From: a virus
Length of the DNA: 64,000 nucleotides
Virus record (IMG/VR): IMGVR_UViG_3300043399_001092
Coordinates: 1-64,000 of that record
Direction: 5' to 3' (one strand)
Shown here: in pieces, positions 1-64,000 of the stretch
Layout: every line of letters starts with the position of its first letter
Position numbering within the stretch: position 1 is the stretch's first letter
Translations under genes and position numbers: made by a program
Notes under the pieces: model-generated
The model's database searches: none
What the model saw: the letters and a program-made list of their open reading frames with translations, nothing else
Told to the model about the DNA's origin: nothing

Positions 1-1
1 T

Positions 2-508
2 TATGTGTACAAAGAGGGTGCTCCAGAAGAAGAGCAAGTGTTCCTTGAAGACGACATTGAGGAAAGAGTACTTGCTTTTATATGGGCCACCGATGAGATA
101 GACAACTATTTTATCTGCAATGGAGTAGTTGTAACTCACTGCTTCCTGGAATCACTGGAAGAATTCTGTGAAGATGATGCTTACGAAGACTTCTTTAATT
201 ACGTAAAAGACCTTGAACGTGAAACCGGGTACACCGGCGAAGGAAGGCTTAATGTGGGAAGAAGGGAGTATCTTGTGCTTACCGACAAGGAAGCCGACAA
301 GAAGTTCAAGGAGTATCAGAATGACATTATCAATGATTTTGTGCTACCGGAAATTCCCCAGCAATATCGATCGTACTTTAAGTACAAGAAATTTCGAAAG
401 GATGTTCTCAAGGAAGACGGTCGTGGTCCTACTTTGGCCGGGTACGATGGAGAAGAGTTGGAGAAGATGGTCAATGGAACTTTCTATTACATCTACAGAA
501 CCAACTGA
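2..508 (+). CDS. Hypothetical acidic protein, 5' end outside window
   Basis: The reading frame is open from the first bases, so the gene probably begins upstream. A GTG at 5 is the first possible start inside the window. The visible part, about 168 residues, is rich in Asp and Glu, has aromatic patches and no transmembrane segment. No domain was recognised. Its stop overlaps the ATG of the next gene (TGATGG junction at about 508), so it belongs to a tightly packed plus-strand operon with the DnaA-like and MazG-like genes. Function unknown; the operon context suggests nucleotide or replication metabolism, but this is only inference. Confidence 0.7.
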   Translation, partial: YVYKEGAPEEEQVFLEDDIEERVLAFIWATDEIDNYFICNGVVVTHCFLESLEEFCEDDAYEDFFNYVKDLERETGYTGEGRLNVGRREYLVLTDKEADKKFKEYQNDIINDFVLPEIPQQYRSYFKYKKFRKDVLKEDGRGPTLAGYDGEELEKMVNGTFYYIYRTN

Positions 509-921
509 TGGTTAATTTTCCTACCTTTGACCCCGGTGCGGTAGAGCGGCCGCACCGGGAGTATTTCCAGAGGCTTAAAGTAGTAATAGAAGATCCCTAT
601 AAGAATACCCTGGGATCCAAAGAGCTGCTTTCACTATGCGCTATTTGTACAGCCGAGGAATTTAAAGTACCTGTTGAGGAACTGTTTTTACACAAATCCA
701 AAATCGAGGATATTTCAAAGATTCGTACAATAGCAATGGAAGTGTGTATGGAGAATCAACCGTACATGACAAAGAGCGAAGTAAACGTTTTTTTCAAAAA
801 AAGTAAATCTTGGTACGTGGGAAACTGTATGTTTGAACGAACCAAAGCATTTCAGCTTAAGAAACAAACGTGTCTTGACAGAGTAAAAGAGATTATTGAT
901 TACCTTTATTCCCCCGATTGA
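508..921 (+). CDS. DnaA domain IV-like DNA-binding protein (putative)
   Basis: 137 residues. The central part (about 45-120) reads like the C-terminal DNA-binding domain of the replication initiator DnaA: an AEEFKVPVEELF helix, then RTIAMEVCMEN matching the conserved basic/helical stretch, then a second helix pair (KSEVNVFFKKSKSW). In place of the canonical GRDHTTV signature there is KSKSWYVGNC, so origin-box specificity cannot be assumed. There is no AAA+ domain, so this is a stand-alone binding module. It starts at an ATG overlapping the previous stop and its own stop overlaps the next start region. The likely role is in phage replication initiation or host DnaA interference. The assignment rests on pattern similarity only. 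Confidence 0.5.
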   Translation: MVNFPTFDPGAVERPHREYFQRLKVVIEDPYKNTLGSKELLSLCAICTAEEFKVPVEELFLHKSKIEDISKIRTIAMEVCMENQPYMTKSEVNVFFKKSKSWYVGNCMFERTKAFQLKKQTCLDRVKEIIDYLYSPD

Positions 922-923
922 TT

Positions 924-1481
924 ATGAGCTTGAGTTTAAAAGAATACCAACAGTTGGCAAAGCGTACCTTTAAAGACTTGGGTACTGATCAAAAGAACCT
1001 GCTTCATATGAAGATGGGTCTTATGACCGAGATTGGTGAAATCCTGGATGCTCTCAAGAAGCACATTGCTTATGGTAAAGAACTGGATGTAGTAAACATG
1101 CGAGAGGAGTGGGGTGATGCTATGTGGTATATTGCCAACTACTACACCATCAAAGGTAAAGAACTTCACTTTGAAGCAGAAAGCGTCTTTGACCTGTTCT
1201 TCTACATGTCCAGTAAGAACAATCCGGAGTTCACTTTGCTGCAGAACATGGCCAATGTTCTTTGCCGCAACAACATGAGCTTTGATGAAACCGCTGCTCT
1301 TATCTGGAGCATGGGTAAGAATTTTACCAAGGTCGATGAAGAGAAGGGCGACCTGCTTCAACTCAACATTGACAAACTACGTAAGCGTTATCCGGAGAAA
1401 TATTCGGATGAACAAGCACTTGTCCGGGATACGGACGCTGAGAGAAAGATTTTAGAAAACCGTCAAAATCAAAACCAATGA
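924..1481 (+). CDS. MazG-like nucleotide pyrophosphohydrolase
   Basis: 185 residues from the ATG at 924 (MSLSLKEYQQ). A TTG at 918 would add two residues. The all-alpha NTP pyrophosphatase signature is present: TEIGEILDALK (ExxE) near residues 35-45 and REEWGDAMWYI (ExxD) near 62-72, which bind the magnesium that attacks the phosphoanhydride of (d)NTPs or ppGpp-like substrates. The C-terminal RKRYPEKYSDEQA tail is typical of phage MazG-like/dCTP pyrophosphatase proteins. These enzymes clean or rebalance nucleotide pools, or lower the host alarmone. It overlaps the next gene by an ATGA junction at 1478-1481, implying translational coupling. Confidence 0.82.
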   Translation: MSLSLKEYQQLAKRTFKDLGTDQKNLLHMKMGLMTEIGEILDALKKHIAYGKELDVVNMREEWGDAMWYIANYYTIKGKELHFEAESVFDLFFYMSSKNNPEFTLLQNMANVLCRNNMSFDETAALIWSMGKNFTKVDEEKGDLLQLNIDKLRKRYPEKYSDEQALVRDTDAERKILENRQNQNQ

Positions 1482-1816
1482 TCAGACAAATGTACACCGA
1501 GGTCAAAAACGATCGCCTCGGAGAACTGGTTACGGAACTGTTCGAAGAGCTGAACAACGTAGCCAAAACCAAGATTACTGCACTCGAAGCCGGATTTATC
1601 TGGAAAGAGGAAGTGATGCAACTGGAGGAAGTAATGAAAGACAACAGTGCTACCCCAGAACAACATCAGCGTTATGCTGAACTGAAAGAAGCGTTCCACA
1701 ACATGAAAGGACGTATTGGTTATGTGGTTGCATCCCAGAACGATTGCATTTCGCATCTGAACCAAATGTTCAACCTGGCCGAAGGTATTTCCCGGGTTAA
1801 CGAAAGCATCGGCTAA
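1478..1816 (+). CDS. Small helical hypothetical protein
   Basis: 112 residues with a strongly helical, charged composition (VTELFEELNNVAK, MQLEEVMKDNSATPEQHQRYAEL). No transmembrane segment or known motif was seen. The start ATG overlaps the MazG-like stop codon, and an intrinsic terminator lies 18 bases after the stop, so this is the last gene of the transcription unit entering from the left. A heptad-like pattern suggests an oligomer or a partner of the upstream enzyme; this is inference. Function unknown. Confidence 0.75.
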   Translation: MIRQMYTEVKNDRLGELVTELFEELNNVAKTKITALEAGFIWKEEVMQLEEVMKDNSATPEQHQRYAELKEAFHNMKGRIGYVVASQNDCISHLNQMFNLAEGISRVNESIG

Positions 1817-1834
1817 TATTGCCATAGAACTATT

Positions 1835-1876
1835 AAGGGGAGGCGGTGGTTTTATCCACTGTCTCCCCTTTTTTTT
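1835..1876 (+). terminator. Strong intrinsic terminator
   Basis: The arms at 1835-1849 and 1856-1870 form a 15 bp stem (two G-U pairs) around the loop TTTTAT, followed directly by a run of T. This ends the plus-strand operon; the next small gene at 1889 would need read-through or its own promoter. Confidence 0.92.
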
Positions 1877-1888
1877 AAATCCTTACTG

Positions 1889-2122
1889 ATGAAAATCGAA
1901 GCTAATACTTGGTACCTTACCCGTGATAAGAAACACGTGGTCTATGTTTCTGAACTAATCCGTGATGAACACGGATATGTGGAAGGAATGGTTTGTTCCG
2001 ACGATGTTCCGAGAAACGAAAGAGGTATGTACTACCGGTGCAGTTACCATGCTCTTGACTTGACAAAGGTTGTAAAGGTTCATACTGCATCAGAACCGGT
2101 TCTCAAAAATACCTTCCTGTAG
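1889..2122 (+). CDS. Hypothetical small protein
   Basis: 77 residues starting MKIEANTWYLTRD. Beta-rich composition with several Tyr and Cys residues (CSDD, YRCSY); no known motif. It sits alone after the strong terminator and its 3' end overlaps the end of the convergent 1350-residue virion gene by 33 bases. A perfect 12-base palindrome (AGAACCGGTTCT, 2092-2103) lies in the overlap. Function unknown. Confidence 0.65.
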   Translation: MKIEANTWYLTRDKKHVVYVSELIRDEHGYVEGMVCSDDVPRNERGMYYRCSYHALDLTKVVKVHTASEPVLKNTFL

Positions 2123-5100
2123 ATACTTTTCATCTTCCTCGCTCCATTCCAACAATCTACCAACGTTTGCCCCAAAGGGAACAAGGCCTTTAGAATAATG
2201 GAACCATTCCGCGCGATCGTAGGAAGAGTCTTCTTCATAGACCGTGTCACGTAGTTCATCAAAGGTGTTGACAGCAGCCTTGTAAACACGAGTAATAGCG
2301 TCAGCCAAAGGAATAGCGTTCTTTGTCAGACGGGTGTACTCAAGGGGATTTACCGTAAAGGATAGTTCAGAGTATGCTTTTCTCATAATGGAATATCCAA
2401 AGCGGAGAGCATACTCATCTTCTTCGTCATCATCCGCTTTCATTGCAGCAGACAGCATCAACAGGAACGCAATCAACCCAAAGATCATACGCATTTCCAC
2501 AATGGTAGCTCCCAGTTGCGATATTCTCATTTCGGCGTAGTCCTCAAGACTAATTTGTTCGGCCAAGTCTGGATTCTCTTCTTTCCAGACCTTGTATTCT
2601 AGTTCTAAGCGTTCTACGTCCGGGGTAAACTGTTTCTCTTTACCGGCCAAACTACGGACAGCGGAAGGTATGTATGTTGCTTCAGCCATCATTCTACCAA
2701 ACCGCGCCATACCGGTAAGTACAAGATTGGTAAACGGAATGTCTTTCTTACTGGTGTCCTGGAACAAGTGTTTGAAAGCAACCCGGTATCTACCTTGTTC
2801 AGCGGCCATTGTACGATGATCATAGGACAGCTCACCAAAGCGTTCCTTTAAGATATTCGGCATCCAAGAACGATACTGCATTATCAACATACCCCATACG
2901 GTCATGTTGACGTAGGACTTGTCTTCGTCAGATACTTCACCGGAAATTCCGTTTCGTATCTTTTTTAGAGCTTCCCGGAAACGAATGTACAAATGATGCT
3001 TCTGCTCATCGGTGGCATTGATGTTGAACCGAGGACCGTCTTTTTCATCGTACTCGAATATCTCATACATCTGTCTGAACCCTTGATCTTTTAGCTCCTG
3101 CTTCAGAGTGATACCGTCTTTTTCAAAGTCTTGTTTCTTGAAGCGGACAAACTCGTTGTTCTTGTTTACACCAAAGTTCTGTGATACCGCACCGATAAGA
3201 GCGTTGTCTCTGGTTTCAGCTTCGTATCTCCAGACACCCATTGCCATACGGTCAATGTTGAAGTTCCTCCACCACTGAGCATACGTATGATCTTTGAAGG
3301 TACGGATAAAGTCCTTTTGTCTAAACTTTCCCATATCTGCCGGGTCCATACCGACGGCTTTGAGTTTTCTTTCGATAACGCTTTCGGAGTAAATGTCCAT
3401 GAACAAACCCAAAGCAGACATCTTAGTAGGTTCTTTGTAGTACAACTTAACGGCATTGTTGAATTGATCAGTGCTGTAATGAACACCTTTAGCTCCATCA
3501 ATCCACGCATTAAGTTTTGCTGCCACATAACCACCAAGAGCTTGTTTAAGTCCAAAGGACAAGGTTATCATTGTCCATCGACTTTTGAGTGTTCTCAGAA
3601 TCTCTGTCCTTGAAATCTCACGATCCCCGATTTTGTATATGGCATCTTTGGAACGCATATCAATACCGTAAAAGTGATAGTCCCTCAAAGCTTCAGCAAT
3701 TTCTTTTTCTTTAGCCGTTACTTCACGAGTAGCAAATTCAGAACCTACCCTCTTAAGACTACCTCTTGCAGTAGTTTCATACAACCGGGAGTTACCGTAC
3801 GCTTCTACCAACATGTTTGCAATACCTACTCTTTGCTTTACGGCTTTATGCGTCATGGCCATCTTACCAAACACCAGTAGAGAGTGCATTAAGTCCATAG
3901 ACTTCTCTTCTCCAGGAATCGGGTTTCCGTTGTCATCCAGTACAGGTGACATGAAATACACCGGTACTTCTCTGTTGAGTTTGGAACCTTCATCCATTGA
4001 AAGGTATCCAGAATCGTTCCTGGCCATTATGGAATTAAGAACAGCATCTGCAAGTAACTTAGGACTCATTCCTTCACTGTTCAAGAATCCTTCTACCAGT
4101 CCTTGACGAATCCACGGTATGAAGTTGGCTCTTTCTGGAGCATCTACCATTCCCAAGAAATTGCCCATGCTTTTGCGATAGAAGTTATAGAACTCACCCA
4201 AGGGAGTGTCTATAATATCCGCATACTCTTTTGTAATCCAGTTCTTGTCGGAGAACAAAGACTCTTTCATTTTTACAGCTCTATCGTTGGTCCAAGCATT
4301 GATAGCTCTTTCAGGGTTGGTTGACCAAAGATTGAAGTTCTTGTCATACTGGTCCATCCGAGCTTTAATTTTTTTCTCATCAAGACCTTGCAGCTTCAGT
4401 GTTTCTCTGAAGCGGTTTTTCCGAGCAATAAACTCCTCCTCAGTAATGTAAGGTTCGTAGTATTTTTTGAACCAATCAACATCTTCCATCTTTTTCCTGG
4501 CACTTCTTTCGTCAAAGAACTTTTTATCCAACTGACCAATGAGGTTCTTGGTTTTTGGATTAACCAGTTTCTTTATGAAAGCGGCCCGGCTGTTTGCATT
4601 TATCCACTCGTTTACACTATTATTAACCTTCGACCAGTCTTTGATAAACTTCTCCAGTTCACTGTTTACTTGCCTTTCATTCTCAAGTTTGATTTCATTG
4701 AGTGCCCTCATAAAGTAGTTCTTCTGATCGGACAATCCAAAGAACATCTGATTCAGACTACCCTCTTCTCGCTGCATTTTAAGTTCTCCGTCCTCAAGAA
4801 CATTATCTCCCAGTAGCCCGGCAATATATCGGTTGACAACCATTGAGTCCATTTCGTTCATCATGTAGGTAATCTCCTGGGTAAATGGACCAATTACCGC
4901 TTTAGCAACATCCGCAAGTTCTTTTCCTTTATGACTTGACTTAGACATCCGGGAATAATACTCACCCATGCGGGTAAACATGTCGGCCGCAGATCTTATT
5001 TTTCCTACAAGCTCTACCGCTTCTTTGTCAGTGTAATGCTTAAAATTACTTTTGCCATTAGCAAAAAACTTAGGTTCGTCCTTTCTTTTTTCGTAGTCTT

Positions 5101-6142
5101 CCCAAAGACTTCTTATGTTGTTGACAAGAATAGAGAAATCGTGGTTGATGACGATAGCTTCTACTTCACTTCTTAATTGTTCCGCAGCAATGGCATCTTC
5201 TTGTTTGGTACTCTTTTCCAGTTTACGTATTTTTGCAAACTGGTCTTTGAGGAAGTTGTCGATGTTTTTGACTTTTACCTTTTCCGTGAGCAACAGTGCT
5301 TGGGTTACACCAGATCCTTTCTCAAACGGTGAAGCCAACCTGGTTATCTTTTTCTTGGTCTTGTAAGTTCGAGTAACTTTGTCGTATGTCGAATCAATAA
5401 GGATGGGTAGTACAATAGCTCTCCCGGCAATTACGTCTGTAACGCCATAAGCGGCTTTTACATCCGCCGCAAGAATACCAAGCTGAATTTCGTACTCCTT
5501 GTACTTCTTGGTAAGACGCTCTGTATTTATGAAAGTACCGGATGCGTCAAAGTCTTTTGCAGAAACAATCTGAAACTTGAAGTCATATACCATTGCTGTT
5601 TTATCGGAGAACACAACAATCACGTCAATGGTAGAAGCCCTGGACTTTTTGGGATTAATGATAATCTGCTCCGAAAAAATCTTGAAGTCTTTAGTAGGGT
5701 CAATTTCCTTTTGTCTCTTGGCAGCATACGCTTTTATTGAATCAACAGCATGTCTAATTTGATTCAATACTGTTTGATCAATCTCCCATTCTCCGATATG
5801 TGTTCCAACCGGCTCACCTTTTATTATTTTCTCAAAGACTTTGTGACCGGCCGTCCCGGCTTCTGCAAATATGGGATCATTTTTATACTCTTTCTTCTCT
5901 TTGTTTTTATTCAAGATTCTATCCCGGTCTTTGGTTGCCGTTGTCGAGAACTCTTGTTTCCCGGACAATCTTCCTTCAGCGTAATACACGTGATCCTCCT
6001 CACGAAGCTTTATGTTTTCGGAGGTATGCTTAAACCTTTTTTCAATATCTTCGTAGGTATCTTCTGGTCGTATCTCATACGCCATTTCCCTATTTTGAAT
6101 AAGGTTTATCAGTTCATCAATGTTGGGTACTGTACAAGCCAT
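2090..6142 (-). CDS. Giant virion/cargo protein with N-terminal PD-(D/E)XK nuclease domain
   Basis: 1350 residues, last gene of the late block. The N-terminal ~200 residues show a Cas4/RecB-type nuclease core: GTAGH at 96-100, a Glu near 158, Asp173 in STIDVIVVF and the DFK motif at 187-189. The rest is long, mostly helical and charged. Near the C terminus there is one hydrophobic segment (MIFGLIAFLLML) followed by a DDDEEDE acidic patch. Its place directly after the vRNAP and the 1295-residue protein matches the position of the large RNAP-associated or cargo proteins of crAss-like phages, which are packed in the virion and enter the host with DNA. It starts 3 bases after the previous stop. 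The nuclease activity is predicted from motif spacing; the substrate is unknown. Confidence 0.8.
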   Translation of the reverse strand: MACTVPNIDELINLIQNREMAYEIRPEDTYEDIEKRFKHTSENIKLREEDHVYYAEGRLSGKQEFSTTATKDRDRILNKNKEKKEYKNDPIFAEAGTAGHKVFEKIIKGEPVGTHIGEWEIDQTVLNQIRHAVDSIKAYAAKRQKEIDPTKDFKIFSEQIIINPKKSRASTIDVIVVFSDKTAMVYDFKFQIVSAKDFDASGTFINTERLTKKYKEYEIQLGILAADVKAAYGVTDVIAGRAIVLPILIDSTYDKVTRTYKTKKKITRLASPFEKGSGVTQALLLTEKVKVKNIDNFLKDQFAKIRKLEKSTKQEDAIAAEQLRSEVEAIVINHDFSILVNNIRSLWEDYEKRKDEPKFFANGKSNFKHYTDKEAVELVGKIRSAADMFTRMGEYYSRMSKSSHKGKELADVAKAVIGPFTQEITYMMNEMDSMVVNRYIAGLLGDNVLEDGELKMQREEGSLNQMFFGLSDQKNYFMRALNEIKLENERQVNSELEKFIKDWSKVNNSVNEWINANSRAAFIKKLVNPKTKNLIGQLDKKFFDERSARKKMEDVDWFKKYYEPYITEEEFIARKNRFRETLKLQGLDEKKIKARMDQYDKNFNLWSTNPERAINAWTNDRAVKMKESLFSDKNWITKEYADIIDTPLGEFYNFYRKSMGNFLGMVDAPERANFIPWIRQGLVEGFLNSEGMSPKLLADAVLNSIMARNDSGYLSMDEGSKLNREVPVYFMSPVLDDNGNPIPGEEKSMDLMHSLLVFGKMAMTHKAVKQRVGIANMLVEAYGNSRLYETTARGSLKRVGSEFATREVTAKEKEIAEALRDYHFYGIDMRSKDAIYKIGDREISRTEILRTLKSRWTMITLSFGLKQALGGYVAAKLNAWIDGAKGVHYSTDQFNNAVKLYYKEPTKMSALGLFMDIYSESVIERKLKAVGMDPADMGKFRQKDFIRTFKDHTYAQWWRNFNIDRMAMGVWRYEAETRDNALIGAVSQNFGVNKNNEFVRFKKQDFEKDGITLKQELKDQGFRQMYEIFEYDEKDGPRFNINATDEQKHHLYIRFREALKKIRNGISGEVSDEDKSYVNMTVWGMLIMQYRSWMPNILKERFGELSYDHRTMAAEQGRYRVAFKHLFQDTSKKDIPFTNLVLTGMARFGRMMAEATYIPSAVRSLAGKEKQFTPDVERLELEYKVWKEENPDLAEQISLEDYAEMRISQLGATIVEMRMIFGLIAFLLMLSAAMKADDDEEDEYALRFGYSIMRKAYSELSFTVNPLEYTRLTKNAIPLADAITRVYKAAVNTFDELRDTVYEEDSSYDRAEWFHYSKGLVPFGANVGRLLEWSEEDEKYLQEGIFENRF

Positions 6143-6145
6143 AAG

Positions 6146-9100
6146 TTAAATTCCGCATTGCAGGGGAAAATCCCCGTTGTTTAAAAGTGATTCAGCATAT
6201 CTCTTTTCTTCGTCCGTAAGATATTTCAAAGAAGGTATAGCATCCACCATACGCCCTTCTTTGTTCTCTACTTCGGTCAACTGGTATTCGTTGTTTGCCG
6301 CTACAAAGGTAGCTCTTTCATCTTTAAGCTGCTGTTTGTATTTCTCAAGTAAGTCGTAGGACAACTGTACGTTGAACTCCTTTTCGTTTTCGGTGATTTT
6401 CATAAACTCCGAAATCTTGTCACCATATACCGCATAGTAAGAATCAAGGATGCCTCTGACAATATCAAAGTCTTTCTTGACCTTTATGGTCGTTACATCA
6501 TCTTCTGCCGATACAGTGCCGTATTCTTCGATCTCAGACACCATTTCATTCAAGGTAGTACTTGATATAGGCGGAGTGTAAATAACGCGGCTATCGGCCA
6601 ATGAGAGGTACTCATACACATTCTGTTTCAGTATCCTCTTGTCCAGTACACCGGCCGCTACCAGTTCAGCCATGTTGTCTACAAACGTCTTCTTGTCATC
6701 CAGTCGTTGGTTTACCCACTTGGTCATTTCTGGGTCTGTCATGTAGCCTCTGATGAACGAGAACAGGTCTTTGAAGTGATCCTTCATTTCAACCTTATCG
6801 CCATACTGCTTACGAAGACGATCCAGTTTACCGGTTAGGTAGCTGTATTGTACCGTGTTGGATTGAGCTTCAAGACTCTTGGTACCCATCTTGTCAAACA
6901 GACCTACCAGTGTTTGATTGAGGATGTCTTTGGCAGCTTGGTCATTTTGCCCTTGTTCAACAACAGGAACCTCTACCTTACCAGTTTCTGGGTTGTAGGC
7001 TATCATCCCGGCGGTATCAACTTGTACCAGTTCAACCGGATTCTGTTTGAGCAACGGCTCCATCCTCTTAGCCAAAAGAGCGTTGGACGCATTGTTGTCC
7101 AACTTGGTTTGTTCTACAAACGCTTCTGTGGTTGGCGGCAGAGGAACATTTGTTGGTTCAACACGTTCTTCCTCACGATATACATTCTCGTAAGGAATAA
7201 AACGATTGTAGTCCCAAATATCTTTTAGTCTTCCAAAAGTTAGCTTTGCCTTAAACGTATTTCTCCAATCAGCAATATTAAGTTCAATTCCGGAAGCTAA
7301 TTTGATTCTTTGGCTTTTGAAGTTTTCTTCGTTGTAAGTATTGTAACTGAAAATATCAACAACCTTTGCTTCTACATTTCCCGTGTGAGAATCAGAAAGA
7401 GGTTCGTAGCTGCTTACAACAGTACCGTTTTTATCTACAATATCATATCCTCCGATTCGGTTGTTCGAGCCTTCCAATACAAGGTTTTCAATCGTGTATC
7501 CGTCAGGTGCAACAATCCAAGTATCTGTAGTATATTCCTCAGAAATAATTTCTCGAATGTAGTGGTTGCGAGGGTACAGACTTTCAAATATCTTTTTTGA
7601 TTGATTTCTGGCAAGAGGAGAAATCCAGTCCAAGTCGTGTACTGCATTTTCTTCTGGTCTGTACACCGTACCTTGTTCAGCCAAAGTAACACTGCCGGTA
7701 AGAATAAAGTGCGGCGACATCTTTTCTACAATCGTATTTGCAAACTTGTCTTTTTCTAAAGCCTCGTTCAAAGAAACTTTACCTATTACTTTTCCTACAG
7801 CTCCAGGTTTAAAGGTAGAAGAAGTTATCAGAGATTCGTTTTGAAGAAGTATGCCGTCTGCAATTATACCAACGTTCCTATTTATTCTATCTATGCGAAC
7901 AGAAGAAAGAAGCTCAAAGAATTGACGAATCAATGCTGCAATAGAATCCAACAAAGATTTAGGTAAAGCTGTATTTGTTCTTTTGTGAAGTTCCTGGGAA
8001 ATTAAATCTCCAACGGCATCCAACAACTCATCTTGACTGAGGTTCTTGAACATAGAATACTTTTTCATTGACGAAGTAATTTCCGTGACAAGAGGGTTGT
8101 GTTGCATCATATATGCAATAACTTTCCCGGCTTGTTGTGGATAATCACTTTGGTTATTCTTGTTTACGTAAAGAACCTTGTTTAAAATATCAACATGAGC
8201 AAAGCTGTCTATACCCAATTTAAACTGAAGGTCGTCAAGTGTTTCTGTTTTAATTCCAAACTTGGATAAGTACATGGCTAAACTTTTGTTTAGCTCTGTA
8301 TCCAACTCCTTGTAAACAGCAGGGTTGTTTATAATATCTTGACGGTTTATAGCTACTTTGTTTAGAGAAGAGTTCTTTATTATTTCGTTGACAACTCCAT
8401 CTACGTCACTTTTTGACAAATCTTTGTTTTGCAATTTTTTTGACAATCGATAAGCGTTGTAATCATAAATGCCAATTTGCTTTAATAGAGAAAACACTTT
8501 GCCACTTTCTTCTTTTTTATAACTTTCCTTCAAACGCTTAAGCAAAGAAAAGTAGTTAAAGAATGTGTCGTACTTGGCAACATCCTCATACGATACCTTA
8601 TCTACACTCTTCTTAAATATCTTTTCGATCAACTCCTTGTTTGAGAAATACAAGTTCTTAACCATGTCCTCGCCTCTAAAATCATAAGGCTTATCCACAT
8701 CAAGTTTGTACAATCCCTTTTTTTCAAGCATCCTTCCTATGTCTGCCGGAACAGAAGCCATAAAACTTACATTGCTAAAAAGAACATCCAGTTCGGCGTA
8801 TAACTCTCTTATTGAAGGAGAGGACATAAGTCTTCCTTTAAACACGTTGTTTTTAGAATCCCATTCGCCAAAGATGTAAGTGTTCTTTGATTTAAACACT
8901 TGTAAGTTTCCGAGAACAGCTCCTTCAAACTTATCCAAAGTAATTTCCTTTCCTTCTCTCTTTCTTCCCATAAGAGCAACATAGTTGTCATATATGGTTT
9001 TTATCTCATCCTTTGAAAGGTTGAGTTCTTTGGCGGTATTTATTATTCTGAACCCTCCTGACTTTTCATAAGCGGCTTGTTTATCAAACGGAACTACTGC

Positions 9101-10033
9101 TTCCTGTACACCCGGCTTAACCGCAGCACCTTGTTCACTGTATTCTTGAGCTTGTTGTTCTTGCTCTGGAGTCAAAAACAAATCCGCCAAGTATTTGTCC
9201 GTGGTAATCACTTTGCTTTGAGGAACTTTGGAAACCGCTTCATTTATCTGCGACTTCCATTCTGCAACATCATACTTAGCACCTCTCTCCTGTATTCTTT
9301 TGTTGAACTCCTTGTCCGTAAGATTGATGACCTTATCGAACAAGTCAAGGTTATTCCTCAACAGATTGGTGTTTGATGTAAACAAGGTCTTGCCTTCAGA
9401 CAAAGCTCTGTCTTTGGCTTTGTCAAACATAGACTGCATCATCTGGTTGTACTCTTTATTCCACTTTTGAGTACCGCCATCTTTTACCTGGTAAGGTGTT
9501 ACATTGTACTTGGCCGCAATTTCCTTTACAGCCTTGTTTATTTCCGTAGCATAGTCATCGTCCAAAGAAATAAACTTATCCTCACCACGAGTCTTCAAGA
9601 AGCTCTTACCGATAGTTGGATGCCCAAAGACAACCCTGTCATTTGGCGTAATCATCTTATCGAACCCCAAGGCTTGGTACACTTGGTTTGATACAGGTTG
9701 TGTACTACTTGGTGCAACACCAACATCCTTATTGTACACCAGTTTCTGGAACCCCGGCTCTGTCATAAACTCACTCTCCGGTAATCCACTTAGGTATGCA
9801 GCACCATAAAGTGCTTTTGCAATATCAACCGCAGAACGTCCGGCTATCTTGTTTTGAGATACCAGGTTATCAACGTACTCCTTATTGGCTGTATAAGAAG
9901 CCTTACGGTTGGTTATGTTTTTTTCGAGATCGCCGACAATTTTAGGGTAGAGCTCGGAAGCTCCACCCTGATTGTTTACTGCCGTATGCTCTCCTTTGTT
10001 GTTCTTGCCAAATTGAATACTGCAAAAAGACAT
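6146..10033 (-). CDS. Giant virion/cargo protein with nucleotidyltransferase-like domain
   Basis: 1295 residues from ATG 10033, chosen because it makes a TAATG junction with the preceding gene and begins MSFCSIQFGKNN; the frame stays open 16 codons further upstream. The middle contains a nucleotidyltransferase-like signature: LTGSVTLAEQG (Gly780-Ser781), then HDLDW with Asp800 and Asp802, and a later acidic strand EAKVVDIF. This is the GS...DxD...D pattern of the Pol-beta-like NTase fold, with a longer than usual GS to DxD gap of 18 residues. Around 610-700 a region resembles the zincin fold of the neighbouring vRNAP but lacks HExxH. Its location next to the vRNAP suggests injection with DNA or RNAP assembly. 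The catalytic role is unproven. Confidence 0.75.
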   Translation of the reverse strand: MSFCSIQFGKNNKGEHTAVNNQGGASELYPKIVGDLEKNITNRKASYTANKEYVDNLVSQNKIAGRSAVDIAKALYGAAYLSGLPESEFMTEPGFQKLVYNKDVGVAPSSTQPVSNQVYQALGFDKMITPNDRVVFGHPTIGKSFLKTRGEDKFISLDDDYATEINKAVKEIAAKYNVTPYQVKDGGTQKWNKEYNQMMQSMFDKAKDRALSEGKTLFTSNTNLLRNNLDLFDKVINLTDKEFNKRIQERGAKYDVAEWKSQINEAVSKVPQSKVITTDKYLADLFLTPEQEQQAQEYSEQGAAVKPGVQEAVVPFDKQAAYEKSGGFRIINTAKELNLSKDEIKTIYDNYVALMGRKREGKEITLDKFEGAVLGNLQVFKSKNTYIFGEWDSKNNVFKGRLMSSPSIRELYAELDVLFSNVSFMASVPADIGRMLEKKGLYKLDVDKPYDFRGEDMVKNLYFSNKELIEKIFKKSVDKVSYEDVAKYDTFFNYFSLLKRLKESYKKEESGKVFSLLKQIGIYDYNAYRLSKKLQNKDLSKSDVDGVVNEIIKNSSLNKVAINRQDIINNPAVYKELDTELNKSLAMYLSKFGIKTETLDDLQFKLGIDSFAHVDILNKVLYVNKNNQSDYPQQAGKVIAYMMQHNPLVTEITSSMKKYSMFKNLSQDELLDAVGDLISQELHKRTNTALPKSLLDSIAALIRQFFELLSSVRIDRINRNVGIIADGILLQNESLITSSTFKPGAVGKVIGKVSLNEALEKDKFANTIVEKMSPHFILTGSVTLAEQGTVYRPEENAVHDLDWISPLARNQSKKIFESLYPRNHYIREIISEEYTTDTWIVAPDGYTIENLVLEGSNNRIGGYDIVDKNGTVVSSYEPLSDSHTGNVEAKVVDIFSYNTYNEENFKSQRIKLASGIELNIADWRNTFKAKLTFGRLKDIWDYNRFIPYENVYREEERVEPTNVPLPPTTEAFVEQTKLDNNASNALLAKRMEPLLKQNPVELVQVDTAGMIAYNPETGKVEVPVVEQGQNDQAAKDILNQTLVGLFDKMGTKSLEAQSNTVQYSYLTGKLDRLRKQYGDKVEMKDHFKDLFSFIRGYMTDPEMTKWVNQRLDDKKTFVDNMAELVAAGVLDKRILKQNVYEYLSLADSRVIYTPPISSTTLNEMVSEIEEYGTVSAEDDVTTIKVKKDFDIVRGILDSYYAVYGDKISEFMKITENEKEFNVQLSYDLLEKYKQQLKDERATFVAANNEYQLTEVENKEGRMVDAIPSLKYLTDEEKRYAESLLNNGDFPLQCGI

Positions 10034-10455
10034 TACTTCAGGAATTTGAGTTTGTAGATCGTACTGGACATTAGTTCGCACACATCATCGATAATCTGTT
10101 GGAGCGCACCTTTGCTGAAATTCATCTTCATCATTTCTACTTCACCACACTTCTTTTGCAGGTAGCTCAAGAAGTCAATGTTGTTCTGCACCGTTATGGT
10201 AGTATCATACTCTACAATCTTACCATAGAAGCCCTGGTAGCTTTCTACGAACCGATCCAGTAGATCAGGAAGACCATCGTAGAGTTCATTCATTGCCTTG
10301 TGAGCGGCATAAGAACCGCTTTGGAGGTGTGAGATATGGGCCTGGGTAGTAACTTCAAACAGAAGGGAAGCCAGTTCACCACAGGGGCATCCTACCGAGG
10401 AGCCGGGGAGAGTGGGGAGTCCACCGTGGGACATAATGCGTCTTGCGTCAATCAT
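10033..10455 (-). CDS. Ferritin/Dps-like helical protein (DUF5856-like, tentative)
   Basis: 140 residues. The core SYAAHKAMNELYDGL...LLDRFVESYQG has the helical pattern of phage proteins of the DUF5856/Dps-like group, in which paired helices form a four-helix bundle. There is no transmembrane segment. A CPCGELASLLFE stretch near the N terminus is unusual. The gene is inserted between two giant virion genes and its stop overlaps the start of the 1295-residue gene (TAATG at 10031-10035), so it is co-translated with the cargo proteins. Possible roles are a packaged small protein or a chaperone for the large neighbours. The family assignment is from memory of similar sequences and is uncertain. 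Confidence 0.55.
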   Translation of the reverse strand: MIDARRIMSHGGLPTLPGSSVGCPCGELASLLFEVTTQAHISHLQSGSYAAHKAMNELYDGLPDLLDRFVESYQGFYGKIVEYDTTITVQNNIDFLSYLQKKCGEVEMMKMNFSKGALQQIIDDVCELMSSTIYKLKFLK

Positions 10456-10476
10456 GGTTGTATTGGTTTTGGTTGA

Positions 10477-13400
10477 TTAAGAATTACAATCTTCTAATGC
10501 GTTCTCTTTTCCTTTTTCTATGTTATTCGGCAAAGATACACTGGGTTGAGTAGTAGCAGCGGTGGGTTGAGAGGGTGCTGTGGGTTTAGACAAAACATCA
10601 TCCAACTGTTGTCTCCAATTTGAATCCTGCATATTAATAGTCGGAATACCCTTTCTTCTTGCCATTTCAACAGCTTGACCAGTTCCCCCTTCAGGTCTGA
10701 TGCCTTTACCTTCATTGGCCCAGAACAAAACAAAGTCAACAGGGGTATCCAACTTGGCACCAAATATCTGATTGGTGTTCCTTGCCATTAGCTTTAATCC
10801 ACCTTCAGTTAATGCACTTGGTTTAGGATGTATTTCTTTAGCAATAGCTATTTCTTTAGCTCCTGCTTTTTCAGGAGCAAACAAGTTTTTCTTATTTGTT
10901 CCTTTTGAAAATGCAGCATCGGCACCCTCTTCTTTATTTCCAAACGTTTTACCTGTATTAAGCGTATATCTATCCGATAACTCTTTGGCAACCTCCGTCA
11001 TTTGCTGAAGTATTTCCGGCGGAGTTTGTCTTGACCCAATACCAGCATACGTCATTGTAGGAGTAGCAGACTTACCAGGAAGTTTATTAAACTCTGTGGC
11101 ACCAGGCTTTACGATTGTTGTAATAGCACTTGGTTCTGCACTTGGCGTAGGTGCTATTTCAGTTTCCTTTTCAACAGTAAGTTTTGGTCTTGCTGCAGAA
11201 GGAATCTGTATAGAACCTCCCAAGTCAGTGTTGTAAAACTTATAACCAAAACCAGATGTGGTTTCAAAGTCTCTTCTTCTTCCGCTAAACTCTACCACAT
11301 CCATCTTTTTTGTTTTTTGGTTGTAGGACTTAAAGTACACAGGAAGACCTTTAGCTTTTTCTCTTGCCTCATGTACTTGTTCCTCCATATCATCTTGATC
11401 CTTGTAAAGATTCTCCAACAACCAAGGATTAGCAATGTAAAACTTCCTTTTGAAATCGGAAAACACTTTATCTTTTTCAGCAGTCGGCATTGACAAAAAC
11501 CCATTAATTGCTTTTTGAGCCAATGAGAATTTACTTTCTCCATCGGTTTCTTTTTCAAACATTTCTGGTTTGACGGGAAGAAACGAATCCAACGACAAGT
11601 AGCCTCCCGAGTATCCGGTAGCGTAAATGTTGTAAGCAACCAAGTCAAGGAAAAACTCTTTTGCTCCGGCGGCAACATCTTTCATCTCTTCAATGTACTC
11701 ATTCAGCATAAAAAGACTTTCCCCCATATCCGAACGACGGATAGCATTAATAGGTTTGTTGTCATAAACCGCCGCATTAAGAGTAGGTATAAGCCTTTTG
11801 ATAATTCTAAACCGTTCGTTGTCTTTGATACCTTTAATCTTCTCCAACAGTTGTGCCGCCGATCGTTTATCAATTTCTCCGGTCAAGATGTTTCTACCAC
11901 GCCGACCTTTAAAGAAATCAAGGTTTTGAACCAGGTAGTTAATAAAATCTTCGTGAACAACCTTGTTAAACTTCTTTCTTTTTTCCGCAGAAATATATCC
12001 TCCTACACTTTTGTCTATTGTCATAAATACAGGAATATCTAATTTTTCCAAGATGTAAAAAGGCTTGTACATATCATTGTACTGACGATAAATGTCAAAG
12101 AACGCACTCATTGGTCCATCGACACTTGACTTCCAAGTATCTTCAACCAATCCTGTATTAACAGAAGCCTTTGCAATTTTATCACTTCTTTCCAACCAGT
12201 CTTCCCGGCGCTTTGGTTTAAAAGTATCCAAGCTGACTGCCGACATAAAGGTTCTGTGTTTGGTTGTTTGAGACTTTAGGTCCATAAACAAATCCAACAT
12301 GTAAGCTTGGGCTTCCGGCTTAAACTCTCGAAGTATTTTCAAGAAGGTCTTTTGATCATCAATTCCTTGGGGAACATCCGGTCTTTTATACACGTTCTTT
12401 CCGTTTTCATTTTTTCCAAGAACCATGAGTTTACCCATAGCTTCCATATAAGCCGTGTCAAAACTATTGATTCTATACTTCTGACGCAGACTGTTCCTTA
12501 TCTTGTTTGTCAACCCTCGCTCCTTATACGGAACAGAATCATAAATGGTTTTGTACTTAAGGTAATCTCGGATAGCCGGTTGAGCAAAAAAGTAAATGAT
12601 GTCCATGTGAGGCACACCTCTTTGCAACAAGTATGTTGCCATGTTCAGTGTTTCACCAACAAGACCAAGTACTTTAGCATAAGGGTCTTTAACGGCGTCC
12701 ACTTGCGATGTAAGAAGCCCGGACAGCAGTTCTGATATAAACTCATTATCTTGATTTAGGATGGTGGAGAACGAAGAATTTTTATCCGCCGGAAGAAACG
12801 GAATTGTTCTAACCTGTACCACTGCACCATCTGCATCAAGAACCTCTAACCTAATAGTGTACCCGTACAACTGGTTCACGGTATTACCGGTAATAGTAAC
12901 AGCCACTTGACCCACACCGCCTTTGGAAGCAATGTTCTCCCTGGTTTTGATGACGTTGGTTACTGCGGTATAAGCATCAAAGATAGAGACCTTCTTGTCA
13001 GGATTTAAACTTTCGTAGTAAGCCTTTTCTTCCGTCGTTCTTGCAGACTTTGCGCCCTTTTCAGATATTTCTTTCAGTTTGCTTTTGGCTTCAATCCTCC
13101 AGTGCGTATCATCCGTCGGCTTCATCAAGTTCATAAAGTTCTCTTCCAGAGTCATGATCTCCAACTCTACTTCCAACAACTCATTTTCTTCTGCTTTTCT
13201 GAACAGACTTTTCTTTCCTTCCAACTCCATCAAGTTCAACTGAAGTTTTTCAAAGACCGCTTTTTTAGCAAGGTCTTGAGGACTTTCCCCAAGATCATTT
13301 ATTTCTTCCCGGTATCTTTCGATTACCTGTTTGGCTTTTTCAATACCGAGCAAATTGCTGTCTGAAAATTCCGAATCTTCCATAAGAGTTAGAAACCTAT

Positions 13401-16400
13401 CGGTGTAGTCAGACAGGTTCTTCTCAACAAGTTCTTTGGTCAAGTACAAAAACTTCATGTTCTTACCTCTTCCAGACAATATGCCGTGACCCAGGTACAT
13501 GTTTAGTTTATCAATGTCAAAGTCCGAACCTACCTTGGTAGCAATAATCGGCGGTACTACTACCATTGCCGTATTGGTAGGAACAAAGAACCTCTTAACC
13601 CGGAATACGTCGTTGGAGGACAACTGTTGATTGGGAATACGAAGACCTTTGATGAACAACATTTGTTCGTCAAACTTACTAAAGTTGCCGTCTGCAATAT
13701 CCTTGTTGACTCTCTTAACCAGTTCTATAATGTCACGGGTTCCATACAATTCCATAAAGTCGTTAAGCCATTTGGTCGGAAATGGCATACCTATATCGGC
13801 ATACTTTTTATCTCCTTCGTACATTTGATAATCCTCAGATACATAAATCCTACCTTCAGTTCCTCCTTTTTCATCAGTGACTTCCTTGTAGAGTGTAGGT
13901 GTTTTGCTATCAACTTCTTCAAAGAAGATAGAGCTTACCTGGGGCACGGAGTTACCATTACGCTTTTGTTTTGTAACTTCGTTACGCACCAAAGAGTACA
14001 GCACCGGTTCAATCTTGAACCTGTTTGGAAGCAACTCAATAGCCTTATGTTCTGCTTCCGCAAACAAGTCCATTACATCCAATACGTTATTTGCAGCACC
14101 TCTTTCGCTCAAAGATCTCTTGAGTTCACCAACAAGTTTTTTGATGTCACTGTACTCACCTTCTTTTAAGTATCCGACTTCTTTCTCAAGAAAGTTAATA
14201 GACTCTCGAATCCGGTTTGCAGTTATATCGGAATACTTAGAAACCAAGTCGTAAATACGAGATACCTGTCTTTTTTTAAAATGCGGCATATCATACCAAG
14301 ATTCTCTAAGCTCCGGTTTAATATCGATTGGTACTCCCGCATTGAACAAATTGGAAATGGTTAGCTTATACGACTGACTGGAGGATATGACTTTTCCTTT
14401 TTCCTTGTTGGCAATAGCAACCTGGTGTTTGAAGTACTTAGCTTCCATAAACTGGATGTGAGAATCCAGATCTTCTTTCACGTTGTCATTGGCCACTGCT
14501 TTACCTTTATTGACCGTGTAAGCCATCTTCATACCTTTAACCAACTTTCTTTCACCAAGCTTCTTACTGTCGTCAAGAGCTTTTTTGTTCTGAGTCTTGA
14601 TGCGTTGTCCTACTTTCCGCGCAGAACCAAAACCTAAAACACCTATGCCATTTTCAACCAGGTTGCGATGGATAGACTCCAACTTGGTTCCCATTATCTG
14701 AGAAGGCAGCATTGGATAAAAACTGGTTTTAGCTACTCCTTTTGCAGCATAACCGCTCTTTCCTTTATTTTTCCAGTATGGTCCGGCGTATTGACCTTTC
14801 ATGGTTTCGGCTAATCCCAAGAACTCGTTGAAGTAAACGTATGCGTCTTCTCCTTCGGGTACAGTGTAAGCAGAGTAGTCACCGTTGAATATGCGAACCT
14901 CCATTTCAAACAACCGTTGATGAGCTTCAGACCATTGACCCCATTGTATCTTGGTGCGCCTCCATTGAAACAGGTTGATGTAAGATTGACCGTCACCCCA
15001 GTTGGTTTTCTTATAAGCATTCTTAAGTTTAGCTGCATGAATTTCGGAAAGATTTTCAGCCTCTTGTTCACTGTATCCAAGGTTGAGCAACATGGTCTTC
15101 ATAGAACCTTTTGCTCTTTCTTTGTAGTTGTTCAGTTGACTTTCCGGTACATAGTAATCCTCTTCTGCAAATGCTTTAGTAGCAATCATGTCCGGGTTAC
15201 TGGCATTAGGAATACTGCTGTAAGACACTAATTCCCTTTTACCTTTGAAGTTCATATAGAACATACTTCCTTCTCTATTTTCGCTATTGATGATAAAATC
15301 ACTTATGGTTTTTCCGTGAGCAGATAGTTCGCCGGTGGATGACCAAACGTTGAATCGCTTAAAGCTATCAGCACCATTCTTGTAAATCTTGGGATCACCG
15401 GTAAATATAAAAGACTGTTCAATGTTTCCGGCCAACGTGTTAACCGAATACAATCGAGAAATTACTTTAATAGCTTCTTCATAAATTTGATCCTGTTGTG
15501 TTTTAGGATCAAACTTGTATTTTTCAATTACCTCTTTTTTTACATCGTTCCAAATAGCGTTACTAATACCGACCGGCATAGAAACACCTCCAACTTCTAC
15601 TTTTCTGTATATACCTGAACTCTTTATGTACTCATGCTCATTTTCAAAATGCTTCATTGCGCCCTTGTACAACTTATCGAGTTCTTGTTTGAACTCTTTT
15701 GAGTTTTTGTCTACTACACGTCCGTCCTTTACCAGGTTATCGTAGTTTACAAAAGCTCCAAAAAGACTATCCTCGTTTAAGGCTGTACTCAAATACTGAA
15801 TATCAGAAGGACGATAAGCTAAACTTTTTGCTTCTTCATAAAGATAATCTGCAAAAAACGACTTGAAAGAACTTTCAAATTCTTTAAGGCCAATGTCTTC
15901 TATCATAAGGTTTTTAGAAATCTTTCCGGCGGCTTTAGGTATTTCAAGTTGCACGGAGTAAAGAACACTTCTATCAGAGTGCTTTACCGCTTGGTAGTGA
16001 GTTACACTTGAATTTAGCAACTGGTTGATATAAGTAGAAAACAGGGTTGTTTCTTCAACCTCCGAAAGATCCTGTGCTACTGACTTGTCTTTTGTTTGAA
16101 TACCTTGGTTCACGTTCAAACGTATCTTTCCTCCAGTCTGTAACATTCTTTTAAGCCAAGAACTGTTTGTAAAACCCCAAGATTCTAAATGCGGAAGTTT
16201 AGCTTTTAGTAAATTGAACTTCTGCGACAAAGAAAGATTGGGAGTTTTGTTTATTTCTTCAACAGCGGAATTTAACTCATTGACCATTTGGGTCATGTAG
16301 TTGTTCAGAGCAATACCGTAAACCCGTTCTCCCCCGGCTGTTACCATGGAGCTTTCTGTAATAACCCCTGTAGACAATATCTGATCAGCAATAATTTTAG

Positions 16401-18243
16401 CCGCCTTGTCAATAGGGAAAGTATTAAAAGCTGCGTTTGAAAACATTTTCAACAAGTCAGCTTTTTTAGCAGGATCACCTCCTATTTCTTTTACAACAGC
16501 ATCGTTTATTATCTTAAGCTGATCACGAAATCTTGTTTTTTCCTCATCGTTTTGCAATAGGTCATAAAAGCTTCTAAGGCCAAAAGCATCTACGTACTTT
16601 TCACCAACCACCTCCTTTGCGGTAGTAAATCCTTTCATTATCTTGAAGAACTCTTCAACGCCGCCTTTTTCGTTAATCGAGTTTATCAATCGGGTTGACA
16701 TTTCAGCAGCCGACTTCTGCAACCTTGCATATTTAGAGGAATCAATAATTTTTACATATCCGCCTTCGTACTCTGTCACCAACATGTTGTACCTGGTATT
16801 GGTGTACTGTACAATAAACTGAATACGGTTGTACATGGCAGCATCTTTTAGGTTGCTACCATCTTTTCCTCCAAGTACTTGAATCAACTTTGAAATAGCC
16901 GGGCCATAGGTTTTGTTATTTGACAGTTCCTCCAGTTTATTAAACACCGCTTCATCTGTAGCCAGTGTACCGGCAAGATTCTCGTTCAAGAAGTTGGAAA
17001 GCTCTACCCAGTTAAAGCTCCGGGTCATTCCATATCTTGAAGTGTCGTTTGTGTTCTCAATAGCCGACAGGATAATCCTAACCGCTGTCTTTACACGGGA
17101 GTTGGGATCTATTTCAAAAGACGCTTTGTCAAAAGCAGCCCCTTCACTTTGTCCATCTGGTGTAGTTTCCTCTACTTCCTTGTTTTCATCCGCCGGTTTT
17201 GTCAAAGGTTGTCCATCTGTATCCAGAACATCATCTTCGTTTTCTTGCACTTGAACAAAGCTAAGTTGCTTACTCAACAGTTCAGCATGTTGCTTATACT
17301 TGGCAAGTATCTTGCTCTTTGACTTGTCCGGTTGCATCAAGTCATTTTTCAATGCCAAGTAAAACCAAGCCTTGTCCTTTTCAAAAGAAGTGAGTTCGTT
17401 ATACGACTTTCTTTTTTCAAGGTAATCAGTCAAACCAAGTTGCTTTTCAATCTCCTTCAGCGTTTTATTGACAACAACTCCTTCGTTCATTTCTTTCTTA
17501 CCTTCAAGAATATCTGACAAGTTACCACCTGTCATAATACCTTCAATGTAGTTACGATGCATCAGTTCAATAACCGGAGCAAAGTCATCATATAGTACAT
17601 CAATAGACTGACCTTTGAACTCCAGTTTGATACTCTTTGATTTTTGAAAAGCATTGGTGACTGGTCTTGAAACATACCCTCCCTTGTTCATCATGTCATA
17701 GATACGCTCAATCTCCGACGGCTTAGCTCCGGTGATATACTTGAGCATCTTGGCCAGTTGATCAAACAGTTTCTGGAGGAACGTCCTGGGCTTAGGTTCA
17801 CCCAGGACAAAGTTTGCAAACTCATCCGCAAAGTACTCCTCGATCAACACGTCTTCGTTATTACCGTACTCTGCTCGGTACGGTTCAATCAACTGTTTCC
17901 AGTTCTTGTTGGTCTTGAGTTCCCTTACAGCAGCCTCTCGTTCTTGTGCCGTTAAAGCCCCCTGCCATACCCTGTGGAAGGTTTCGTGGTACACGGTGGA
18001 GGTAGTAGCCAGGTCGGACAAAAGAATCGTTCCATCGGCATTTAATTGACCTATAGCCCTATCTTCTATTAGCCCTTTGACAAACCCTATCTGGGAATCC
18101 GTCATCCCGGTTATGCGCCGTAGTTCTTCTTTGGCAAACGATTGATCAACCACCTTAGCGGATGCTATCTTACCATCCTTGATGAGTTTGAGCATTTCTC
18201 CACGGGAGTATTCGTTGCCATTATAAACGTATCTACAAGACAT
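10477..18243 (-). CDS. Virion RNA polymerase with N-terminal zincin and C-terminal SLOG domain
   Basis: 2588 residues. The catalytic signature GSDFDIDKLN is at Asp1574-Asp1578. It corresponds to the DFDID metal-binding loop of the single-chain RNA polymerase of crAss-like phages (phi14:2 gp66 type), which is carried in the capsid and transcribes early genes after injection. Residues 86-90 are HETFH, a HExxH zinc site, with downstream glutamates in IEEYFADEF (about 134-141): a gluzincin-like peptidase at the N terminus. Residues about 2395-2555 (YAGIGSRQTP, EEGADAAFSKG, GGTGQAVEMARRKG) form a DprA/SLOG Rossmann-like nucleotide-binding domain. It makes TAATG overlaps with its neighbours. The polymerase call is strong; how the flanking domains work is unknown. 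Confidence 0.9.
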   Translation of the reverse strand: MSCRYVYNGNEYSRGEMLKLIKDGKIASAKVVDQSFAKEELRRITGMTDSQIGFVKGLIEDRAIGQLNADGTILLSDLATTSTVYHETFHRVWQGALTAQEREAAVRELKTNKNWKQLIEPYRAEYGNNEDVLIEEYFADEFANFVLGEPKPRTFLQKLFDQLAKMLKYITGAKPSEIERIYDMMNKGGYVSRPVTNAFQKSKSIKLEFKGQSIDVLYDDFAPVIELMHRNYIEGIMTGGNLSDILEGKKEMNEGVVVNKTLKEIEKQLGLTDYLEKRKSYNELTSFEKDKAWFYLALKNDLMQPDKSKSKILAKYKQHAELLSKQLSFVQVQENEDDVLDTDGQPLTKPADENKEVEETTPDGQSEGAAFDKASFEIDPNSRVKTAVRIILSAIENTNDTSRYGMTRSFNWVELSNFLNENLAGTLATDEAVFNKLEELSNNKTYGPAISKLIQVLGGKDGSNLKDAAMYNRIQFIVQYTNTRYNMLVTEYEGGYVKIIDSSKYARLQKSAAEMSTRLINSINEKGGVEEFFKIMKGFTTAKEVVGEKYVDAFGLRSFYDLLQNDEEKTRFRDQLKIINDAVVKEIGGDPAKKADLLKMFSNAAFNTFPIDKAAKIIADQILSTGVITESSMVTAGGERVYGIALNNYMTQMVNELNSAVEEINKTPNLSLSQKFNLLKAKLPHLESWGFTNSSWLKRMLQTGGKIRLNVNQGIQTKDKSVAQDLSEVEETTLFSTYINQLLNSSVTHYQAVKHSDRSVLYSVQLEIPKAAGKISKNLMIEDIGLKEFESSFKSFFADYLYEEAKSLAYRPSDIQYLSTALNEDSLFGAFVNYDNLVKDGRVVDKNSKEFKQELDKLYKGAMKHFENEHEYIKSSGIYRKVEVGGVSMPVGISNAIWNDVKKEVIEKYKFDPKTQQDQIYEEAIKVISRLYSVNTLAGNIEQSFIFTGDPKIYKNGADSFKRFNVWSSTGELSAHGKTISDFIINSENREGSMFYMNFKGKRELVSYSSIPNASNPDMIATKAFAEEDYYVPESQLNNYKERAKGSMKTMLLNLGYSEQEAENLSEIHAAKLKNAYKKTNWGDGQSYINLFQWRRTKIQWGQWSEAHQRLFEMEVRIFNGDYSAYTVPEGEDAYVYFNEFLGLAETMKGQYAGPYWKNKGKSGYAAKGVAKTSFYPMLPSQIMGTKLESIHRNLVENGIGVLGFGSARKVGQRIKTQNKKALDDSKKLGERKLVKGMKMAYTVNKGKAVANDNVKEDLDSHIQFMEAKYFKHQVAIANKEKGKVISSSQSYKLTISNLFNAGVPIDIKPELRESWYDMPHFKKRQVSRIYDLVSKYSDITANRIRESINFLEKEVGYLKEGEYSDIKKLVGELKRSLSERGAANNVLDVMDLFAEAEHKAIELLPNRFKIEPVLYSLVRNEVTKQKRNGNSVPQVSSIFFEEVDSKTPTLYKEVTDEKGGTEGRIYVSEDYQMYEGDKKYADIGMPFPTKWLNDFMELYGTRDIIELVKRVNKDIADGNFSKFDEQMLFIKGLRIPNQQLSSNDVFRVKRFFVPTNTAMVVVPPIIATKVGSDFDIDKLNMYLGHGILSGRGKNMKFLYLTKELVEKNLSDYTDRFLTLMEDSEFSDSNLLGIEKAKQVIERYREEINDLGESPQDLAKKAVFEKLQLNLMELEGKKSLFRKAEENELLEVELEIMTLEENFMNLMKPTDDTHWRIEAKSKLKEISEKGAKSARTTEEKAYYESLNPDKKVSIFDAYTAVTNVIKTRENIASKGGVGQVAVTITGNTVNQLYGYTIRLEVLDADGAVVQVRTIPFLPADKNSSFSTILNQDNEFISELLSGLLTSQVDAVKDPYAKVLGLVGETLNMATYLLQRGVPHMDIIYFFAQPAIRDYLKYKTIYDSVPYKERGLTNKIRNSLRQKYRINSFDTAYMEAMGKLMVLGKNENGKNVYKRPDVPQGIDDQKTFLKILREFKPEAQAYMLDLFMDLKSQTTKHRTFMSAVSLDTFKPKRREDWLERSDKIAKASVNTGLVEDTWKSSVDGPMSAFFDIYRQYNDMYKPFYILEKLDIPVFMTIDKSVGGYISAEKRKKFNKVVHEDFINYLVQNLDFFKGRRGRNILTGEIDKRSAAQLLEKIKGIKDNERFRIIKRLIPTLNAAVYDNKPINAIRRSDMGESLFMLNEYIEEMKDVAAGAKEFFLDLVAYNIYATGYSGGYLSLDSFLPVKPEMFEKETDGESKFSLAQKAINGFLSMPTAEKDKVFSDFKRKFYIANPWLLENLYKDQDDMEEQVHEAREKAKGLPVYFKSYNQKTKKMDVVEFSGRRRDFETTSGFGYKFYNTDLGGSIQIPSAARPKLTVEKETEIAPTPSAEPSAITTIVKPGATEFNKLPGKSATPTMTYAGIGSRQTPPEILQQMTEVAKELSDRYTLNTGKTFGNKEEGADAAFSKGTNKKNLFAPEKAGAKEIAIAKEIHPKPSALTEGGLKLMARNTNQIFGAKLDTPVDFVLFWANEGKGIRPEGGTGQAVEMARRKGIPTINMQDSNWRQQLDDVLSKPTAPSQPTAATTQPSVSLPNNIEKGKENALEDCNS

Positions 18244-21200
18244 TAGAAACAGTTTTTGGTTACTTGATTGGTTTCCTCAAGGTTCTTGAGTATCGATCGA
18301 GCTTGATCAACATCAATAATCTTATTTGACTTCTTGTTTGATTCTGAAGGCTTTTCGGAAACTCCTATATAAACACTTGTTTTGTTGGCATGGTTTGTTA
18401 CATTGTTTAAATAAGAATTATTTACCGACTCTCCATCAAAAACTTTTTCTGCATCATTTCTTTGATTTGAATATATTAAAGGAATAGCTTCCAAAAATCT
18501 TTCTTTTGATTTTTCCGGTATTTCGTTGACATATATATTAAGCAGCAAAGACATTGTTGCTTGAGCCGATTTTTCTATATCCAGTAAATCTTTAGATTCA
18601 TTAATGCCAAAAGTGTTTCTGGTTTTTTGATCTACTGAAGAAAGTCTTATTTGAGTTACTCCAATAGAAGGATTTCTATCAATACCCAGCTCTATTGCTC
18701 CTAATTGAGCAATGTCGGTAACTCTTCCAAATTGACCTCTGAGTCCTCCATAACTACCAAAAGAAGACTCTTGCCCAAATATACCATAAGCAACTTTTGC
18801 AATTTGATTATAAACATCGTTTGAAACAGTCGGATACAGTTTCATTAACGCAGGTTTACTTTCAGACAATGTTTGCAAATACTCTTTTCCTTTTTCGTTT
18901 ACATTAGCCGCTTTAATTGTTATAGGTATTGGTTCGTAGTTAGTAATTGTTCTATTGACATCTTTATCACTTGACTTAAATCTAATTTCGCCATCTTCAA
19001 TTACAAATTCATTATGAGGATTATCTGGAAGAATATAGACAACGCCCTCTTCGGCAAAACCGCTTTCCCAAAGATTTTCTAAATCGTCCAAGTTAAAATT
19101 TAAACACCCGTTACTTAAACGATTATTTGAATAATCTTTATCCGAAATTGCAGTTCTTCTTGCCGCGTTTGTAACTTTATGAATAGCCATAGGTACTGCA
19201 ATACCTCTTTCATTCTTTAAATAAAAAGCTTTATCTCCATGATAAGTTCCTCTTTTACTAACTGTAAAAATACCGGCTCCTGTTTTTTTATTACCTTCCG
19301 TCCAATTTGTTTTTGAACTGTATCCTTTTTTAAGATAGCTTACTCCATCTTTTTGATAAGTGGCTTCGTTTGCAGAAACTTGTTTTCCGTTTTTGTCAAA
19401 AAAGATAGACTTTAAAACAGTTTGTTCGTCTCCAACGTTTTCTCCAACTCCTATTTCATAACTGGTTATCAAAGAATCTCCTTCATACAAATGAGCGATC
19501 CCTACAGACTTATCTACAATAATGTACTTGCCGGACTTGTTCTTTTGATAATTAGTAATTGCGTTTACGTTGCCAAGTTTATTTATTTCTTCTTGGTCAA
19601 GAAGTGTTTTTTCAAAAGACTTTAGATTTTCAATATTTGCGGTCCGGTATGTAAAAACATTTTCTCCAGAAGGAAACCTAAAGCTTCCCGCTGTAAATAA
19701 TGTAGAAATAATGAAAATATTAAGAAGCAAACTTTTTATTTTGGCTGCAACTTTTTGAAGCAGTGTTCTTTCTTTACCTTGTGATTTTTCTTTTAGCTGC
19801 CGCAAAACTTCTTTTTTTATAGCTTCTTTTACATCTTCTTTTTTAATATTTTCAGAATCAGAAATTTGTTGTATTTCAGATTCAGAAACGTTTTCTTCTA
19901 TAAGATTATCTATTCCGCTAACATCAACCTGTTCTTCTTTTTGATTAACGGGTTCAGCAGAAAGCCCTTCAGGTTGAGGTGCTACCGGCTGCTCTTCAAC
20001 ATCAAGGTCAGACAAAGGATCTATTTCATCCCGTTCCATCTTTTTTTCCTCTTCGCTTTTTTTCTTTATTACAAACTCCTCTTCTTCTTCTTGAGGTTCT
20101 GCACTTGGAGCAACACTTTTTGAAATAGCTGCTGCTGCATTTTGAGCATTGATGTTGTTCTCATCAACATCGTCCGGTATATCACCAGGCTCATCTTGTG
20201 ACTTACCTTCAGTTGAAGGTGCAGCTTCTGGTGCTGCCGGGGCAGCGGCCGGAGGAGTAGGTTTTGGTTGATTTTCTACTCTTTTTTTGTAAGCCTCTAC
20301 AAACTTTGCCTTTCTTTCATCTTTGTTTTTGTTCCATTCATTTTTAGATTCGTATGTAGAAATATTTGGATAAAAAGTGCCAATAAAATAAGTGTAATCT
20401 GTAAATGGAAAAAAACCATTTGGGTCATATAACTCAGTTGTTTCATCGTCGACAACAAGTGCCAAGTTGTCATTATACACTCTTATTAAAGGTCTATTTT
20501 TTTCAATGAAAAATACATTAATGTAAAATGTTACTGTATTACCCCCCGCGTTTATTTCAAACTTTAAGCCTTCAAAATTATCTCCATCTTTAATGTTTTC
20601 AATTTCTTGTTGACTAAAGCCAAATCTTTTTAATAAAAATTTTACACTATTAAGATTTTTCAAAGCCTTTTCAGAGTATTCTTTAAAATATTCATCTCCG
20701 TATTTTTCAGAAGTTTTAGCCTGTTCATTATTAACCGATTGTTCATTTTGACTACCTGTGACAGTAGATGTAGAAACAGGCGGTGTTGTGGGCGAAGACT
20801 GACTTGAAGTTTCAGTTTTTTTAGATGACTTTCTTTTGTTTGCTCTTTCTTTAATTACGCTGGTTAAGTTGGAAGGATCAATGACTAAGTTAGATTGAAC
20901 AAAAGGCTTGTCTTTCTGAATACGAGCTTCCAAGACATCGTCAAGAAGTTGTTTCGAATAGTTAACGTCTTTACGCAACTTGATTATTCCTTTTTCAAGA
21001 AAAGGAATATCTACGTTTTTACCAAGAAGTTTTTTGTTTACATAGAAATACCTCTTTTGTAAATGCTCCTTAAAGTTCTCAACCGCTTTCTTTTCTACCT
21101 CGGTTCTTTCCTTTTCTGGTTTGCGAAGTACCTCTGCGGATATACTGGAGGGTTTCTTATTAGCACCCTCCTTGTAATAAATAGTATCTCCCTTTTTGTA

Positions 21201-24200
21201 CAGCTCAAATACGTTAGAAGAACGCTTACCAACATTGATCAGTGTTGCAAGAAGTTCGGCAACCGGAACTTTTTCTATCTGCGTTTCTTCGGTTGACATT
21301 AAGTACATAACCGTTTCCGCCTCTTTTTCTGTCAACGTTCGTTGATGAAGAATAAGCGGAGGTGCGTTCTGAACAACGTAGTAAGGAGTGCCGGGTTTCA
21401 TCTTGTATATTCTTCCGCCGACACTAACTTCACCTTCAGAAACTCCAAGGTTCTGTAAGTAAAACTCCTTGTTTTTATCGTTTTGATACCAAGCAAAAAT
21501 ATCCTTTACTCGATACCCTTTGCCTCCTTTTACACGATTATAGTGCTTTGATCCTATTGGATTATTTGCATCAAGAGATAGTACAAACTCTCCCTCGGCA
21601 GTTATTTTTTCTGTGATGGCATCTATGAAATCCGTATAGTTTTCAATAGCCTTTTGCAGCTCCTCTCCCTTAAGACCAATTTTGCTTTCAAGGTTCTTCG
21701 TAGAACGAAATGAAGTAAAAGCAATCTTGTTGCTACCAAGACCTCTGAACAGTTTACCGGTTTCTTTATTTCTGATGAACACATAAACACCTGTCATCTT
21801 TTCTTCTTCAGAAATAACAGCACCTCTTTTTCTATCAAAGTCAATGGAGCTATCAATAGCTTCCTTCATTTCATCTGTGGCAGTAGCATAGGTTACAGCA
21901 ACATAATTGTTTGCACCCAAGTGACTCTGCATATCACCCTTGTTCTTTTTTGCAGCCGAGTTTACATAATCAAACCAAGCTTTGGAATAAAGGTTAGGAT
22001 TCCTTACCAGGTTTCCATCCTTATCCCGTTTATCAACAGCTCTTCCATTGACCGTATCAAACTCAACGTCTCTACCAGTAAGCAAAAACGGATTGGTCGG
22101 TCTTGAGAACAAGTTGCTTACAATTTCTTCATCGGCTTCTTTGGTAACTTCATCCTGTTCTTCCTCTTCGGCAAACTTATACATTTCTTCTTTAGCTGCA
22201 TACAAAGACTCAAGTCTTATTTTAGTAAGAATCTCGTTGTGCCTTTTGATTCTACCAAAGAGTTCACCAAAGGCAACAGCCTCTTCTTTTTTCAGCTCGT
22301 TTATCTCTTTGGCAATAGCATCAAATTTTTCTTGAGCTTCCTTTTGTAGTCTTTTGTAGTAAGTTGACTTTCCGATTGCAGAACTCCTTTCCGCTTGAAG
22401 ATCCCAAAGTTCTCCAACTTGTTCTTTGGTCCTTTCTTTGGGAGCAATAGAACGAAGTTCATTCAACCGCTGATTTATTTCCTCAACTCGCTTGGTTATC
22501 TCATCAACATTGTTGATAATGGATTTCAATCGATCACCTTGTTCAGTAAGCTGTTTTTCAAGATCCTCCAGTTTACCTAAGGCATCGGTAAATATGTTGT
22601 AGTACTCTTGGTTTTCAAGAAGTATGTTTTGGTAAGTTATGTTTTTATTTATCTCAAGAGCCAACAGTTTCTTTATAGTATTTATTTTATTAACCTGGTC
22701 GTCCTCTACATTCATTGCTTCTCTTACTAAAGAAAGCATTAGTCGCTCTTGTTCTTCAGAAAGCTGTTTCTCGGCTTCTTGCTCCAAGCCTATTTCCAAA
22801 GCTTCTAATCGTTCTCGATACTTTTTTAGGAAGTTCAGCTCTCTTTCAGCTTGACCAAAGGATGACTTAAGAGTTCTCAGACTCTTGTTGTCTTCTTTTA
22901 TTTCACTCAAAGCCTTATTGTAGGACTCGTATAAATCAGCCGCCGCTTTCCTTGCTTCAGAAAGTTTGTTTAGAATACGCTCTATCTTAGTGTTAGCCTT
23001 ATCTATTCGAGTTTCTTTATTCCGGGCAGTAAGATCATCCTCAAGCGTTTTCAAATCTTCGTTTGCTTTTTTAAGGCTATTCTCGATTTTTTGAATAGCC
23101 TCTTCTTTTCTGGACTTCTCTTTTTCAAATTTCTTTGTAAGAGCGTCAGTTGCCTTTTGAGCTTTATTAAGACTTAACTCAAGAGCATTCAGATTATCCT
23201 GTCTTTGCTCAATTTCGTTGTCTAACCTTATCATCATTTCTTTTCTCATCAGCTCCGCTTCACCCCTTATACGATCTTCTTTTAGCTTCTTAGACTCTTC
23301 CCTATCATAGATAGTAAAAGCATCAGGTCTCCTTTTAAACACCACCTCTATCGTTTCTGGTGACGTTTCAAAGTCCTCTATGTTCTTTCGAACAACGGTT
23401 TCTTTTCCTTTTGAGTCCTTTTCTTTGTAGAGAAGCGGTATTTGTTTTACAGACTTAGTGGCCGGATCCCAATTAAAAACGGCTGTCTTCCCTTCGTCTG
23501 TAAAGTACAGCTTACCATCTTTTCTCCAAAGAAGAAAGCGAACATCGTTGAAGTCAACATGAACTTCGTCAAAGTCTTCTTTGTAATCAATACCCTTTTT
23601 GTCAAACAACTTGTTGAGGTATTCTGGATCATCAACCGCTTGTCTAAGACGTTCCTCCTCAGACATCCCATATTTACCCTCGTTGTTCTTAAAGTCGTTG
23701 AACTCTTTCAACAACTTGTTGTTGTCAAACAGCTCATTGTAGCTTTTAACCGTTTCCTTGTACATATCGTCCAAGTGCTTCTTCCGATCTTTCTTTTCGG
23801 AAAGCTCTTGTTCCAGTTGAGGATTTACCCGGTTAGCTTCTTTGTTGCGCTCTACTTCAGCTTCGGTCCTTTTAATCTCATCATCAATGTTCTTGAGCGC
23901 ATTGTCATAGTAGTCCATTTGTGCACCGACATTCATCTTGTCGGCCATCACCAAATGCCGGAACATCATCTTCTCATCTGCTGTTCCGGGTTCTTCATCC
24001 AAGAAAGACGTCGTACTATGATTGGTATTTTCGATAATCCGCCGTTGCTTGGATAGTCTTTCAACCTTATCTATAAGGCGCATCTTCTCTTGAGTAAGAA
24101 AGAAGTTGTCCGCCTTTGTATTCTCACTGTACATCTTTTCCACAATCTGATCGACGTGAGCTTTGAATATCTCTACGCCACCTTCAGTGCTGATGTACGG

Positions 24201-26132
24201 GGAAAGTAAGAACGCCTCCCGGTTGTTCTTTACACCCTCCAAATGAACTCTCTCTTCTTGGGTGATAGTACCGTTTGCTTCTTTTTCAGAAAGAAAAGCT
24301 TCAGCCAAAGCGTTCATCGACATCATCTTTGTCAACTCTTCACTTGCTCCGGCTACCGCTTTTATTTTTTCTTGGTCCAGTACATACTGACCGTTTTCAT
24401 CAAACTCAAAGTTTCCATTCTCGTCCTTCTTCAGCAGTTCACCATAAGGAATAGTGTTGGCCTTTACCATTTCAGTAAAGTAGTTCACCATACCCTTTGA
24501 AGGAGCTTTCTCTTTCCTCCCGGTAATACGATCAAGGGTTCTCCCGGCAAACTCACTACCAAGAAACTTACCTCTCTTTTGAGTACCAGGAGAACCGAAC
24601 AGTGCCTCCTCTTCAGCCCTCAAATCTCCTCCAGTGCCTATTGCAGAAGCACCACCTCCAAGTATACCGCCCAAGGCAACTGCTTCGTAGAACTCACGAG
24701 AGGACTCCGTAGATTCAAGTTCAGTTAAGTTCTGCAAATACTTCTCTCCAACAGCAAACAAGTTACCCGGAATGTTCCAAGGGTTGTTCAGTTCGCCTTT
24801 CATAGCAGATTCTGTAAAGTACTGCTCTGTAGAAGTTTGCATACCTTCTTGAAAACCTTCAGAAATACCATTAATGGCAGCGTTCTTAGCGTAGATACCC
24901 AAGTTTTCCTTAAGGGTTCGTTTGGCAATACCTTTGGATGTACGTTCACCCTCACGTATTACGGTTGCCGCTAAATCATCGGCTGCTCCCCTTGCTACTC
25001 CTTCAGCAGTACCTTCAGCAACTTCTCCGGCGGCCCTCTGTTCAAGTTCTACACCCACTTGTTCAGCCGCTTCACCAACCGCTGCTCTTTCAACACCTTC
25101 AGCAGCTACACCCTCTGCAACACCTTCTACAGCTTCTTTAGCTGCACCTTTAGCTCCGGCCGTTACCGGTGCATCATCAAAGAACTTTAGTCCAGACATC
25201 CGTCTGGATATATTAGCCTGGGTGTCAAAACCTCTAAAAACGTATTTCTCCATTATGGTATTGGACAAGGCCAATATACCCACGTTAGCACTAAATACGT
25301 TTGAGGCTGCGTTACCGGCTATCTTGTTTGCATCTTCCTCGGAGTAACCTTTATTGATCAACTCCTGTCTAAGGTTCATGTACGTGTTGTTGGCCTCGGC
25401 AGAAGATTCAATGATTGTATTAGCAAATACGTTCATTATACTCTGTGCCCTATTAGCGGCCACTTGACTCTGACTGATGGTTTGCATCGTCCGAGCAAAT
25501 TTACCCAGTCCAGAAGTCGATAGACGAGATCCTGCGGCCAACATTTCAGCAGCTTGGGTAGTACCACCCAGTGCTTCTGCTCCCCGAGCAAGTGCTCCGG
25601 CAGTACCGGTAAGAAGTCTTCCGGCTTTTACGGTGTTCATTAAGAAACCGCCACCCATCATCCCTACCATGAAACCAATACCATCGGCACCGGTAGTACC
25701 CCACCAAGCCGAATCTGTTAGCTTACCTATGATACCACCTTCCTGTACGGCCGTGGAAACATAAGTAGGAAGGTACTCTTGGTTGATGTTGTTCATACCC
25801 TCTTGAATAGAGGATATCCAAGCGTTGTCCCAACCGTTACCGGTCATACCGGTACCCGCCGCAACCAGGTATCCGGGTGTGGATAGTACTTCTGCAACAG
25901 CTCTGGTTGCAACACGACCAACACCTTTAAGCAAATTACCTACCGCACTTTGGCTTTCGTAAGCTAATTGATTAAGGGTTTCTTGATCGTACGGAAGTGG
26001 ATTTGTTGTACCAAGATACTCCTGTATCTCCTTATAGTTTTCGGGAGCTACTGATTCAGCAATACCAGAAGCTTTGTAATAAGAAGATTGTACAGGTGTA
26101 CCAGTACCGTAAATATTATCATCACCAGGCAT
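18243..26132 (-). CDS. Giant ejection protein with L,D-transpeptidase and lysozyme-like domains
   Basis: 2629 residues. From the N terminus: glycine-rich hydrophobic stretches (IGFMVGMMGGGFLMN, ~150-165), an Ala/Glu/Gly/Val low-complexity repeat (~325-395), very long coiled coils (~680-1370), a mixed region, and a Pro/Glu-rich linker (~1950-2060). A transmembrane helix (LLLNIFIISTLF, ~2135) follows. Then comes a YkuD domain (start ~2200) with His2318 and the NRLSNGCLNFN motif (Cys2343). Last is a transglycosylase-like domain with the GQESSFG motif (Glu2455) and an IGVTQIRL strand. It is probably an injected protein that opens peptidoglycan and forms a conduit across the envelope, comparable in role to T7 gp16. 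The domain calls are good; the ejection role is inferred from size and context. Confidence 0.82.
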   Translation of the reverse strand: MPGDDNIYGTGTPVQSSYYKASGIAESVAPENYKEIQEYLGTTNPLPYDQETLNQLAYESQSAVGNLLKGVGRVATRAVAEVLSTPGYLVAAGTGMTGNGWDNAWISSIQEGMNNINQEYLPTYVSTAVQEGGIIGKLTDSAWWGTTGADGIGFMVGMMGGGFLMNTVKAGRLLTGTAGALARGAEALGGTTQAAEMLAAGSRLSTSGLGKFARTMQTISQSQVAANRAQSIMNVFANTIIESSAEANNTYMNLRQELINKGYSEEDANKIAGNAASNVFSANVGILALSNTIMEKYVFRGFDTQANISRRMSGLKFFDDAPVTAGAKGAAKEAVEGVAEGVAAEGVERAAVGEAAEQVGVELEQRAAGEVAEGTAEGVARGAADDLAATVIREGERTSKGIAKRTLKENLGIYAKNAAINGISEGFQEGMQTSTEQYFTESAMKGELNNPWNIPGNLFAVGEKYLQNLTELESTESSREFYEAVALGGILGGGASAIGTGGDLRAEEEALFGSPGTQKRGKFLGSEFAGRTLDRITGRKEKAPSKGMVNYFTEMVKANTIPYGELLKKDENGNFEFDENGQYVLDQEKIKAVAGASEELTKMMSMNALAEAFLSEKEANGTITQEERVHLEGVKNNREAFLLSPYISTEGGVEIFKAHVDQIVEKMYSENTKADNFFLTQEKMRLIDKVERLSKQRRIIENTNHSTTSFLDEEPGTADEKMMFRHLVMADKMNVGAQMDYYDNALKNIDDEIKRTEAEVERNKEANRVNPQLEQELSEKKDRKKHLDDMYKETVKSYNELFDNNKLLKEFNDFKNNEGKYGMSEEERLRQAVDDPEYLNKLFDKKGIDYKEDFDEVHVDFNDVRFLLWRKDGKLYFTDEGKTAVFNWDPATKSVKQIPLLYKEKDSKGKETVVRKNIEDFETSPETIEVVFKRRPDAFTIYDREESKKLKEDRIRGEAELMRKEMMIRLDNEIEQRQDNLNALELSLNKAQKATDALTKKFEKEKSRKEEAIQKIENSLKKANEDLKTLEDDLTARNKETRIDKANTKIERILNKLSEARKAAADLYESYNKALSEIKEDNKSLRTLKSSFGQAERELNFLKKYRERLEALEIGLEQEAEKQLSEEQERLMLSLVREAMNVEDDQVNKINTIKKLLALEINKNITYQNILLENQEYYNIFTDALGKLEDLEKQLTEQGDRLKSIINNVDEITKRVEEINQRLNELRSIAPKERTKEQVGELWDLQAERSSAIGKSTYYKRLQKEAQEKFDAIAKEINELKKEEAVAFGELFGRIKRHNEILTKIRLESLYAAKEEMYKFAEEEEQDEVTKEADEEIVSNLFSRPTNPFLLTGRDVEFDTVNGRAVDKRDKDGNLVRNPNLYSKAWFDYVNSAAKKNKGDMQSHLGANNYVAVTYATATDEMKEAIDSSIDFDRKRGAVISEEEKMTGVYVFIRNKETGKLFRGLGSNKIAFTSFRSTKNLESKIGLKGEELQKAIENYTDFIDAITEKITAEGEFVLSLDANNPIGSKHYNRVKGGKGYRVKDIFAWYQNDKNKEFYLQNLGVSEGEVSVGGRIYKMKPGTPYYVVQNAPPLILHQRTLTEKEAETVMYLMSTEETQIEKVPVAELLATLINVGKRSSNVFELYKKGDTIYYKEGANKKPSSISAEVLRKPEKERTEVEKKAVENFKEHLQKRYFYVNKKLLGKNVDIPFLEKGIIKLRKDVNYSKQLLDDVLEARIQKDKPFVQSNLVIDPSNLTSVIKERANKRKSSKKTETSSQSSPTTPPVSTSTVTGSQNEQSVNNEQAKTSEKYGDEYFKEYSEKALKNLNSVKFLLKRFGFSQQEIENIKDGDNFEGLKFEINAGGNTVTFYINVFFIEKNRPLIRVYNDNLALVVDDETTELYDPNGFFPFTDYTYFIGTFYPNISTYESKNEWNKNKDERKAKFVEAYKKRVENQPKPTPPAAAPAAPEAAPSTEGKSQDEPGDIPDDVDENNINAQNAAAAISKSVAPSAEPQEEEEEFVIKKKSEEEKKMERDEIDPLSDLDVEEQPVAPQPEGLSAEPVNQKEEQVDVSGIDNLIEENVSESEIQQISDSENIKKEDVKEAIKKEVLRQLKEKSQGKERTLLQKVAAKIKSLLLNIFIISTLFTAGSFRFPSGENVFTYRTANIENLKSFEKTLLDQEEINKLGNVNAITNYQKNKSGKYIIVDKSVGIAHLYEGDSLITSYEIGVGENVGDEQTVLKSIFFDKNGKQVSANEATYQKDGVSYLKKGYSSKTNWTEGNKKTGAGIFTVSKRGTYHGDKAFYLKNERGIAVPMAIHKVTNAARRTAISDKDYSNNRLSNGCLNFNLDDLENLWESGFAEEGVVYILPDNPHNEFVIEDGEIRFKSSDKDVNRTITNYEPIPITIKAANVNEKGKEYLQTLSESKPALMKLYPTVSNDVYNQIAKVAYGIFGQESSFGSYGGLRGQFGRVTDIAQLGAIELGIDRNPSIGVTQIRLSSVDQKTRNTFGINESKDLLDIEKSAQATMSLLLNIYVNEIPEKSKERFLEAIPLIYSNQRNDAEKVFDGESVNNSYLNNVTNHANKTSVYIGVSEKPSESNKKSNKIIDVDQARSILKNLEETNQVTKNCF

Positions 26133-26135
26133 AGA

Positions 26136-28880
26136 TTATTTTTTTGGATTTACTGTAGCAGGTTTTCTTTTAATGTCCGAATATCTGTCTAACGATATTC
26201 TTACCTGTTCCACATATTCAGGCTTCATCATTGCATAACCCATGTAGGATTGAGTTGCTTCAATATTGTCATATCGAGAATTTTCTATGGTCACATATTT
26301 AGCACCATCCCATTTTTTGGCAACATAAGTAGTTTTACCAGATGGACCTTTTTCGGCAAAAAGCTTCCAATTAAATTTGATAAGATTTCCGCTTGCATCG
26401 GGAACTGTTTGACTAAAAGTAGAAAGTTCTTTTTGTCCTCTTTCTTTTAAACCCTTTGATTTTTGACTTGCTGTATTTTGCATAACCAACGGTTTTCCGG
26501 TTTGATAATAAAATGCAAGTCGTCCTGCATTAAACTTATCATCATCTGTTGCCACATAAGTTCGATTTTGATGAATATCCTGAAAAAACGGCTGTATGAA
26601 TCCTTGCAATCCTCCTTGATGAGTAACTGTAAGTTCACTCAAAGGAACATAAACAGGTTTGTCAAGTTTTATTTCTCCTCCATCCTTTGCAAAAAGTTTT
26701 ATACCAACAACCGGAACACCTCCGCTACCTATACCAATATCGTTTACAACAACATTAACGGTACCTCCTTCTATTTCATCGGCATAATTAGAAAGTGTTT
26801 TGTTTCCGGTTATCATAGACCTGTTAATTCTAAAGTGTTCTTCGAGCACACCAAAACTTTCGGCCAATTCTCCTTTTACAGCAGTAGTGGTTATTATCTT
26901 TTGCATTGGAGAAGCCGCTTCTGGTTTTTTACTTATTGTAGCAGCAACTGCATCCCGGTGAGCTTTTTGATAATCGGTTAAGCTGTTGTAATCATCAGCA
27001 AAAAGAACTTCTGCGTCTGCTTTAGACATTACGTACTTTTCACCGTTAACGTTGTAAGAAAGTACGTTTTTATAATAATCAGGTGCTTTTTGATCACTAA
27101 CATTGCCTATTGACCTATAAGTAGTATATGAACTTGATGTTTGAAGATTAAAAGGTTTTGCAGACGAATGTCCGATAGTTTCATTAAATGAAAAATCTTT
27201 ATCCAAATTAATAACCGCCTTTTCCTCATAAGCAGCTCTGTAATTTTCTGCTTCTGCTCGGGCATCTTTCATGTCATTGTAAGCTGTTTGATACACGTTG
27301 CTTTTTAAATCATCAAATAACGTATTAAGATTAGTGCTATTCAAAACAGCATCTGGAACACCTTGTTGTTTCAATTTTGCTCTTAACTCATCTGGGGTTT
27401 TTGCATCTTGAGATTTCATAATAGCGTCTCCCAAAAAGTCAATTTGAGACTGTTGGGTTTTATATCCATTTTTAGCTAATGCTGCACTTGCAGCAACTGC
27501 TGTTCTTGGGTCTGTTGATATATAACTAAAATTTAATTTTGAGAAAGAATCTTCGGCATTTTTTAAACTTGCATCAAGCCCTTTCATTTGTTCAGCCGCG
27601 TTTTCTGGATCGGGTTCAATATCTGTACCTCCCCAAAAAGTACCTATTTCGGGAAGTTTTGAATAGCTTTCTTTAAGATCTATTAAAGCTGCGTCCCATC
27701 CATACCTCTTTTGGGCAAGATAAAAAGCGTCCCAGTTTTCAGCATATCCTCTTTCTTTTCCAAGAAGTCCTTTTGAAATATTTGTCATTCTTTCAGTATT
27801 GCTATAATCTAAATATTGTCCGAGATCAGTAAACTCGTTAAATCTACCTTCTCTAAAATTACTTAATCCGATATTTATTAGTTTGTTTATATCACCCTTA
27901 GCATTAATTCTTTCGTTTTCAGGAATAAATCCTTGAGAATCTAAAATTGCATAAACCAACTTTGTTTCATCTTCAGAGGGCTGCTGTTGATTATTTATTT
28001 TAGTTCTGTAATTAACAACAGCATTGTCTAACTTCTTAAGATCTCTTATTTTATCATTTGCGTTGGCAAGTAATTCCTCTGGTTCAACTGCTAACGATTG
28101 AGCGGTAGTAAATTTTCTTGCCGCTAACTGTTGTGCAAACTGAGGGGAGTTTAAGAAATTGGTTATTTCTCGTTGTCTTTCAGGACTGACACTTTTACCC
28201 CATCGTTTTACTTCATACTCTCCATTTGGACCAATACCTACTTCTTGAACAGTACCTTCTTCAAAACCCATAGATTTGGTGTACTCGTTAAGAGTTTTTT
28301 GTACATCTAAAAACGGATAAATATTTGCTTTACCAATATACTTTCCTCGTTCTCCAGGCTTTAACTGACCAACCTGTTTTCTGTATCTGGACATTGCATA
28401 AGGAAGGTTTTCAGCACTATACTGAATATCTTTACTTGCCGCTTCATTGATGGCTGCCAAGTTAGCCGTGTGTTCCTCAAGCCGTTTTTCCATAGTTTCA
28501 GCAGCTCCGCCAGGTGCCCAGTCTTTGTTTATATCCCTTTGCGCTTCCAACATTAAACGAGTGTATTCTTTCTTGTCACCTTTCAAGGCAGCTTCCGTAA
28601 GTTTACTTTTCCAATCTTCTATTTTTTGGACGTATGCTTCTTTTGCTTCTGTGTCACCAAAAACACCAGGTACCCATTCGCCAGTTATTGGGTCTCTTTC
28701 TTTATACTCCTGCGTCTCAATATGCCGAGGCATTTTAGCCAACAGCGCATCCATTGCTTCATCTTCCTTTTGTTTCTTATCCAATACTCCTGCCCACATT
28801 TGCATGTTCGGAGTAAAGAACTCCGGCATGTATCGGTCAAAGGAATAGTCGTACTGTCTTGGTTTATCGAACCGGTTCAT
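26136..28880 (-). CDS. Helical virion protein, probable cargo or tail-internal
   Basis: 914 residues; begins MNRFDKPRQYDYSF. The first ~200 residues are charged helices (KKQKEDEAMDALLAKM, KLTEAALKGDKKEYTRLM); the C-terminal third is more beta-like. No signal peptide or transmembrane helix. It lies between the peptidoglycan-active ejection protein and the low-complexity 1143-residue protein, the place where crAss-like phages encode proteins packed in the capsid or tail barrel. No enzymatic motif was recognised. Most likely a structural or ejected protein. Confidence 0.7.
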   Translation of the reverse strand: MNRFDKPRQYDYSFDRYMPEFFTPNMQMWAGVLDKKQKEDEAMDALLAKMPRHIETQEYKERDPITGEWVPGVFGDTEAKEAYVQKIEDWKSKLTEAALKGDKKEYTRLMLEAQRDINKDWAPGGAAETMEKRLEEHTANLAAINEAASKDIQYSAENLPYAMSRYRKQVGQLKPGERGKYIGKANIYPFLDVQKTLNEYTKSMGFEEGTVQEVGIGPNGEYEVKRWGKSVSPERQREITNFLNSPQFAQQLAARKFTTAQSLAVEPEELLANANDKIRDLKKLDNAVVNYRTKINNQQQPSEDETKLVYAILDSQGFIPENERINAKGDINKLINIGLSNFREGRFNEFTDLGQYLDYSNTERMTNISKGLLGKERGYAENWDAFYLAQKRYGWDAALIDLKESYSKLPEIGTFWGGTDIEPDPENAAEQMKGLDASLKNAEDSFSKLNFSYISTDPRTAVAASAALAKNGYKTQQSQIDFLGDAIMKSQDAKTPDELRAKLKQQGVPDAVLNSTNLNTLFDDLKSNVYQTAYNDMKDARAEAENYRAAYEEKAVINLDKDFSFNETIGHSSAKPFNLQTSSSYTTYRSIGNVSDQKAPDYYKNVLSYNVNGEKYVMSKADAEVLFADDYNSLTDYQKAHRDAVAATISKKPEAASPMQKIITTTAVKGELAESFGVLEEHFRINRSMITGNKTLSNYADEIEGGTVNVVVNDIGIGSGGVPVVGIKLFAKDGGEIKLDKPVYVPLSELTVTHQGGLQGFIQPFFQDIHQNRTYVATDDDKFNAGRLAFYYQTGKPLVMQNTASQKSKGLKERGQKELSTFSQTVPDASGNLIKFNWKLFAEKGPSGKTTYVAKKWDGAKYVTIENSRYDNIEATQSYMGYAMMKPEYVEQVRISLDRYSDIKRKPATVNPKK

Positions 28881-28913
28881 GTTGTTGATTTATTAGATTG
28901 TGATGTTGTTTAA

Positions 28914-31900
28914 TTACTTAGAAGCACCTTCCATGAACTTAATGGCTTGTGTAAAGTCATACTTTCCACTTTGCATTAGTTTCCAAGCTTCAGCAAGATT
29001 TTCATCATTGTAGCTCCACTTACCGCCACTGGCTTCATTGATAGCTGCAACAGCTTCCTTAAATTTGCCGAAGCTCATATCTCTGGTGTTCTTGTACATA
29101 TCCTTGTACATCTGCGCCTTGTACAACTGATTACCCACATTGGAAAGGTCACTGAAGAACTGTCTTCCAAAGTCACGTTGAGCAGCGTCATTCTGCGATT
29201 GGATGTTCTGACGACGGATGCGTTCGGCAGCTTCCATAGCTCCCAAGTTCATCCTGGTATTGGCTTCTTCACCTCTAAGCGCATTGTTCATAGCTCTTTC
29301 CTCCAGTTTAGCTCTAATAGCATTTCTTTCAGCATTGGTGTACGTTTGCATATCCAAAGCTCTTTGAACGTTTGCACTCCGAGCTTGGTTCGATGCCAAT
29401 GCAGCATTACGGTTGTACATAGCTTCATTGAGAGCCGCAGCAAGGTTAACGTTTCTACCGGCCATCATGTTGTTGACCAACCCGGCTTCCCTGTTTAAAC
29501 GCAACTGTTCCTTCTCTGCTGGTTGCAAAGCATCGTACAGGGATTTACCCAGGGCAAGACCTTTAAGTCCAATAGAGGCGTACTCAAGAGGTCGTAGGCG
29601 CAAAGGATCTTCACCGAGGTCTGTAAGTTGAGTACCGGAAACAGCAGAAGGTTGACCTGTAGGAGTTGTTGCTACAGGTTGATCTGGAGTAGGAGTATAT
29701 TCAATTCCTTGTGCCGCTAAATAATCACTAAAGGATTGCGGTTGAGGTACAGGTATTCCATTTGCCTGAATATAATTTTCACTGTTAAACGTCGGAATAA
29801 CTTCCCTGTCTGAAGTGTAAGAAACCGTCGGTAAATTATCTTGAGAAAAATTTTCATAATCTTGTTGTCTTTGTTCAAGCTGCTGTTTTGCATTTAATAC
29901 AGATTGGGCAAATTGACCTAAATCTAAACCAAAAGGAAATGAATTATTTTTAGGTTTTTCTAAAGGAATTTGAACTTTAGCAGCTATCTCCTCCAAACTT
30001 TCTGTTGAAGGTTGAGGTATTAATTTAGGAAAAGGGTTTGGTTCATCAAGGTCTGCAGGATTTTCGTTTAAATAATTTTGCCATTTTTCATAAGCAATTT
30101 TTTTTGCAATATTGGACAAATCATTAATTGCAAAATTTGGTAAATTTCCGCCATTAGGATACTGCGTCATATACCCTCCGTTCTTCCACGTAGCCCTTGC
30201 ATACGCACGGAAGTGAGGATTACCTTCCAAGTTCTTCTTATGTCTTGCGTAGAACGCATCTTTAGCCTTCTCACTGGGGTTGTTCTTCAAGTCGGGATCA
30301 CCAAAGAACTTTACCGTTCCATCTGGACCAGTAACCTTATGCGTCTTCCCTTTGCGCTCACTGCTACGAGTAACCGTGTAGCCACCGTCACCAAACTCCG
30401 GTAGCATACCGCCCATTTCATAGTTAGCAAGATTTAGATCCGGCATAGAATCAATGAATCCACCATCCTCATGTTTCTTGGCCATAGCTTTAAACGTCTT
30501 AGCCAAGTTATACCGCTTAGAACCCGGAGGACAAGAAGGACCGCCGAACTTACTACCGGTACACACACCTTCGGTTCCCCGGCGTTTGATGGAAGCAGTA
30601 GCCTTTTGAATCCAACCACCTTTCTTATATTCATCCAAAGGTGCTTCCGGTACTTGCAGCATACCGCCGTTTTGATACGGGTAGGTAGGAAAGTCAAGAC
30701 CCCCTCCCCAACGGAACTCACCGCCTTCTTGGGGCATCTGTTGTTCCATACCTTGTGGCATTGGTTGACCTTGACCTTGTTGCATCATCTGTTGCTGCAT
30801 CATCATCTGCATCATCTGATCTTGGGACATTTGAGGTTGTCCTTGTTGCATCGGCATTTGTTGTTGCATCATAGCCTCTTGCTCTTGCATCTGTTGCATC
30901 TGTGCCATTTCTTCTTGTTCTTTCTGAATCCGTGCAGCTTCGTTCTTTTGGATAAGCATCTTCATTTCCTTCTCCATTGTCTTCTTGGACAAAGGATCGC
31001 GTTTACCTTTGTACCGGTTGGCAATGGACTTGGAAATTTGAGCAAAGGTTCTACCGTTCTCTCCAAGAGTATCGGAGAACACATAGTTGTTCCAGGATGT
31101 TTCTTTCTTCTCGATTTCACCAACGGCCTTTTTAGGGTTGGTAGTAGGATTACCGCGACCATCAATCATCTGACCGCCATCTTCGTGAGTAGGAGCGTTG
31201 TATTGTTTCAGCATACCGCCGTTTTCATGTTTGTAAAGTTGTTTGAAAGTAGGATTGTCGGTGTCTTCTCCCAACATCATTCTTTGTTCAAAAGGAAGAG
31301 CGTGTCTTGTTTCCCAAATATCTTGAGCAGTCTGAGGAAGGACTGGGAGCATACTTGTTTTTCCAAACGGTCCGGGAGAACGTTGTTGCATCTGAAGATT
31401 AAAGAGCGCATTTTCAATAGCTGTTTGTTTAGCTTGATCAACAACACCTTCTTTTCCGCTTAAAGAATATGCCTCAATAAAATCTAAACCTGGTTGAGCA
31501 ACATCTACTACTCCTTTAGCCACTTTACCTATTCCGGGAATCCATTGACCTACTGCCATTGCAGCCTGACCTTTATCTTTCCAAGTAGGGTAGTTGTATT
31601 GCATCCAACTAACATCTTCAGGAAACACCATCCGCAATGTTTCCGGATCCGAGTTGTTGAAAATTATTTGTTTTTCGTAATCAGTAAACTGCGGTCTTAT
31701 GGGATTCCCGTTATTGTTTGCGGCTTCTTCGGCAGAACGGTTTATTTTGTTGGCAATTAAGTTTTCAGCAACATATCGCATCTTTTCTTTTTCATAGGCT
31801 TCTTCTTTTTGCTTTTTGCTAAAACGAACACCCATTTGTTTTTTAGGATAGTTCTTTACAAAATCTTGTTTGGGATTCATTTGTTCATACTGCCTTGAAA

Positions 31901-32345
31901 TCTGTAACCATTCAGGTATTTGTCCTTTTACAGTTACACCTGGAAGTTCTCCTCCATAGTAGGGTTTTTCAGCAGCAGCTTTTTTTAGATTTTTTATAGC
32001 TGCCTTAGACTTAGGGTCTCCTCCACCCAAAGCTCCGCCATTTGCAAACTTCTTAGTATCCATCCCCGGAGTCATCTTTTCATTGGCCATCGTATTGCCA
32101 CTGGACAAACCATAAGGGTTAGCATTTGCAGTAGCTCTTGCTTTATTGGACATCTGCATCGGAGGTTGTTGCATCATAGGATTTTTTCCATCTATAAAAG
32201 CTGAAAGCATGTTGGCTCCAGTAGAAATTGCTGTTCCGACACCTGGAGCAAAAGCATTAATTGCCATCGAAGCAACAGGGGATTTTGCAACATCAACTAT
32301 TGCTTCAAGAGGATTGACAGACTGCCAAATTCGTTTCTTTCCCAT
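28914..32345 (-). CDS. Low-complexity virion protein with repeated NGG/DGG motifs
   Basis: 1143 residues. It has a hydrophobic N-terminal stretch (SMAINAFAPGVGTAI). At about 465-540 there is a Met/Gln-rich tract made of MQQQ-type repeats. A short motif of the form aromatic/His-x-N/D-GG-hydrophobic recurs along the protein: FANGGAL, HENGGML, HEDGGQM, YQNGGML, HEDGGFI, YEMGGML, WKNGGYM, YPNGGNL. The C-terminal ~200 residues are alanine-rich helices (LNEAMYNRNAALASNQAR). The ATG overlaps the muzzle gene stop (TAATG at 32343-32347). Homologues with such motifs occur next to the muzzle gene in crAss-like phages. It is probably a virion-internal or ejected protein; the motif function is unknown. 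Confidence 0.7.
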   Translation of the reverse strand: MGKKRIWQSVNPLEAIVDVAKSPVASMAINAFAPGVGTAISTGANMLSAFIDGKNPMMQQPPMQMSNKARATANANPYGLSSGNTMANEKMTPGMDTKKFANGGALGGGDPKSKAAIKNLKKAAAEKPYYGGELPGVTVKGQIPEWLQISRQYEQMNPKQDFVKNYPKKQMGVRFSKKQKEEAYEKEKMRYVAENLIANKINRSAEEAANNNGNPIRPQFTDYEKQIIFNNSDPETLRMVFPEDVSWMQYNYPTWKDKGQAAMAVGQWIPGIGKVAKGVVDVAQPGLDFIEAYSLSGKEGVVDQAKQTAIENALFNLQMQQRSPGPFGKTSMLPVLPQTAQDIWETRHALPFEQRMMLGEDTDNPTFKQLYKHENGGMLKQYNAPTHEDGGQMIDGRGNPTTNPKKAVGEIEKKETSWNNYVFSDTLGENGRTFAQISKSIANRYKGKRDPLSKKTMEKEMKMLIQKNEAARIQKEQEEMAQMQQMQEQEAMMQQQMPMQQGQPQMSQDQMMQMMMQQQMMQQGQGQPMPQGMEQQMPQEGGEFRWGGGLDFPTYPYQNGGMLQVPEAPLDEYKKGGWIQKATASIKRRGTEGVCTGSKFGGPSCPPGSKRYNLAKTFKAMAKKHEDGGFIDSMPDLNLANYEMGGMLPEFGDGGYTVTRSSERKGKTHKVTGPDGTVKFFGDPDLKNNPSEKAKDAFYARHKKNLEGNPHFRAYARATWKNGGYMTQYPNGGNLPNFAINDLSNIAKKIAYEKWQNYLNENPADLDEPNPFPKLIPQPSTESLEEIAAKVQIPLEKPKNNSFPFGLDLGQFAQSVLNAKQQLEQRQQDYENFSQDNLPTVSYTSDREVIPTFNSENYIQANGIPVPQPQSFSDYLAAQGIEYTPTPDQPVATTPTGQPSAVSGTQLTDLGEDPLRLRPLEYASIGLKGLALGKSLYDALQPAEKEQLRLNREAGLVNNMMAGRNVNLAAALNEAMYNRNAALASNQARSANVQRALDMQTYTNAERNAIRAKLEERAMNNALRGEEANTRMNLGAMEAAERIRRQNIQSQNDAAQRDFGRQFFSDLSNVGNQLYKAQMYKDMYKNTRDMSFGKFKEAVAAINEASGGKWSYNDENLAEAWKLMQSGKYDFTQAIKFMEGASK

Positions 32346-35300
32346 TATCGAGGAGTTTTAATAGTTGTAACTGAATTGATGTTAATTGCTGTTCCATAAC
32401 TGGGAGTTTCCGGTTCATACCACAACCGGGTTGCAGCCCATTTACCCCGTACAAAGTCCATATTGAACGCTGACGCGGTTGTATCTATGTTGGTAGGTAC
32501 TAAGTCCACCCAACCATTTCCGAAGCCGTCAGCGTCAAAATACGACTGTATATCGGCCCATCCACGGGATACTACGGGAATACCGGTTGCCAAGTTGTAA
32601 AAACCACTGGTACGGTACTCATCCGCTACCCTCATTACATTCTTTGTGGTAGCACTGTAACCAATGTTTCCCCACGGGTTGGAAATTTGGTTCTGCAAAG
32701 ATATATCCACTTTGCCGCTATTCTGCTCTTCGTTGTACACCATAGCCCCATCAATGGTTCCATAGTTGTTGTCTTCTACCCATTGCCGGGTAATACCGTC
32801 CCAGTACTTGGTGTGACCGACCCACTTAAGGGAATCCACATTGAACGTCTGAAAGCTCTTGGTAACGGTTTCTACAAACGATGGCCACATAGAACCGTAG
32901 AAACTCAAGAACGTATCTGTTCCATGTTTCCAAGCGTAGTCGTTGTGACGATCGTTGAACGTGTAGAAGTACATGTTGTCACTGTAACTGTACGATGGCA
33001 TATAAGAGTGCCACGATACCCAGGACTTGTTGAGGAACGAGTAGGACATCGTCCAACATCGGCTGATAAAGTAGTCCTTGTTGTCGAATCCAATGTCTTC
33101 ATAACTTTCCCCGTTCCAGTGCGCAAATACACACTTATCCACATCGTAGTACAAGTTGTCCTCGATTACTTCAGCCGGAGGTTCAGCAGGTTTATACCCC
33201 AAAAACGCAAACAGGTTAAGTATTTCAAAGTCACGCTTCATTACTATCAGCCGTCTGAACCGAGGATCGTACACACACCGTACTCCTACACCTTTGACCG
33301 AGTTGTTGTTGACGCAGCAATAGTCGTTAATACCGAACAACTGTAACTGTTGCAGCAACTTCATGGGAAGGTTATCCCTAAACCAGTTCTTGGTTCCTTG
33401 TGCAGATATTTCCTGTACACCCTCAAAGAACTGAAACACCCGGCCGTCTTTTGCATCTATCCAACAGTGACCAAAGGGAGTATCGCAGATAGACTGAGGT
33501 TCATCTGCACCGGCATAACCAAAGTTCCTACGTTGTACAGCCTCCGGCGGAATGGACAAGAAGTCACCAGTGCCGATGTACAGGTTGGTCTGGTCCAGTT
33601 GCATCTGTTGTGGGTTGGGAGCCATAAACCAAGTAGTGTCCTGGGTATGTACCAACATCCGGTTTTTATCGAACCACAGACCGGTTATATCACCCGTAGT
33701 AGCATCCAGATCAAGATAGTCGTTTGCAGCATTGACTCTCCAGTTCTCGGATACAGATTCATCCTGGGACTTGGGCGACCAAATGATACGGGTAGGATAA
33801 AGACCGTAACAGTCGGAACAGTAGTTGATGAACCGGTTGTAGTTTGTTCCCGTATCTACACGATTGACAAAAGCGTAGTCTTGGTTCAACCTAAACTCTT
33901 CTTCAGCAGCATTGTCGTAACGAGAAAGTATTTCAAAAGTGTCAAGGAAAAATCCTTGCAGATAAGGTATATTATTATCCGATTGAAGGACAAAATTTAC
34001 CATCCCTTGCAATCCCACATAGTGATGTGGAAAGTAAAACGAGTTAGGAAATATAGTTCCGTGTCGCAATTCAGAGTTAATGTCGCTTTCAAATCCAGAA
34101 AACATTACACCTCTCATTTGAGCACCTACTCCATAAGCCAAACTACTCTGTCCTTTTGGAGCAAGTTTCTTAAAGCCAAAAAAGTTTATGAAGCAATCAC
34201 CGTTAAAAAATGAGTAGCTTTTGTCGCCAGTAACTTTTTTTAGAAGTATTGTATCTGTATTAAAAAGATCCGAGTTTACGTTTGGATTAAATTTCTTTAC
34301 TGCCACATAGTGACACTTTTGATCTTGGTAAACTTGAGGATTTCCGTTAAGTCCTGTTGTATCAAGTATTACACAAGAGGCATTTGTAAAGTAATCAATG
34401 TCAGCGTTCAGTTTTGAAAAAGTAGCTGAATGATAAACATTTGACATGTTTAACGGATAGATGTCCGTACCTATCAAAAACCCTTGTGCATCGTAACTTC
34501 GAGGAGATACATACTTTGACTCTTCGATATTTCTGTTGTACCACTCCTCGAACAAGTCCGGCTGTGTCCATTTTTCTTGTCCGAGAAACAAAGTCCACAT
34601 TCCATCAGGGTGTCCATTGTCGTTAAATCCAACATACGAATAGTATTTGGTTCCCTCTCTTCTATAATAATACCCGCTATGACTTGAAGGATAAAACTTT
34701 TGTCGAGGCGAGTGAAAAATTGTAATATTGAATTCTTCTATTTGTGGTCTTCCCACTTGAACTATATTTAGTCCCTCGGTTACAAAATAGTCGTTTGATG
34801 CAGTAACCGGAATTGCGCTTGAATACAAAGCTCCACTTATCGGGTTTGAAGGATAGGTGAAATTTATACTTGCCGGAAACATTGGAAATGCATCAGAGTA
34901 ATACGGGTACTTTCCGCTATCTGCTTCGGCAGCACCGTTTGAATAAACAGGACTTGGGTTATACCTTATGGCATGATATAAGATTCCTTTGTCTATAACC
35001 GTTGAATTTTCTGGAGTTCTTTTGGTAATTCCTATTTCATAATACTCGACATCATTTGCGTATTGTGCTGGAAATTGTACATTAAACACACAAAGACTTA
35101 TCTTTTTCTTTTCACCAAGCTGTGTGTTGAAATCAAGTTTCCAAAGGTAATCTACGCAACCAAGATCGGGTACACGATGATGTCTAATATATTCTCCGGT
35201 TAAAGCATTGCCCCAGTAATCTTCGCCCCAATAATCCTGCCCATCGCAAGATTCAACTTCGGGATATTTTTCTTCGCATTGATAGTAGGCCATTACATTT

Positions 35301-36961
35301 AAGTAATCACCGTTTGTAAAATTATAGTTGATGCCAGTATTGAACAAAAGCCATCGAGGAATAAGTGTATTACCAACGGTTCCTTTTGCAGGGTCAGTAT
35401 TTAACCCATATCCAATATCTGTTGTAACTGTCGTTACTCCAAACTGTTTTACCTCTTCAATATCAATCTGGTCGGATGTTCCTATACCGACACCTGTTTC
35501 AACAACTAAAGTGTAACTATCCCATCCTTCTCCTGTTGGACACAAAGGTCTTGTGTAACTATAGGCATTTCCTGAAGACACCATCATCAAATTTGACAAC
35601 GTGTTTATAGAAATGTCCGATTGTTTAAAAACACCTGCTGCATCCATTGGCCTTCCAGGAACGTGAAACTGCGGTCCCGTAATTCCTCCTTTCATTACTG
35701 GACGAATCCAAATGGAGTACACCTCGTCCGACATAAACGTTGTATGGTTTATGTAAAAGGATGCTGTGTTGTTTCTTGGAAGATTGTAAGGATAGGACTG
35801 ACCTCTTGCAAAAACAGCCGCCGGGTTATTGTTTGACGGAAACTGAAAAGGAAAGTACAATACGTACGGAGGTGCATATTGAGCAATATCGTCTGAGTTT
35901 TGAGGAACTTCCTCTACTGTCCAGTTAACAAGAGCTTTTGAAATCTCTCTTTGGAAAATAGACCAATCGTATGTCTTCTCCTCAAGATTAGCTCTCACCA
36001 ATCTCCCGGTTACAATCTCGTGGGTTTTGGACTTGGTGTAAAAGGAATTGGGTACAACCAACGGTTTAGCGTCCGCTCTGGTCACACTGGAAGCGTTTAG
36101 CGTAGAAAACTCCAAGTACGTTACTGTGTCCGTTATCTGCCTCAAGTCGTTTGTGTAGAACGTCTCATACGTCAATCCGTCACCGGTACGATAGATATTG
36201 GCGTACAACCGTAGGTAGATAACGTTCTCCGGAACGTTGGTCACAGAAAACCGCAAACGTTTATTGGTTAACGGAACACCACCGTCAGTAGCCGGTACTT
36301 GTTCGATATTAGCACCACCGTCACTGTTGTCAACAATGATAATCTGCGCCAACTCGTTACTTACACCGATACGGTTAAGGTCACGGTCAAGGCACTCCAC
36401 AAAGAACGTGTACGATCCCAAAGGAAGTGCGCCACCAATCAACGTAGTTTCATAAGACAGAATCGGCTGCCGGGTAAAGAAAGCTAAATCTGCTTTGGTG
36501 CAGTCAAACTCTTCTCCTGTATAGTAATCCTGCAACCGGTCAATATTGAGGTACTTATCCGTATTCTTACCATCGTACAGCGTTATTACTCGCTCACAGC
36601 CGTTGATGATCTTGAACACCCCTCGGATAGGGTAGCAAGGGTCAAAACCAAGACAATCGGTTGCCAATATCTGTTGGTAGGTACAGTCCATTGCTACACC
36701 CAAGTAAGACGTAGTACCGTCCGTAGAACACACCAACACTGAGTTGTTGTTCATTTCAACGTGACCAACAACCGTTTGTCCAGTACCTACCTGATAGCAG
36801 AATTGATTAGAAGCCTCGGATACCAAGTTTCCATCAAACTCTGCATCGGAGACGTTCATGTTGAGGGCAGAACGCCAAGTACCCTCCGGTTGATCCAGAG
36901 GGTGCATATCGGTGATTAGACCTTTTATAGGTTTGTCGGGTTTTTCTTCGATCAGGTCCAT
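32345..36961 (-). CDS. Tail muzzle/nozzle-like protein
   Basis: 1538 residues, beta-rich, without transmembrane segments. The N terminus (KPIKGLITDMHPLDQPEG, then TWRSALNMNV) resembles the beginning of podoviral nozzle and crAss-like muzzle proteins, in which a 'glitnd..pl.qp.gt...a.N' strand forms part of the propeller that closes the tail tip. Many Tyr, Trp and Asn residues. The size is in line with crAss-like muzzle proteins. It is followed by the cargo genes and preceded by ring proteins, the expected order. It likely forms the distal gatekeeper of the tail. The call rests on N-terminal resemblance and gene order. Confidence 0.7.
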   Translation of the reverse strand: MDLIEEKPDKPIKGLITDMHPLDQPEGTWRSALNMNVSDAEFDGNLVSEASNQFCYQVGTGQTVVGHVEMNNNSVLVCSTDGTTSYLGVAMDCTYQQILATDCLGFDPCYPIRGVFKIINGCERVITLYDGKNTDKYLNIDRLQDYYTGEEFDCTKADLAFFTRQPILSYETTLIGGALPLGSYTFFVECLDRDLNRIGVSNELAQIIIVDNSDGGANIEQVPATDGGVPLTNKRLRFSVTNVPENVIYLRLYANIYRTGDGLTYETFYTNDLRQITDTVTYLEFSTLNASSVTRADAKPLVVPNSFYTKSKTHEIVTGRLVRANLEEKTYDWSIFQREISKALVNWTVEEVPQNSDDIAQYAPPYVLYFPFQFPSNNNPAAVFARGQSYPYNLPRNNTASFYINHTTFMSDEVYSIWIRPVMKGGITGPQFHVPGRPMDAAGVFKQSDISINTLSNLMMVSSGNAYSYTRPLCPTGEGWDSYTLVVETGVGIGTSDQIDIEEVKQFGVTTVTTDIGYGLNTDPAKGTVGNTLIPRWLLFNTGINYNFTNGDYLNVMAYYQCEEKYPEVESCDGQDYWGEDYWGNALTGEYIRHHRVPDLGCVDYLWKLDFNTQLGEKKKISLCVFNVQFPAQYANDVEYYEIGITKRTPENSTVIDKGILYHAIRYNPSPVYSNGAAEADSGKYPYYSDAFPMFPASINFTYPSNPISGALYSSAIPVTASNDYFVTEGLNIVQVGRPQIEEFNITIFHSPRQKFYPSSHSGYYYRREGTKYYSYVGFNDNGHPDGMWTLFLGQEKWTQPDLFEEWYNRNIEESKYVSPRSYDAQGFLIGTDIYPLNMSNVYHSATFSKLNADIDYFTNASCVILDTTGLNGNPQVYQDQKCHYVAVKKFNPNVNSDLFNTDTILLKKVTGDKSYSFFNGDCFINFFGFKKLAPKGQSSLAYGVGAQMRGVMFSGFESDINSELRHGTIFPNSFYFPHHYVGLQGMVNFVLQSDNNIPYLQGFFLDTFEILSRYDNAAEEEFRLNQDYAFVNRVDTGTNYNRFINYCSDCYGLYPTRIIWSPKSQDESVSENWRVNAANDYLDLDATTGDITGLWFDKNRMLVHTQDTTWFMAPNPQQMQLDQTNLYIGTGDFLSIPPEAVQRRNFGYAGADEPQSICDTPFGHCWIDAKDGRVFQFFEGVQEISAQGTKNWFRDNLPMKLLQQLQLFGINDYCCVNNNSVKGVGVRCVYDPRFRRLIVMKRDFEILNLFAFLGYKPAEPPAEVIEDNLYYDVDKCVFAHWNGESYEDIGFDNKDYFISRCWTMSYSFLNKSWVSWHSYMPSYSYSDNMYFYTFNDRHNDYAWKHGTDTFLSFYGSMWPSFVETVTKSFQTFNVDSLKWVGHTKYWDGITRQWVEDNNYGTIDGAMVYNEEQNSGKVDISLQNQISNPWGNIGYSATTKNVMRVADEYRTSGFYNLATGIPVVSRGWADIQSYFDADGFGNGWVDLVPTNIDTTASAFNMDFVRGKWAATRLWYEPETPSYGTAININSVTTIKTPR

Positions 36962-37770
36962 ACAGATTTGAATCTAAGGTAAACAAGGTTTCTTCCTTGG
37001 ATGCTGTTGATCTTACGTCTATCCAATCCATGAGCAATAGCACGACCCCGGAATCTCTTCAGACGTATTTCAGCTTTCTGTAGAGCATCATCGGCAATCT
37101 TCATCATTGCCTCTTCTTTGGTCCACATTCTGTTCCTGGCTTCCATTGCTTCCGCATAAAAAGCCAATCCTTGTTTGAGGTCTTCATCATCCGGAATCAT
37201 GGGAGTACCATCGTCACAGGTAACTTCACCGAGGTAGTCAAAACAAATCCATCCGGTTGCATGGTTATGGACTACCATGTTGCCATTGTGGTTGAGGGAG
37301 AAGTAGCTGCTACACGTCAGATTAGTCGGATTGGGACAGTCTTCACAGAATACGTTATTGGCCGTTCCCATGTAGATCAGTTCCTCACCGCGTTTGTACA
37401 CCACCGAGTTTTCCCATATGCGATAGAACACCGTGGTACAGGGAGGTCCAATGGTATCTGCAAGGGTACTTTCACCTTGAGGAGTAGTATCCTCCGCAGT
37501 AGCTGTAGAAGTGGAACAGAGGTCTTCCACGTCACTTTGACACGGCATATCCTCCCACCAGGTAACCCGGACTATCCGCTTCCAGTCACAGGGTAGTTCA
37601 ACCCGGTTGTCTTTGACTTCCAGTACTTCAATCTTACGCTCAAAGCGGTTCGACAATTCCATCGTCCGATAAGCTTGGATAGCTAAATCAAGGATGGTAT
37701 CATCATCGGTTTGTTTGCGCATGTTTTGGGAAACATACGACAGAACGGTTTTTATAGGGATGTATCTCAT
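36952..37770 (-). CDS. Tail ring/adaptor protein (T7 gp11 / P22 gp4-like, tentative)
   Basis: 272 residues. The N-terminal helix pair (VLSYVSQNMRKQTDDDTILDLAIQ) followed by a beta region (LEVKDNRVELPCDWKRIV) is the layout of podoviral adaptor or tail-tubular A proteins, whose helices pack on the portal or upper ring. It contains a central Cys cluster (CSTSTATAED, CEDCPN, LTCSS). The last ~60 residues are basic helices (MKIADDALQKAEIRLKRFRGR). It overlaps the muzzle gene start by 10 bases and the next gene by ATGA. Probably one of the crAss-like tail ring proteins. Confidence 0.6.
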   Translation of the reverse strand: MRYIPIKTVLSYVSQNMRKQTDDDTILDLAIQAYRTMELSNRFERKIEVLEVKDNRVELPCDWKRIVRVTWWEDMPCQSDVEDLCSTSTATAEDTTPQGESTLADTIGPPCTTVFYRIWENSVVYKRGEELIYMGTANNVFCEDCPNPTNLTCSSYFSLNHNGNMVVHNHATGWICFDYLGEVTCDDGTPMIPDDEDLKQGLAFYAEAMEARNRMWTKEEAMMKIADDALQKAEIRLKRFRGRAIAHGLDRRKINSIQGRNLVYLRFKSVWT

Positions 37771-38237
37771 GTTCGTCCAGAGAAATTAAAGAAATCAACT
37801 TTGTCGCACCGGTCGAGGAACGTTTTTTTGGCAATAGTGAACTTGTACAGATCGGTAGCTCTATGGTTTCCCTTGCGCCAATCCACCAGTAACCCATAAC
37901 CGTCGTTCATCGGCATCTTGTCTGTTATCCACAGACCCTTATCCCGGTGCGTATGTCCATATCTCTTGATGCTTTTGGCAAAGGATACCCTTGACCTTTT
38001 GTATTTCTTCAATCGAAGAACTCCCAGTTTATAGGGCAGTTCAACCGGTAGGCCCTGGAACAAGGTATCCAGTAACCCATCAAAGTGCTTATACAGGATC
38101 TTCTTCCACTCTTCGAACGTCACCGAGTACTCATCATCGGTTCGTTCTTTCTTTGGAACATACGGCTTTGAGTTACCACACTGCTTCTTGTGTTCGTACA
38201 TCATGTACAGCTCCATCAGACCTACACGTTTTTTCAT
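37767..38237 (-). CDS. Small structural protein of the tail block
   Basis: 156 residues, basic, starting MKKRVGLMELYMMYEHKK. It contains TFEEWKKILYKHFDGLLDTL and a basic KLGVLRLKKYKRSRVSFAKS segment that could contact DNA or RNA. No known motif. It lies between two ring-like proteins and overlaps both by four or one bases, so coupled expression and a virion-assembly role are likely. In crAss-like phages a conserved small protein occurs at this point; function unknown. Confidence 0.6.
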   Translation of the reverse strand: MKKRVGLMELYMMYEHKKQCGNSKPYVPKKERTDDEYSVTFEEWKKILYKHFDGLLDTLFQGLPVELPYKLGVLRLKKYKRSRVSFAKSIKRYGHTHRDKGLWITDKMPMNDGYGLLVDWRKGNHRATDLYKFTIAKKTFLDRCDKVDFFNFSGRT

Positions 38238-38917
38238 TAGTTCGTTGGATTAGCGTTGTTCGTCATATCGTGGGGGAACTGCTCTTTGATACCCAAGAAC
38301 TTCAGTACCCTTTCGTAGGCCATTAGTTCATAAGCACCTTTCATCTGAAGATCTACCAGGTACGGGTCAATACACGTTTCCCCGGTGTAGTTGCCGTTCT
38401 CATCACACTTGGGTATGGAAGCCAGTTCAACTACATCTTCGGGAACCATGTCCACCCGTACTACCCGAGGGCGTACGTTGTTGGTATCTGCGTTCCACAA
38501 GATAAGGTAGCGATCCCGGATCTCCCAACCAATAGCGTTCTTTCTGAATTGCGACCACTTAAAAGACTCGGCTTGTTCTTTGGTCATGGGAACCAAACGT
38601 TGTTCACCGAGCGTATAAACCTCCATACTATCCCGGACACGTTGCGTCAAAGATCGAGGAATCTGGAACTTAGACTTGAGTACCACGCATCCAACGGGTA
38701 CACAGGAACAGTCGTGTGATGTTGCCACACACATTGGTACACAGATAGAGTATCTGTCGAAGTTAGACTTGAACTCAAACTTGTTGTACTCCTTGTCCAG
38801 GATTTCTGCCCTGGCTTTAGCGAGTAGTTCGTAGAGCAACTCATCAGTGTAGGTATTGTCGTCACTGGTCTTGTTGATCAGCGACCTGATTATCGATATT
38901 CCTTCTTGTACGGTCAT
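38237..38917 (-). CDS. Tail ring/connector protein with cysteine cluster
   Basis: 226 residues. The N terminus has adaptor-like helices (ISIIRSLINKTSDDNTYTDE, LLYELLAKARAEILDKEY). A dense Cys stretch follows (CVPMCVATSHDCSCVPVGC, residues ~57-75), then a beta domain, and a C-terminal helix (LQMKGAYELMAYERVLKFLG). The layout is like other connector or ring proteins of this block. The cysteine cluster could bind metal or form disulfides in the mature particle; this is inference. It overlaps the downstream nuclease gene by 56 bases. Confidence 0.6.
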   Translation of the reverse strand: MTVQEGISIIRSLINKTSDDNTYTDELLYELLAKARAEILDKEYNKFEFKSNFDRYSICVPMCVATSHDCSCVPVGCVVLKSKFQIPRSLTQRVRDSMEVYTLGEQRLVPMTKEQAESFKWSQFRKNAIGWEIRDRYLILWNADTNNVRPRVVRVDMVPEDVVELASIPKCDENGNYTGETCIDPYLVDLQMKGAYELMAYERVLKFLGIKEQFPHDMTNNANPTN

Positions 38918-39572
38918 CGTAGTATTGTTTTAAGGTTTCGGTAACGTCCGGTACAGGATAGACCTTGTAGTACTTGTTACCATCCTCCGTTAAGTGTATC
39001 AACCATCTTTCGTCTATGTCTATAACCTGCTCCAGAGCAAGTTCATAGTGTCCCAACTGCAACATGTACCGGTTGTGAGCATTGTTGATGTACTCCCCAA
39101 ACGGTTCATACAAACTATCTCCATAGTCCTTGTGCAGCGTTTCATTGGTCTTCCAGTCAGCAAGGATGATCTTTCCATCAACCTTGAGCAACAGGTCGGC
39201 CGTACCAAAGTAGTTCAAGTCGTAGTGGTACAACCGCTGTTCTGTTTGCAGCACCTCCGGATTTACATCCATCAAGAATTGCACCACTCCAAGCTCTTTG
39301 TTGTTTCTGGGCTTACCACAGTACTCAATGTAGTTCTCCGCAAACTCGTGTACCCTTGTACCGGCGGCTGCTGCTTTGTCACCCTTTTCCTTCCATTGTT
39401 TCCTCAAGTAGCTCGGAGCTTTGCTTCCGTCAAACTCCTTGTAGAATTTCTTTATCACGGAAGACACACTGGGTGCGGTCTTTCCGTTAAGAGTGTACCG
39501 ATGAAGAGCTTCATCGAACACAATGTCACCAAACTTTTCAATAAGGCTTTCCGCCGAATACGATCTTTCCAT
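38862..39572 (-). CDS. PD-(D/E)XK nuclease (Cas4/RecB-like)
   Basis: 236 residues. The full motif set is visible: GTRVHEFAE (His75, Glu76), TEQR (Glu111), FGTADLLL (Asp126) and ADWKTN (Asp139, Lys141), followed by a QLGHYELAL helix, the order seen in RecB-family exonucleases. The N-terminal YTLNGKTAPSVSSVI segment is common in phage members. No four-cysteine Fe-S cluster is seen. Likely roles are DNA processing during replication, recombination or packaging. It is paired with the phosphoesterase gene, overlapping it by 35 bases, and both sit as an enzyme island inside the tail genes. Confidence 0.88.
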   Translation of the reverse strand: MERSYSAESLIEKFGDIVFDEALHRYTLNGKTAPSVSSVIKKFYKEFDGSKAPSYLRKQWKEKGDKAAAAGTRVHEFAENYIEYCGKPRNNKELGVVQFLMDVNPEVLQTEQRLYHYDLNYFGTADLLLKVDGKIILADWKTNETLHKDYGDSLYEPFGEYINNAHNRYMLQLGHYELALEQVIDIDERWLIHLTEDGNKYYKVYPVPDVTETLKQYYDDRTRRNIDNQVADQQDQ

Positions 39573-40428
39573 GTTTATAGCGTATGGTTTCTACAAATGA
39601 CTTCCCGTTAATAACAGTTACAACAGCTAAACCGTTGCACCAAACCTGTTTTTGTACTTTGGAAGCATAAGCAAAAACCGGAGCCGTGTGATCAGCCGCC
39701 GATCCTATTGCATAAGCCTCTACTTCTCTTTCGTGAAAAGACTGCTGCCGGTGTACATGTCCAAACATAACCGACTTCTTGATCTTCTGAAGATCGTTGT
39801 AAGCACAATGCTGATTGAAAGACTCTCCGTGGTATATCTTTAGATCACCCAAGATAAACTCATCCGCCGGATAACTTTCGTACACTTCGTAACCGCGTTG
39901 TATCAAACTCAGTGCTTCCATTGGACTCTTTATGGCATCCCGGATTTTGGAGTTGTCTGAGTCTTTAATGTACCGGTTGTGGCGATGTTCATGGTTTCCC
40001 CACATGTACACTTTACGTTTGAACGGGTAGGATTCCAGAACATCCAAAACGCTGTTTCCCTCGGCGTACTCTTTTCCCAAAGTCAATCCGGGAATGGGTA
40101 CTTTTCCACGATCGTGTGCAGAAAGAGAATTGAGGTCCAAGAAGTCACCGCCCAAAACAAGTCCAAAAGGTCTAATGGACTGTATCAAGTTGTTGATGCT
40201 CTCGAACATCTTACGGTTATGAAACGGTACGTGAGCATCAAATATGCACACCCAGGTTCCATCCTGTTGAGTCTTTTCACCGTTACCGGACTTGGAGCTT
40301 TTCCAGTTCTTATAACGCTTTCTAAGAGCATTACCGCTCATGTCAAAACTCAAAGCTGCCTTTTGCCAAGTGACACTTTTGCCACCAGATTCAACACTTC
40401 TGAAAAACCTTTCAAGTTCGTGTTTCAT
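39538..40428 (-). CDS. Calcineurin-like metallophosphoesterase with N-terminal HTH-like region
   Basis: 296 residues from ATG 40428; the frame is open upstream, but a promoter-like box lies there. Metallophosphoesterase motifs appear in order: FDAHVPFH (Asp64, His66), LGGDFLD (Asp95), WGNHEHR (Asn145, His146), IYHGESF and FGHVHRQ. These coordinate two metals to cut phosphodiester or phosphomonoester bonds. Residues ~18-45 (WQKAALSFDMSGNALRKRYK) look like a helix-turn-helix. It is the first gene of the unit after the holin terminator, with a TATATTTG box ending only 9 bases upstream, so a nearly leaderless mRNA is possible. It could be a DNA exonuclease partner of the adjacent nuclease. Confidence 0.85.
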   Translation of the reverse strand: MKHELERFFRSVESGGKSVTWQKAALSFDMSGNALRKRYKNWKSSKSGNGEKTQQDGTWVCIFDAHVPFHNRKMFESINNLIQSIRPFGLVLGGDFLDLNSLSAHDRGKVPIPGLTLGKEYAEGNSVLDVLESYPFKRKVYMWGNHEHRHNRYIKDSDNSKIRDAIKSPMEALSLIQRGYEVYESYPADEFILGDLKIYHGESFNQHCAYNDLQKIKKSVMFGHVHRQQSFHEREVEAYAIGSAADHTAPVFAYASKVQKQVWCNGLAVVTVINGKSFVETIRYKHGKIVFGGKPY

Positions 40429-40436
40429 ACAGACTG

Positions 40437-40444
40437 CAAATATA
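40437..40444 (-). promoter_or_regulatory. Bacteroidota-type -7 box (TAnnTTTG)
   Basis: On the minus strand the sequence reads TATATTTG, a perfect match to the Bacteroides -7 consensus TAnnTTTG, immediately before the phosphoesterase ATG and just after the holin-gene terminator. No convincing -33 TTTG at standard spacing was seen, so the promoter call is tentative. Confidence 0.4.
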
Positions 40445-40485
40445 GTACACAAATAACTGTTTTTTCGTTCCTGTCACAACAAAAT

Positions 40486-40515
40486 AAAACAAGGGAGTTT
40501 ACACCCCCTTGTTTT
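40486..40515 (-). terminator. Intrinsic terminator after holin gene
   Basis: The arms AAAACAAGGG (40486-40495) and CCCTTGTTTT (40506-40515) form a perfect 10 bp stem. On the minus strand a T-rich run follows. The hairpin overlaps the last codon and stop of the holin-like gene. Confidence 0.85.
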
Positions 40516-40714
40516 TGATGTTGATTTTCTCGGCACTTCTGCTGATACCATAAATGCCCAAGTCTGCGAATATCAAAAGTTGTAGCTCCGTTCCAATGTG
40601 GACCACCTGAAAACAGCTTAGTGCAACAAGGATTATCCACACAAATGATCGAAACGGACGGTTGTACGCAGCAAGTGTTTCCGGGTTTACGGCAAGTTTT
40701 TTGAGTATTTCCAT
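40499..40714 (-). CDS. Putative holin (small membrane protein)
   Basis: 71 residues with two hydrophobic segments, SFVWIILVALSCFQVV (~23-38) and LQLLIFADLGIYGI (~44-57), followed by SRSAEKINIKNKG. The last hydrophobic segment followed by S/RSAEK is a feature of the '3TM holin' group of phage membrane proteins. It overlaps the preceding gene by a TAATG junction and is followed by an intrinsic terminator. Together with the adjacent membrane coiled-coil protein it may time lysis for the M15 endolysin at 57441. Small size limits certainty. Confidence 0.6.
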   Translation of the reverse strand: MEILKKLAVNPETLAAYNRPFRSFVWIILVALSCFQVVHIGTELQLLIFADLGIYGISRSAEKINIKNKGV

Positions 40715-41016
40715 TACGCCGTTTCTTTGTGTTTGTTTTCTACCCGGGCTTCCAGTCTGGCTATCTTTACACTGTGTTCATTTACGGTAACAGCCAAACT
40801 TTCTGTTCTTGCCGACAGATTGGTGTAGTTGTTTTTGATGTTCACCATATCCGTTTCTATGCGCACCAATGAACTCTTGATTTCGTCTTGACCGTCGCCG
40901 AGAAACTCTACCTTCTCAATCATCTGCTTGAGGTAGTATATGATAATACCTACCAGCGCAGAGAATAAAAAACTGATGGCATACATCATCAATTTAAACA
41001 GTTCTTCGTATGGCAT
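40714..41016 (-). CDS. Membrane-anchored coiled-coil protein, lysis-associated candidate
   Basis: 100 residues. One N-terminal transmembrane helix (AISFLFSALVGIIIYYL, ~13-29) is followed by a heptad-rich coiled coil (DGQDEIKSSLVRIETDMVNI and VNEHSVKIARLEARVENK). The layout resembles spanin-like or holin-accessory proteins and also the XhlA/hemolysin-type phage proteins. It is translated just before the holin-like gene. The lysis role is inferred from size, topology and neighbourhood. Confidence 0.65.
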   Translation of the reverse strand: MPYEELFKLMMYAISFLFSALVGIIIYYLKQMIEKVEFLGDGQDEIKSSLVRIETDMVNIKNNYTNLSARTESLAVTVNEHSVKIARLEARVENKHKETA

Positions 41017-41039
41017 AGTGATGTTGATTAAACAAGAAA

Positions 41040-41067
41040 GCAGTCCGGTGAGGGTACACCGGACTGC
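41040..41067 (-). terminator. Intrinsic terminator after fibre gene
   Basis: A perfect 11 bp stem (GCAGTCCGGTG at 41040-41050 with CACCGGACTGC at 41057-41067, loop AGGGTA) is followed on the minus strand by TTTCTTGTTT. It separates the fibre genes from the lysis pair. Confidence 0.88.
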
Positions 41068-41078
41068 ATCCTGTTAGA

Positions 41079-41885
41079 TTAAGCAAACGTGTTGATTTTG
41101 TACAGCAGCTCTACCGTAACCGTGCTATCTCCCAAAGTGGGGTTTGCACCGGCACAAGAAATGGTAACGTCCTTAAACTCCTCCATTCCAATAGCATCGG
41201 TAATAACGCGAGGGAAAGCAAAAGAAGTTGTAGTTCCCGAGTTAAGAGGGTTAAGACTCGTATCTTGGAAGAACAAACTCGATCCAACGTTAAGATCAAT
41301 GCTCGTAACTCCCGTTACATCATACGCAGTGGTGTTGTAAAAGATTTTCCAGCTCAAGGCCAAAGGTTCAAAAGCAACACCAAGGGTGGCCGGAAGCAAC
41401 ACAATCGGCGTAGTTTTCATTGCCAGAATATCAGCAACCTTGAGTTCGATAACCGCATTGCGAACTACGTTTTGATACTGAGGGATCATAACCCATTCTC
41501 CGGCATCATTTCTTACAAAACGAACACAAGTGTTTGCCGGAACAGTAGCTTGAGTACCAATAAGGTTGCCGAGATAGTTGATCTGACCAGAAGGACTGGT
41601 AATGGTTGCCGCTTCGTTGGTAAAATTGGAAATGGTAATATCGGCCCAAGACTGAGCATCCTGGGGAAGATAGAAGTTACCGCTGCCCAACGAAATAAGG
41701 TTTACCAACTCATTCTGGTTGGTCATGTAGTAATCCCCGGTCCAAGAATTTACAAATTGGTTGTACACTTGGACAGCTTCATTAGCCAAAGGAGAAAAGG
41801 GAATACCGTTGCCAAATCCGAGAATAGTACCGGTAGGAGAATTTACGAACACCGACGAAGCGATGTATTTTTCACTGTAAGCCAT
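41079..41885 (-). CDS. Virion surface/tail-fibre-region protein
   Basis: 268 residues, beta-rich, Asn/Thr/Ser/Gly-heavy with almost no charged clusters (SWADITISNFTNEAATITSP). No enzyme motif. It is the last gene of the fibre region and is followed directly by a strong terminator, suggesting high expression with a defined end. Its composition is like fibre-tip or head-decoration proteins. It lacks the IDWTVDQYI domain shared by the two upstream fibre genes. Receptor binding or decoration is inferred from composition and position. Confidence 0.6.
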   Translation of the reverse strand: MAYSEKYIASSVFVNSPTGTILGFGNGIPFSPLANEAVQVYNQFVNSWTGDYYMTNQNELVNLISLGSGNFYLPQDAQSWADITISNFTNEAATITSPSGQINYLGNLIGTQATVPANTCVRFVRNDAGEWVMIPQYQNVVRNAVIELKVADILAMKTTPIVLLPATLGVAFEPLALSWKIFYNTTAYDVTGVTSIDLNVGSSLFFQDTSLNPLNSGTTTSFAFPRVITDAIGMEEFKDVTISCAGANPTLGDSTVTVELLYKINTFA

Positions 41886-41895
41886 AATGGTTGAT

Positions 41896-42045
41896 TTAAG
41901 AAGGTTGTTTTAGATTGTTTATGTACTCTTTACACTCTTGGATGCTGTCAAATAAAATCAGCACCGATCCGTCAAAGTAACTTGGTTTTTGCGGAACCAC
42001 CGGAGTTACCGGAGATCCGTCGGAATTGCAAGGAACTATTGTCAT
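41896..42045 (-). CDS. 49-residue miniprotein following fibre gene (paralogue of 42680-42859)
   Basis: ATG at 42043-42045 overlaps the stop of the upstream fibre gene (ATGA) and the frame ends TAA at 41896. The product begins MTIVPCNSDGSP and contains PSYFDGSVLILFDSIQECKEY. The pattern P-x-x-Y/F-DG-S/T-x-L-x-x-FDS-x-x-E is shared with the miniprotein at 42680-42859, which also follows a fibre gene with the same ATGA overlap. Same position, length class and motif make this a real gene despite its size. Probably a fibre chaperone or small virion component; function unknown. Confidence 0.75.
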   Translation of the reverse strand: MTIVPCNSDGSPVTPVVPQKPSYFDGSVLILFDSIQECKEYINNLKQPS

Positions 42046-42674
42046 TGTTTGTAGTATTTGATGAACGTGAGTTGAGATTCCAATAAGTCAAGAACGTTTC
42101 CTACTCCTCCGGCCGTAATAATATATTGATCAACCGTCCAATCTATTCCAACATAATTGGGCATATAATCAGCTCGGTGTTCAAGAATACTGTCTTCATT
42201 TACTGGAAAAACTATGGTTCCGTTTGCAGAATCAATATAGTGCAATGTTCTTACTAGTTGAATATATTTGATCGGAGAAACCATAGAAGCTTTTGCCAAA
42301 AGCTGTGCCCCCAAAAGAGATGGAGCCGTATTGACATAAACATTTACATACGCATCCGCAAGAGAGTCAATATTGGTAAACCGCATCAATACTTCTGCTA
42401 TTGTTCCGTTTTCAAACGTGTTTGCAGGAACAAGGGTGTACTGCAACAGGGTTTCCGATACACTTGTCGTGTATGCGGGGTTTTCGTTTGTGATAAACGA
42501 AGAAGTTGTATTAGCAGCATTGTAAGCAGCCATAAACTGCCTCAAGTATTCCGTGAGGTCAAACTGACCCTCGAACGCAAGAGATCCCAGTTGTTGGATA
42601 AACTGGTTTGGTCCGTGCATAAACTGGTTGGAGTTTATGACCGACGATCGAATTTTGATAGGTTGTATATCCAT
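42042..42674 (-). CDS. Tail/head fibre protein, short paralogue
   Basis: 210 residues from ATG 42674 (MDIQPIKIRSSV); a TTG at 42683 could add three residues. The C-terminal ~130 residues are homologous to the end of the 648-residue fibre: LVPANTFENG matches LIPANTYTSG, RTLHYID matches RTLNIIS, and VGIDWTVDQYIIT matches LNIDWTVDQYIFT. It lacks the repeated shaft domains of its paralogue. It is preceded and followed by paralogous miniproteins. A receptor-binding or capping role for this C-terminal domain is inferred. Confidence 0.7.
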   Translation of the reverse strand: MDIQPIKIRSSVINSNQFMHGPNQFIQQLGSLAFEGQFDLTEYLRQFMAAYNAANTTSSFITNENPAYTTSVSETLLQYTLVPANTFENGTIAEVLMRFTNIDSLADAYVNVYVNTAPSLLGAQLLAKASMVSPIKYIQLVRTLHYIDSANGTIVFPVNEDSILEHRADYMPNYVGIDWTVDQYIITAGGVGNVLDLLESQLTFIKYYKQ

Positions 42675-42679
42675 AGTTG

Positions 42680-42859
42680 TCAAAGTTGTTCTTCTGGTTG
42701 TTCAATGTTCTCTACAGGAGGATACTTTGTATTCCACCACACCGAAAATTCCTCTTCGCTGTCAAATACCCAAAGCGTTGTACCGTCATAAATGGTAGGC
42801 ATTGGGGGAACAATAGGTTCCAAAGGTTGTCCGTTTGGTCCACTGGGTACAGCTCTCAT
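42680..42859 (-). CDS. 59-residue miniprotein following long fibre gene
   Basis: ATG at 42857-42859 overlaps the stop of the 648-residue fibre gene (ATGA) and the frame ends TGA at 42680. It begins MRAVPSGPNGQPLEP and contains PTIYDGTTLWVFDSEEEF, matching the miniprotein at 41896-42045 in order and spacing. The next fibre gene starts 5 bases later. The repeated fibre-miniprotein arrangement supports it as coding. Acidic C terminus; function unknown. Confidence 0.75.
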   Translation of the reverse strand: MRAVPSGPNGQPLEPIVPPMPTIYDGTTLWVFDSEEEFSVWWNTKYPPVENIEQPEEQL

Positions 42860-44802
42860 CGTTTGGTAAGATGTATAAAGTTAGAAGTTACCGTATCCGC
42901 TGCACTACCCAAAGTAGCAACCGTAAAAATATACTGGTCCACGGTCCAGTCAATATTGAGAGAAGTAACGGCCGTTGCACTGTTTTGGCTATCGGTAGCC
43001 AAAGCTGAAGCTGCACCAAACAGTTGAGTATTGGTAGCACTGATAATATTCAGTGTTCTTTCAACTTGGAGGAATGTACCTGCCGCAGCTAAAGTTTGAC
43101 CGGTAATGGTAAGCATTCCGGTTGTAGAAACACTGGTGTTTATATGCAGCCTTACCAACGCAGTACTGTTTGTTCCCGATTTAACGCACCGGTACATAAT
43201 AGCTATTACATCACCAGAGGTATAAGTATTTGCCGGTATCAAAATAGACTGCAAAATGGTAGCCGTGGTAGTACCGGTTACACTTTGTAGCACACTGTTC
43301 TTGAGGTAACTTGGATATGGAGGAGTTACAAACTCACCGTATCCACCACTTAACCACGTCATCACTTGACCGGTTGTTTCAGTACCGGTTTGATTCATGT
43401 TGTGGAGATCGTCAAAACCAATAGCTTCTCCAGGACGAACATAAATCTTGCCGTGATTAATGTGAGAATATTCTACATAACCCACAGATACTTTAAAATC
43501 AGGAGCCGTAGGTCTTACGTTGGTTAAACCACCCGGAGTTGTAGGAGATAACCACAATTCATCACCATCAACCCAAGTTTCACCTTGTAAAGAACCGGTA
43601 GTATTAATTTCCCGCACTTGTCCCAAAATGGTAATAAACCCTTCTTGGTTAACGGCAATATCTTCGGTAACAATACCCAAAGTTCCTTTTGCATTGGTTG
43701 CCGTATCTGCTTGAGCAAAGTCAACCGCTAATCGTTGTCCTTGAGCATCATCTACTCGAACAACCGCATAAGCAGCTTCGGTCAAGTTAGTACCGGTCTT
43801 GTTGACTACTCTTGCTACCATTTCTTGACCTACCTGTAAAGTTACATTACCACCCTTAAGACCTACATCCAACGTTCCATCAACATCGTTCCACTGCATC
43901 CTGGCTGTTGCACCAGTATTGGCCGGGGTAATATCAAAGTCAATAGAACCAACGTTGGTCAAATCGTTCTGGTTGAGGTCTATATCTAAACACGCTGTGT
44001 TTCCAACGGTAAGCACCGAACACAAATCCGGTGTAGATGAAGAACCGGATGGAAGAAACTCCGCTCTGGAGTTGGCAGATACCCACGTAAGCACATCATT
44101 GTTGCTTGGAGTAGTAGGTACATACACGTCTTGAATATCAGCCAATCCGTAACCGTAATTTGGTTTGACATAAATCTTACCCAAAGTAGCATGGGTGTAT
44201 TCAACGTAACCTACAATGACGCGGTAATTCGGGGAGGTGGGTTTAACGTTGGTAAGTCCTCCGGCAACCGTTGGGGACAGGTAAAGAATATCTCCGTCCA
44301 TCCATATTTCCCCTTGAGGAACACCGGTAGTGTCTATGTTTGCAACTTCACCCAGTGTACACACGAAACCTTCCCCTAAAACCGCTATATCTTCGACTAC
44401 AAGCCCTAAAACATCTTTGGTGGCAGTAGCATCCGCTCTTGCTAAACGAACGCTTACACGTTCACTAAATGCGTCATAGGGGTAAACTACTTTGTAGTCC
44501 GACTTGAGTAGTATTGCTGAGGTATCATTGATAACCCTGGTCATGTTCTGTTGCCCTACTTGTAGTACAACATCACCGCCACCAAGACCAAGATCAAGAG
44601 TTCCGTTGTCGCTGTTCCACACTAAAGTACCTTCCGTTGGTGTTCCGGTTGGAGTAGTGTCGAAAGTAATGTGATCAACATTGTCCAAAGCCGTACCGAT
44701 CAAACCGTTGATGTATCCGGTAAGATCAAAAGCGTATTTCTCCGGCAGCATAGACACCGGAACACCCAAACGGTCAGTAAATATCTTTAGGGTTACGTAC
44801 AT
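42856..44802 (-). CDS. Long fibre protein with tandem-duplicated domains
   Basis: 648 residues. Two copies of a ~190-residue unit run in tandem (about 45-235 and 285-475). Shared landmarks are GTLDLGLGGGDVVLQVGQ / GTLDVGLKGGNVTLQVGQ, LGLVVEDIAV / LGIVTEDIAV, GGLTNVKPTSP / GGLTNVRPTAP and VGYVEYTHATLGKIYVKP / VGYVEYSHINHGKIYVRP. The C-terminal ~140 residues form the IDWTVDQYI domain also found in the 210-residue protein. The N terminus (MYVTLKIFTDRLGV) probably attaches to the virion. Beta-rich and low in charge, like fibre or adhesin proteins. It is the first of two fibre-miniprotein cassettes. Confidence 0.75.
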   Translation of the reverse strand: MYVTLKIFTDRLGVPVSMLPEKYAFDLTGYINGLIGTALDNVDHITFDTTPTGTPTEGTLVWNSDNGTLDLGLGGGDVVLQVGQQNMTRVINDTSAILLKSDYKVVYPYDAFSERVSVRLARADATATKDVLGLVVEDIAVLGEGFVCTLGEVANIDTTGVPQGEIWMDGDILYLSPTVAGGLTNVKPTSPNYRVIVGYVEYTHATLGKIYVKPNYGYGLADIQDVYVPTTPSNNDVLTWVSANSRAEFLPSGSSSTPDLCSVLTVGNTACLDIDLNQNDLTNVGSIDFDITPANTGATARMQWNDVDGTLDVGLKGGNVTLQVGQEMVARVVNKTGTNLTEAAYAVVRVDDAQGQRLAVDFAQADTATNAKGTLGIVTEDIAVNQEGFITILGQVREINTTGSLQGETWVDGDELWLSPTTPGGLTNVRPTAPDFKVSVGYVEYSHINHGKIYVRPGEAIGFDDLHNMNQTGTETTGQVMTWLSGGYGEFVTPPYPSYLKNSVLQSVTGTTTATILQSILIPANTYTSGDVIAIMYRCVKSGTNSTALVRLHINTSVSTTGMLTITGQTLAAAGTFLQVERTLNIISATNTQLFGAASALATDSQNSATAVTSLNIDWTVDQYIFTVATLGSAADTVTSNFIHLTKR

Positions 44803-45053
44803 TCAAGACAGGTAGTATTGCCGAAATTGGTACACAGACGCTTTTGAAGAGCAACAAAATCTTGCCACAGGGACAATTTGAAATTGCACCCTTGTTGTAT
44901 TAGGAACAACACCCGGCGTATTTTCCGAGCATCTTCCATGAGGTAGTCATTGCAGTCAATCAAATACTTTTTGCCCTCCACATACTGATATACGCGACGG
45001 ACATATTCGCATTTAAGACACTGTTCCGCATCCGCATCCAGTACTGGGTACAT
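44793..45053 (-). CDS. Small Cys-containing helical protein
   Basis: 86 residues with six Cys (CLKCEY near the start, CNDYL, GCNFKL, CTNF and CLECT at the end). Two CxxC pairs suggest a metal-binding or disulfide-stabilised small protein. It overlaps both neighbours out of frame (41 and 10 bases), which fits this block. It is placed between the Cys-rich 286-residue protein and the long fibre. No family recognised; probably virion assembly or structure. Confidence 0.6.
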   Translation of the reverse strand: MYPVLDADAEQCLKCEYVRRVYQYVEGKKYLIDCNDYLMEDARKIRRVLFLIQQGCNFKLSLWQDFVALQKRLCTNFGNTTCLECT

Positions 45054-45873
45054 TGCCGTTGGTTTTGGTCAGTGAACGAAGGTGGGTATAGATAGCTACC
45101 ATCTGGTTGCAATCAACACACGTGGATCCTTGAGCATGTAACTCATTCAGATAAACCAGTGCTTGGTAAACATCCAAGGTTTCGGTCAGGTCTTTGAGTT
45201 CAAATGCAGAAGTCGCAAGACAAACGTATTCGCAACAGACAAAAATACAAGAGGTCTCCGATTCAATGGCCATGTTGTACACACTGCACGGAAGAGCCAA
45301 AGTAGAATCACAAGGTGCGCCAAAAAAGAATCCGTAGGTGAACGTCATCGTTTCCGATTCGGAGTCATACGCAACACCGCAGGGAAGATCCGGGTATGTT
45401 ACATCTACACTATCGATAAAAATATCTCCACACTTAAGCGGTTCTTGAATATCAATGGTGTAAACGATAGTATATTCATTTCCATTGGTGTCTTTGATCT
45501 TAAAAGTTATTTGAGGATTGCCGGTGCTAAATTGAGCGGCAGTAATGTTCAACAAATAGCTTAGTTGAGAAACACCTGATACGGAACTAATATCGGTTGA
45601 GGACTCAACGGTAATCAAAGAAACATAAGAAACAGTAATTCCGGTTATGTTCAATCTAAAGGTGTAACCGTTTTCACTACTGAAAGAACAATTACTAATT
45701 GTTCCGTCAAAGTCGTAACGGTTTGGAAGTCGAACGGTTGTGTTGGTGCAATCGTTAATTGCCCAAGTAAAATCAACGTCCAGTTCTTGACCACTGTACC
45801 ACAATCCAAGAAGATCGGAATCTGGAGTAGTCGCCGTAATTTGATTACAGCTTTCGTTTGTTGCAAGAGTCAT
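45013..45873 (-). CDS. Cys-rich virion protein
   Basis: 286 residues from ATG 45873 (MTLATNESCNQI). A longer frame reaches into the terminator hairpin upstream and is not used. Fifteen Cys residues occur, clustered in the second half (CIFVCCEYVC, CVDCNQ, GCGCG). The first ~160 residues look like a beta-sandwich (FTWAINDCTNTTVRL, TFKIKDTNGNEYTIVY). Such domains are common in decoration and fibre proteins. It lies just downstream of a terminator that follows the 487-residue virion gene, so it may be expressed at lower level by read-through. Confidence 0.6.
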   Translation of the reverse strand: MTLATNESCNQITATTPDSDLLGLWYSGQELDVDFTWAINDCTNTTVRLPNRYDFDGTISNCSFSSENGYTFRLNITGITVSYVSLITVESSTDISSVSGVSQLSYLLNITAAQFSTGNPQITFKIKDTNGNEYTIVYTIDIQEPLKCGDIFIDSVDVTYPDLPCGVAYDSESETMTFTYGFFFGAPCDSTLALPCSVYNMAIESETSCIFVCCEYVCLATSAFELKDLTETLDVYQALVYLNELHAQGSTCVDCNQMVAIYTHLRSLTKTNGNVPSTGCGCGTVS

Positions 45874-45879
45874 AGACAA

Positions 45880-45913
45880 AAAAATAGGGGGAGAGGATAA
45901 CCTCCCCTCCCCC
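45880..45913 (-). terminator. Terminator after 487-residue virion gene
   Basis: Minus-strand hairpin with arms GGGGGAG and CTCCCCC plus a GGA/TCC inner extension (45887-45913), followed by TATTTTTTT. It lies between the stop at 45929 and the next start at 45873, consistent with partial termination. Confidence 0.85.
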
Positions 45914-45928
45914 AGTACAAACAATCTC

Positions 45929-47392
45929 TTAGAAGAACAGGTTCGTGGACGTACACAGACCGTGCAGCGTAAAGTTGCTGTAGTTGTACGCACTACGCAG
46001 CCAATCGCCGAGAATAGTCTCCGTTTGACCAATCAAAACGTTGTTGACAGTGTCATACGTGTAATCTACAGCACCTGCAGCCAAAGTACCAGCATCAGCC
46101 GTCGGGTTAGTAGCAGCAGCAGGGAACAACATCACCACCGACTTCTCAAAGATCTGATGGCTGTTCATCGGCTCCAGATCATCGAAGTACTTGATTTCCG
46201 TGACCGTGTACAGGGCCGAGTACTCATTGGTGAAGTACAGGGGAACGGTCGGGAAGAAGTCACCGTGCGGTTGGTTCTGTTGCGAGTTCTGGATAGCAGC
46301 ATTAGCTCTCCAACGCATCCACAGAAGACGACCAACGTTCAGCGGCTCACGGCTTTCCGAACCTTCTTGGATAACCGGAAGAGCAGCACGGAATCCACCT
46401 TCGACACCCAGGATGACGCGCTCACGCATCGTCGGAATATCGGTGAAAGCAATGGGCAGCGTTTCATCCAACGCACAGACAATGAATCCGTCGATGATGT
46501 TGGCGGCAGCAATCGGGTTGACCGTGTTAATGGGAACAATCTCCGAGGTAGCCGTCAAAGCCGTGTTCGCAATAAGAGCGGAGACGGTTTGAACAAAAGC
46601 ATAGTCGGCAGTAAACGTCAAGGACGTACCGTTGACCGTAGCCCACGTAAACGAACCGCCGTTGACAATAGTACCCAAAGGTTGACCAGTGGAAGTACCG
46701 GCCAGGTTGATACCAAACACCACAAAGTTCTTACGACCGCGCTGACGACCGGGAGCATTGGACCACAGCTTGGAGAACGTTGCCAGTTTACCGGCAACAT
46801 TGTGAAGCATGTGGCTACGCGATTGAGTAGCCGTGTAACCCAGAGCCGTGTAGTCGGGAGTTACAAACGAAGCATACTGACGATCATCAAGCACTTGACC
46901 ATAGTAGGTGTGCTGACGGCTTCCACGCATCACCACCGAAGCGGCGTAATTGGTGTTGGACGTGGGAGTAGCCACGGAAGTCACCGAAACAGCGTTGTAG
47001 GAACCGTAGTTCGGGAAGGTCGTGGACACACTCCGAATACGATCACCAACAATGGAATCGGACTTTACCACCGGCTGATCACCGAAACCAAAGCGACCGG
47101 CAAGAGCCAAGTTAGCAGAAGCCGGAGTTCCTTGAACGATATAAATCGAAGGAACGCCAGGATAAACATCGTTAGCGGTGTTTTGAAGGTGTTCGTAATA
47201 ATCACGAACCGTGCTGTCCGAAGAGGAACAAACGGCGGAAATATAACCGTTTGGCAGATTCAACGCCGTACCCGTTCCAACAAGGTTGTTGTCAGGGAAA
47301 GAGGGCGAAGCAACAGGAAATGCAGTTTGGGTGTTACCCGCCACAATAAAGCAATCCTTTTGCAGAAAAGTGGTTTTCTTAGTAGTTGGCAT
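45929..47392 (-). CDS. Abundant virion protein, unknown fold
   Basis: 487 residues. Balanced, beta-rich, with many Thr, Ala, Asn and Val residues, typical of a self-assembling shell or tube component; no enzyme motif. Stretches such as VYPGVPSIYIVQGTP and MRERVILGVEGGFRAALPV were not matched to a known family. The gene is separated from the next gene by a strong terminator, as is the capsid gene, which suggests it is made in high copy. It could be a capsid-associated, head-fibre or tail-barrel protein. The presence of a second capsid-size protein should not be read as a second major capsid without structural proof. Confidence 0.65.
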   Translation of the reverse strand: MPTTKKTTFLQKDCFIVAGNTQTAFPVASPSFPDNNLVGTGTALNLPNGYISAVCSSSDSTVRDYYEHLQNTANDVYPGVPSIYIVQGTPASANLALAGRFGFGDQPVVKSDSIVGDRIRSVSTTFPNYGSYNAVSVTSVATPTSNTNYAASVVMRGSRQHTYYGQVLDDRQYASFVTPDYTALGYTATQSRSHMLHNVAGKLATFSKLWSNAPGRQRGRKNFVVFGINLAGTSTGQPLGTIVNGGSFTWATVNGTSLTFTADYAFVQTVSALIANTALTATSEIVPINTVNPIAAANIIDGFIVCALDETLPIAFTDIPTMRERVILGVEGGFRAALPVIQEGSESREPLNVGRLLWMRWRANAAIQNSQQNQPHGDFFPTVPLYFTNEYSALYTVTEIKYFDDLEPMNSHQIFEKSVVMLFPAAATNPTADAGTLAAGAVDYTYDTVNNVLIGQTETILGDWLRSAYNYSNFTLHGLCTSTNLFF

Positions 47393-47395
47393 AAG

Positions 47396-48133
47396 TTACT
47401 GTTTTTGATTGATAGCCACTCCTTGTGGCACCAACAAAGTACGATAAAGGTTTTGCACCGTCATATCCACAAGCAGCGAGTGATATTGCTCGGGAAGATC
47501 GGAATTTACTTGAGGGTCCCCGGTTGTGTACAGTCCATCCAACGAATCATATCCGCCAAAATAGACAACAACAGGTTTTTTGATATACTCGATACGAACG
47601 GAGTTCACTGCAAACTGTCCGTCCGTGTACACATACAAAGAGCTTTCTCCAGTACCATTGTTCGTTTTTCCTATGGCACCGATGCACCGTCTCCATTTCA
47701 ACGACGGTTTTCTCAGCGGATCGATAAGTACTACGTTTAAGTCATCGTGTTGTACCAGTTGCAAATTGGTCAAAGACCAACCTGAACAATCCGTGAATAC
47801 ATAAGCTCTCAATATATGGACATAATCAAACGCAAGAGAAGAGAACGGAACCTCATAGACGTTGAGCGTCGAATCAAAGTTAATGGGTGCAACATCTGGT
47901 TGTTCGGGATTCTTGACCACCAAGGTCGAGAGCATATCCGTTCTCTGCTGCGTTACTTCAAATCCAAGATCGTAAGCCATTGACATCTTACCAGAGTAAA
48001 AGCCCTCCACGTAGTCCGTGGTTGCAGCATTTATAGCTCTGTCGATATGCGCCGGAGGTAAGTCCCGCAACACATTAGTATCAAGCTTATTGGCTCGAAA
48101 CTTTACCTCAAAGTGCATTTCGTTGATGTTCAC
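47396..48133 (-). CDS. Head-tail connector/ring-like protein
   Basis: 245 residues. The start is a GTG at 48133 that overlaps the previous TAG stop (TAGTG), mirroring the TAATG junctions elsewhere; an ATG six codons in (48118) is an alternative. It begins with helices (DLPPAHIDRAINAATTDYVEG), then a beta domain with IEYIKKPVVVYFGGYDS, and a C-terminal helix with LPEQYHSLLVDMTVQNLYRTLL. The last pattern is typical of connector proteins that dock under the portal. Probably a ring component of the connector. Confidence 0.6.
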   Translation of the reverse strand: MNINEMHFEVKFRANKLDTNVLRDLPPAHIDRAINAATTDYVEGFYSGKMSMAYDLGFEVTQQRTDMLSTLVVKNPEQPDVAPINFDSTLNVYEVPFSSLAFDYVHILRAYVFTDCSGWSLTNLQLVQHDDLNVVLIDPLRKPSLKWRRCIGAIGKTNNGTGESSLYVYTDGQFAVNSVRIEYIKKPVVVYFGGYDSLDGLYTTGDPQVNSDLPEQYHSLLVDMTVQNLYRTLLVPQGVAINQKQ

Positions 48134-49266
48134 TACGCGATCTCAATTTTTTTGTTGAGGAGTTCTTCTTTGAGTTCTTTCCAAGCGTTGGAAGGTCCAT
48201 CGGGTTTTTTGGGATTAAAGGCTTCGTACTCACTGGTCAAGAACGAAATTACATCTTGCTCTTGTCCAAGTTTGTGCCATTGGGGAAGATCGGACTTCGA
48301 CGGCCACCAGATAAACCCTTTATCCGCACGGAACACACCGGTGTTCAAAGCTTGTTTGAGTGCATACATAGCTTCAAAACGAGGACGAGGAGCGGCGGTA
48401 GTAGCCATTTCAGCGATACTGTTGTAGCGACGTATGTTTTCAGACTGCTCTTTCTTGGTAGAATTGATGAACGCTCTTACTGCACCATAGACAGCTTCAT
48501 TGGAAACTTCTCCGGACACCAGAGACGCACCCGTGGTGCGATGGGTAAGAACAACCGCAATCTTGTACAAGTCGCGACCTTTGTTCTTCTTGGCAATACC
48601 GGTCAACGATGCAATAGCTTCATCCACCAACTGTTCTTTGCGGAACTTCTCTTCCAACTCTTCGTTCTCCAGAGCGATATACGCTTTCGACGTACCAGGA
48701 CGGATTTCGTCTTTCGACCGAGCTACCAGTTTACTGTTTTCACAAAGCTGAATGGCCAATGCTCCTCTCAGAGAATCATCCTTAAACACGTTCAGTTTTC
48801 CAGGATAGATAAACAGCTCAAAGCTTTCAATGATCGTCGGCTGACGGGTTTTGTAAGCGTTGATCGAATCACGGAGACTTTGGGTCAACAGGTCCGATTT
48901 GAGAGATCCGGGCACTTGGTCAAACTTTACTTCGAGCCACAGTTGCTTAGTAATGGTCTGTCGTTTGCTGATAGAAGCCAACTGTTCATCCGTCCAGTTG
49001 TTCTTACCGCTCAAGTAACTCTTTCCGTTCTCATTGTACCACGGGTTGCTGATTTCTTCTTCCAGACCAGTGATGTACTTACCCTTGTTGTGGTTAGGGG
49101 AAAACTGAAGGACAATAGCTTGTCCACGGGTATCCCGGATAATGTCAAGAGGGTGACGTACATCGTTTCCGAAAGAGTCCTTGTAGGTCATGGTAAAAGA
49201 ACCGCGACCTTGGGGATCAGAAGTCCGAGGAGCAATAGATACGTGAATGGTTTTCGTTGGATTCAT
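48133..49266 (-). CDS. Head-associated protein, unknown
   Basis: 377 residues from ATG 49266 (MNPTKTIHVSIAPR); the open frame further upstream crosses the terminator hairpin. Mixed alpha/beta composition, with helical Lys/Glu-rich segments (ENEELEEKFRKEQLVDEAIA) and a conserved-looking HRTTGASLVSGEVS. It directly follows the major capsid gene but behind a terminator, so expression is probably lower. Possibly a head completion or auxiliary protein; no family recognised. Confidence 0.65.
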   Translation of the reverse strand: MNPTKTIHVSIAPRTSDPQGRGSFTMTYKDSFGNDVRHPLDIIRDTRGQAIVLQFSPNHNKGKYITGLEEEISNPWYNENGKSYLSGKNNWTDEQLASISKRQTITKQLWLEVKFDQVPGSLKSDLLTQSLRDSINAYKTRQPTIIESFELFIYPGKLNVFKDDSLRGALAIQLCENSKLVARSKDEIRPGTSKAYIALENEELEEKFRKEQLVDEAIASLTGIAKKNKGRDLYKIAVVLTHRTTGASLVSGEVSNEAVYGAVRAFINSTKKEQSENIRRYNSIAEMATTAAPRPRFEAMYALKQALNTGVFRADKGFIWWPSKSDLPQWHKLGQEQDVISFLTSEYEAFNPKKPDGPSNAWKELKEELLNKKIEIA

Positions 49267-49290
49267 TTTGGTTTGCGTTTTCTTGCGTTC

Positions 49291-49324
49291 AAAAATTGGA
49301 GGGGGCAGATTCACCACCCCCTCC
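49291..49324 (-). terminator. Terminator after major capsid gene
   Basis: A perfect 8 bp stem (GGAGGGGG / CCCCCTCC at 49298-49305 and 49317-49324), followed on the minus strand by AATTTTTG. It lies between the capsid stop (49335) and the next start (49266). Confidence 0.85.
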
Positions 49325-49334
49325 GAGGATTCAA

Positions 49335-50918
49335 TTAGTAGGAGGTATCGGGGACGTATTCAATACGACCAATACGCGAGGTATCCCACACACAAAGCGA
49401 ACCGGACATTTCACGAACAATTTTCGCTTTCTTGTTTTCAGCGTACACGTTGCCGCCGGACTTTTCAGCACCGGTTTCAAAGTCGTACACGTTGGACACC
49501 GTGTAGTAGCTCTCCACACCGTCCTGCATCACCATGGTGATGTTCTCATCGCGAGTGGAACCCGAAGCCTTCTGGTCCGTCTTACCGAAGTCGAAGATGT
49601 CCATGCAGAACGATTCGATGGGGTAGTTGGAACCGGGGGCCAGTTGAGGGAAGATGGCTTTGTTGTCCTTGATGGGATCGTACACCAGTTCAACCACGAT
49701 GCCGTTGGGAGCCAACCACTTCGTGAACTGACGACCGACTTCCATCGAGTTGCTGTGGAACTCCGACTTGGTCTTGTTGATCAACATGGTGTCAACCGTC
49801 AGCACCGAGCCGTATTCATTTTGCAACAGACGAGCCAAGAGAAGAGCACCGGCGGAACCCGTAGCGATACGGATGTGACGATCCGAGAACATCGTACGAC
49901 CGAAGAAGATCGTGTCGAGGTACTGGAAGATGCTATCGAGGGACAGCGAACCGTTGTGCATCATGTAGTGACCATCCTGGACAATCTGCCTCCAACCCGG
50001 AGCAACCTTCAGCGAGGTTCCCGTATCGGGGTCAATAGTGTTCTGGGTACGACCAAATTCCATCAGCATTTCACGGTCACGTTCCACCAGGTTCAGAAGA
50101 CGAGCTTCCGCTTGGGAAATAAACACACCCTGTTGGACTTTTTGAGCCGTCTTGGGATTGATGAAGTCCTGGTTGAAGACATAACCCACACCAACGCCGT
50201 CATAACCCGTGGGACCGGCAAACTTACCGGACTTCTTACGAGCAGCAATTTCAGCGCGGATGGTCTTATCGTCCACTTCAAGTTTACGAGCAACGTTACC
50301 CACCTGGGAGCGCAGTTTGAACATTTGCGCATATTGGTCACCACCGGCTTTGTAGTTCAGGTTGTCGCTGACAGCGGTAGCCACATCGAACATCACACGG
50401 CCGGGTTGCAGAACGTCCGGGGAAATGTAATCCAAGGGATCCGAGGTTTGCAGTTCTACTTCGTATTCCCACGACATGTTGCCGAGGGGACGCGAGTGAC
50501 CAATGATGCGGAGAAGGGGAGCATTGGCATCTTCCGTCTTCAGAAGGACGGGTTCGTGGTACCACGGTTTGTCCAGAGCAATTTTGAAACGGCTGTTGCC
50601 TTTACCCGGCTGAGTGTTTGTACCCAACAGGTCTTGAGTAATGGTCGCGGGAACATAAGCGTTACCCACCATTTCCCATTCGTACTCATCTTTGCCACCG
50701 TCGATCACATACACGTTGCCTTGGGCAATCGTCATGTACGTGAACTTTTTGTTCACAATTTCGGAGGCGGGGTCGGAGGAGAACAGTTGAGCGGTTTTGA
50801 CACCGAACTTAAAGGGTTCGTAGGTCTTGAACATATTTGCATATTGCACATAGTCCCAAGAACTTCCCCCGTACGGGCCGCGGTCAACAGTCACCAAAGC
50901 GGTCAATCTGTTAGTCAT
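49335..50918 (-). CDS. Major capsid protein (HK97-like, crAss type)
   Basis: 527 residues. Position after TerL, portal and scaffold, and the N-terminal TALVTVDRGPYGGSSWDYVQ, fit crAss-like major capsid proteins with an HK97 fold. Long extended segments, a spine-helix candidate (FISQAEARLLNLVERDREML) and a glycine-rich late loop are present. A local G/C-rich codon preference compared with neighbours suits high expression. A terminator follows the stop, and a promoter-bearing gap lies upstream of the scaffold gene. The call rests on gene order and recalled N-terminal similarity. Confidence 0.8.
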   Translation of the reverse strand: MTNRLTALVTVDRGPYGGSSWDYVQYANMFKTYEPFKFGVKTAQLFSSDPASEIVNKKFTYMTIAQGNVYVIDGGKDEYEWEMVGNAYVPATITQDLLGTNTQPGKGNSRFKIALDKPWYHEPVLLKTEDANAPLLRIIGHSRPLGNMSWEYEVELQTSDPLDYISPDVLQPGRVMFDVATAVSDNLNYKAGGDQYAQMFKLRSQVGNVARKLEVDDKTIRAEIAARKKSGKFAGPTGYDGVGVGYVFNQDFINPKTAQKVQQGVFISQAEARLLNLVERDREMLMEFGRTQNTIDPDTGTSLKVAPGWRQIVQDGHYMMHNGSLSLDSIFQYLDTIFFGRTMFSDRHIRIATGSAGALLLARLLQNEYGSVLTVDTMLINKTKSEFHSNSMEVGRQFTKWLAPNGIVVELVYDPIKDNKAIFPQLAPGSNYPIESFCMDIFDFGKTDQKASGSTRDENITMVMQDGVESYYTVSNVYDFETGAEKSGGNVYAENKKAKIVREMSGSLCVWDTSRIGRIEYVPDTSY

Positions 50919-50933
50919 AGTAGATTAAAAGGT

Positions 50934-51929
50934 TTAAACTGGAATAAAATCTTTGAGCAAAGTTTCACCGACAGTACCAGGTCGCTTATCGGTGGTTTTG
51001 TTTCTGAATGAGCTTTTGACGATATTGTCCTTGAACTGTTGCACCTGTTTAGAAGCCGCTTGTTTAGAGTATGCTTCAATATCAAATGCCCCGTTTTTAT
51101 AGTACGATAAGAAGTCCGCAAATTGAGCAACCGCTTTAGGACTACTGCTAACCTTGGCCATGATGTCTTTTGTCTGTGCCAAAGTTTGTTTTACCGCAGT
51201 AATACGAGTGGGTGCCCAACCGCTTTCTTGAAACTCTTTTTCGAGGTGCTGCATAAAAATTGCTCTCTTCTGTTCCACCTCGTTATATTGTTTTTCCTGT
51301 TCTTCCAACAGTTCTCGTTGACGAAGTTGTTTGCGTTCTTCCAATTCACGTTTGGCTTCCGCCATCAGTTCATCGTCCAGTTCGAGTTCATCGAGTTGTG
51401 CTTTGATAGCCGCTTTGCGCATACCCTTTTCCAAGTAAATCTTTTCAAGGTAATCCCGCGCATCCTCTTCATCCCGAATGGTATCGCTCTTAGAATCTTC
51501 TTTGAACGCATCCACAAACTTTTGCAGTTTATCCACCGCAATCTCACCTTCGTTGTCATCCAGTTCGTTGTACACTAACTGCAACAACATCCGGTATTTC
51601 TCCGGGGCTTGGTCAATAAAAGCCGTAGCTACTTCTGCCGTACGGTTTTTCTCCCGTTCCTCCAGTGCCGTTTGAATAGACTCGAAAGTACCATCAAAGT
51701 TTTCATCGTCAATTACACCCAGACGCTTGAAAGTTTCAAAAGCAGCTTGAGCATCCGGCTCAAATTCAGCTTCCTCTTGTTGAACAGGTACATTTACCAG
51801 TTCATCTTCTTTCTCCTCCGCCGGTTGCGACGGTTCTTGTACAGGTTGTTCCTCTTTCGGTTCTACCAGCGAATTGTCCAGTGCCGAATCCTCTGGAACA
51901 AAGTCTTCCAAGTTGAAATTAATCTCCAT
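50934..51929 (-). CDS. Scaffolding-like protein
   Basis: 331 residues. The acidic N terminus (EDFVPEDSALDNSLVEPKEE, PAEEKEDELVN) leads into almost entirely helical, heptad-rich sequence (LEEQEKQYNEVEQKRAIFMQ). The C terminus is basic and helical (SKQAASKQVQQFKDNIVK). This charge layout and location between portal and capsid genes are hallmarks of phage scaffolding proteins, whose basic tail binds the capsid. No protease motif was seen. The gene starts the unit after the 121-base gap at 51930-52050. Confidence 0.72.
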   Translation of the reverse strand: MEINFNLEDFVPEDSALDNSLVEPKEEQPVQEPSQPAEEKEDELVNVPVQQEEAEFEPDAQAAFETFKRLGVIDDENFDGTFESIQTALEEREKNRTAEVATAFIDQAPEKYRMLLQLVYNELDDNEGEIAVDKLQKFVDAFKEDSKSDTIRDEEDARDYLEKIYLEKGMRKAAIKAQLDELELDDELMAEAKRELEERKQLRQRELLEEQEKQYNEVEQKRAIFMQHLEKEFQESGWAPTRITAVKQTLAQTKDIMAKVSSSPKAVAQFADFLSYYKNGAFDIEAYSKQAASKQVQQFKDNIVKSSFRNKTTDKRPGTVGETLLKDFIPV

Positions 51930-51980
51930 TTTCGTTGGTTTCGTTTAGTAATGAATGCAAAATTAAGCTATCTATTAACC

Positions 51981-52036
51981 GTGTTTTGCGCAAATACAGC
52001 TTGTTATATGGCTTTTTGTGTAGTTACGCAAAACAC
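51981..52036. promoter_or_regulatory. Inverted repeat in the portal-scaffold gap
   Basis: GTGTTTTGCG (51981-51990) and CGCAAAACAC (52027-52036) are perfect 10-base inverted repeats 36 bases apart in the only sizeable gap of the head module. The minus strand also shows TAATTTTG, a -7-like TAnnTTTG box, nearer the scaffold start. Possible operator or promoter region for capsid genes; tentative. Confidence 0.45.
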
Positions 52037-52050
52037 AGCAATTTTGACTT

Positions 52051-54627
52051 TTACTTTTTCTTATCCTTGTTCAACATTTTGTGAATCTTCTCTCTTTCGA
52101 TTTCGAGTTTTTTATCCACCTGATCAAGTTTGCGTTTGTCGTTCTCCATTTGCTGGTAAATCTTCAACGCTTCTAGTTGATCGGGAACTCCGTCCTTGTC
52201 CATGTTCAAATCCTGTTGGAACTTGTACGTATCCAACACCTTGATTTCCATTTCCCGGTCTTTACGCAGTTGCTCCTGGATGATAATCTTATCGATTTCA
52301 TGCTTCTGTTGATCCTCCCTGGATTCAATCTGCATCTGAACCATTTTCTCTTGGGATTCCATTTGAGCCTTCTGCATTTCTTCTTGACGCTTCTGTTGCT
52401 TCTCTTCCAAAAGCAACAGCTTACGATGGATTACATCCGGGCTTTCTCCCTCGGTAATCATCTTGATCAACTCACTAACCATAGAAGCCCCTTGTCCGGC
52501 GTTTTGCGCAATGGAAAACACCGACTGCACCATCATCTGCCGGTACTCCTGTTCAGAAGAACCTGTCTTCACGTACAGACCAATACCTTCATGGTCAAGG
52601 TTTTCGGGAGTAACCTCAAAGAGTTCCACCGTTCCATCAGGAAGAACATACGACAGCCACTGGTCTTGGGACATATCCTCGTTCATCTTCTGCCGGTAGT
52701 AGTACCTAAAGTTGTTCAAGAACGAATTGAGAACATGGGTCCACACTTCTTCGTGTTGATCGTAGAAGTATTCGGTAATAGCATAAGAAGCGGCCAGGTT
52801 TCTCTCGTTGTCTGTTGCCGTCAACTGAGAATTGGCTTGTGCTTCACGCTGGGGAGAAATACCCATAGCCAACGAAATCTCGGTGTTTACATAGTCCAAC
52901 AACCGTTTGAGTGCAAACAGTTGATCGGCACTACCCAAGAAGTAACCATTGCTACCCGGTGAACGGGTGGACGGAGGAAGCGCACCAAAAGAGTTCTGAG
53001 AACCAGAGTAGAAGTTGTAACCTTCTTTCTTAAGATACGTAAGCCACACCGAGAACTTATCCCGGATCTGGTTTCCTTCCATGTCCTGACCAAGACCGTC
53101 GGGAATCTGATCAACGTCAATATCTTGAACAAATCCTTTGTACTTAGCCAATTCCTTGTTGATGACGTGGTTGATGTAGAAAGCCTGGAACTGGTAAGGA
53201 ATAGCTCTCTCAACAAGAGAAACGCTTTCGGAGTTACGGTCACTAAACACCCGGCCTTTGTAAGACAGTTCAAACTTTCCGTAAGGATCGTTTACATCCA
53301 CCGTTTGATTGGGAACCTCTCTACAGTTGACGTACACGTCACCCATCAAACGAGTAAGCTCATACTTCCAAGGAATCCACAGACGCTCCAAGACAAACGC
53401 CGTTTCTCCTTCCATCCATTCCCAAACCTCAATCTCTTCACCGTGCTTAATAGCCGTAGACTTGGTAGCATCTTTGGGAACCTTGAAGTCCTCCGACAAC
53501 ACCTCGGTAATAGTCTTACCGTACTCATCAATGTAGTTAAGGAAACAGACCTCTCGGAAAGCCTTAAACTCAATGTGGGTACACCAGATCAACGAACGAT
53601 ACCGGTCGCGGATGGTACCTGCTTGGGTCATGTGCGTACCTACAAACTTGGAAGCATTAGCTTCCCCTGGCCAATTTTCCCGGTACAACAGCTCATCCCA
53701 GTCGCTTCTAACGGGAACCGCGTTACCTCCACGAACATCAAACCGAGGGTCAGCAATAGTCGGTCCATTGGCATAAAGACCAAGACGCTGCATTTCCTCA
53801 TCCGTCAGTTTATCACCGTACTCCGTGATTACATCCACAGCGGTAATGGACCGGGTCGTGTAAACATAGTCACCCTTCTGGATCCACTTCTGGTTAGGGC
53901 TTTTGTGGAAACCGGTGAACAAAGGGTTGCAAACTTCAATAACCGGTTTATCGCCTCTCCAACCTACGTAGATGATACACCGGTCGGCAATAACGATGTC
54001 ATCCATCGTTTCCACTTTTTTGTCTTTGATCTCCATCGTCAACTCCGCCCACTTGAGTACCCGTTCATAGAAACGTTCCCACTCCGTACGGAAATTGGTG
54101 ATGCCAAAACCCTCCGGTAAGTTCTGAGCCAAGAACTCCTGTTTAGCTTGTTCCTGTTGCTCCGGCGGCATTTTAGCTATATCCATCATTTGTGCCATCT
54201 GTTGCAACACTTTCTCCTGTACGTGTTTCTTGTACTCCTCCGTTTTAGACTTGATGTCATCGCTGCTAATGGGAACCACATGATGTCGCGGACGACGTTT
54301 GATAGCTCCATCCCGGAAGATGTTGACCTTGTTGTGGATCATGTTGAAGGGAAGTATCTCCTCTTCAATAGCCACTGCATCCAGTTCACCAAGGGGATCA
54401 CAGAAGCGTTTGAACTCTTCCTTGAATCCGTTGATGTTGTTGTTCACCAGGTCATAGCACCGCTTCAGTTTTTCGTACTCACGAATGATAAACGTCAGCG
54501 TAGGTACGGTATATCGAACATACCGTTTAAACCACTCCGCGTTATTATCGTATTTCTCTTTTTCCGAAACCTTTAGGCTTAATGCTGTAACCGGACGGGT
54601 GTCCGTGTTGTTTGAAAATCCTACCAT
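52051..54627 (-). CDS. Portal protein
   Basis: 858 residues, encoded directly after TerL with an 83-base overlap in another frame. The N-terminal two thirds are mixed alpha/beta, as in portals. The last ~150 residues form a long charged coiled coil (KQQKRQEEMQKAQMESQEKM onward) that would make a barrel or tail-contacting extension. Within it NMDKDGVPDQLE resembles an EF-hand or thrombospondin-type calcium loop (DxDG..D..E). The dodecameric portal is the DNA gate at the capsid vertex. Size and position agree with crAss-like portals. Confidence 0.85.
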   Translation of the reverse strand: MVGFSNNTDTRPVTALSLKVSEKEKYDNNAEWFKRYVRYTVPTLTFIIREYEKLKRCYDLVNNNINGFKEEFKRFCDPLGELDAVAIEEEILPFNMIHNKVNIFRDGAIKRRPRHHVVPISSDDIKSKTEEYKKHVQEKVLQQMAQMMDIAKMPPEQQEQAKQEFLAQNLPEGFGITNFRTEWERFYERVLKWAELTMEIKDKKVETMDDIVIADRCIIYVGWRGDKPVIEVCNPLFTGFHKSPNQKWIQKGDYVYTTRSITAVDVITEYGDKLTDEEMQRLGLYANGPTIADPRFDVRGGNAVPVRSDWDELLYRENWPGEANASKFVGTHMTQAGTIRDRYRSLIWCTHIEFKAFREVCFLNYIDEYGKTITEVLSEDFKVPKDATKSTAIKHGEEIEVWEWMEGETAFVLERLWIPWKYELTRLMGDVYVNCREVPNQTVDVNDPYGKFELSYKGRVFSDRNSESVSLVERAIPYQFQAFYINHVINKELAKYKGFVQDIDVDQIPDGLGQDMEGNQIRDKFSVWLTYLKKEGYNFYSGSQNSFGALPPSTRSPGSNGYFLGSADQLFALKRLLDYVNTEISLAMGISPQREAQANSQLTATDNERNLAASYAITEYFYDQHEEVWTHVLNSFLNNFRYYYRQKMNEDMSQDQWLSYVLPDGTVELFEVTPENLDHEGIGLYVKTGSSEQEYRQMMVQSVFSIAQNAGQGASMVSELIKMITEGESPDVIHRKLLLLEEKQQKRQEEMQKAQMESQEKMVQMQIESREDQQKHEIDKIIIQEQLRKDREMEIKVLDTYKFQQDLNMDKDGVPDQLEALKIYQQMENDKRKLDQVDKKLEIEREKIHKMLNKDKKK

Positions 54628-56908
54628 TGTTGGATAAAAAAGTTAAAGGGTTTTTTTTGTTTGCATCTTTCTCTATGATTACCTCTTGCTCTTTAAGAGC
54701 CAACGGCAATCCCATTAGTGCTGACACCCCGTCGTAGTTTTCGTCGTCGTTGATGTCAAACATAGCTATCTGCCTTACCGTGTACAAACACGGAAGCCGC
54801 TCAATATTCCTCTTTTTTCCGTCCGGCAACTCTGTTTCATCCAGTAACCAGTCGTTCAAGTATTGCACCAAATTCAACTTGGCTGTTTTGTTGCCCACCA
54901 AATACCCATGCTCTGAAGTCTTGGCTTCGTAAATCCTGGATCCCTTAATAGTCATCGGCCTCACCGACAACACATATTGCTTGTTCTTCTTGATAAACCA
55001 GTGCCTTACGTTTTCACCACGGTTTGCTTCGTACCACAATCCACCCATAGGGTTTCCATAGTACTGCACCAGTTTCTCCAAGTTCTCGTTGTACTTATCC
55101 AAAGTCTCCGGCTTACCGATATACGTAGCCATCAGCATATTCCCAGGATGCCCCTCCGGTAAGTACTTGGGATTGGCAAATACATAGGTTGCTCCCAATG
55201 ATTCACCGCCCAAATTGGATACATAGGGGTCATGTACAATAAAGTACAGGTCTTTCTTCTTCGGGTCAAAGAACTCCGGTTCGTTATAGATAACTACACA
55301 ACCTTCACGTTTGTCCAGTTTATCGCTACCATCTACAAAGGGAGAGGTGATCGGTGTAAGCGTAAAGTCCGGGTTAGCTACAACACCACGGGGTGCATTG
55401 GGATCCCACACCAGTCTTACCGTTTTACCCAAGTCCCTCCAGACATTCCGCTTCAACAACTCTTTCTCCCGTGCCCTTGCTTCTTCCCTCGGCAAGAAAT
55501 TACCACCAGAGGTAATCCACATGTGACTAATTAGCAACGGTGAGTGCATACAAGCTGCCCTATATCCCACAGGGTTGTCCTTCAGCTTATCCAATTTATC
55601 CCAAGCGTTCTTCTTTGCAGCTTCCAAGTCAGTGTTGCCGTTCTTATCCTTGAACGCCATGTCAATCATATAAGCCGGTAAGAACAACCCCGTGCGTCCC
55701 ATTTGTCCCGTGTTCTCCAGTACATCCGGGTATGACACCAAGTCGTAGTCCATTGGATGTAAGAAAATCTGCTTGGCACCTTCTACCTTTTCAATATCAC
55801 CAGACGTACCAAGACCTACCAGTGTACCGGTTTTCCTTGCACCACGCTTAACCGTAAATTCGTTGGACGACCAAGCCACCGGTGCTTCTTCCAACAAACC
55901 AATTTCTTCGATGATGTTGTAGTTGTAACGACCAGAAGCAGCGGCTTCAGCATCGTCTTTGTAGTTTACGTGTTTGGCAAAAGACCCGGAACCAATATTT
56001 ACGTCAATACCGTTGGAACCTTTGACCAGCACCTGTTCCCTCCACGGGGATTTAGCGTTGTTCGGTTTTGTTTCCCCGGCCATGTTGCGGAAAAACGGAC
56101 ATGGTTCATAGTCATCCTCACCCACTTTGCCCCATACCCCTAACTCCGGGTTGATAGCAAACTGTCGCATTTGTTCTTCCATGTACTTAAAGAACTGCGA
56201 AGACTTACCGGTGTTTGATGCACCAATACAAATACCGGCTTCTTCTTGGTTCTGGTTGCGTTTCTTAGCCAAGTACTCATCATAGTTGGTTTCACCACAA
56301 AACAGTATCTCATGTAACGCAAAAGCAGACACCGTATAAGTCTTACCGGATGAACGCGCACCGAACAACATCGCGTTCTTAGGGGGATTCAAGTACAGCG
56401 GCCTACCGTAGTTCTTATCATGTAGCCTCTTACAGTACTCCAAAGGATCCTCCCAACGCTTTAGCTCACCGTTGAGCTTAATACATGAAGTATGCAACTT
56501 GTCTTTGGGAAACTCCCCTTTCCAGGCTTTCTGTAACTCAAGGCTGCAGTTGGTTTCATCGTCATCAGCAAACCCGGAAAACCCTTTTGCCACCAAAAAC
56601 ATGTACGCTATCTCCCAGTCAACGTCACGAAGCATAGGTTTAGCTTTGGTAGAAACTTTCTCCCCGTCATCCCGGACCATTATCCAGAAGTTGATGTAGA
56701 AAAACAGCTTTGGCGGCATAAACCTCCACAACCCAAAGTCGTTGTTCCAGAATCCCTCGATGCACCACCGGGAGTACTGCTGCCACAGATTGATGTACTT
56801 AGGTGACGATGGATGGATACGGGGAATCTCTGGTACTTTCCAGTTGTCCGCGTTCTCGATCCGCGTCCACATCCGCTTCTCAGCATCCAATACAGTCCAC
56901 TTTTCCAT
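54545..56908 (-). CDS. terL: Terminase large subunit (TerL)
   Basis: 787 residues. The ATPase P-loop FGARSSGKT (Gly183-Thr190) and Walker B NIIEEIG (331-337) power DNA translocation. The C-terminal RNase H-like nuclease shows VHDPYV (Asp560) and LWYEANRG (Glu628), plus a late Asp-rich helix near DDENYDGVSALMGLPLA. The length is typical of crAss-like TerL proteins. It is the second gene of a small packaging set: the 178-residue gene ends at its start and the portal overlaps its 3' end by 83 bases. High-confidence call from motifs and order. Confidence 0.93.
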   Translation of the reverse strand: MEKWTVLDAEKRMWTRIENADNWKVPEIPRIHPSSPKYINLWQQYSRWCIEGFWNNDFGLWRFMPPKLFFYINFWIMVRDDGEKVSTKAKPMLRDVDWEIAYMFLVAKGFSGFADDDETNCSLELQKAWKGEFPKDKLHTSCIKLNGELKRWEDPLEYCKRLHDKNYGRPLYLNPPKNAMLFGARSSGKTYTVSAFALHEILFCGETNYDEYLAKKRNQNQEEAGICIGASNTGKSSQFFKYMEEQMRQFAINPELGVWGKVGEDDYEPCPFFRNMAGETKPNNAKSPWREQVLVKGSNGIDVNIGSGSFAKHVNYKDDAEAAASGRYNYNIIEEIGLLEEAPVAWSSNEFTVKRGARKTGTLVGLGTSGDIEKVEGAKQIFLHPMDYDLVSYPDVLENTGQMGRTGLFLPAYMIDMAFKDKNGNTDLEAAKKNAWDKLDKLKDNPVGYRAACMHSPLLISHMWITSGGNFLPREEARAREKELLKRNVWRDLGKTVRLVWDPNAPRGVVANPDFTLTPITSPFVDGSDKLDKREGCVVIYNEPEFFDPKKKDLYFIVHDPYVSNLGGESLGATYVFANPKYLPEGHPGNMLMATYIGKPETLDKYNENLEKLVQYYGNPMGGLWYEANRGENVRHWFIKKNKQYVLSVRPMTIKGSRIYEAKTSEHGYLVGNKTAKLNLVQYLNDWLLDETELPDGKKRNIERLPCLYTVRQIAMFDINDDENYDGVSALMGLPLALKEQEVIIEKDANKKNPLTFLSNNGRIFKQHGHPSGYSIKPKGFGKREIR

Positions 56909-57444
56909 CAGATAATTGCTTTTTCAGATACCGTCATCTTCCTCTGACCTTTACCCACCAACCGGTTCTCCTCTTGCAACATTTCGTCCCTGGCAGATTT
57001 GTAAGCGTCCCAAAGTTTTTTGGTATTGCTCAACATTTTATCCAACGCATCACCGTTCTCAAGGTCGTAAGGTTGAGAAGCAAGAAACTTATCCCGTTCA
57101 ACCAGTTTATCCCTCCAACCCTTGAAGTTCCGCTCCGTGTCCGTCAAACATTTCTCTTCCCAAGCTTTCATACATTCGACAATCAGCTTGTTGTCCCAGT
57201 CAATAGGGTAAAAGTTTTCTTTGACTTGTTCCCTTCGATCGTCAACATTTAAGTTGTATAACGGATTCTTGGACGGATGCGGATCTTGACAAAGAAAGAT
57301 GCACCACATCTCTTTGGACGAGTTCACCGCACCCTTCGACTTGTCCTTCTTGAACAATTCGCAAAACGGCGACAATACCTTCATATGAGGGTTCAGCTCC
57401 CAGAAGTTGTTGTCAATGTCGAATATCTTGGATACGTTGATCAT
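56908..57444 (-). CDS. Conserved protein upstream of TerL (possible small terminase partner)
   Basis: 178 residues. Starts MINVSKIFDIDNNFWELN, with the segment EMWCIFLCQDPHPSKNPLYN and helical C-terminal repeats (LDKMLSNTKKLWDAYKSARDE). The stop overlaps the terL start exactly and the start overlaps the M15 gene by ATGA, so it is translated with packaging genes. A small terminase subunit is the natural guess from position, but no helix-turn-helix or known family was recognised. Confidence 0.6.
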   Translation of the reverse strand: MINVSKIFDIDNNFWELNPHMKVLSPFCELFKKDKSKGAVNSSKEMWCIFLCQDPHPSKNPLYNLNVDDRREQVKENFYPIDWDNKLIVECMKAWEEKCLTDTERNFKGWRDKLVERDKFLASQPYDLENGDALDKMLSNTKKLWDAYKSARDEMLQEENRLVGKGQRKMTVSEKAII

Positions 57445-57911
57445 GGATTTACTACCAGTAGTTTACTCAAACCGGTCGGTCGGCAGTCCAAATGGTTCCA
57501 ACCTTTGGTGTACTCTACGTTCTCCACCGTGGTCAGACCTTTGGCCATCAACCGTTGTTCGTTAGCAAAAATGATTCGGTTGACCTCTTTGCTATCCAGT
57601 TGAGAACGGTCTTTGGAATTGCCGACAAATACCTGGATGTCCACAGCTCTACCAAATTTATGCTGAGAGAACTTGGCACCCATTGTTTCAGTAGGAAGCC
57701 GGAATCCAGACTTGGAACGATTACCTCCCACATGCCAGTTGTTTATTACAATAGACACCTGCTTAGGATAGATCTCTTCAAAAATATCCCGTAGCTCTTG
57801 CAAAAAAGCAATGGTTCGAGGGTCAATAAACCACACCGAACGTTCACCGTAAGCATCCCAAATAGCCTCCGGTACCAGTTCCCGGATGTCAAAGTTGTTA
57901 CTTACTTTCAT
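57441..57911 (-). CDS. Endolysin: M15-type (D-Ala-D-Ala / L-Ala-D-Glu) peptidase
   Basis: 156 residues. Peptidase M15 motifs are clear: KSGFR (Ser68-Arg71), SQHKFGRAVDI with zinc ligands His84 and Asp91, and GWNHLD with His140. The enzyme cuts peptide bonds in peptidoglycan stems and, with no virion domain attached, most likely acts as the lysis endolysin. It lacks a signal peptide, so it would depend on a holin; the candidate holin gene lies far away at 40499. ATGA overlaps with both neighbours. Confidence 0.88.
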   Translation of the reverse strand: MKVSNNFDIRELVPEAIWDAYGERSVWFIDPRTIAFLQELRDIFEEIYPKQVSIVINNWHVGGNRSKSGFRLPTETMGAKFSQHKFGRAVDIQVFVGNSKDRSQLDSKEVNRIIFANEQRLMAKGLTTVENVEYTKGWNHLDCRPTGLSKLLVVNP

Positions 57912-58179
57912 TGATGCGGATGTTTATCGTTACCGTTTTTTTACCCGTCTTGTCCGTAATACGAATAGTCCGGGTACTGTTCATATGCCCCTCATACAAA
58001 GGGTACTTCTTGGTAGCATCCTCAATACGAGGAGCTTTATAGGAAAACACTACGTTTCCGCTGTTGATGTTGATGATTTCCATACATCCACAACCCACTT
58101 CTGCCTTTAGAACATCTTGATCGTGTTCATAGACGTGGATTGTCTTGGTTTTTTCCGTAACCTGAATGTCCATTTCCAT
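57898..58179 (-). CDS. Small beta-rich hypothetical protein
   Basis: 93 residues; an ATG two codons further in is possible. Beta-rich sequence (NSGNVVFSYKAP, RTIRITDKTGKKTVTINI) with a GCGC motif in AEVGCGCMEI. No transmembrane segment. It overlaps the start of the endolysin gene and follows the Cys-rich small gene. Function unknown. Confidence 0.6.
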   Translation of the reverse strand: MEMDIQVTEKTKTIHVYEHDQDVLKAEVGCGCMEIININSGNVVFSYKAPRIEDATKKYPLYEGHMNSTRTIRITDKTGKKTVTINIRINESK

Positions 58180-58185
58180 AGCACC

Positions 58186-58317
58186 TTAGTTGAAGCAACC
58201 GCTTTCGCACGGTTTGGATGAATAAAAAAGATGGGGCGTTTTGCATCCGCAGTTGATGCAGCTCTTTTGAGTCAGACAAAAGGGAGATTTCTTCTCTACC
58301 TTCAGTGCCTTTTCCAT
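58186..58317 (-). CDS. 43-residue Cys-rich small protein
   Basis: ATG at 58317 is chosen over the longer frame from 58416 because the longer one overlaps the upstream gene and a purine-rich AAGGAG lies before 58317. The product has seven Cys/His metal candidates in its last 33 residues (PFCLTQKSCINCGCKT, then KPCESGC). It looks like a small zinc-binding or disulfide-rich peptide. Located between membrane protein and endolysin genes; possible regulator or inhibitor. Function unknown. Confidence 0.55.
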   Translation of the reverse strand: MEKALKVEKKSPFCLTQKSCINCGCKTPHLFYSSKPCESGCFN

Positions 58318-58385
58318 TGCTCTCTTTCTCCTTTTTGGGAAAAACGCTCTGAAAGTATAAAAGAAATGCCCTTCCAAGTACCATA

Positions 58386-58940
58386 CTACCTTTTGAAGAC
58401 TGGAGTAACTAAACATAATTCAAACTTTTCCGGTGACAAAAAACTCTTTTGGGCCAACAGCATACTTCCGCTTTTAAACTGCCAACCCGCTACACCGCTT
58501 ATATTCAGCGGATAACCTATTGCGGCACCAAGATACAAACCTTTTCTGTATTCCGATACCTTCTTCGTTCTGTTGATTGTCACCGTGTTCGTTATTACCC
58601 TCTCCGGTACAGTAACCAAGTACTGAATATTAGACTCATACACCCGGCCGCCGGCTACAATAACGTTCTCAATACTTACCAAACTGTCTTCGATGTTCTG
58701 TACATACCGATACACCGTATCCCTGTACACCGTGTCCCAGTACACCACCGGCACACTGTCAACCAACACCGACTTAATAGTATCTCTACGAACCCGGTTT
58801 ATCAACACCGTGTCCGATACCTGTACCGTATCTATTACAACCTCTCTGTCAACCCGTATCGAACGATCACAGGAACGAAAGGTCATAAATACTAAAGCCG
58901 CCACAAGGACGGCTATGATTATCAATTTTCGATCAAGCAT
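58386..58940 (-). CDS. Membrane-anchored periplasmic protein (spanin-like candidate)
   Basis: 184 residues from ATG 58940 (MLDRKLIIIAVLVAALVFMTF), which gives a classic N-terminal signal anchor. An extended region rich in Val/Asp/Tyr/Thr (DTVYRDTVYRYVQ) follows, ending in a beta region (LYLGAAIGYPLNISGVAGW). This topology occurs in Bacteroidota phage lysis regions and could be an inner-membrane spanin-type protein acting with the nearby M15 endolysin. The start overlaps the upstream gene stop. Role inferred from topology and place. Confidence 0.6.
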   Translation of the reverse strand: MLDRKLIIIAVLVAALVFMTFRSCDRSIRVDREVVIDTVQVSDTVLINRVRRDTIKSVLVDSVPVVYWDTVYRDTVYRYVQNIEDSLVSIENVIVAGGRVYESNIQYLVTVPERVITNTVTINRTKKVSEYRKGLYLGAAIGYPLNISGVAGWQFKSGSMLLAQKSFLSPEKFELCLVTPVFKR

Positions 58941-59539
58941 TGGATAAGGTGCGGAGGAACCAAGAAATATCCAAAATGCGGATTGGTGTAACTCTTCGGC
59001 GGAACATCGTCCGTGGACCAATGCGTAAACCCATGCTCCAAGTAAAAAGCATCAGCCGCTGCCAAATACCTCGGTGTAATAACCACCGGGGACAACTGAA
59101 CCAACGAACCCTGGGGAATACTGTTTACGTTGGAAGCCACTACAAAAGCCTTCCGGGTAAACTTGTCGTAGTCGTTGTCAACAGCCTTAGTACCAACCCC
59201 GGCTTTGGTATCACTCACAATCTTCTTGGCTCCGTTCATCAGCAGAAGAGAACCTTCTTTGATCTCAGGTACTTCGTGGGTAAACACTCTTACCAATACC
59301 CCGTTAAGAGGCTTTAGGCTGCCATACAACGGGTCAATCGTCGTTACCGACTCATTGTACTGCCGGGTAGCTTCAACCTCCTTGTCGTGGTTCTCACGAA
59401 GCTCCTTGAGGCGCATAGACTCCTTTTCTTCAGCAGACAACAATAGCCCACCTTCGGTACGCTCAATGCTCTTAGACACCGAGGGATAAGACACAATCTC
59501 CCTCTTATAAGGGTCTTTGACAAAATCGTTAAAAGTCAT
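58922..59539 (-). CDS. Conserved hypothetical protein with GroES-like strand pattern
   Basis: 205 residues. A helical charged N-terminal third (AEEKESMRLKELRENHDKEV) is followed by LKPLNGVLVRVFTHEVPEI and EGSLLLMNGAKK, then PQGSLVQLSPVVI. The order 'PL..vLVRv....KEGSLLL...' is loosely like co-chaperonin GroES or T4 gp31 strands. This resemblance is weak and could be chance. It might assist capsid folding. It overlaps the IHF-like gene start by 11 bases. Confidence 0.5.
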   Translation of the reverse strand: MTFNDFVKDPYKREIVSYPSVSKSIERTEGGLLLSAEEKESMRLKELRENHDKEVEATRQYNESVTTIDPLYGSLKPLNGVLVRVFTHEVPEIKEGSLLLMNGAKKIVSDTKAGVGTKAVDNDYDKFTRKAFVVASNVNSIPQGSLVQLSPVVITPRYLAAADAFYLEHGFTHWSTDDVPPKSYTNPHFGYFLVPPHLIQCLIEN

Positions 59540-59906
59540 GGTTGCGGTTTTTCGTTCGTTTCACTGTTCTTTCATACTTGCCGTCTGGATTACATATCCA
59601 TCCATCCAGACTTCCATATTCTGCAAGTACATCCTCTCTGTCCCGTATTTCAACCTGTTGCTTTACAGGACGCTTTCTCTGACTCTTGATAACCGATTCT
59701 TCCCAATCAGCTAAAAAAGTCCTATATGCTTCCGATTTATGAGGGTTGTTCTTCCTGGCAATAATCCCCGATTCATTCGGCTGAATACTGCAAAAATGCG
59801 GTATTACAATACCACCACTAACTGCAAACCGATCCCTCATCAATAAGTACATCGACTTCCAGAACTGCTGAACAACCTCCTCCTCAACCGTTCTCTTTTT
59901 TCTCAT
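59529..59906 (-). CDS. HU/IHF-like DNA-binding protein (putative)
   Basis: 125 residues. VEEEVVQQFWKSMYLLMRDR, then GGIVIPHFCSIQP and SGIIARKNNPHKSE, match the HU/IHF layout: helix, beta turn 'v.ipgfG.f', then an arm with R-x-NP. The arm is shorter than usual and the C terminus (KSQRKRPVKQQVEI, TVKRTKNRNHDF) is basic. crAss-like phages are known to encode an IHF-like protein in the virion block. DNA bending or packaging is the expected role. The call is from pattern alone. Confidence 0.5.
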   Translation of the reverse strand: MRKKRTVEEEVVQQFWKSMYLLMRDRFAVSGGIVIPHFCSIQPNESGIIARKNNPHKSEAYRTFLADWEESVIKSQRKRPVKQQVEIRDREDVLAEYGSLDGWICNPDGKYERTVKRTKNRNHDF

Positions 59907-60301
59907 TGCTTGTTCAACTTAAAGCAAACAGCAAACTCTACTTCCTCGTGCCGCAGAATACCCTTGGCAAATATCTTCCACTTCTCATTCAATCCCATTG
60001 CTCCCGTAGCACTGTCGTACCACACAACATCCTCCTTGACCAAATCACCCTTAGTGATGTAGATCAAACTCTTCTTACACTCCATTTCTTTGCAGAAATA
60101 CTCCATGTCACTCTCCGATGATGTACTCCATACCCGGTCCGGGTACTCCATCATCAACGACAACATCTTTATCTCCCGGTCACGAAGACCAGTCTTCAAC
60201 ATGTCCAATAGACAATAAAAAGCATCCGAAGGCTTCACCTCCAAAAACTTCTTATTAACTACTATACTGCTTATTCCTTCAGTTACGTTTAAGTACATCA
60301 T
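59903..60301 (-). CDS. First gene of the late block, possible DNA-binding protein
   Basis: 132 residues from the ATG pair at 60301-60296 (MMYLNVTEG); a TTG at 60307 is an alternative. Helical with LRDREIKMLSLMMEYPDRVW and MEYFCKEMECKKSLIYI, reminiscent of a winged-helix or sigma-like arrangement but not assigned. It is the promoter-proximal gene of the 58 kb minus-strand block, so a regulatory role is plausible. It overlaps the IHF-like gene by ATGA. Confidence 0.6.
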   Translation of the reverse strand: MMYLNVTEGISSIVVNKKFLEVKPSDAFYCLLDMLKTGLRDREIKMLSLMMEYPDRVWSTSSESDMEYFCKEMECKKSLIYITKGDLVKEDVVWYDSATGAMGLNEKWKIFAKGILRHEEVEFAVCFKLNKQ

Positions 60302-60660
60302 ATTCAAAGTAGTTAATTACCGTTTCTTCAGAGATGCTCTCTCCCCCTGGCCGCGATTAGGTTTTAACCTCTTCGCAACTTGGAGGACCTTACATCCCCG
60401 GATGACCAACAAGTTTCATCTACGCCGTACGTTCGTCTCTCGACCTCACCTCCAGGAGAACTCCAAAAGCTAAAATATCCCCAATAGCACATGTTCTCCC
60501 CCGTAGAATCCCCTCCATGTTGATCTCACAGCCTCCCGTTCATTATGTTTCTCCTAAGAGCATGAACATCTTGCTGCCGAGAGCCAAGGTCTTTACTGCA
60601 TTTCGAATGGTATGTATCCCTGGCGAGTCGGATCGCTATCTTCATAGCAACGCAAATATA
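60302..60660 (-). other. Long non-coding leader of the late block
   Basis: No convincing gene is seen on either strand; the short open frames here lack good starts. On the minus strand it would form a ~340-base 5' leader from the box at 60653. Short hairpins are visible (AGGT-TTTA-ACCT near 60359, CATC-CCCG-GATG near 60394). It may hold a regulatory or structured RNA, but no known riboswitch was recognised. Confidence 0.45.
60653..60660 (-). promoter_or_regulatory. Promoter-like -7 box for the late block
   Basis: Minus strand TATATTTG matches the Bacteroides TAnnTTTG box and equals the box at 40437-40444, both followed by GC. AT-rich tracts (AAAAAATTTTT repeats at 60694-60740) lie upstream and would bend DNA. 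No standard -33 element is visible. Confidence 0.4.
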
Positions 60661-60750
60661 CAACCACTTTACTCTGTTTTTAGTTCCTGCACTCAAAAAA
60701 ATTTTTCTGGAAATTTTTGGAATCCTACAAAAAATTTTTATGGTGAGTTG

Positions 60751-60811
60751 TGGATGGGGGTTTCCCCCACCATACCCCGGTATTAACGACAGGGGCGATA
60801 TTGCCCCCGTC
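60751..60811 (+). promoter_or_regulatory. Two tandem GC-rich hairpins in early leader
   Basis: The first hairpin (60751-60772) pairs TGG-A-TGGGGG with CCCCCACCA around TTT. The second (60788-60811) pairs GACAGGGGC with GCCCCCGTC around GATATT with one mismatch. Both lie before the ATG at 60830 without a T run, so they are not terminators; they start the hairpin array described in the findings. Confidence 0.7.
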
Positions 60812-60829
60812 ATTCAAAATAACTTCGTT

Positions 60830-61267
60830 ATGGAGAACATTTTTCTTGGGTTTGAACCCGAAATCAACGAAGTGACCGGTGCCCTCGAGTGGCACGGTCG
60901 TGCTACAGTAGTAAGCGTTGACGACGAGGTCGTCGAACGCACAGCCAAAGACAATAGCGTAAAACGCTATCGTCGAATGACAATCTCTCTCCGCAACTTT
61001 GCGGGAGAGACCGTCCTTTCACCGTGCAACACGCCGGTGAAAGACACCGTGACCGAACCAAAGGTCGGTCAGGTGATCGACGTGCGGTATTCCTACCGCA
61101 ACGGTCGGACCGATTTCAATCGGTCCTTCCCGAAAGGCTCATCGTCTCGGTTAACCGAGAACGATATGCGCCAAGACCTTGCTAATCAGCATTTCGCTGA
61201 TAAGCTCAAGGCCTTGAAAAACTTCACGGCGGCCGTCAAGGTTGAACCCACCGGAGCTACTGAATAG
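60830..61267 (+). CDS. First early gene, hypothetical protein encoded by hairpin-saturated sequence
   Basis: 145 residues from ATG 60830 (MENIFLGFEPEINEV). The longer frame from 60740 runs through the two leader hairpins and is unlikely. Beta-rich N-terminal half (WHGRATVVSVDDEVVERTA), a middle with RMTISLRNFAGETVL, and a helical C terminus (RQDLANQHFADKLKALKNF); an OB-like nucleic-acid binder is possible but not shown. The coding sequence itself forms about eleven consecutive stem-loops (60874-61240), for example GACGAC/GTCGTC within a larger stem at 60915-60940. A terminator follows. Function unknown. Confidence 0.75.
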   Translation: MENIFLGFEPEINEVTGALEWHGRATVVSVDDEVVERTAKDNSVKRYRRMTISLRNFAGETVLSPCNTPVKDTVTEPKVGQVIDVRYSYRNGRTDFNRSFPKGSSSRLTENDMRQDLANQHFADKLKALKNFTAAVKVEPTGATE

Positions 61268-61274
61268 TAGCTCT

Positions 61275-61292
61275 GGGGGTTCACCCCTTTTT
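61275..61292 (+). terminator. Short intrinsic terminator
   Basis: GGGG (61275-61278) pairs with CCCC (61284-61287), followed by TTTTT, eight bases after the first early gene. Short stem, so termination may be partial. Confidence 0.6.
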
Positions 61293-61296
61293 ACCT

Positions 61297-61660
61297 TTTG
61301 ACGATAAGGGTGGTACCAACCACGCACACCGTCAAACGTTGATGCAGTTACGTAAAAACTGCAAACCACCCACGCAAACTTCCCCGCAGGGGGTAAACAT
61401 ACACCTCTTCATTATGAATTGTTGTGTGGAGTTTGCATAAGAAGAGTGAGAGAAAAATCACTATAATATAACCGGTTACTGCCCTTACACATGGCGCCGC
61501 AGTAAGTAATGTGTAACTGACCGAATCAATAGTGTAGTGTTGCTTTAAATATGTATCTTTGGTCGCAAGACACTGGTACATAGCACTATTGATCGTAATG
61601 ATTTACTGTTGGGTTAGCGACCGACAGTTAGTATACCGTTTCGCTAACGGTGCGTGGCTT
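61297..61660 (+). ncRNA. Candidate structured RNA region with two pseudoknot-like folds
   Basis: No gene is seen in this gap. In order: TTTGACG/CGTCAAA (61297-61336) enclosing GTGGT/ACCAC; TGCAGTT/AACTGCA (61343-61363); CCCC/GGGG (61382-61392). Next comes an interleaved pair, TTACTGC/GCAGTAA (61476-61482 with 61499-61505) and TTACACAT/ATGTGTAA (61485-61492 with 61509-61516). An inverted repeat TCAATAGTG/CACTATTGA follows (61526-61534 with 61584-61592). Last is a hairpin ACTGTTGG/CCGACAGT (61605-61628) whose 8-base loop GTTAGCGA is fully complementary to 61641-61648. A promoter-like TATCTTTG lies at 61554-61561. No known RNA family was recognised. Confidence 0.55.
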
Positions 61661-61697
61661 ATCCTACTTAAACGGCCCAGAAAACGATAGTAGGCGG

Positions 61698-61765
61698 GAA
61701 ACATTCGTCCAGTGGTAGGACACCTGATTCTTCAGGAGGCAAGGGTTCGATTCCCTTATGTTTCG
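61698..61765 (+). tRNA. tRNA-like element with shortened anticodon loop
   Basis: The cloverleaf is almost complete. The acceptor stem GAAACAT/ATGTTTC is a perfect 7 bp (61698-61704 with 61758-61764). The D arm is GTCC-AGTGGTA-GGAC and the variable loop AGGC. The T arm is AAGGG-TTCGATT-CCCTT, the discriminator G, and no CCA is encoded. The anticodon arm is only 14 bases, CCTGA-TTCT-TCAGG, so the loop has four instead of seven bases and no readable anticodon. Length is 68 bases. It resembles a tRNA from which exactly three loop bases were lost. It may be a decayed tRNA, a functional tRNA-like RNA or a processing signal. Confidence 0.65.
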
Positions 61766-61797
61766 CATTTCTTTCACCATTTAATTCTTTTTCTGTC

Positions 61798-62016
61798 ATG
61801 GAAACAGTTTATGTTCAGATAGATGCGACTGTCTCCTCCGATGAGCGTGGGGAGAAAGTCCATGCTATTATCACCTCTATGTCTGGAGAGGTGATAGTGG
61901 ATGCGGTGTTTGGGGATTGTTTCTCCGCACCGACACCAGACGCTTCGGGTAAACCGAAGCAAGTCCGTCGTAGAGAGATCTACGAAGACTGGATTCAACG
62001 TTACGGAAAGCGTTGA
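61798..62016 (+). CDS. Small early protein, hypothetical
   Basis: 72 residues (METVYVQIDATVSSDERGEK). Beta-strand N terminus, basic helical C terminus (KPKQVRRREIYEDWIQRYGKR). No known family. The coding sequence contains perfect stems such as TATCACCTCT/AGAGGTGATA (61869-61896), GCTTCGG/CCGAAGC (61942-61960), TCGTAGA/TCTACGA with outer AGTC/GACT (61962-61990) and CAACGTT/AGCGTTG (61996-62015). The start lies in a pyrimidine-rich leader without Shine-Dalgarno, normal for Bacteroidota. Confidence 0.7.
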   Translation: METVYVQIDATVSSDERGEKVHAIITSMSGEVIVDAVFGDCFSAPTPDASGKPKQVRRREIYEDWIQRYGKR

Positions 62017-62020
62017 GTCC

Positions 62021-62053
62021 AAGGGGGCGCAGCATCCCTTTATCACACTGCAT
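62021..62053 (+). repeat. Intergenic pseudoknot-like element, copy 1
   Basis: AAGGG (62021-62025) can pair with CCCTT (62036-62040), while GCAG inside the loop (62029-62032) can pair with CTGC (62048-62051). It shares GCAGCATCCCTTTA and a following ACTGC-ATTT with the next gap (62344-62381). A pyrimidine-rich leader follows up to the next ATG. Confidence 0.55.
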
Positions 62054-62081
62054 TTCTTTTCATCCTTAATACTTTTTTATC

Positions 62082-62333
62082 ATGAAACTGTTTATCGAAG
62101 TGGCCAATGGCCAACTCATTCTTTCCTCCGAAGACGGAAATTCCGTTCACTTCCCCAGCAAAGGGGAAGATTCCCCCAAGAGGGAGATTTCTGTTTCCGA
62201 GTATCGGGAACAGATGAACAAGTGTATCCGCAGAATCAGCGGCCCCGAAGGGGGCTGCTATGATGTGGAAACACAACAAGCCTTTGTGTACGGCTTTATA
62301 GCCGGACTCAAGGCTGCGGGTAAATTTGTTTAA
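62082..62333 (+). CDS. Small early protein, hypothetical
   Basis: 83 residues (MKLFIEVANGQLILSSEDGN). Beta hairpins at the N terminus, then a helix pair (SVSEYREQMNKCIRRIS; QQAFVYGFIAGLKAAGKF). No family recognised. Stems in the coding sequence include CTTCCCC/GGGGAAG (62150-62169), TCTGTTTCCGA/TCGGGAACAGA (62190-62214, 11 bp with one G-U), AGCGGCCCC/GGGGCTGCT (62238-62259) and CGGCT/AGCCG (62291-62304). The stop codon lies in the loop of GGTAAA/TTTACC (62319-62340). Confidence 0.7.
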   Translation: MKLFIEVANGQLILSSEDGNSVHFPSKGEDSPKREISVSEYREQMNKCIRRISGPEGGCYDVETQQAFVYGFIAGLKAAGKFV

Positions 62334-62343
62334 GTTTACCTGC

Positions 62344-62381
62344 AAGGGGGAAGGCAGCATCCCTTTAAGTAACTGCCATTT
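62344..62381 (+). repeat. Intergenic pseudoknot-like element, copy 2
   Basis: AAGGG (62344-62348) pairs with CCCTT (62361-62365), and GGCAG (62353-62357) pairs with CTGCC (62373-62377) in an interleaved order. Compared with copy 1 the second stem is longer by one G-C pair that changed on both sides, which looks compensatory. It ends in CATTTTTT before the anti-CRISPR gene. Confidence 0.55.
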
Positions 62382-62407
62382 TTTATCATTCATAAAATAT
62401 GCACACT

Positions 62408-62689
62408 ATGGCATTTTTGATGAATGCGTTCTCGTTGCAGATGGTCACGGAGTTTCCGTGTACTATCAGCATCGAGGAGGTCAACCAGCTCCCAGAGGGA
62501 CTTGAGTCGGCCATTGGACATCAAGACACGGCTAACGTGTTGGGTGTTCCAATGAACCGGGTCAACGTGTCTCTGTCGAAGGGTGACGTTGCTTATGTAG
62601 CTCAGCTACAAGGCGGTCGTCTTCCTGAGGGGAGTACTACCTTACCTGAAGGCTTCTCTTTGAAGTTTTTCAAGGTAACGGTAGGTTGA
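62408..62689 (+). CDS. AcrIII-1 viral ring nuclease (DUF1874), anti-type III CRISPR
   Basis: 93 residues from ATG 62408 (MAFLMNAFSLQMV); an in-frame ATG at 62399 would add three residues. The DUF1874/AcrIII-1 hallmarks are all present: MNAFSLQM strand, SAIGHQDTANVLGVPM with the catalytic-type His38, VSLSKGDVAYVAQL, and RLPEG with Glu74. Members of this family degrade cyclic tetra-adenylate (cA4), the second messenger of type III CRISPR, so that ancillary nucleases are not activated. The family was first characterised in archaeal viruses (SIRV gp29, STIV B116) and is also found in phages. It acts in the host cytoplasm early in infection, as its operon position suggests. Confidence 0.88.
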   Translation: MAFLMNAFSLQMVTEFPCTISIEEVNQLPEGLESAIGHQDTANVLGVPMNRVNVSLSKGDVAYVAQLQGGRLPEGSTTLPEGFSLKFFKVTVG

Positions 62690-62912
62690 CTACGCGAACG
62701 TGGTAGGAGGCATCCTTTGACCACAGTGAAGGACAGGTTTTCGGTTATCTGTCGAAGTATGCAAAAGCCGAATAAATCCCAGTACACAGGTATCTAATAA
62801 ATACTTGTGTACTGGTTGGGTCACAGCCACTATGTGGTGCTCTGGAAGACAAATCCGAACAGAGTTAAATGTGATTGAGGTAGTATCTTTTCACCACCCA
62901 AATTTTAGATCC
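62690..62912 (+). other. Structured intergenic region
   Basis: No gene is supported in these 223 bases. It contains GTGGT-AGGA / TCCT-ACCAC (about 62700-62728), resembling a diverged copy of the pseudoknot-like element (GGCATCC-TTTGACCACAGTG). It also holds a perfect 15 bp stem (one G-U) with arms at 62779-62793 and 62801-62815, and CTCTG/CAGAG further on. The 15 bp stem lacks a T run and is not a classic terminator. Likely an RNA control or processing region. Confidence 0.6.
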
Positions 62913-63308
62913 ATGAAAAAAGTAGCTGTTTCCTTTTCGGTATGGAGCCATCCGGACCTTGCCGTTCCGTGTTTGGAGTTTATGGGGATTGAAATTCCCC
63001 AAAACTTAAGTGACACCTATGATCTCTACCACTTTGCATGGGATCATATTGACGCAAAGGAAGCCGACGATCCTCAGATTGTTGCCTTCCTTGAGGAGTG
63101 GATTAAAACCCACCCTGAAGATGCTCGGCTTCTGGAAGAAGTCGAAGATGGACTCTCTTGGAACATCCAGGAAAGTGACGGATACCTGTTCCTCAACAAA
63201 TTTTTGGAGGTTTCCTCCGAGGAGTTGTTGGAGGGACTTTCTCAAGAGAAGGTTGATCTTCTGAAACACTGCCACGGAAAAGTGGTGGTTAAGGAGTTTC
63301 AACCTTAG
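62913..63308 (+). CDS. Acidic early protein, hypothetical
   Basis: 131 residues from ATG 62913 (MKKVAVSFSVWSHPDL); the longer frame from 62805 begins inside the 15 bp hairpin arm and is not used. Very acidic with helices (AFLEEWIKTHPEDARLLEEV, SSEELLEGLSQEKVDLLKH). The acidic surface could mimic nucleic acid, as many anti-defence proteins do, but nothing here proves it. Coding-sequence stems include TATGATC/GATCATA (63018-63048) and AAGGAAG/CTTCCTT (63057-63092). It sits next to the ring nuclease. Confidence 0.7.
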   Translation: MKKVAVSFSVWSHPDLAVPCLEFMGIEIPQNLSDTYDLYHFAWDHIDAKEADDPQIVAFLEEWIKTHPEDARLLEEVEDGLSWNIQESDGYLFLNKFLEVSSEELLEGLSQEKVDLLKHCHGKVVVKEFQP

Positions 63309-63421
63309 CTGCATCACCACGAGGACTGAAACCGGTCCTTGTGGTGAAAAGAGAACCTGAATTAACAGGTGCAAGGGTAGTTGGTACTATCCATTTTTAT
63401 TCATTCCTCAATCTATTCTAT
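63309..63421 (+). other. Three consecutive hairpins before small membrane gene
   Basis: First hairpin: arms 63314-63326 and 63335-63347, 13 bp with one G-U, loop TGAAACCG. Second: ACCTG/CAGGT (63355-63370). Third: GGGTAGT/ACTATCC (63375-63392, one G-U). A pyrimidine/AT-rich leader precedes the ATG at 63422. The second and third echo the anticodon and T-arm region of the tRNA-like element (CCTGA...CAGG...GCAAGGGT). Confidence 0.65.
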
Positions 63422-63538
63422 ATGGATCAGTTGTCTTATTTCATCGTTTCCACATCGGTTTTTGTAGCTTTTGTGGGAACAGTATGTTTCATTGCAGTTG
63501 TGATTGCCAAGGTATTTGAGTACCTTAGCAACCGATAA
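63422..63538 (+). CDS. 38-residue single-span membrane protein
   Basis: MDQLSYFIVSTSVFVAFVGT begins the product, which is almost entirely one transmembrane helix with a short basic/polar tail (KVFEYLSNR). ATG 63422 is preferred because the longer frame starts within a hairpin. Small one-helix proteins in phage early operons often modulate host membrane functions or superinfection; no family can be named. The coding sequence forms GTTTCCACA/TGTGGGAAC (63446-63480) and an 11-position stem with one mismatch at 63504-63531. Confidence 0.6.
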   Translation: MDQLSYFIVSTSVFVAFVGTVCFIAVVIAKVFEYLSNR

Positions 63539-63554
63539 TTGTCCCCACGGTTTT

Positions 63555-63592
63555 TGTGCATTTCTCCGTTTACCCAGAAATGCACATTTTTT
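63555..63592 (+). terminator. Strong intrinsic terminator
   Basis: TGTGCATTTCT (63555-63565) pairs perfectly with AGAAATGCACA (63576-63586), 11 bp, loop CCGTTTACCC, followed by TTTTTT. Confidence 0.92.
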
Positions 63593-63616
63593 ACTAACCC
63601 ATAATTCCACCAAAAT

Positions 63617-63859
63617 ATGGATTTTTGTGACGCATTGAAACAATGGTCTGCAATGGGCCACACAACCTCCCGTAAGACAGAAGAGGACGGCACATACACC
63701 GTTTTCTTCCTCAAAGACGGAGTACAGGTAGGATACTTCAAAGCAGTTCCCGGTTTCGGGTCCTACTGGGAGTATCCTGATGAACTAATTAAAACCACGG
63801 AAGAAACCGAACTGACAGCGGAAGACTGTTGGGACGGTGATGATTCCTATTGTGAATAA
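63617..63859 (+). CDS. Small acidic early protein, hypothetical
   Basis: 80 residues (MDFCDALKQWSAMGHTTSRK). A beta-rich centre (GTYTVFFLKDGVQVGYFKAV) and an acidic C terminus (TAEDCWDGDDSYCE). It follows a strong terminator and therefore probably has its own promoter. An 8 bp stem AGGATACT/AGTATCCT (63730-63778) encloses a CCCG/CGGG hairpin inside the coding region. Function unknown. Confidence 0.7.
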   Translation: MDFCDALKQWSAMGHTTSRKTEEDGTYTVFFLKDGVQVGYFKAVPGFGSYWEYPDELIKTTEETELTAEDCWDGDDSYCE

Positions 63860-63875
63860 TTTAAACCCCTTTCAC

Positions 63876-64000
63876 CATGAAACAGTACACCTGGACGACC
63901 CGTGACGGTCGCAAACTGGATGTTGACACCATTACGGATGTTCAACATCTCCGCAACATTATCAAGATGATGATGCGGAATGAACAACGGCTCTTAAATG
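63876..64000 (+). CDS. Partial early gene, runs off window
   Basis: Begins MKQYTWTTRDGRKLDVDTI after a CTTTCACC leader and stays open to the window end (41 residues visible). Short beta start followed by a helix (VQHLRNIIKMMMRNEQRLLN). Function cannot be judged from the fragment. Confidence 0.6.

Follow-up and report, generated by a model that had tools for sequence, protein, structure and literature searches.

Synonymous codons in the early operon of a gut- or rumen-type bacteriophage are arranged so that the gene bodies form chains of local hairpins, and sites of guide length (36 nt) are made costly to open. The operon, whose early timing we infer from its position and orientation, lies partly in the 64,000-nt stretch analyzed here (the window), which is positions 1-64,000 of a record of 79,319 nt (79.3 kb). 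The phage has the portal (phrog_6547) and major head protein (MCP; phrog_11589) genes of a tailed phage, and from family knowledge we take it to be dsDNA; its MCP is 22-24% identical to those of the crAss-like cr60_1 and Flavobacterium Fpv phages. The structured-mRNA domain occupies 60741..64000 on the plus strand and runs on past the window. From 60.74 to about 67.3 kb on this strand each gene out-folds its own synonymous-codon shuffles, in which protein and codon usage are held fixed (-3.4 to -9.8 kcal/mol per 80 nt), and late genes reach only -1.5 kcal/mol per 80 nt. The z-scores from these shuffles were -2.8 to -7.7 in all early genes except one of 38 codons, were still -1.4 to -5.0 when dinucleotides were fixed as well, and averaged -1.7 in the minus-strand genes; the dense folding that an earlier note on this DNA had described is real.

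Other measures place the signal in the same part of the genome. With dinucleotide shuffles in 80-nt windows, z fell to between -4 and -7.6 in 60,740-63,860, against a genome-wide mean of about -0.3 on both strands. The RNAz-style regression z that we used for larger scans averaged -2.17 in the sense direction over 60,740-64,040 (+), compared with -0.36 (sd 0.22, minimum -1.22) in 286 random viral 3.3-kb blocks. The signal peaks at 60.74-62.7 kb, is patchier at 62.9-63.9 kb and reaches background at about 67.3-67.4 kb; only about 6.5 of the 79 kb carry it. The earlier note had described a near-continuous array of stems at 60751-63860, in genes and gaps alike. There is indeed signal over that range and in the genes, but it extends further, and the gaps, the tRNA region (61,420-61,780) and the start codons are near background. 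An artefact of small genes or composition was rejected: the signal is missing from small genes at other places, from random viral loci, and from the early genes of T4 and the takeover genes of SPO1.

The operon's first gene (60830..61267, +; 145 aa) is an ORFan made of back-to-back hairpins (synonymous-shuffle d -9.5 kcal/80 nt, z -7.7). Folding 60740-61300 to minimum free energy (-260 kcal/mol) reproduces all eleven stems that the earlier note listed for this gene. The structure model of its protein has low confidence (pLDDT 52) and was set aside. Descent from an ssRNA phage, an idea that came from the hairpin density, was rejected because there was no Pfam or PHROG match and no homologue among related records, and the signal extends beyond the gene. 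Downstream lies a conserved non-coding element (61445..61525, +) whose interleaved arms, read off the sequence, are TTACTGC/GCAGTAA and TTACACAT/ATGTGTAA; it is a possible H-type pseudoknot and is 82.9% identical over 76 nt in a relative, G003, in which the flanking genes do not align. A tRNA-like element follows (61698..61766, +; Rfam tRNA 60.1 bits); its anticodon loop is shortened, and ARAGORN finds no full anticodon in it. Next come two highly structured genes with no assigned function, of 72 aa (61798..62016, +; d -5.9, z -3.2, 80-nt z to -7.5) and 83 aa (62082..62333, +; d -9.3, z -5.7), and then a gene of 96 aa (62399..62689, +; d -8.2, z -5.3) that is discussed below. The remaining genes in the window are one of 131 aa, structured and with no assigned function (62913..63308, +; d -5.6, z -5.1), one for a possible membrane peptide of 38 aa (63422..63538, +), whose d of -3.4 and z of -1.0 come from a single window and which is too short to be judged alone, and one of 80 aa, moderately structured and again with no assigned function (63617..63859, +; d -3.6, z -2.8).

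The gene at 62399-62689 encodes, by its sequence, a member of the AcrIII-1 (DUF1874/STIV B116-like) family, with predicted cA4 cleavage activity. AcrIII-1 is a ring nuclease that cleaves cA4 and disarms type III CRISPR. The gene product matches Pfam PF08960 at 34.6 bits (cut-off 26) and the structures 6SCF, 2X4I and 2J85 with E-values of 5e-7 to 4e-6. In the alignment its H41 falls within the IGH motif; among eight homologues H41 and R74 are invariant and E77 is present in seven. It thus shares protein family, catalytic histidine and the 6SCF match with the viral ring nuclease AcrIII-1 (SIRV1 gp29, STIV B116, DUF1874). In SIRV1 gp29 the active-site histidine is H47, and H47A is inactive (PMC7213978). 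Within the open-access literature, work on AcrIII-1 covers the protein, and the folded mRNA of the gene and its neighborhood is apparently undescribed.

Among 75 viral contigs that were chosen solely by their AcrIII-1 protein and not by structure, RNA structure was maximal on the AcrIII-1 gene and faded over 2-3 kb in 52 of 61 non-redundant loci (p about 1e-9). AcrIII-1 genes had a d of -4.13, compared with about -1.25 in distant small genes of the same contigs (p 5e-13), and 65% of their neighborhoods fell under the random viral 1% quantile. The pattern is also seen at AcrIII-1 in phage THSA-485A, where the peak is modest, and in the methanogen virus vir080. No peak was seen in SIRV1 and STIV1, the carriers of the characterized AcrIII-1 proteins, which were folded at 37 C though they are hyperthermophile viruses, or in some of the AcrIII-1 contigs (e.g. 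L114 and L059). Base pairs of the AcrIII-1 gene in the window overlapped those of four homologues at 0.33-0.48 (0.07-0.16 in synonymous shuffles) and those of most other homologues at about chance, so that we favor generic structuredness over a specific fold; a single regulatory fold was rejected, none being kept beyond the closer homologues, which also bears on the ordered RNA compaction proposed in the earlier note. The relative G003 has capsid genes that are 77% identical, early genes that are almost unrelated, and the same folding pattern. In synonymous shuffles codon choice favors pairing in G003 and in AcrIII-1 genes elsewhere as it does in the phage in the window, which upholds the suggestion that codons were shaped for pairing. 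The structured operon of G003 has no recognizable AcrIII-1; AcrIII-1 can therefore be no more than an indicator of the selective pressure.

We tentatively favor the possibility, to which we give somewhat less than an even chance, that the folded early mRNA passively evades RNA-guided (type III) targeting and that AcrIII-1 forms a second line behind it. Selection would act on foldedness as such rather than on any one fold; folding would slow the base-pairing of crRNA-guided effectors that target RNA, chiefly the type III Csm/Cmr complexes, which would have to scan early transcripts in order to respond soon enough; and AcrIII-1, translated from one of these folded mRNAs, would destroy any cA4 alarm that was raised. 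Folding would then be the passive and AcrIII-1 the active layer of one anti-type III strategy. Resistance to RNA-targeting immunity had been among the uses proposed in the earlier note, and it gains support, short of proof, because the operon encodes AcrIII-1 and because, in many phages that are unrelated, the structure is centered on the AcrIII-1 gene. There is precedent for early transcripts deciding the outcome of type III targeting in Thermus phage phiFa: only type III spacers that matched the earliest region gave protection (PMC7515739), and early transcripts would therefore face the strongest selection. Csm is recruited via complementary nascent RNA (PMC6611850). Evasion is further supported by the synonymous-shuffle tests, by the excess of sense over antisense structure, by open starts next to closed gene bodies and by the lack of signal at ArdA and AcrF1 loci. 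In Thermus phage P23-45 we saw no strong localized peak in the first 40 kb, which were scanned. Counting against evasion are G003, which lacks AcrIII-1, and the peakless SIRV1, STIV1 and contigs such as L114 and L059.

Accessibility also bears on an alternative that we consider unlikely, namely that the folds shield early mRNA from ribonucleases specific for ssRNA (Csm6/Csx1 via cA4, Cas13 collateral activity, toxin RNases or host decay) and would thereby keep AcrIII-1 and the genes around it translatable while the alarm is on. Csm6 is such an endoribonuclease (PMC4748810), the co-location with AcrIII-1 fits equally well, and the mean unpaired probability is 0.386 instead of 0.436, a drop of about 10 sd. 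However, unpaired runs of at least 10 nt are not depleted (30 vs 32 +- 4.9), start regions are open and accessibility of 8-nt sites is little altered (32% vs 37% in shuffles); RNase resistance, another use that had been proposed, is less favored because of these undepleted runs and near-unchanged 8-nt sites. It is sites of 36 nt that differ, in favor of evasion: those opening for <12 kcal make up 43% in the native early genes vs 75% in synonymous shuffles, and 82.5% vs 86% in late genes.

Structure may instead serve ordinary expression control (stability, ribosome spacing or translational coupling) with no link to immunity, AcrIII-1 merely tending to occur in such operons. This is a doubtful reading. 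Start codons are open and gene bodies closed, and the leader region, with its tRNA-like and pseudoknot elements, points to processing at the RNA level, but the meta-profile is centered on AcrIII-1 itself, and the early genes of crAss001, phi14:2, lambda, T4 and SPO1, like random viral DNA, carry no folding signature. ArdA anti-restriction genes and AcrF1 of JBD30, which acts against DNA-targeting systems, are likewise small phage counter-defense genes; they differ from AcrIII-1 in that the genes and their neighborhoods have no excess RNA structure (for ArdA in seven phage loci, six of them diverse, a viral-contig set of five loci from a near-identical mobile element being left out). It is more improbable still that AcrIII-1 merely marks accessory early cassettes that are structured in some host groups for other reasons. 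Such a view would accommodate G003 and the raised signal in the neighbors of AcrIII-1, but small genes lying far from AcrIII-1 on its contigs score close to background, and in most contigs the AcrIII-1 gene exceeds even the adjoining genes. This excess also counts against evasion by a general early-RNA shield, which predicts none.

A cause at the DNA level, such as ssDNA palindromes or hairpins (virion RNA polymerase promoters, replication, packaging) or a mutational product, we regard as very improbable. The antisense strand is structured too, and above sense in the operon's first two genes, but overall sense exceeds antisense (p 2e-5 in G000, 0.0025 in G003 and 1e-5 in AcrIII-1 genes). Virion RNA polymerase and ssDNA hairpin promoters were rejected as a general cause because crAss001 and phi14:2, carriers of giant RNA polymerase, are without signal, while THSA-485A and vir080, without such an annotated polymerase, show it at AcrIII-1. 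The giant proteins of the phage in the window gave no PDB match.

Pervasive coding-sequence folding, with energies under order-randomized controls and no one conserved structure, is likewise a feature of genome-scale ordered RNA structure (GORS) in positive-strand RNA viruses. The phage in the window differs in being a presumed dsDNA phage, with no RNA genome, whose folding is restricted to the early mRNA gene block instead of being spread over the whole genome. GORS was described in persistent animal viruses with RNA genomes (e.g. PMC3695492). Searches of open-access papers turned up neither structured early mRNAs in phages nor evasion of type III systems by folding. More guardedly than for evasion itself, we suggest that this could be an RNA-level, protein-independent phage anti-CRISPR, in which synonymous-site selection hides early mRNA from type III guides and is deployed with AcrIII-1.

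Even if the link to immunity is wrong, there is strong selection for coding-RNA structure that, in a DNA phage, is limited to the early operon and that, in phages unrelated to each other, centers on a single anti-CRISPR family, and this needs explaining. If the link is right, the early operon of G003 and others with such structure would offer a handle in the search for new anti-type III genes, synonymous sites would join the arms race and 'silent' codon-level variation in phages would not be silent, the failure of some type III or Cas13 guides would be explained, and a marker requiring sequence only could predict which phages face RNA-targeting immunity. Early-operon folding would then be a bacterial counterpart of the ordered genome structure of animal RNA viruses.

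Codon choice carries an excess of RNA folding in the early genes of this phage that is not due to composition. Between 60.74 and 63.9 kb, many 80-nt windows on the plus strand gave z-scores from -4 to -7.6 against dinucleotide-preserving shuffles, whereas 1-kb blocks in the remaining window averaged about -0.3 on both strands; an earlier note's claim of stem-loops running through coding sequence from 60,751 to 63,860 is thereby borne out. Beyond the window, the signal fades toward the right of the record until about 67.4 kb. When synonymous codons were shuffled within each gene, leaving protein and codon usage unchanged, stability was lost: genes from 60,830 to 67,295 exceed their own shuffles in stability by 3.4 to 9.8 kcal/mol per 80 nt (z -2.8 to -7.7, except a 38-codon gene at -1.0), in agreement with the note's proposal that codons were shaped for pairing. 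With dinucleotides fixed too, early-gene z-scores were still -1.4 to -5.0. The early genes also lie below 28 minus-strand genes given the same synonymous test (average -1.5 kcal, z -1.7), and plus-strand genes farther right are near background again. All z-scores rest on folding energies modelled at 37 C.

The record is 79,319 nt long, with the window covering bases 1-64,000. PHROG places its head and portal genes in tailed-phage families, and distant similarity links the capsid protein to crAss-like and Flavobacterium Fpv phages. Leftward genes (late, structural) occupy the side left of 60.3 kb and rightward genes the side right of 60.8 kb, the label 'early' for the latter being given on position and orientation alone. 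Plus-strand genes at the left end (918-1816) show mild excess structure (synonymous differences of -3.6 and -2.1 kcal/mol per 80 nt) and, should the genome be circular, are possibly the other end of the early operon; the ends of the record showed no overlap. Further right (record 76119-78083; 13119-15083 of the continuation, L002), a 654-aa ORF resembles, with its translation judged by eye, a ribonucleotide reductase small subunit split by an intein.

The near-continuity originally described holds for gene bodies (mean z -2.1) and not for start-codon windows (-0.8; p 0.0008) or the tRNA/leader stretch at 61,420-61,780, which is near background in 80-nt windows. A relative with similar capsid genes (G003) has a like contrast, with bodies at -2.4 and starts at -0.25. 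A non-coding element at 61445-61525 is conserved in G003 (4957-5030 of L020, the stretch holding its early operon; 82.9% identity over 76 nt), although the genes beside it do not align. Its arms, TTACTGC/GCAGTAA and TTACACAT/ATGTGTAA, are predicted to interleave around a GGCGCC core in the style of an H-type pseudoknot, and a pattern scan of viral contigs matched the relative only. A tRNA-like element at 61698-61766 (Rfam tRNA, 60 bits) has a 4-nt anticodon loop, and at a comparable place in the relative (L020, about 4589-4632) there is an apparent acceptor/T-arm minihelix without an anticodon arm. These last two elements are possibly RNase P/Z processing marks and not decoding tRNAs.

The two phages share about 77% identity across the capsid block, and for all but two early genes no homologue was detected in G003. 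Nevertheless, G003 has a plus-strand structure peak at the matching place, and its first six early genes gave synonymous-shuffle differences of -2.5 to -9.1; structure has therefore been retained while early genes were swapped.

The early operon encodes AcrIII-1 (62399-62689, plus strand; Pfam STIV_B116-like/DUF1874, matching solved structures 6SCF and 2X4I). AcrIII-1 degrades cA4, the alarm molecule of type III systems. Eight aligned homologues all keep the active-site histidine, and the window copy is a predicted ring nuclease. In SIRV1 gp29 the H47A change abolishes activity, and STIV B116 is an early-expressed protein (PMC7213978). Among 75 viral contigs gathered through AcrIII-1 protein similarity alone, sense z weakened with distance from AcrIII-1: -1.76 in the gene itself, -1.13 for sequence up to 1 kb away, and about -0.5 to -0.6 farther out than 3 kb. 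With near-duplicates removed, 52 of 61 loci were more structured close to AcrIII-1 than far from it (p 1.2e-9), these loci being homologous and not fully independent, with mostly independent surroundings. Furthermore, 65% of the neighbourhoods fell below the 1% quantile of 286 random viral blocks. Synonymous-shuffle averages were -4.1 kcal for AcrIII-1 genes, about -2.1 for neighbours, about -1.25 for distant small genes of the same contigs (p 5e-13 versus AcrIII-1) and about -1.0 for large ones. In the unrelated Thermoanaerobacterium phage THSA-485A and in methanogen virus vir080, the block with the strongest signal is the one at the AcrIII-1 gene; loci from cellular assemblies gave a mixed result. 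The most extreme neighbourhoods (sense z -2.1 to -2.9) are in L109 (gene 10001-10168), L065, L064 and L070; the match in L109 spans residues 4-59 only.

No comparable structured block was seen in crAss001, phi14:2, lambda, the SPO1 takeover module, the T4 early region or JBD30 (AcrF1), and synonymous-shuffle effects were about zero (-1.7 to +0.6) at seven ArdA loci and AcrF1. SIRV1 and STIV1 carry AcrIII-1 yet show no structure peak; because these are hyperthermophile viruses folded at 37 C, we treat them as uninformative, though counted against the idea.

Pairing is conserved in four closer AcrIII-1 homologues (base-pair overlap 0.33-0.48, versus 0.07-0.16 in synonymous shuffles) and near chance in most others (28-41% third-position identity), yet many of those genes are structured. 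The simplest reading is that selection favours being folded while individual pairs turn over. The closest known kind is the genome-scale ordered RNA structure of positive-strand RNA viruses, likewise pervasive, generic and within coding sequence; here, however, the genome is that of a DNA phage and only its early genes are structured in this way. Within the open-access papers searched, neither such structure in phages nor type III evasion by folding was reported.

Across the early region, structure is greater on the sense than on the antisense strand (p 2e-5), which favours selection acting on RNA, although a DNA-level component may contribute, as antisense structure equals or exceeds sense in the first two genes. 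Unpaired probability is 0.386 in native sequence versus 0.436 in shuffles. Sites the size of a guide change most: an opening cost of <12 kcal/mol applies to 43% of 36-nt sites in native early genes and to 75% in their synonymous shuffles (82.5% versus 86% for late genes). A close rival is that folds shield early mRNA from RNases, but this fits less well with 8-nt sites, whose accessibility is barely altered, and with long unpaired runs, which are no rarer than in shuffles. Folding may instead serve expression control.

Type III complexes require pairing of a long guide with the transcript. Csm is recruited via complementary nascent RNA (PMC6611850), and for Thermus phage phiFa protection came only from type III spacers directed at the earliest region, those for middle and late genes failing against the phage though functional against plasmids (PMC7515739); hiding thus pays in early transcripts. 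The folding, its synonymous-site origin and location, the guide-scale opening cost and the AcrIII-1 association fit a two-layer defence, in which folded early mRNAs would obstruct guide pairing and AcrIII-1 from the same operon would then remove cA4. The presence of AcrIII-1 in this operon and the centring of structure on AcrIII-1 genes also lend support to the resistance to RNA-targeting immunity that the earlier note listed among possible uses; an obstruction of type III (or Cas13) by folding inside cells is our inference. This general model does not fully explain why, in most contigs, the AcrIII-1 gene itself is more structured than its neighbours. Since G003 has no recognisable AcrIII-1, the gene would be a marker of pressure and not a requirement. 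The six structured early genes of G003 (L020 4089-8235) are without a convincing family match; if the hypothesis is true, they are candidates for anti-type III functions.

Follow-up and report, generated by a model that had tools for sequence, protein, structure and literature searches.

A probable AcrIII-1 ring nuclease of the short-helix form in a crAss-like phage

AcrIII-1 and its described relatives

The closest tested relative of the protein analysed here is AcrIII-1 of THSA-485A, a 41.9 kb Thermoanaerobacterium phage that is not crAss-like by name or size; this enzyme is reported to abolish immunity driven by cyclic tetra-adenylate (cA4) in E. coli (PMC7371418). For AcrIII-1 of SIRV1, a cA4 cleavage rate of 5.4 per min is reported, and the H47A mutant is described as catalytically inactive (PMC7213978). 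The cellular version, Crn2, is likewise reported to lose its activity when the active-site His is changed (PMC7293037). Csx16, which carries a separate family name, is also described as a cA4 ring nuclease (PMC12409355); the same source states that the effector Csx1 responds to cA4, and that AcrIII-1 occurs in 36 of 28,114 phage genomes, a set of 36 that may include a crAss-like one. A dedicated search in 2021 is reported to have yielded no anti-CRISPR that could be predicted confidently for crAss-like phages (PMC7886860), and a study in which machine learning gave Acr candidates by the thousand for crAss-like phages of pigs does not use the word AcrIII (PMC12053484). In the open-licence literature, supplements excluded, we found no paper joining AcrIII-1 with crAss-like phages.

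The AcrIII-1 enzyme type is already known; what is new here is its crAss-like phage setting and its shortened form. Few viruses of the human gut are as abundant as crAss-like phages. AcrIII-1 in the phage described here and in 12 other crAss-type records is a specific counter-defence gene that can be assayed, and its occurrence there suggests that some crAss-like phages are under real pressure from type III CRISPR signalling.

The gene, its family and its predicted fold

We analysed a stretch of 64,000 bases (the window), which comprises bases 1-64000 of a 79,319-base IMG/VR virus record. On its + strand, an open reading frame (ORF) extends from an ATG at 62408 to a stop at 62689 and encodes 93 amino acids; an alternative in-frame ATG at 62399 would yield a 96-residue product. 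The features of this ORF are as follows.

62408..62689, + strand: probable AcrIII-1 / DUF1874 ring nuclease gene (PF08960, phrog_5063, fold match to 6SCF, pN/pS)
62423..62425, + strand: Asn6 of the NAFSLQM motif (N in 80/81 aligned relatives, gap in one)
62519..62521, + strand: His38, at the position of the catalytic His47 in SIRV1 gp29 (PDB sequence alignment; H in 81/81)
62522..62542, + strand: hallmark of the short form, a short helix that follows the catalytic His and is predicted to span residues 39-45 (DSSP of the AlphaFold2 model; spacing 12 rather than 18)
62618..62629, + strand: Arg71 and Glu74 in the RLPEG motif, at the positions of Arg85 and Glu88 in SIRV1 gp29 (PDB sequence alignment; R in 80/81, E in 77/81)

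An initial annotation had assigned this ORF to DUF1874/AcrIII-1 by its motifs, and all of those it named are present: MNAFSLQM at residues 5-12, SAIGHQDTANVL, which contains His38 (codon 62519-62521), and RLPEG, with Arg71 (62618-62620) and Glu74 (62627-62629). The HMM search that it proposed gave a PF08960 score of 34.6 bits (E=2.2e-8) for the 93-residue protein, above the curated cut-off of 26, and PHROG 5063 matched with E=3.5e-15; NCBIfam models gave no match to the window protein. When the PDB was searched with phmmer, the same protein matched four DUF1874 crystal structures with E=5e-7 to 5e-5 (STIV B116, SIRV1 ORF114, the AcrIII-1:cA4 complex 6SCF, and AFV3-109), the next match having only E=0.6. 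In the phmmer alignment, the residues of SIRV1 gp29 that stand opposite His38, Arg71, and Glu74 are His47, Arg85, and Glu88, and we take Arg85 and Glu88 to have active-site roles in that protein. The family assignment is therefore borne out by the PF08960 score, the active-site residues, and the fold described below. Purifying selection acts on the gene: comparison of the window with eight relatives gives pN/pS values of 0.20-0.39, synonymous sites being near saturation in most of these pairs. Together with the PF08960, PHROG, and PDB matches, these values place the gene well outside what chance would produce.

Some older DUF1874 annotations describe regulatory proteins that bind DNA or RNA, and a relative from Betalipothrixvirus pezzuloense carries the annotation 'DNA binding protein'; the window protein itself weakly matches a winged-helix profile (PF21531), which at E=0.21 does not reach the cut-off. 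Conservation of the catalytic His, Arg, and Glu argues against such a role, as do published assays in which relatives are reported to be ring nucleases biochemically (PMC7213978, PMC7293037, PMC7371418), and we regard a regulatory function as very improbable.

The AlphaFold2 model of the window protein (59 sequences, single chain) has a pLDDT of 96.5. Foldseek returned 16 chains at probability 1.00 with this model, belonging only to AcrIII-1, SIRV1 ORF114, B116, AFV3-109, and Csx1-Crn2 (6SCF, E=7.4e-8). Structure prediction followed by superposition, also proposed in the initial annotation, places the model on the SIRV1 AcrIII-1:cA4 complex 6SCF with VIA Z=12.0 and an rmsd of 2.1 over 93 residues, while other DUF1874 structures give VIA Z values of 9.8-11.3. 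The whole fold is shared with SIRV1 gp29 and STIV B116 (6SCF, 2X4I, 2J85; Z 11.2-12.0), and His47, Arg85, and Glu88 of SIRV1 gp29 are in register with the window protein; these proteins differ from it in that they come from archaeal viruses, have 29-36% identity in structural alignments, and are six residues longer after the His. The fold is also shared with Crn2, the cellular DUF1874 protein (e.g., Marinitoga Csx1-Crn2; Z 9.8-10.0). In contrast to Crn2, which is host-encoded and is part of or fused to a CRISPR effector, the window gene sits in a phage genome rather than in a type III CRISPR locus, and no cas match was obtained when 15 other ORFs of its block were scanned with Pfam or PADLOC.

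A PADLOC model labelled Csx16 also matches the window protein (E=1.6e-7, 30 bits), a correspondence of label only, and Csx16 is reported both to be cA4-specific and to resemble 2J6B at DALI Z 4.8 (PMC12409355). The PF08960 score above its cut-off and the identity of the matched structures (AcrIII-1, B116, AFV3-109, and Crn2, Z 9.8-12.0) point instead to the DUF1874 type, and we regard a ring nuclease of the Csx16 type as very improbable.

Taken with the assays on relatives, these comparisons make it highly probable that the gene encodes an AcrIII-1 (DUF1874) phage ring nuclease that cleaves cA4 and blunts type III CRISPR; cA4 cleavage with this effect is by far the best reading of the sequence, the model, and the analogy with tested enzymes. 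We infer for this protein a dimeric state, cA4 as its substrate, an anti-CRISPR role, and expression during infection, and the host would probably be a member of the Bacteroidota with a cA4-signalling type III system. In the proposed mechanism, the type III CRISPR complex of the host would sense phage RNA, whereupon Cas10 would produce cA4 and thereby activate toxic effectors, Csx1 for example. The window protein, as a dimer, would bind cA4, and His38, with Arg71 and Glu74 nearby, would cut the ring to short linear adenylates; upon this removal of cA4, the effectors would never be activated or would be switched off again. Type III systems of Bacteroidota may use other signals, such as SAM-AMP in Bacteroides fragilis.

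Short and long helix forms and their distribution

Relatives were collected in two scans of viral contigs (65 loci) and one of genome contigs (17). In an alignment of 81 proteins including that of the window (two truncated ones were dropped from 83), we determined the spacing, a residue count that runs from the catalytic His up to the position immediately preceding the conserved Arg in the strand that follows. The spacing takes discrete values: it is 12 in 46/81, 18 in 34/81, and 19 in one, with no values between 12 and 18. The window protein and all 11 of the crAss relatives in the alignment have a spacing of 12; the SIRV1, STIV, and AFV3 proteins have 18 (phmmer PDB alignments), i.e., the solved structures are long. 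Eleven of the genome contigs have a spacing of 18; the others, with 12, are the two from Prevotellaceae and those from Dysgonamonadaceae, Porphyromonadaceae, Opitutaceae, and Erysipelotrichaceae. Across the 81 aligned proteins, the His is conserved in 81, the Arg in 80, and the Glu in 77, the invariance of the His and NAFSLQM motifs being partly built in because both were used as search words.

The comparison with the THSA-485A protein illustrates this difference. The two proteins are 60.6% identical and have the same motifs (GGRLPEGSTTLP in the THSA-485A protein) and the same kind of predicted fold. The THSA-485A protein differs in being of the long form, with a spacing of 18, an 11-residue helix, and an extra helix at residues 26-30; the helix after the His spans residues 41-51 in its AlphaFold2 model, versus 39-45 in that of the window protein (DSSP). 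The alignment thus places the window protein in a short-helix form, one seen repeatedly in crAss-like phages. We know of no short-form family member that has been assayed so far. Because six residues are missing after the catalytic His, the substrate preference or rate of the short form could differ.

Alternatively, the short helix would have changed the specificity: the protein would bind a cyclic oligonucleotide yet have cA3, cA6, or a cyclic nucleotide of the CBASS type as its target, or would only sequester its ligand. The discrete shortening by six residues right behind the catalytic His fits this possibility, as does the fact that the crAss relatives in the alignment show spacing 12 only. 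All three catalytic positions are nonetheless retained, and the whole fold superposes on a cA4 complex (Z 12.0, rmsd 2.1 over 93 residues); we therefore consider action on another signal improbable, and cA4 cleavage remains the preferred reading. A further proposal, which we put forward tentatively and consider less likely than not, is that crAss-like and other Bacteroidota phages carry their own short-helix AcrIII-1 subfamily, which spreads as a lone gene from phage to unrelated phage, with the helix tuned to the type III signal or ring size of that phylum. If true, no anti-CRISPR of crAss-like phages would have been recognised before this one. With its two discrete helix lengths, the family is natural material for testing the role of the helix in cA4 recognition.

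Profiles for both the crAss terminase and the crAss portal matched in 12 of the 48 tested viral records carrying a relative (65 available): L004, L005, L006, L010, L011, L019, L020, L033, L035, L046, L048, and L050. The terminase frame contains 23 TAG codons in L004 (212 kb record) and 9 in L006 (183 kb), and TGA codons in L011 and L035; split terminase matches within one long frame were seen in L019 and L033. These interrupted or split frames likely reflect recoding and inserts.

The reverse comparison started from 80 crAss-terminase loci returned, from which 22 records of 46.9 kb or more were used. PF08960 was found in only one of these 22 records, and the portal profile in 21, which indicates that AcrIII-1 is sporadic cargo. 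The crAss-terminase record G086, in which the portal profile gave no match, carries a long-form AcrIII-1 (L189, 51523-51804) with RPEEG in place of RLPEG. A tblastn search of 'phages' with the window protein and with L010 gave no crAss-like-named record among 21 and 11 matches, respectively, and a plasmid search matched 6 records.

A tree of 77 proteins (six of 83 were left out as truncated or odd) requires at least seven changes between crAss and non-crAss labels and at least five changes of spacing; acquisitions are not countable on a tree so poorly resolved, in which 26 of the 69 inner branches are open, and the records labelled 'non-crAss' may include fragments. The gene was likely acquired more than once, as far as its phylogeny suggests.

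Phage setting, hosts and neighbouring genes

The initial annotation placed the gene in a crAss-like phage, and profiles for three structural or packaging genes in the window confirm this.

49335..50918, - strand: major head protein (phrog_11589, 9.1e-42)
52051..54627, - strand: portal protein, crAss type (phrog_6547, 4.6e-72)
54545..56908, - strand: terminase large subunit, crAss type (phrog_6681, 1.2e-55)

AcrIII-1 is virus-encoded, since these genes share the same 79,319-base record. They lie in a minus-strand block (about 2.1-60.3 kb) that diverges from a + strand block, in which small ORFs, AcrIII-1 among them, extend from about 60.8 kb on. The best named match of the terminase in tblastn is Cellulophaga phage phi14:2 (28% identity, 2e-63), and the named hosts of the terminase relatives are Flavobacterium, Cellulophaga, and Bacteroides. 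The Bacteroidetes-type promoter word TAnnTTTG occurs 42 times on the + and 41 times on the - strand (raw counts, no control).

It is plausible that the hosts carry cA4-signalling type III CRISPR. Two of the AcrIII-1 contigs (L069, L070) belong to a Prevotellaceae MAG that also has Csm1, Csm2, and Csm3, and Cas10/Csm1 is over the cut-off in 18/198 species of the order to which that MAG belongs. Csx1-type CARF-HEPN effectors were found in two of the four type III loci read and a CARF-adenosine deaminase in one; at the fourth, two ORFs were scanned and neither proved to be an effector (of 49 ORFs at the four loci, 10 were scanned by PADLOC and 9 by NCBIfam). PF22335 also matched an E. coli control, and its weaker matches (G051, G061, G063) were therefore set aside. 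With type III-A systems and CARF effectors present in this order, the likely host group does contain targets.

The initial annotation further proposed the small neighbours of AcrIII-1 as candidate anti-defence genes. We compared the + strand ORFs of at least 40 amino acids from 60.7-79.3 kb with the flanking DNA, up to 8-10 kb, of 82 AcrIII-1 loci, in a set that also contained 8 Cas10 loci. Apart from AcrIII-1 itself, a single distant ORF (75246-75893 vs L018, 38%) is all that this region shares with the surroundings of the relatives. The nearest relative of usable length, the 73.6 kb sister phage G065, has a terminase 91% identical to that of the window and keeps the order of the structural genes; its + strand block shares scattered pieces only, with an almost wholly different gene set and no AcrIII-1. 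DNA of the AcrIII-1 region was also searched in six near-relative records, and nothing was found there. Thus the AcrIII-1 gene moves alone within a fast-turnover region, and its neighbours cannot be called anti-defence on that ground. Guilt by association was rejected, the neighbours not being co-travellers at the 82 loci, and the proposal is left unsupported.

Several minor features were also observed. tRNA-like genes with a two-base anticodon, as read by ARAGORN, lie at 61698-61766 of the window and at L002:9558-9632; the Rfam tRNA score is 60.1 bits at the former position, and 41.6 bits for a further tRNA at L002:10159-10258. The ribonucleotide reductase small subunit gene at L002:16120-18084 (record 76119-78083) contains an intein-like, in-frame LAGLIDADG insert. 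A spore photoproduct lyase homologue (PF20903, 1.4e-20) is found at L002:18485-19318 and L102:15511-15921; that of the sister phage has the same start and then, after about 30 codons, unrelated sequence, perhaps an insert. A repeated GCAGCATCCCTTTA element occurs at 62032 and 62357 of the window, its copies being 77% alike over 31 bases and sitting in the gaps that precede two successive small ORFs, the second of which is AcrIII-1.
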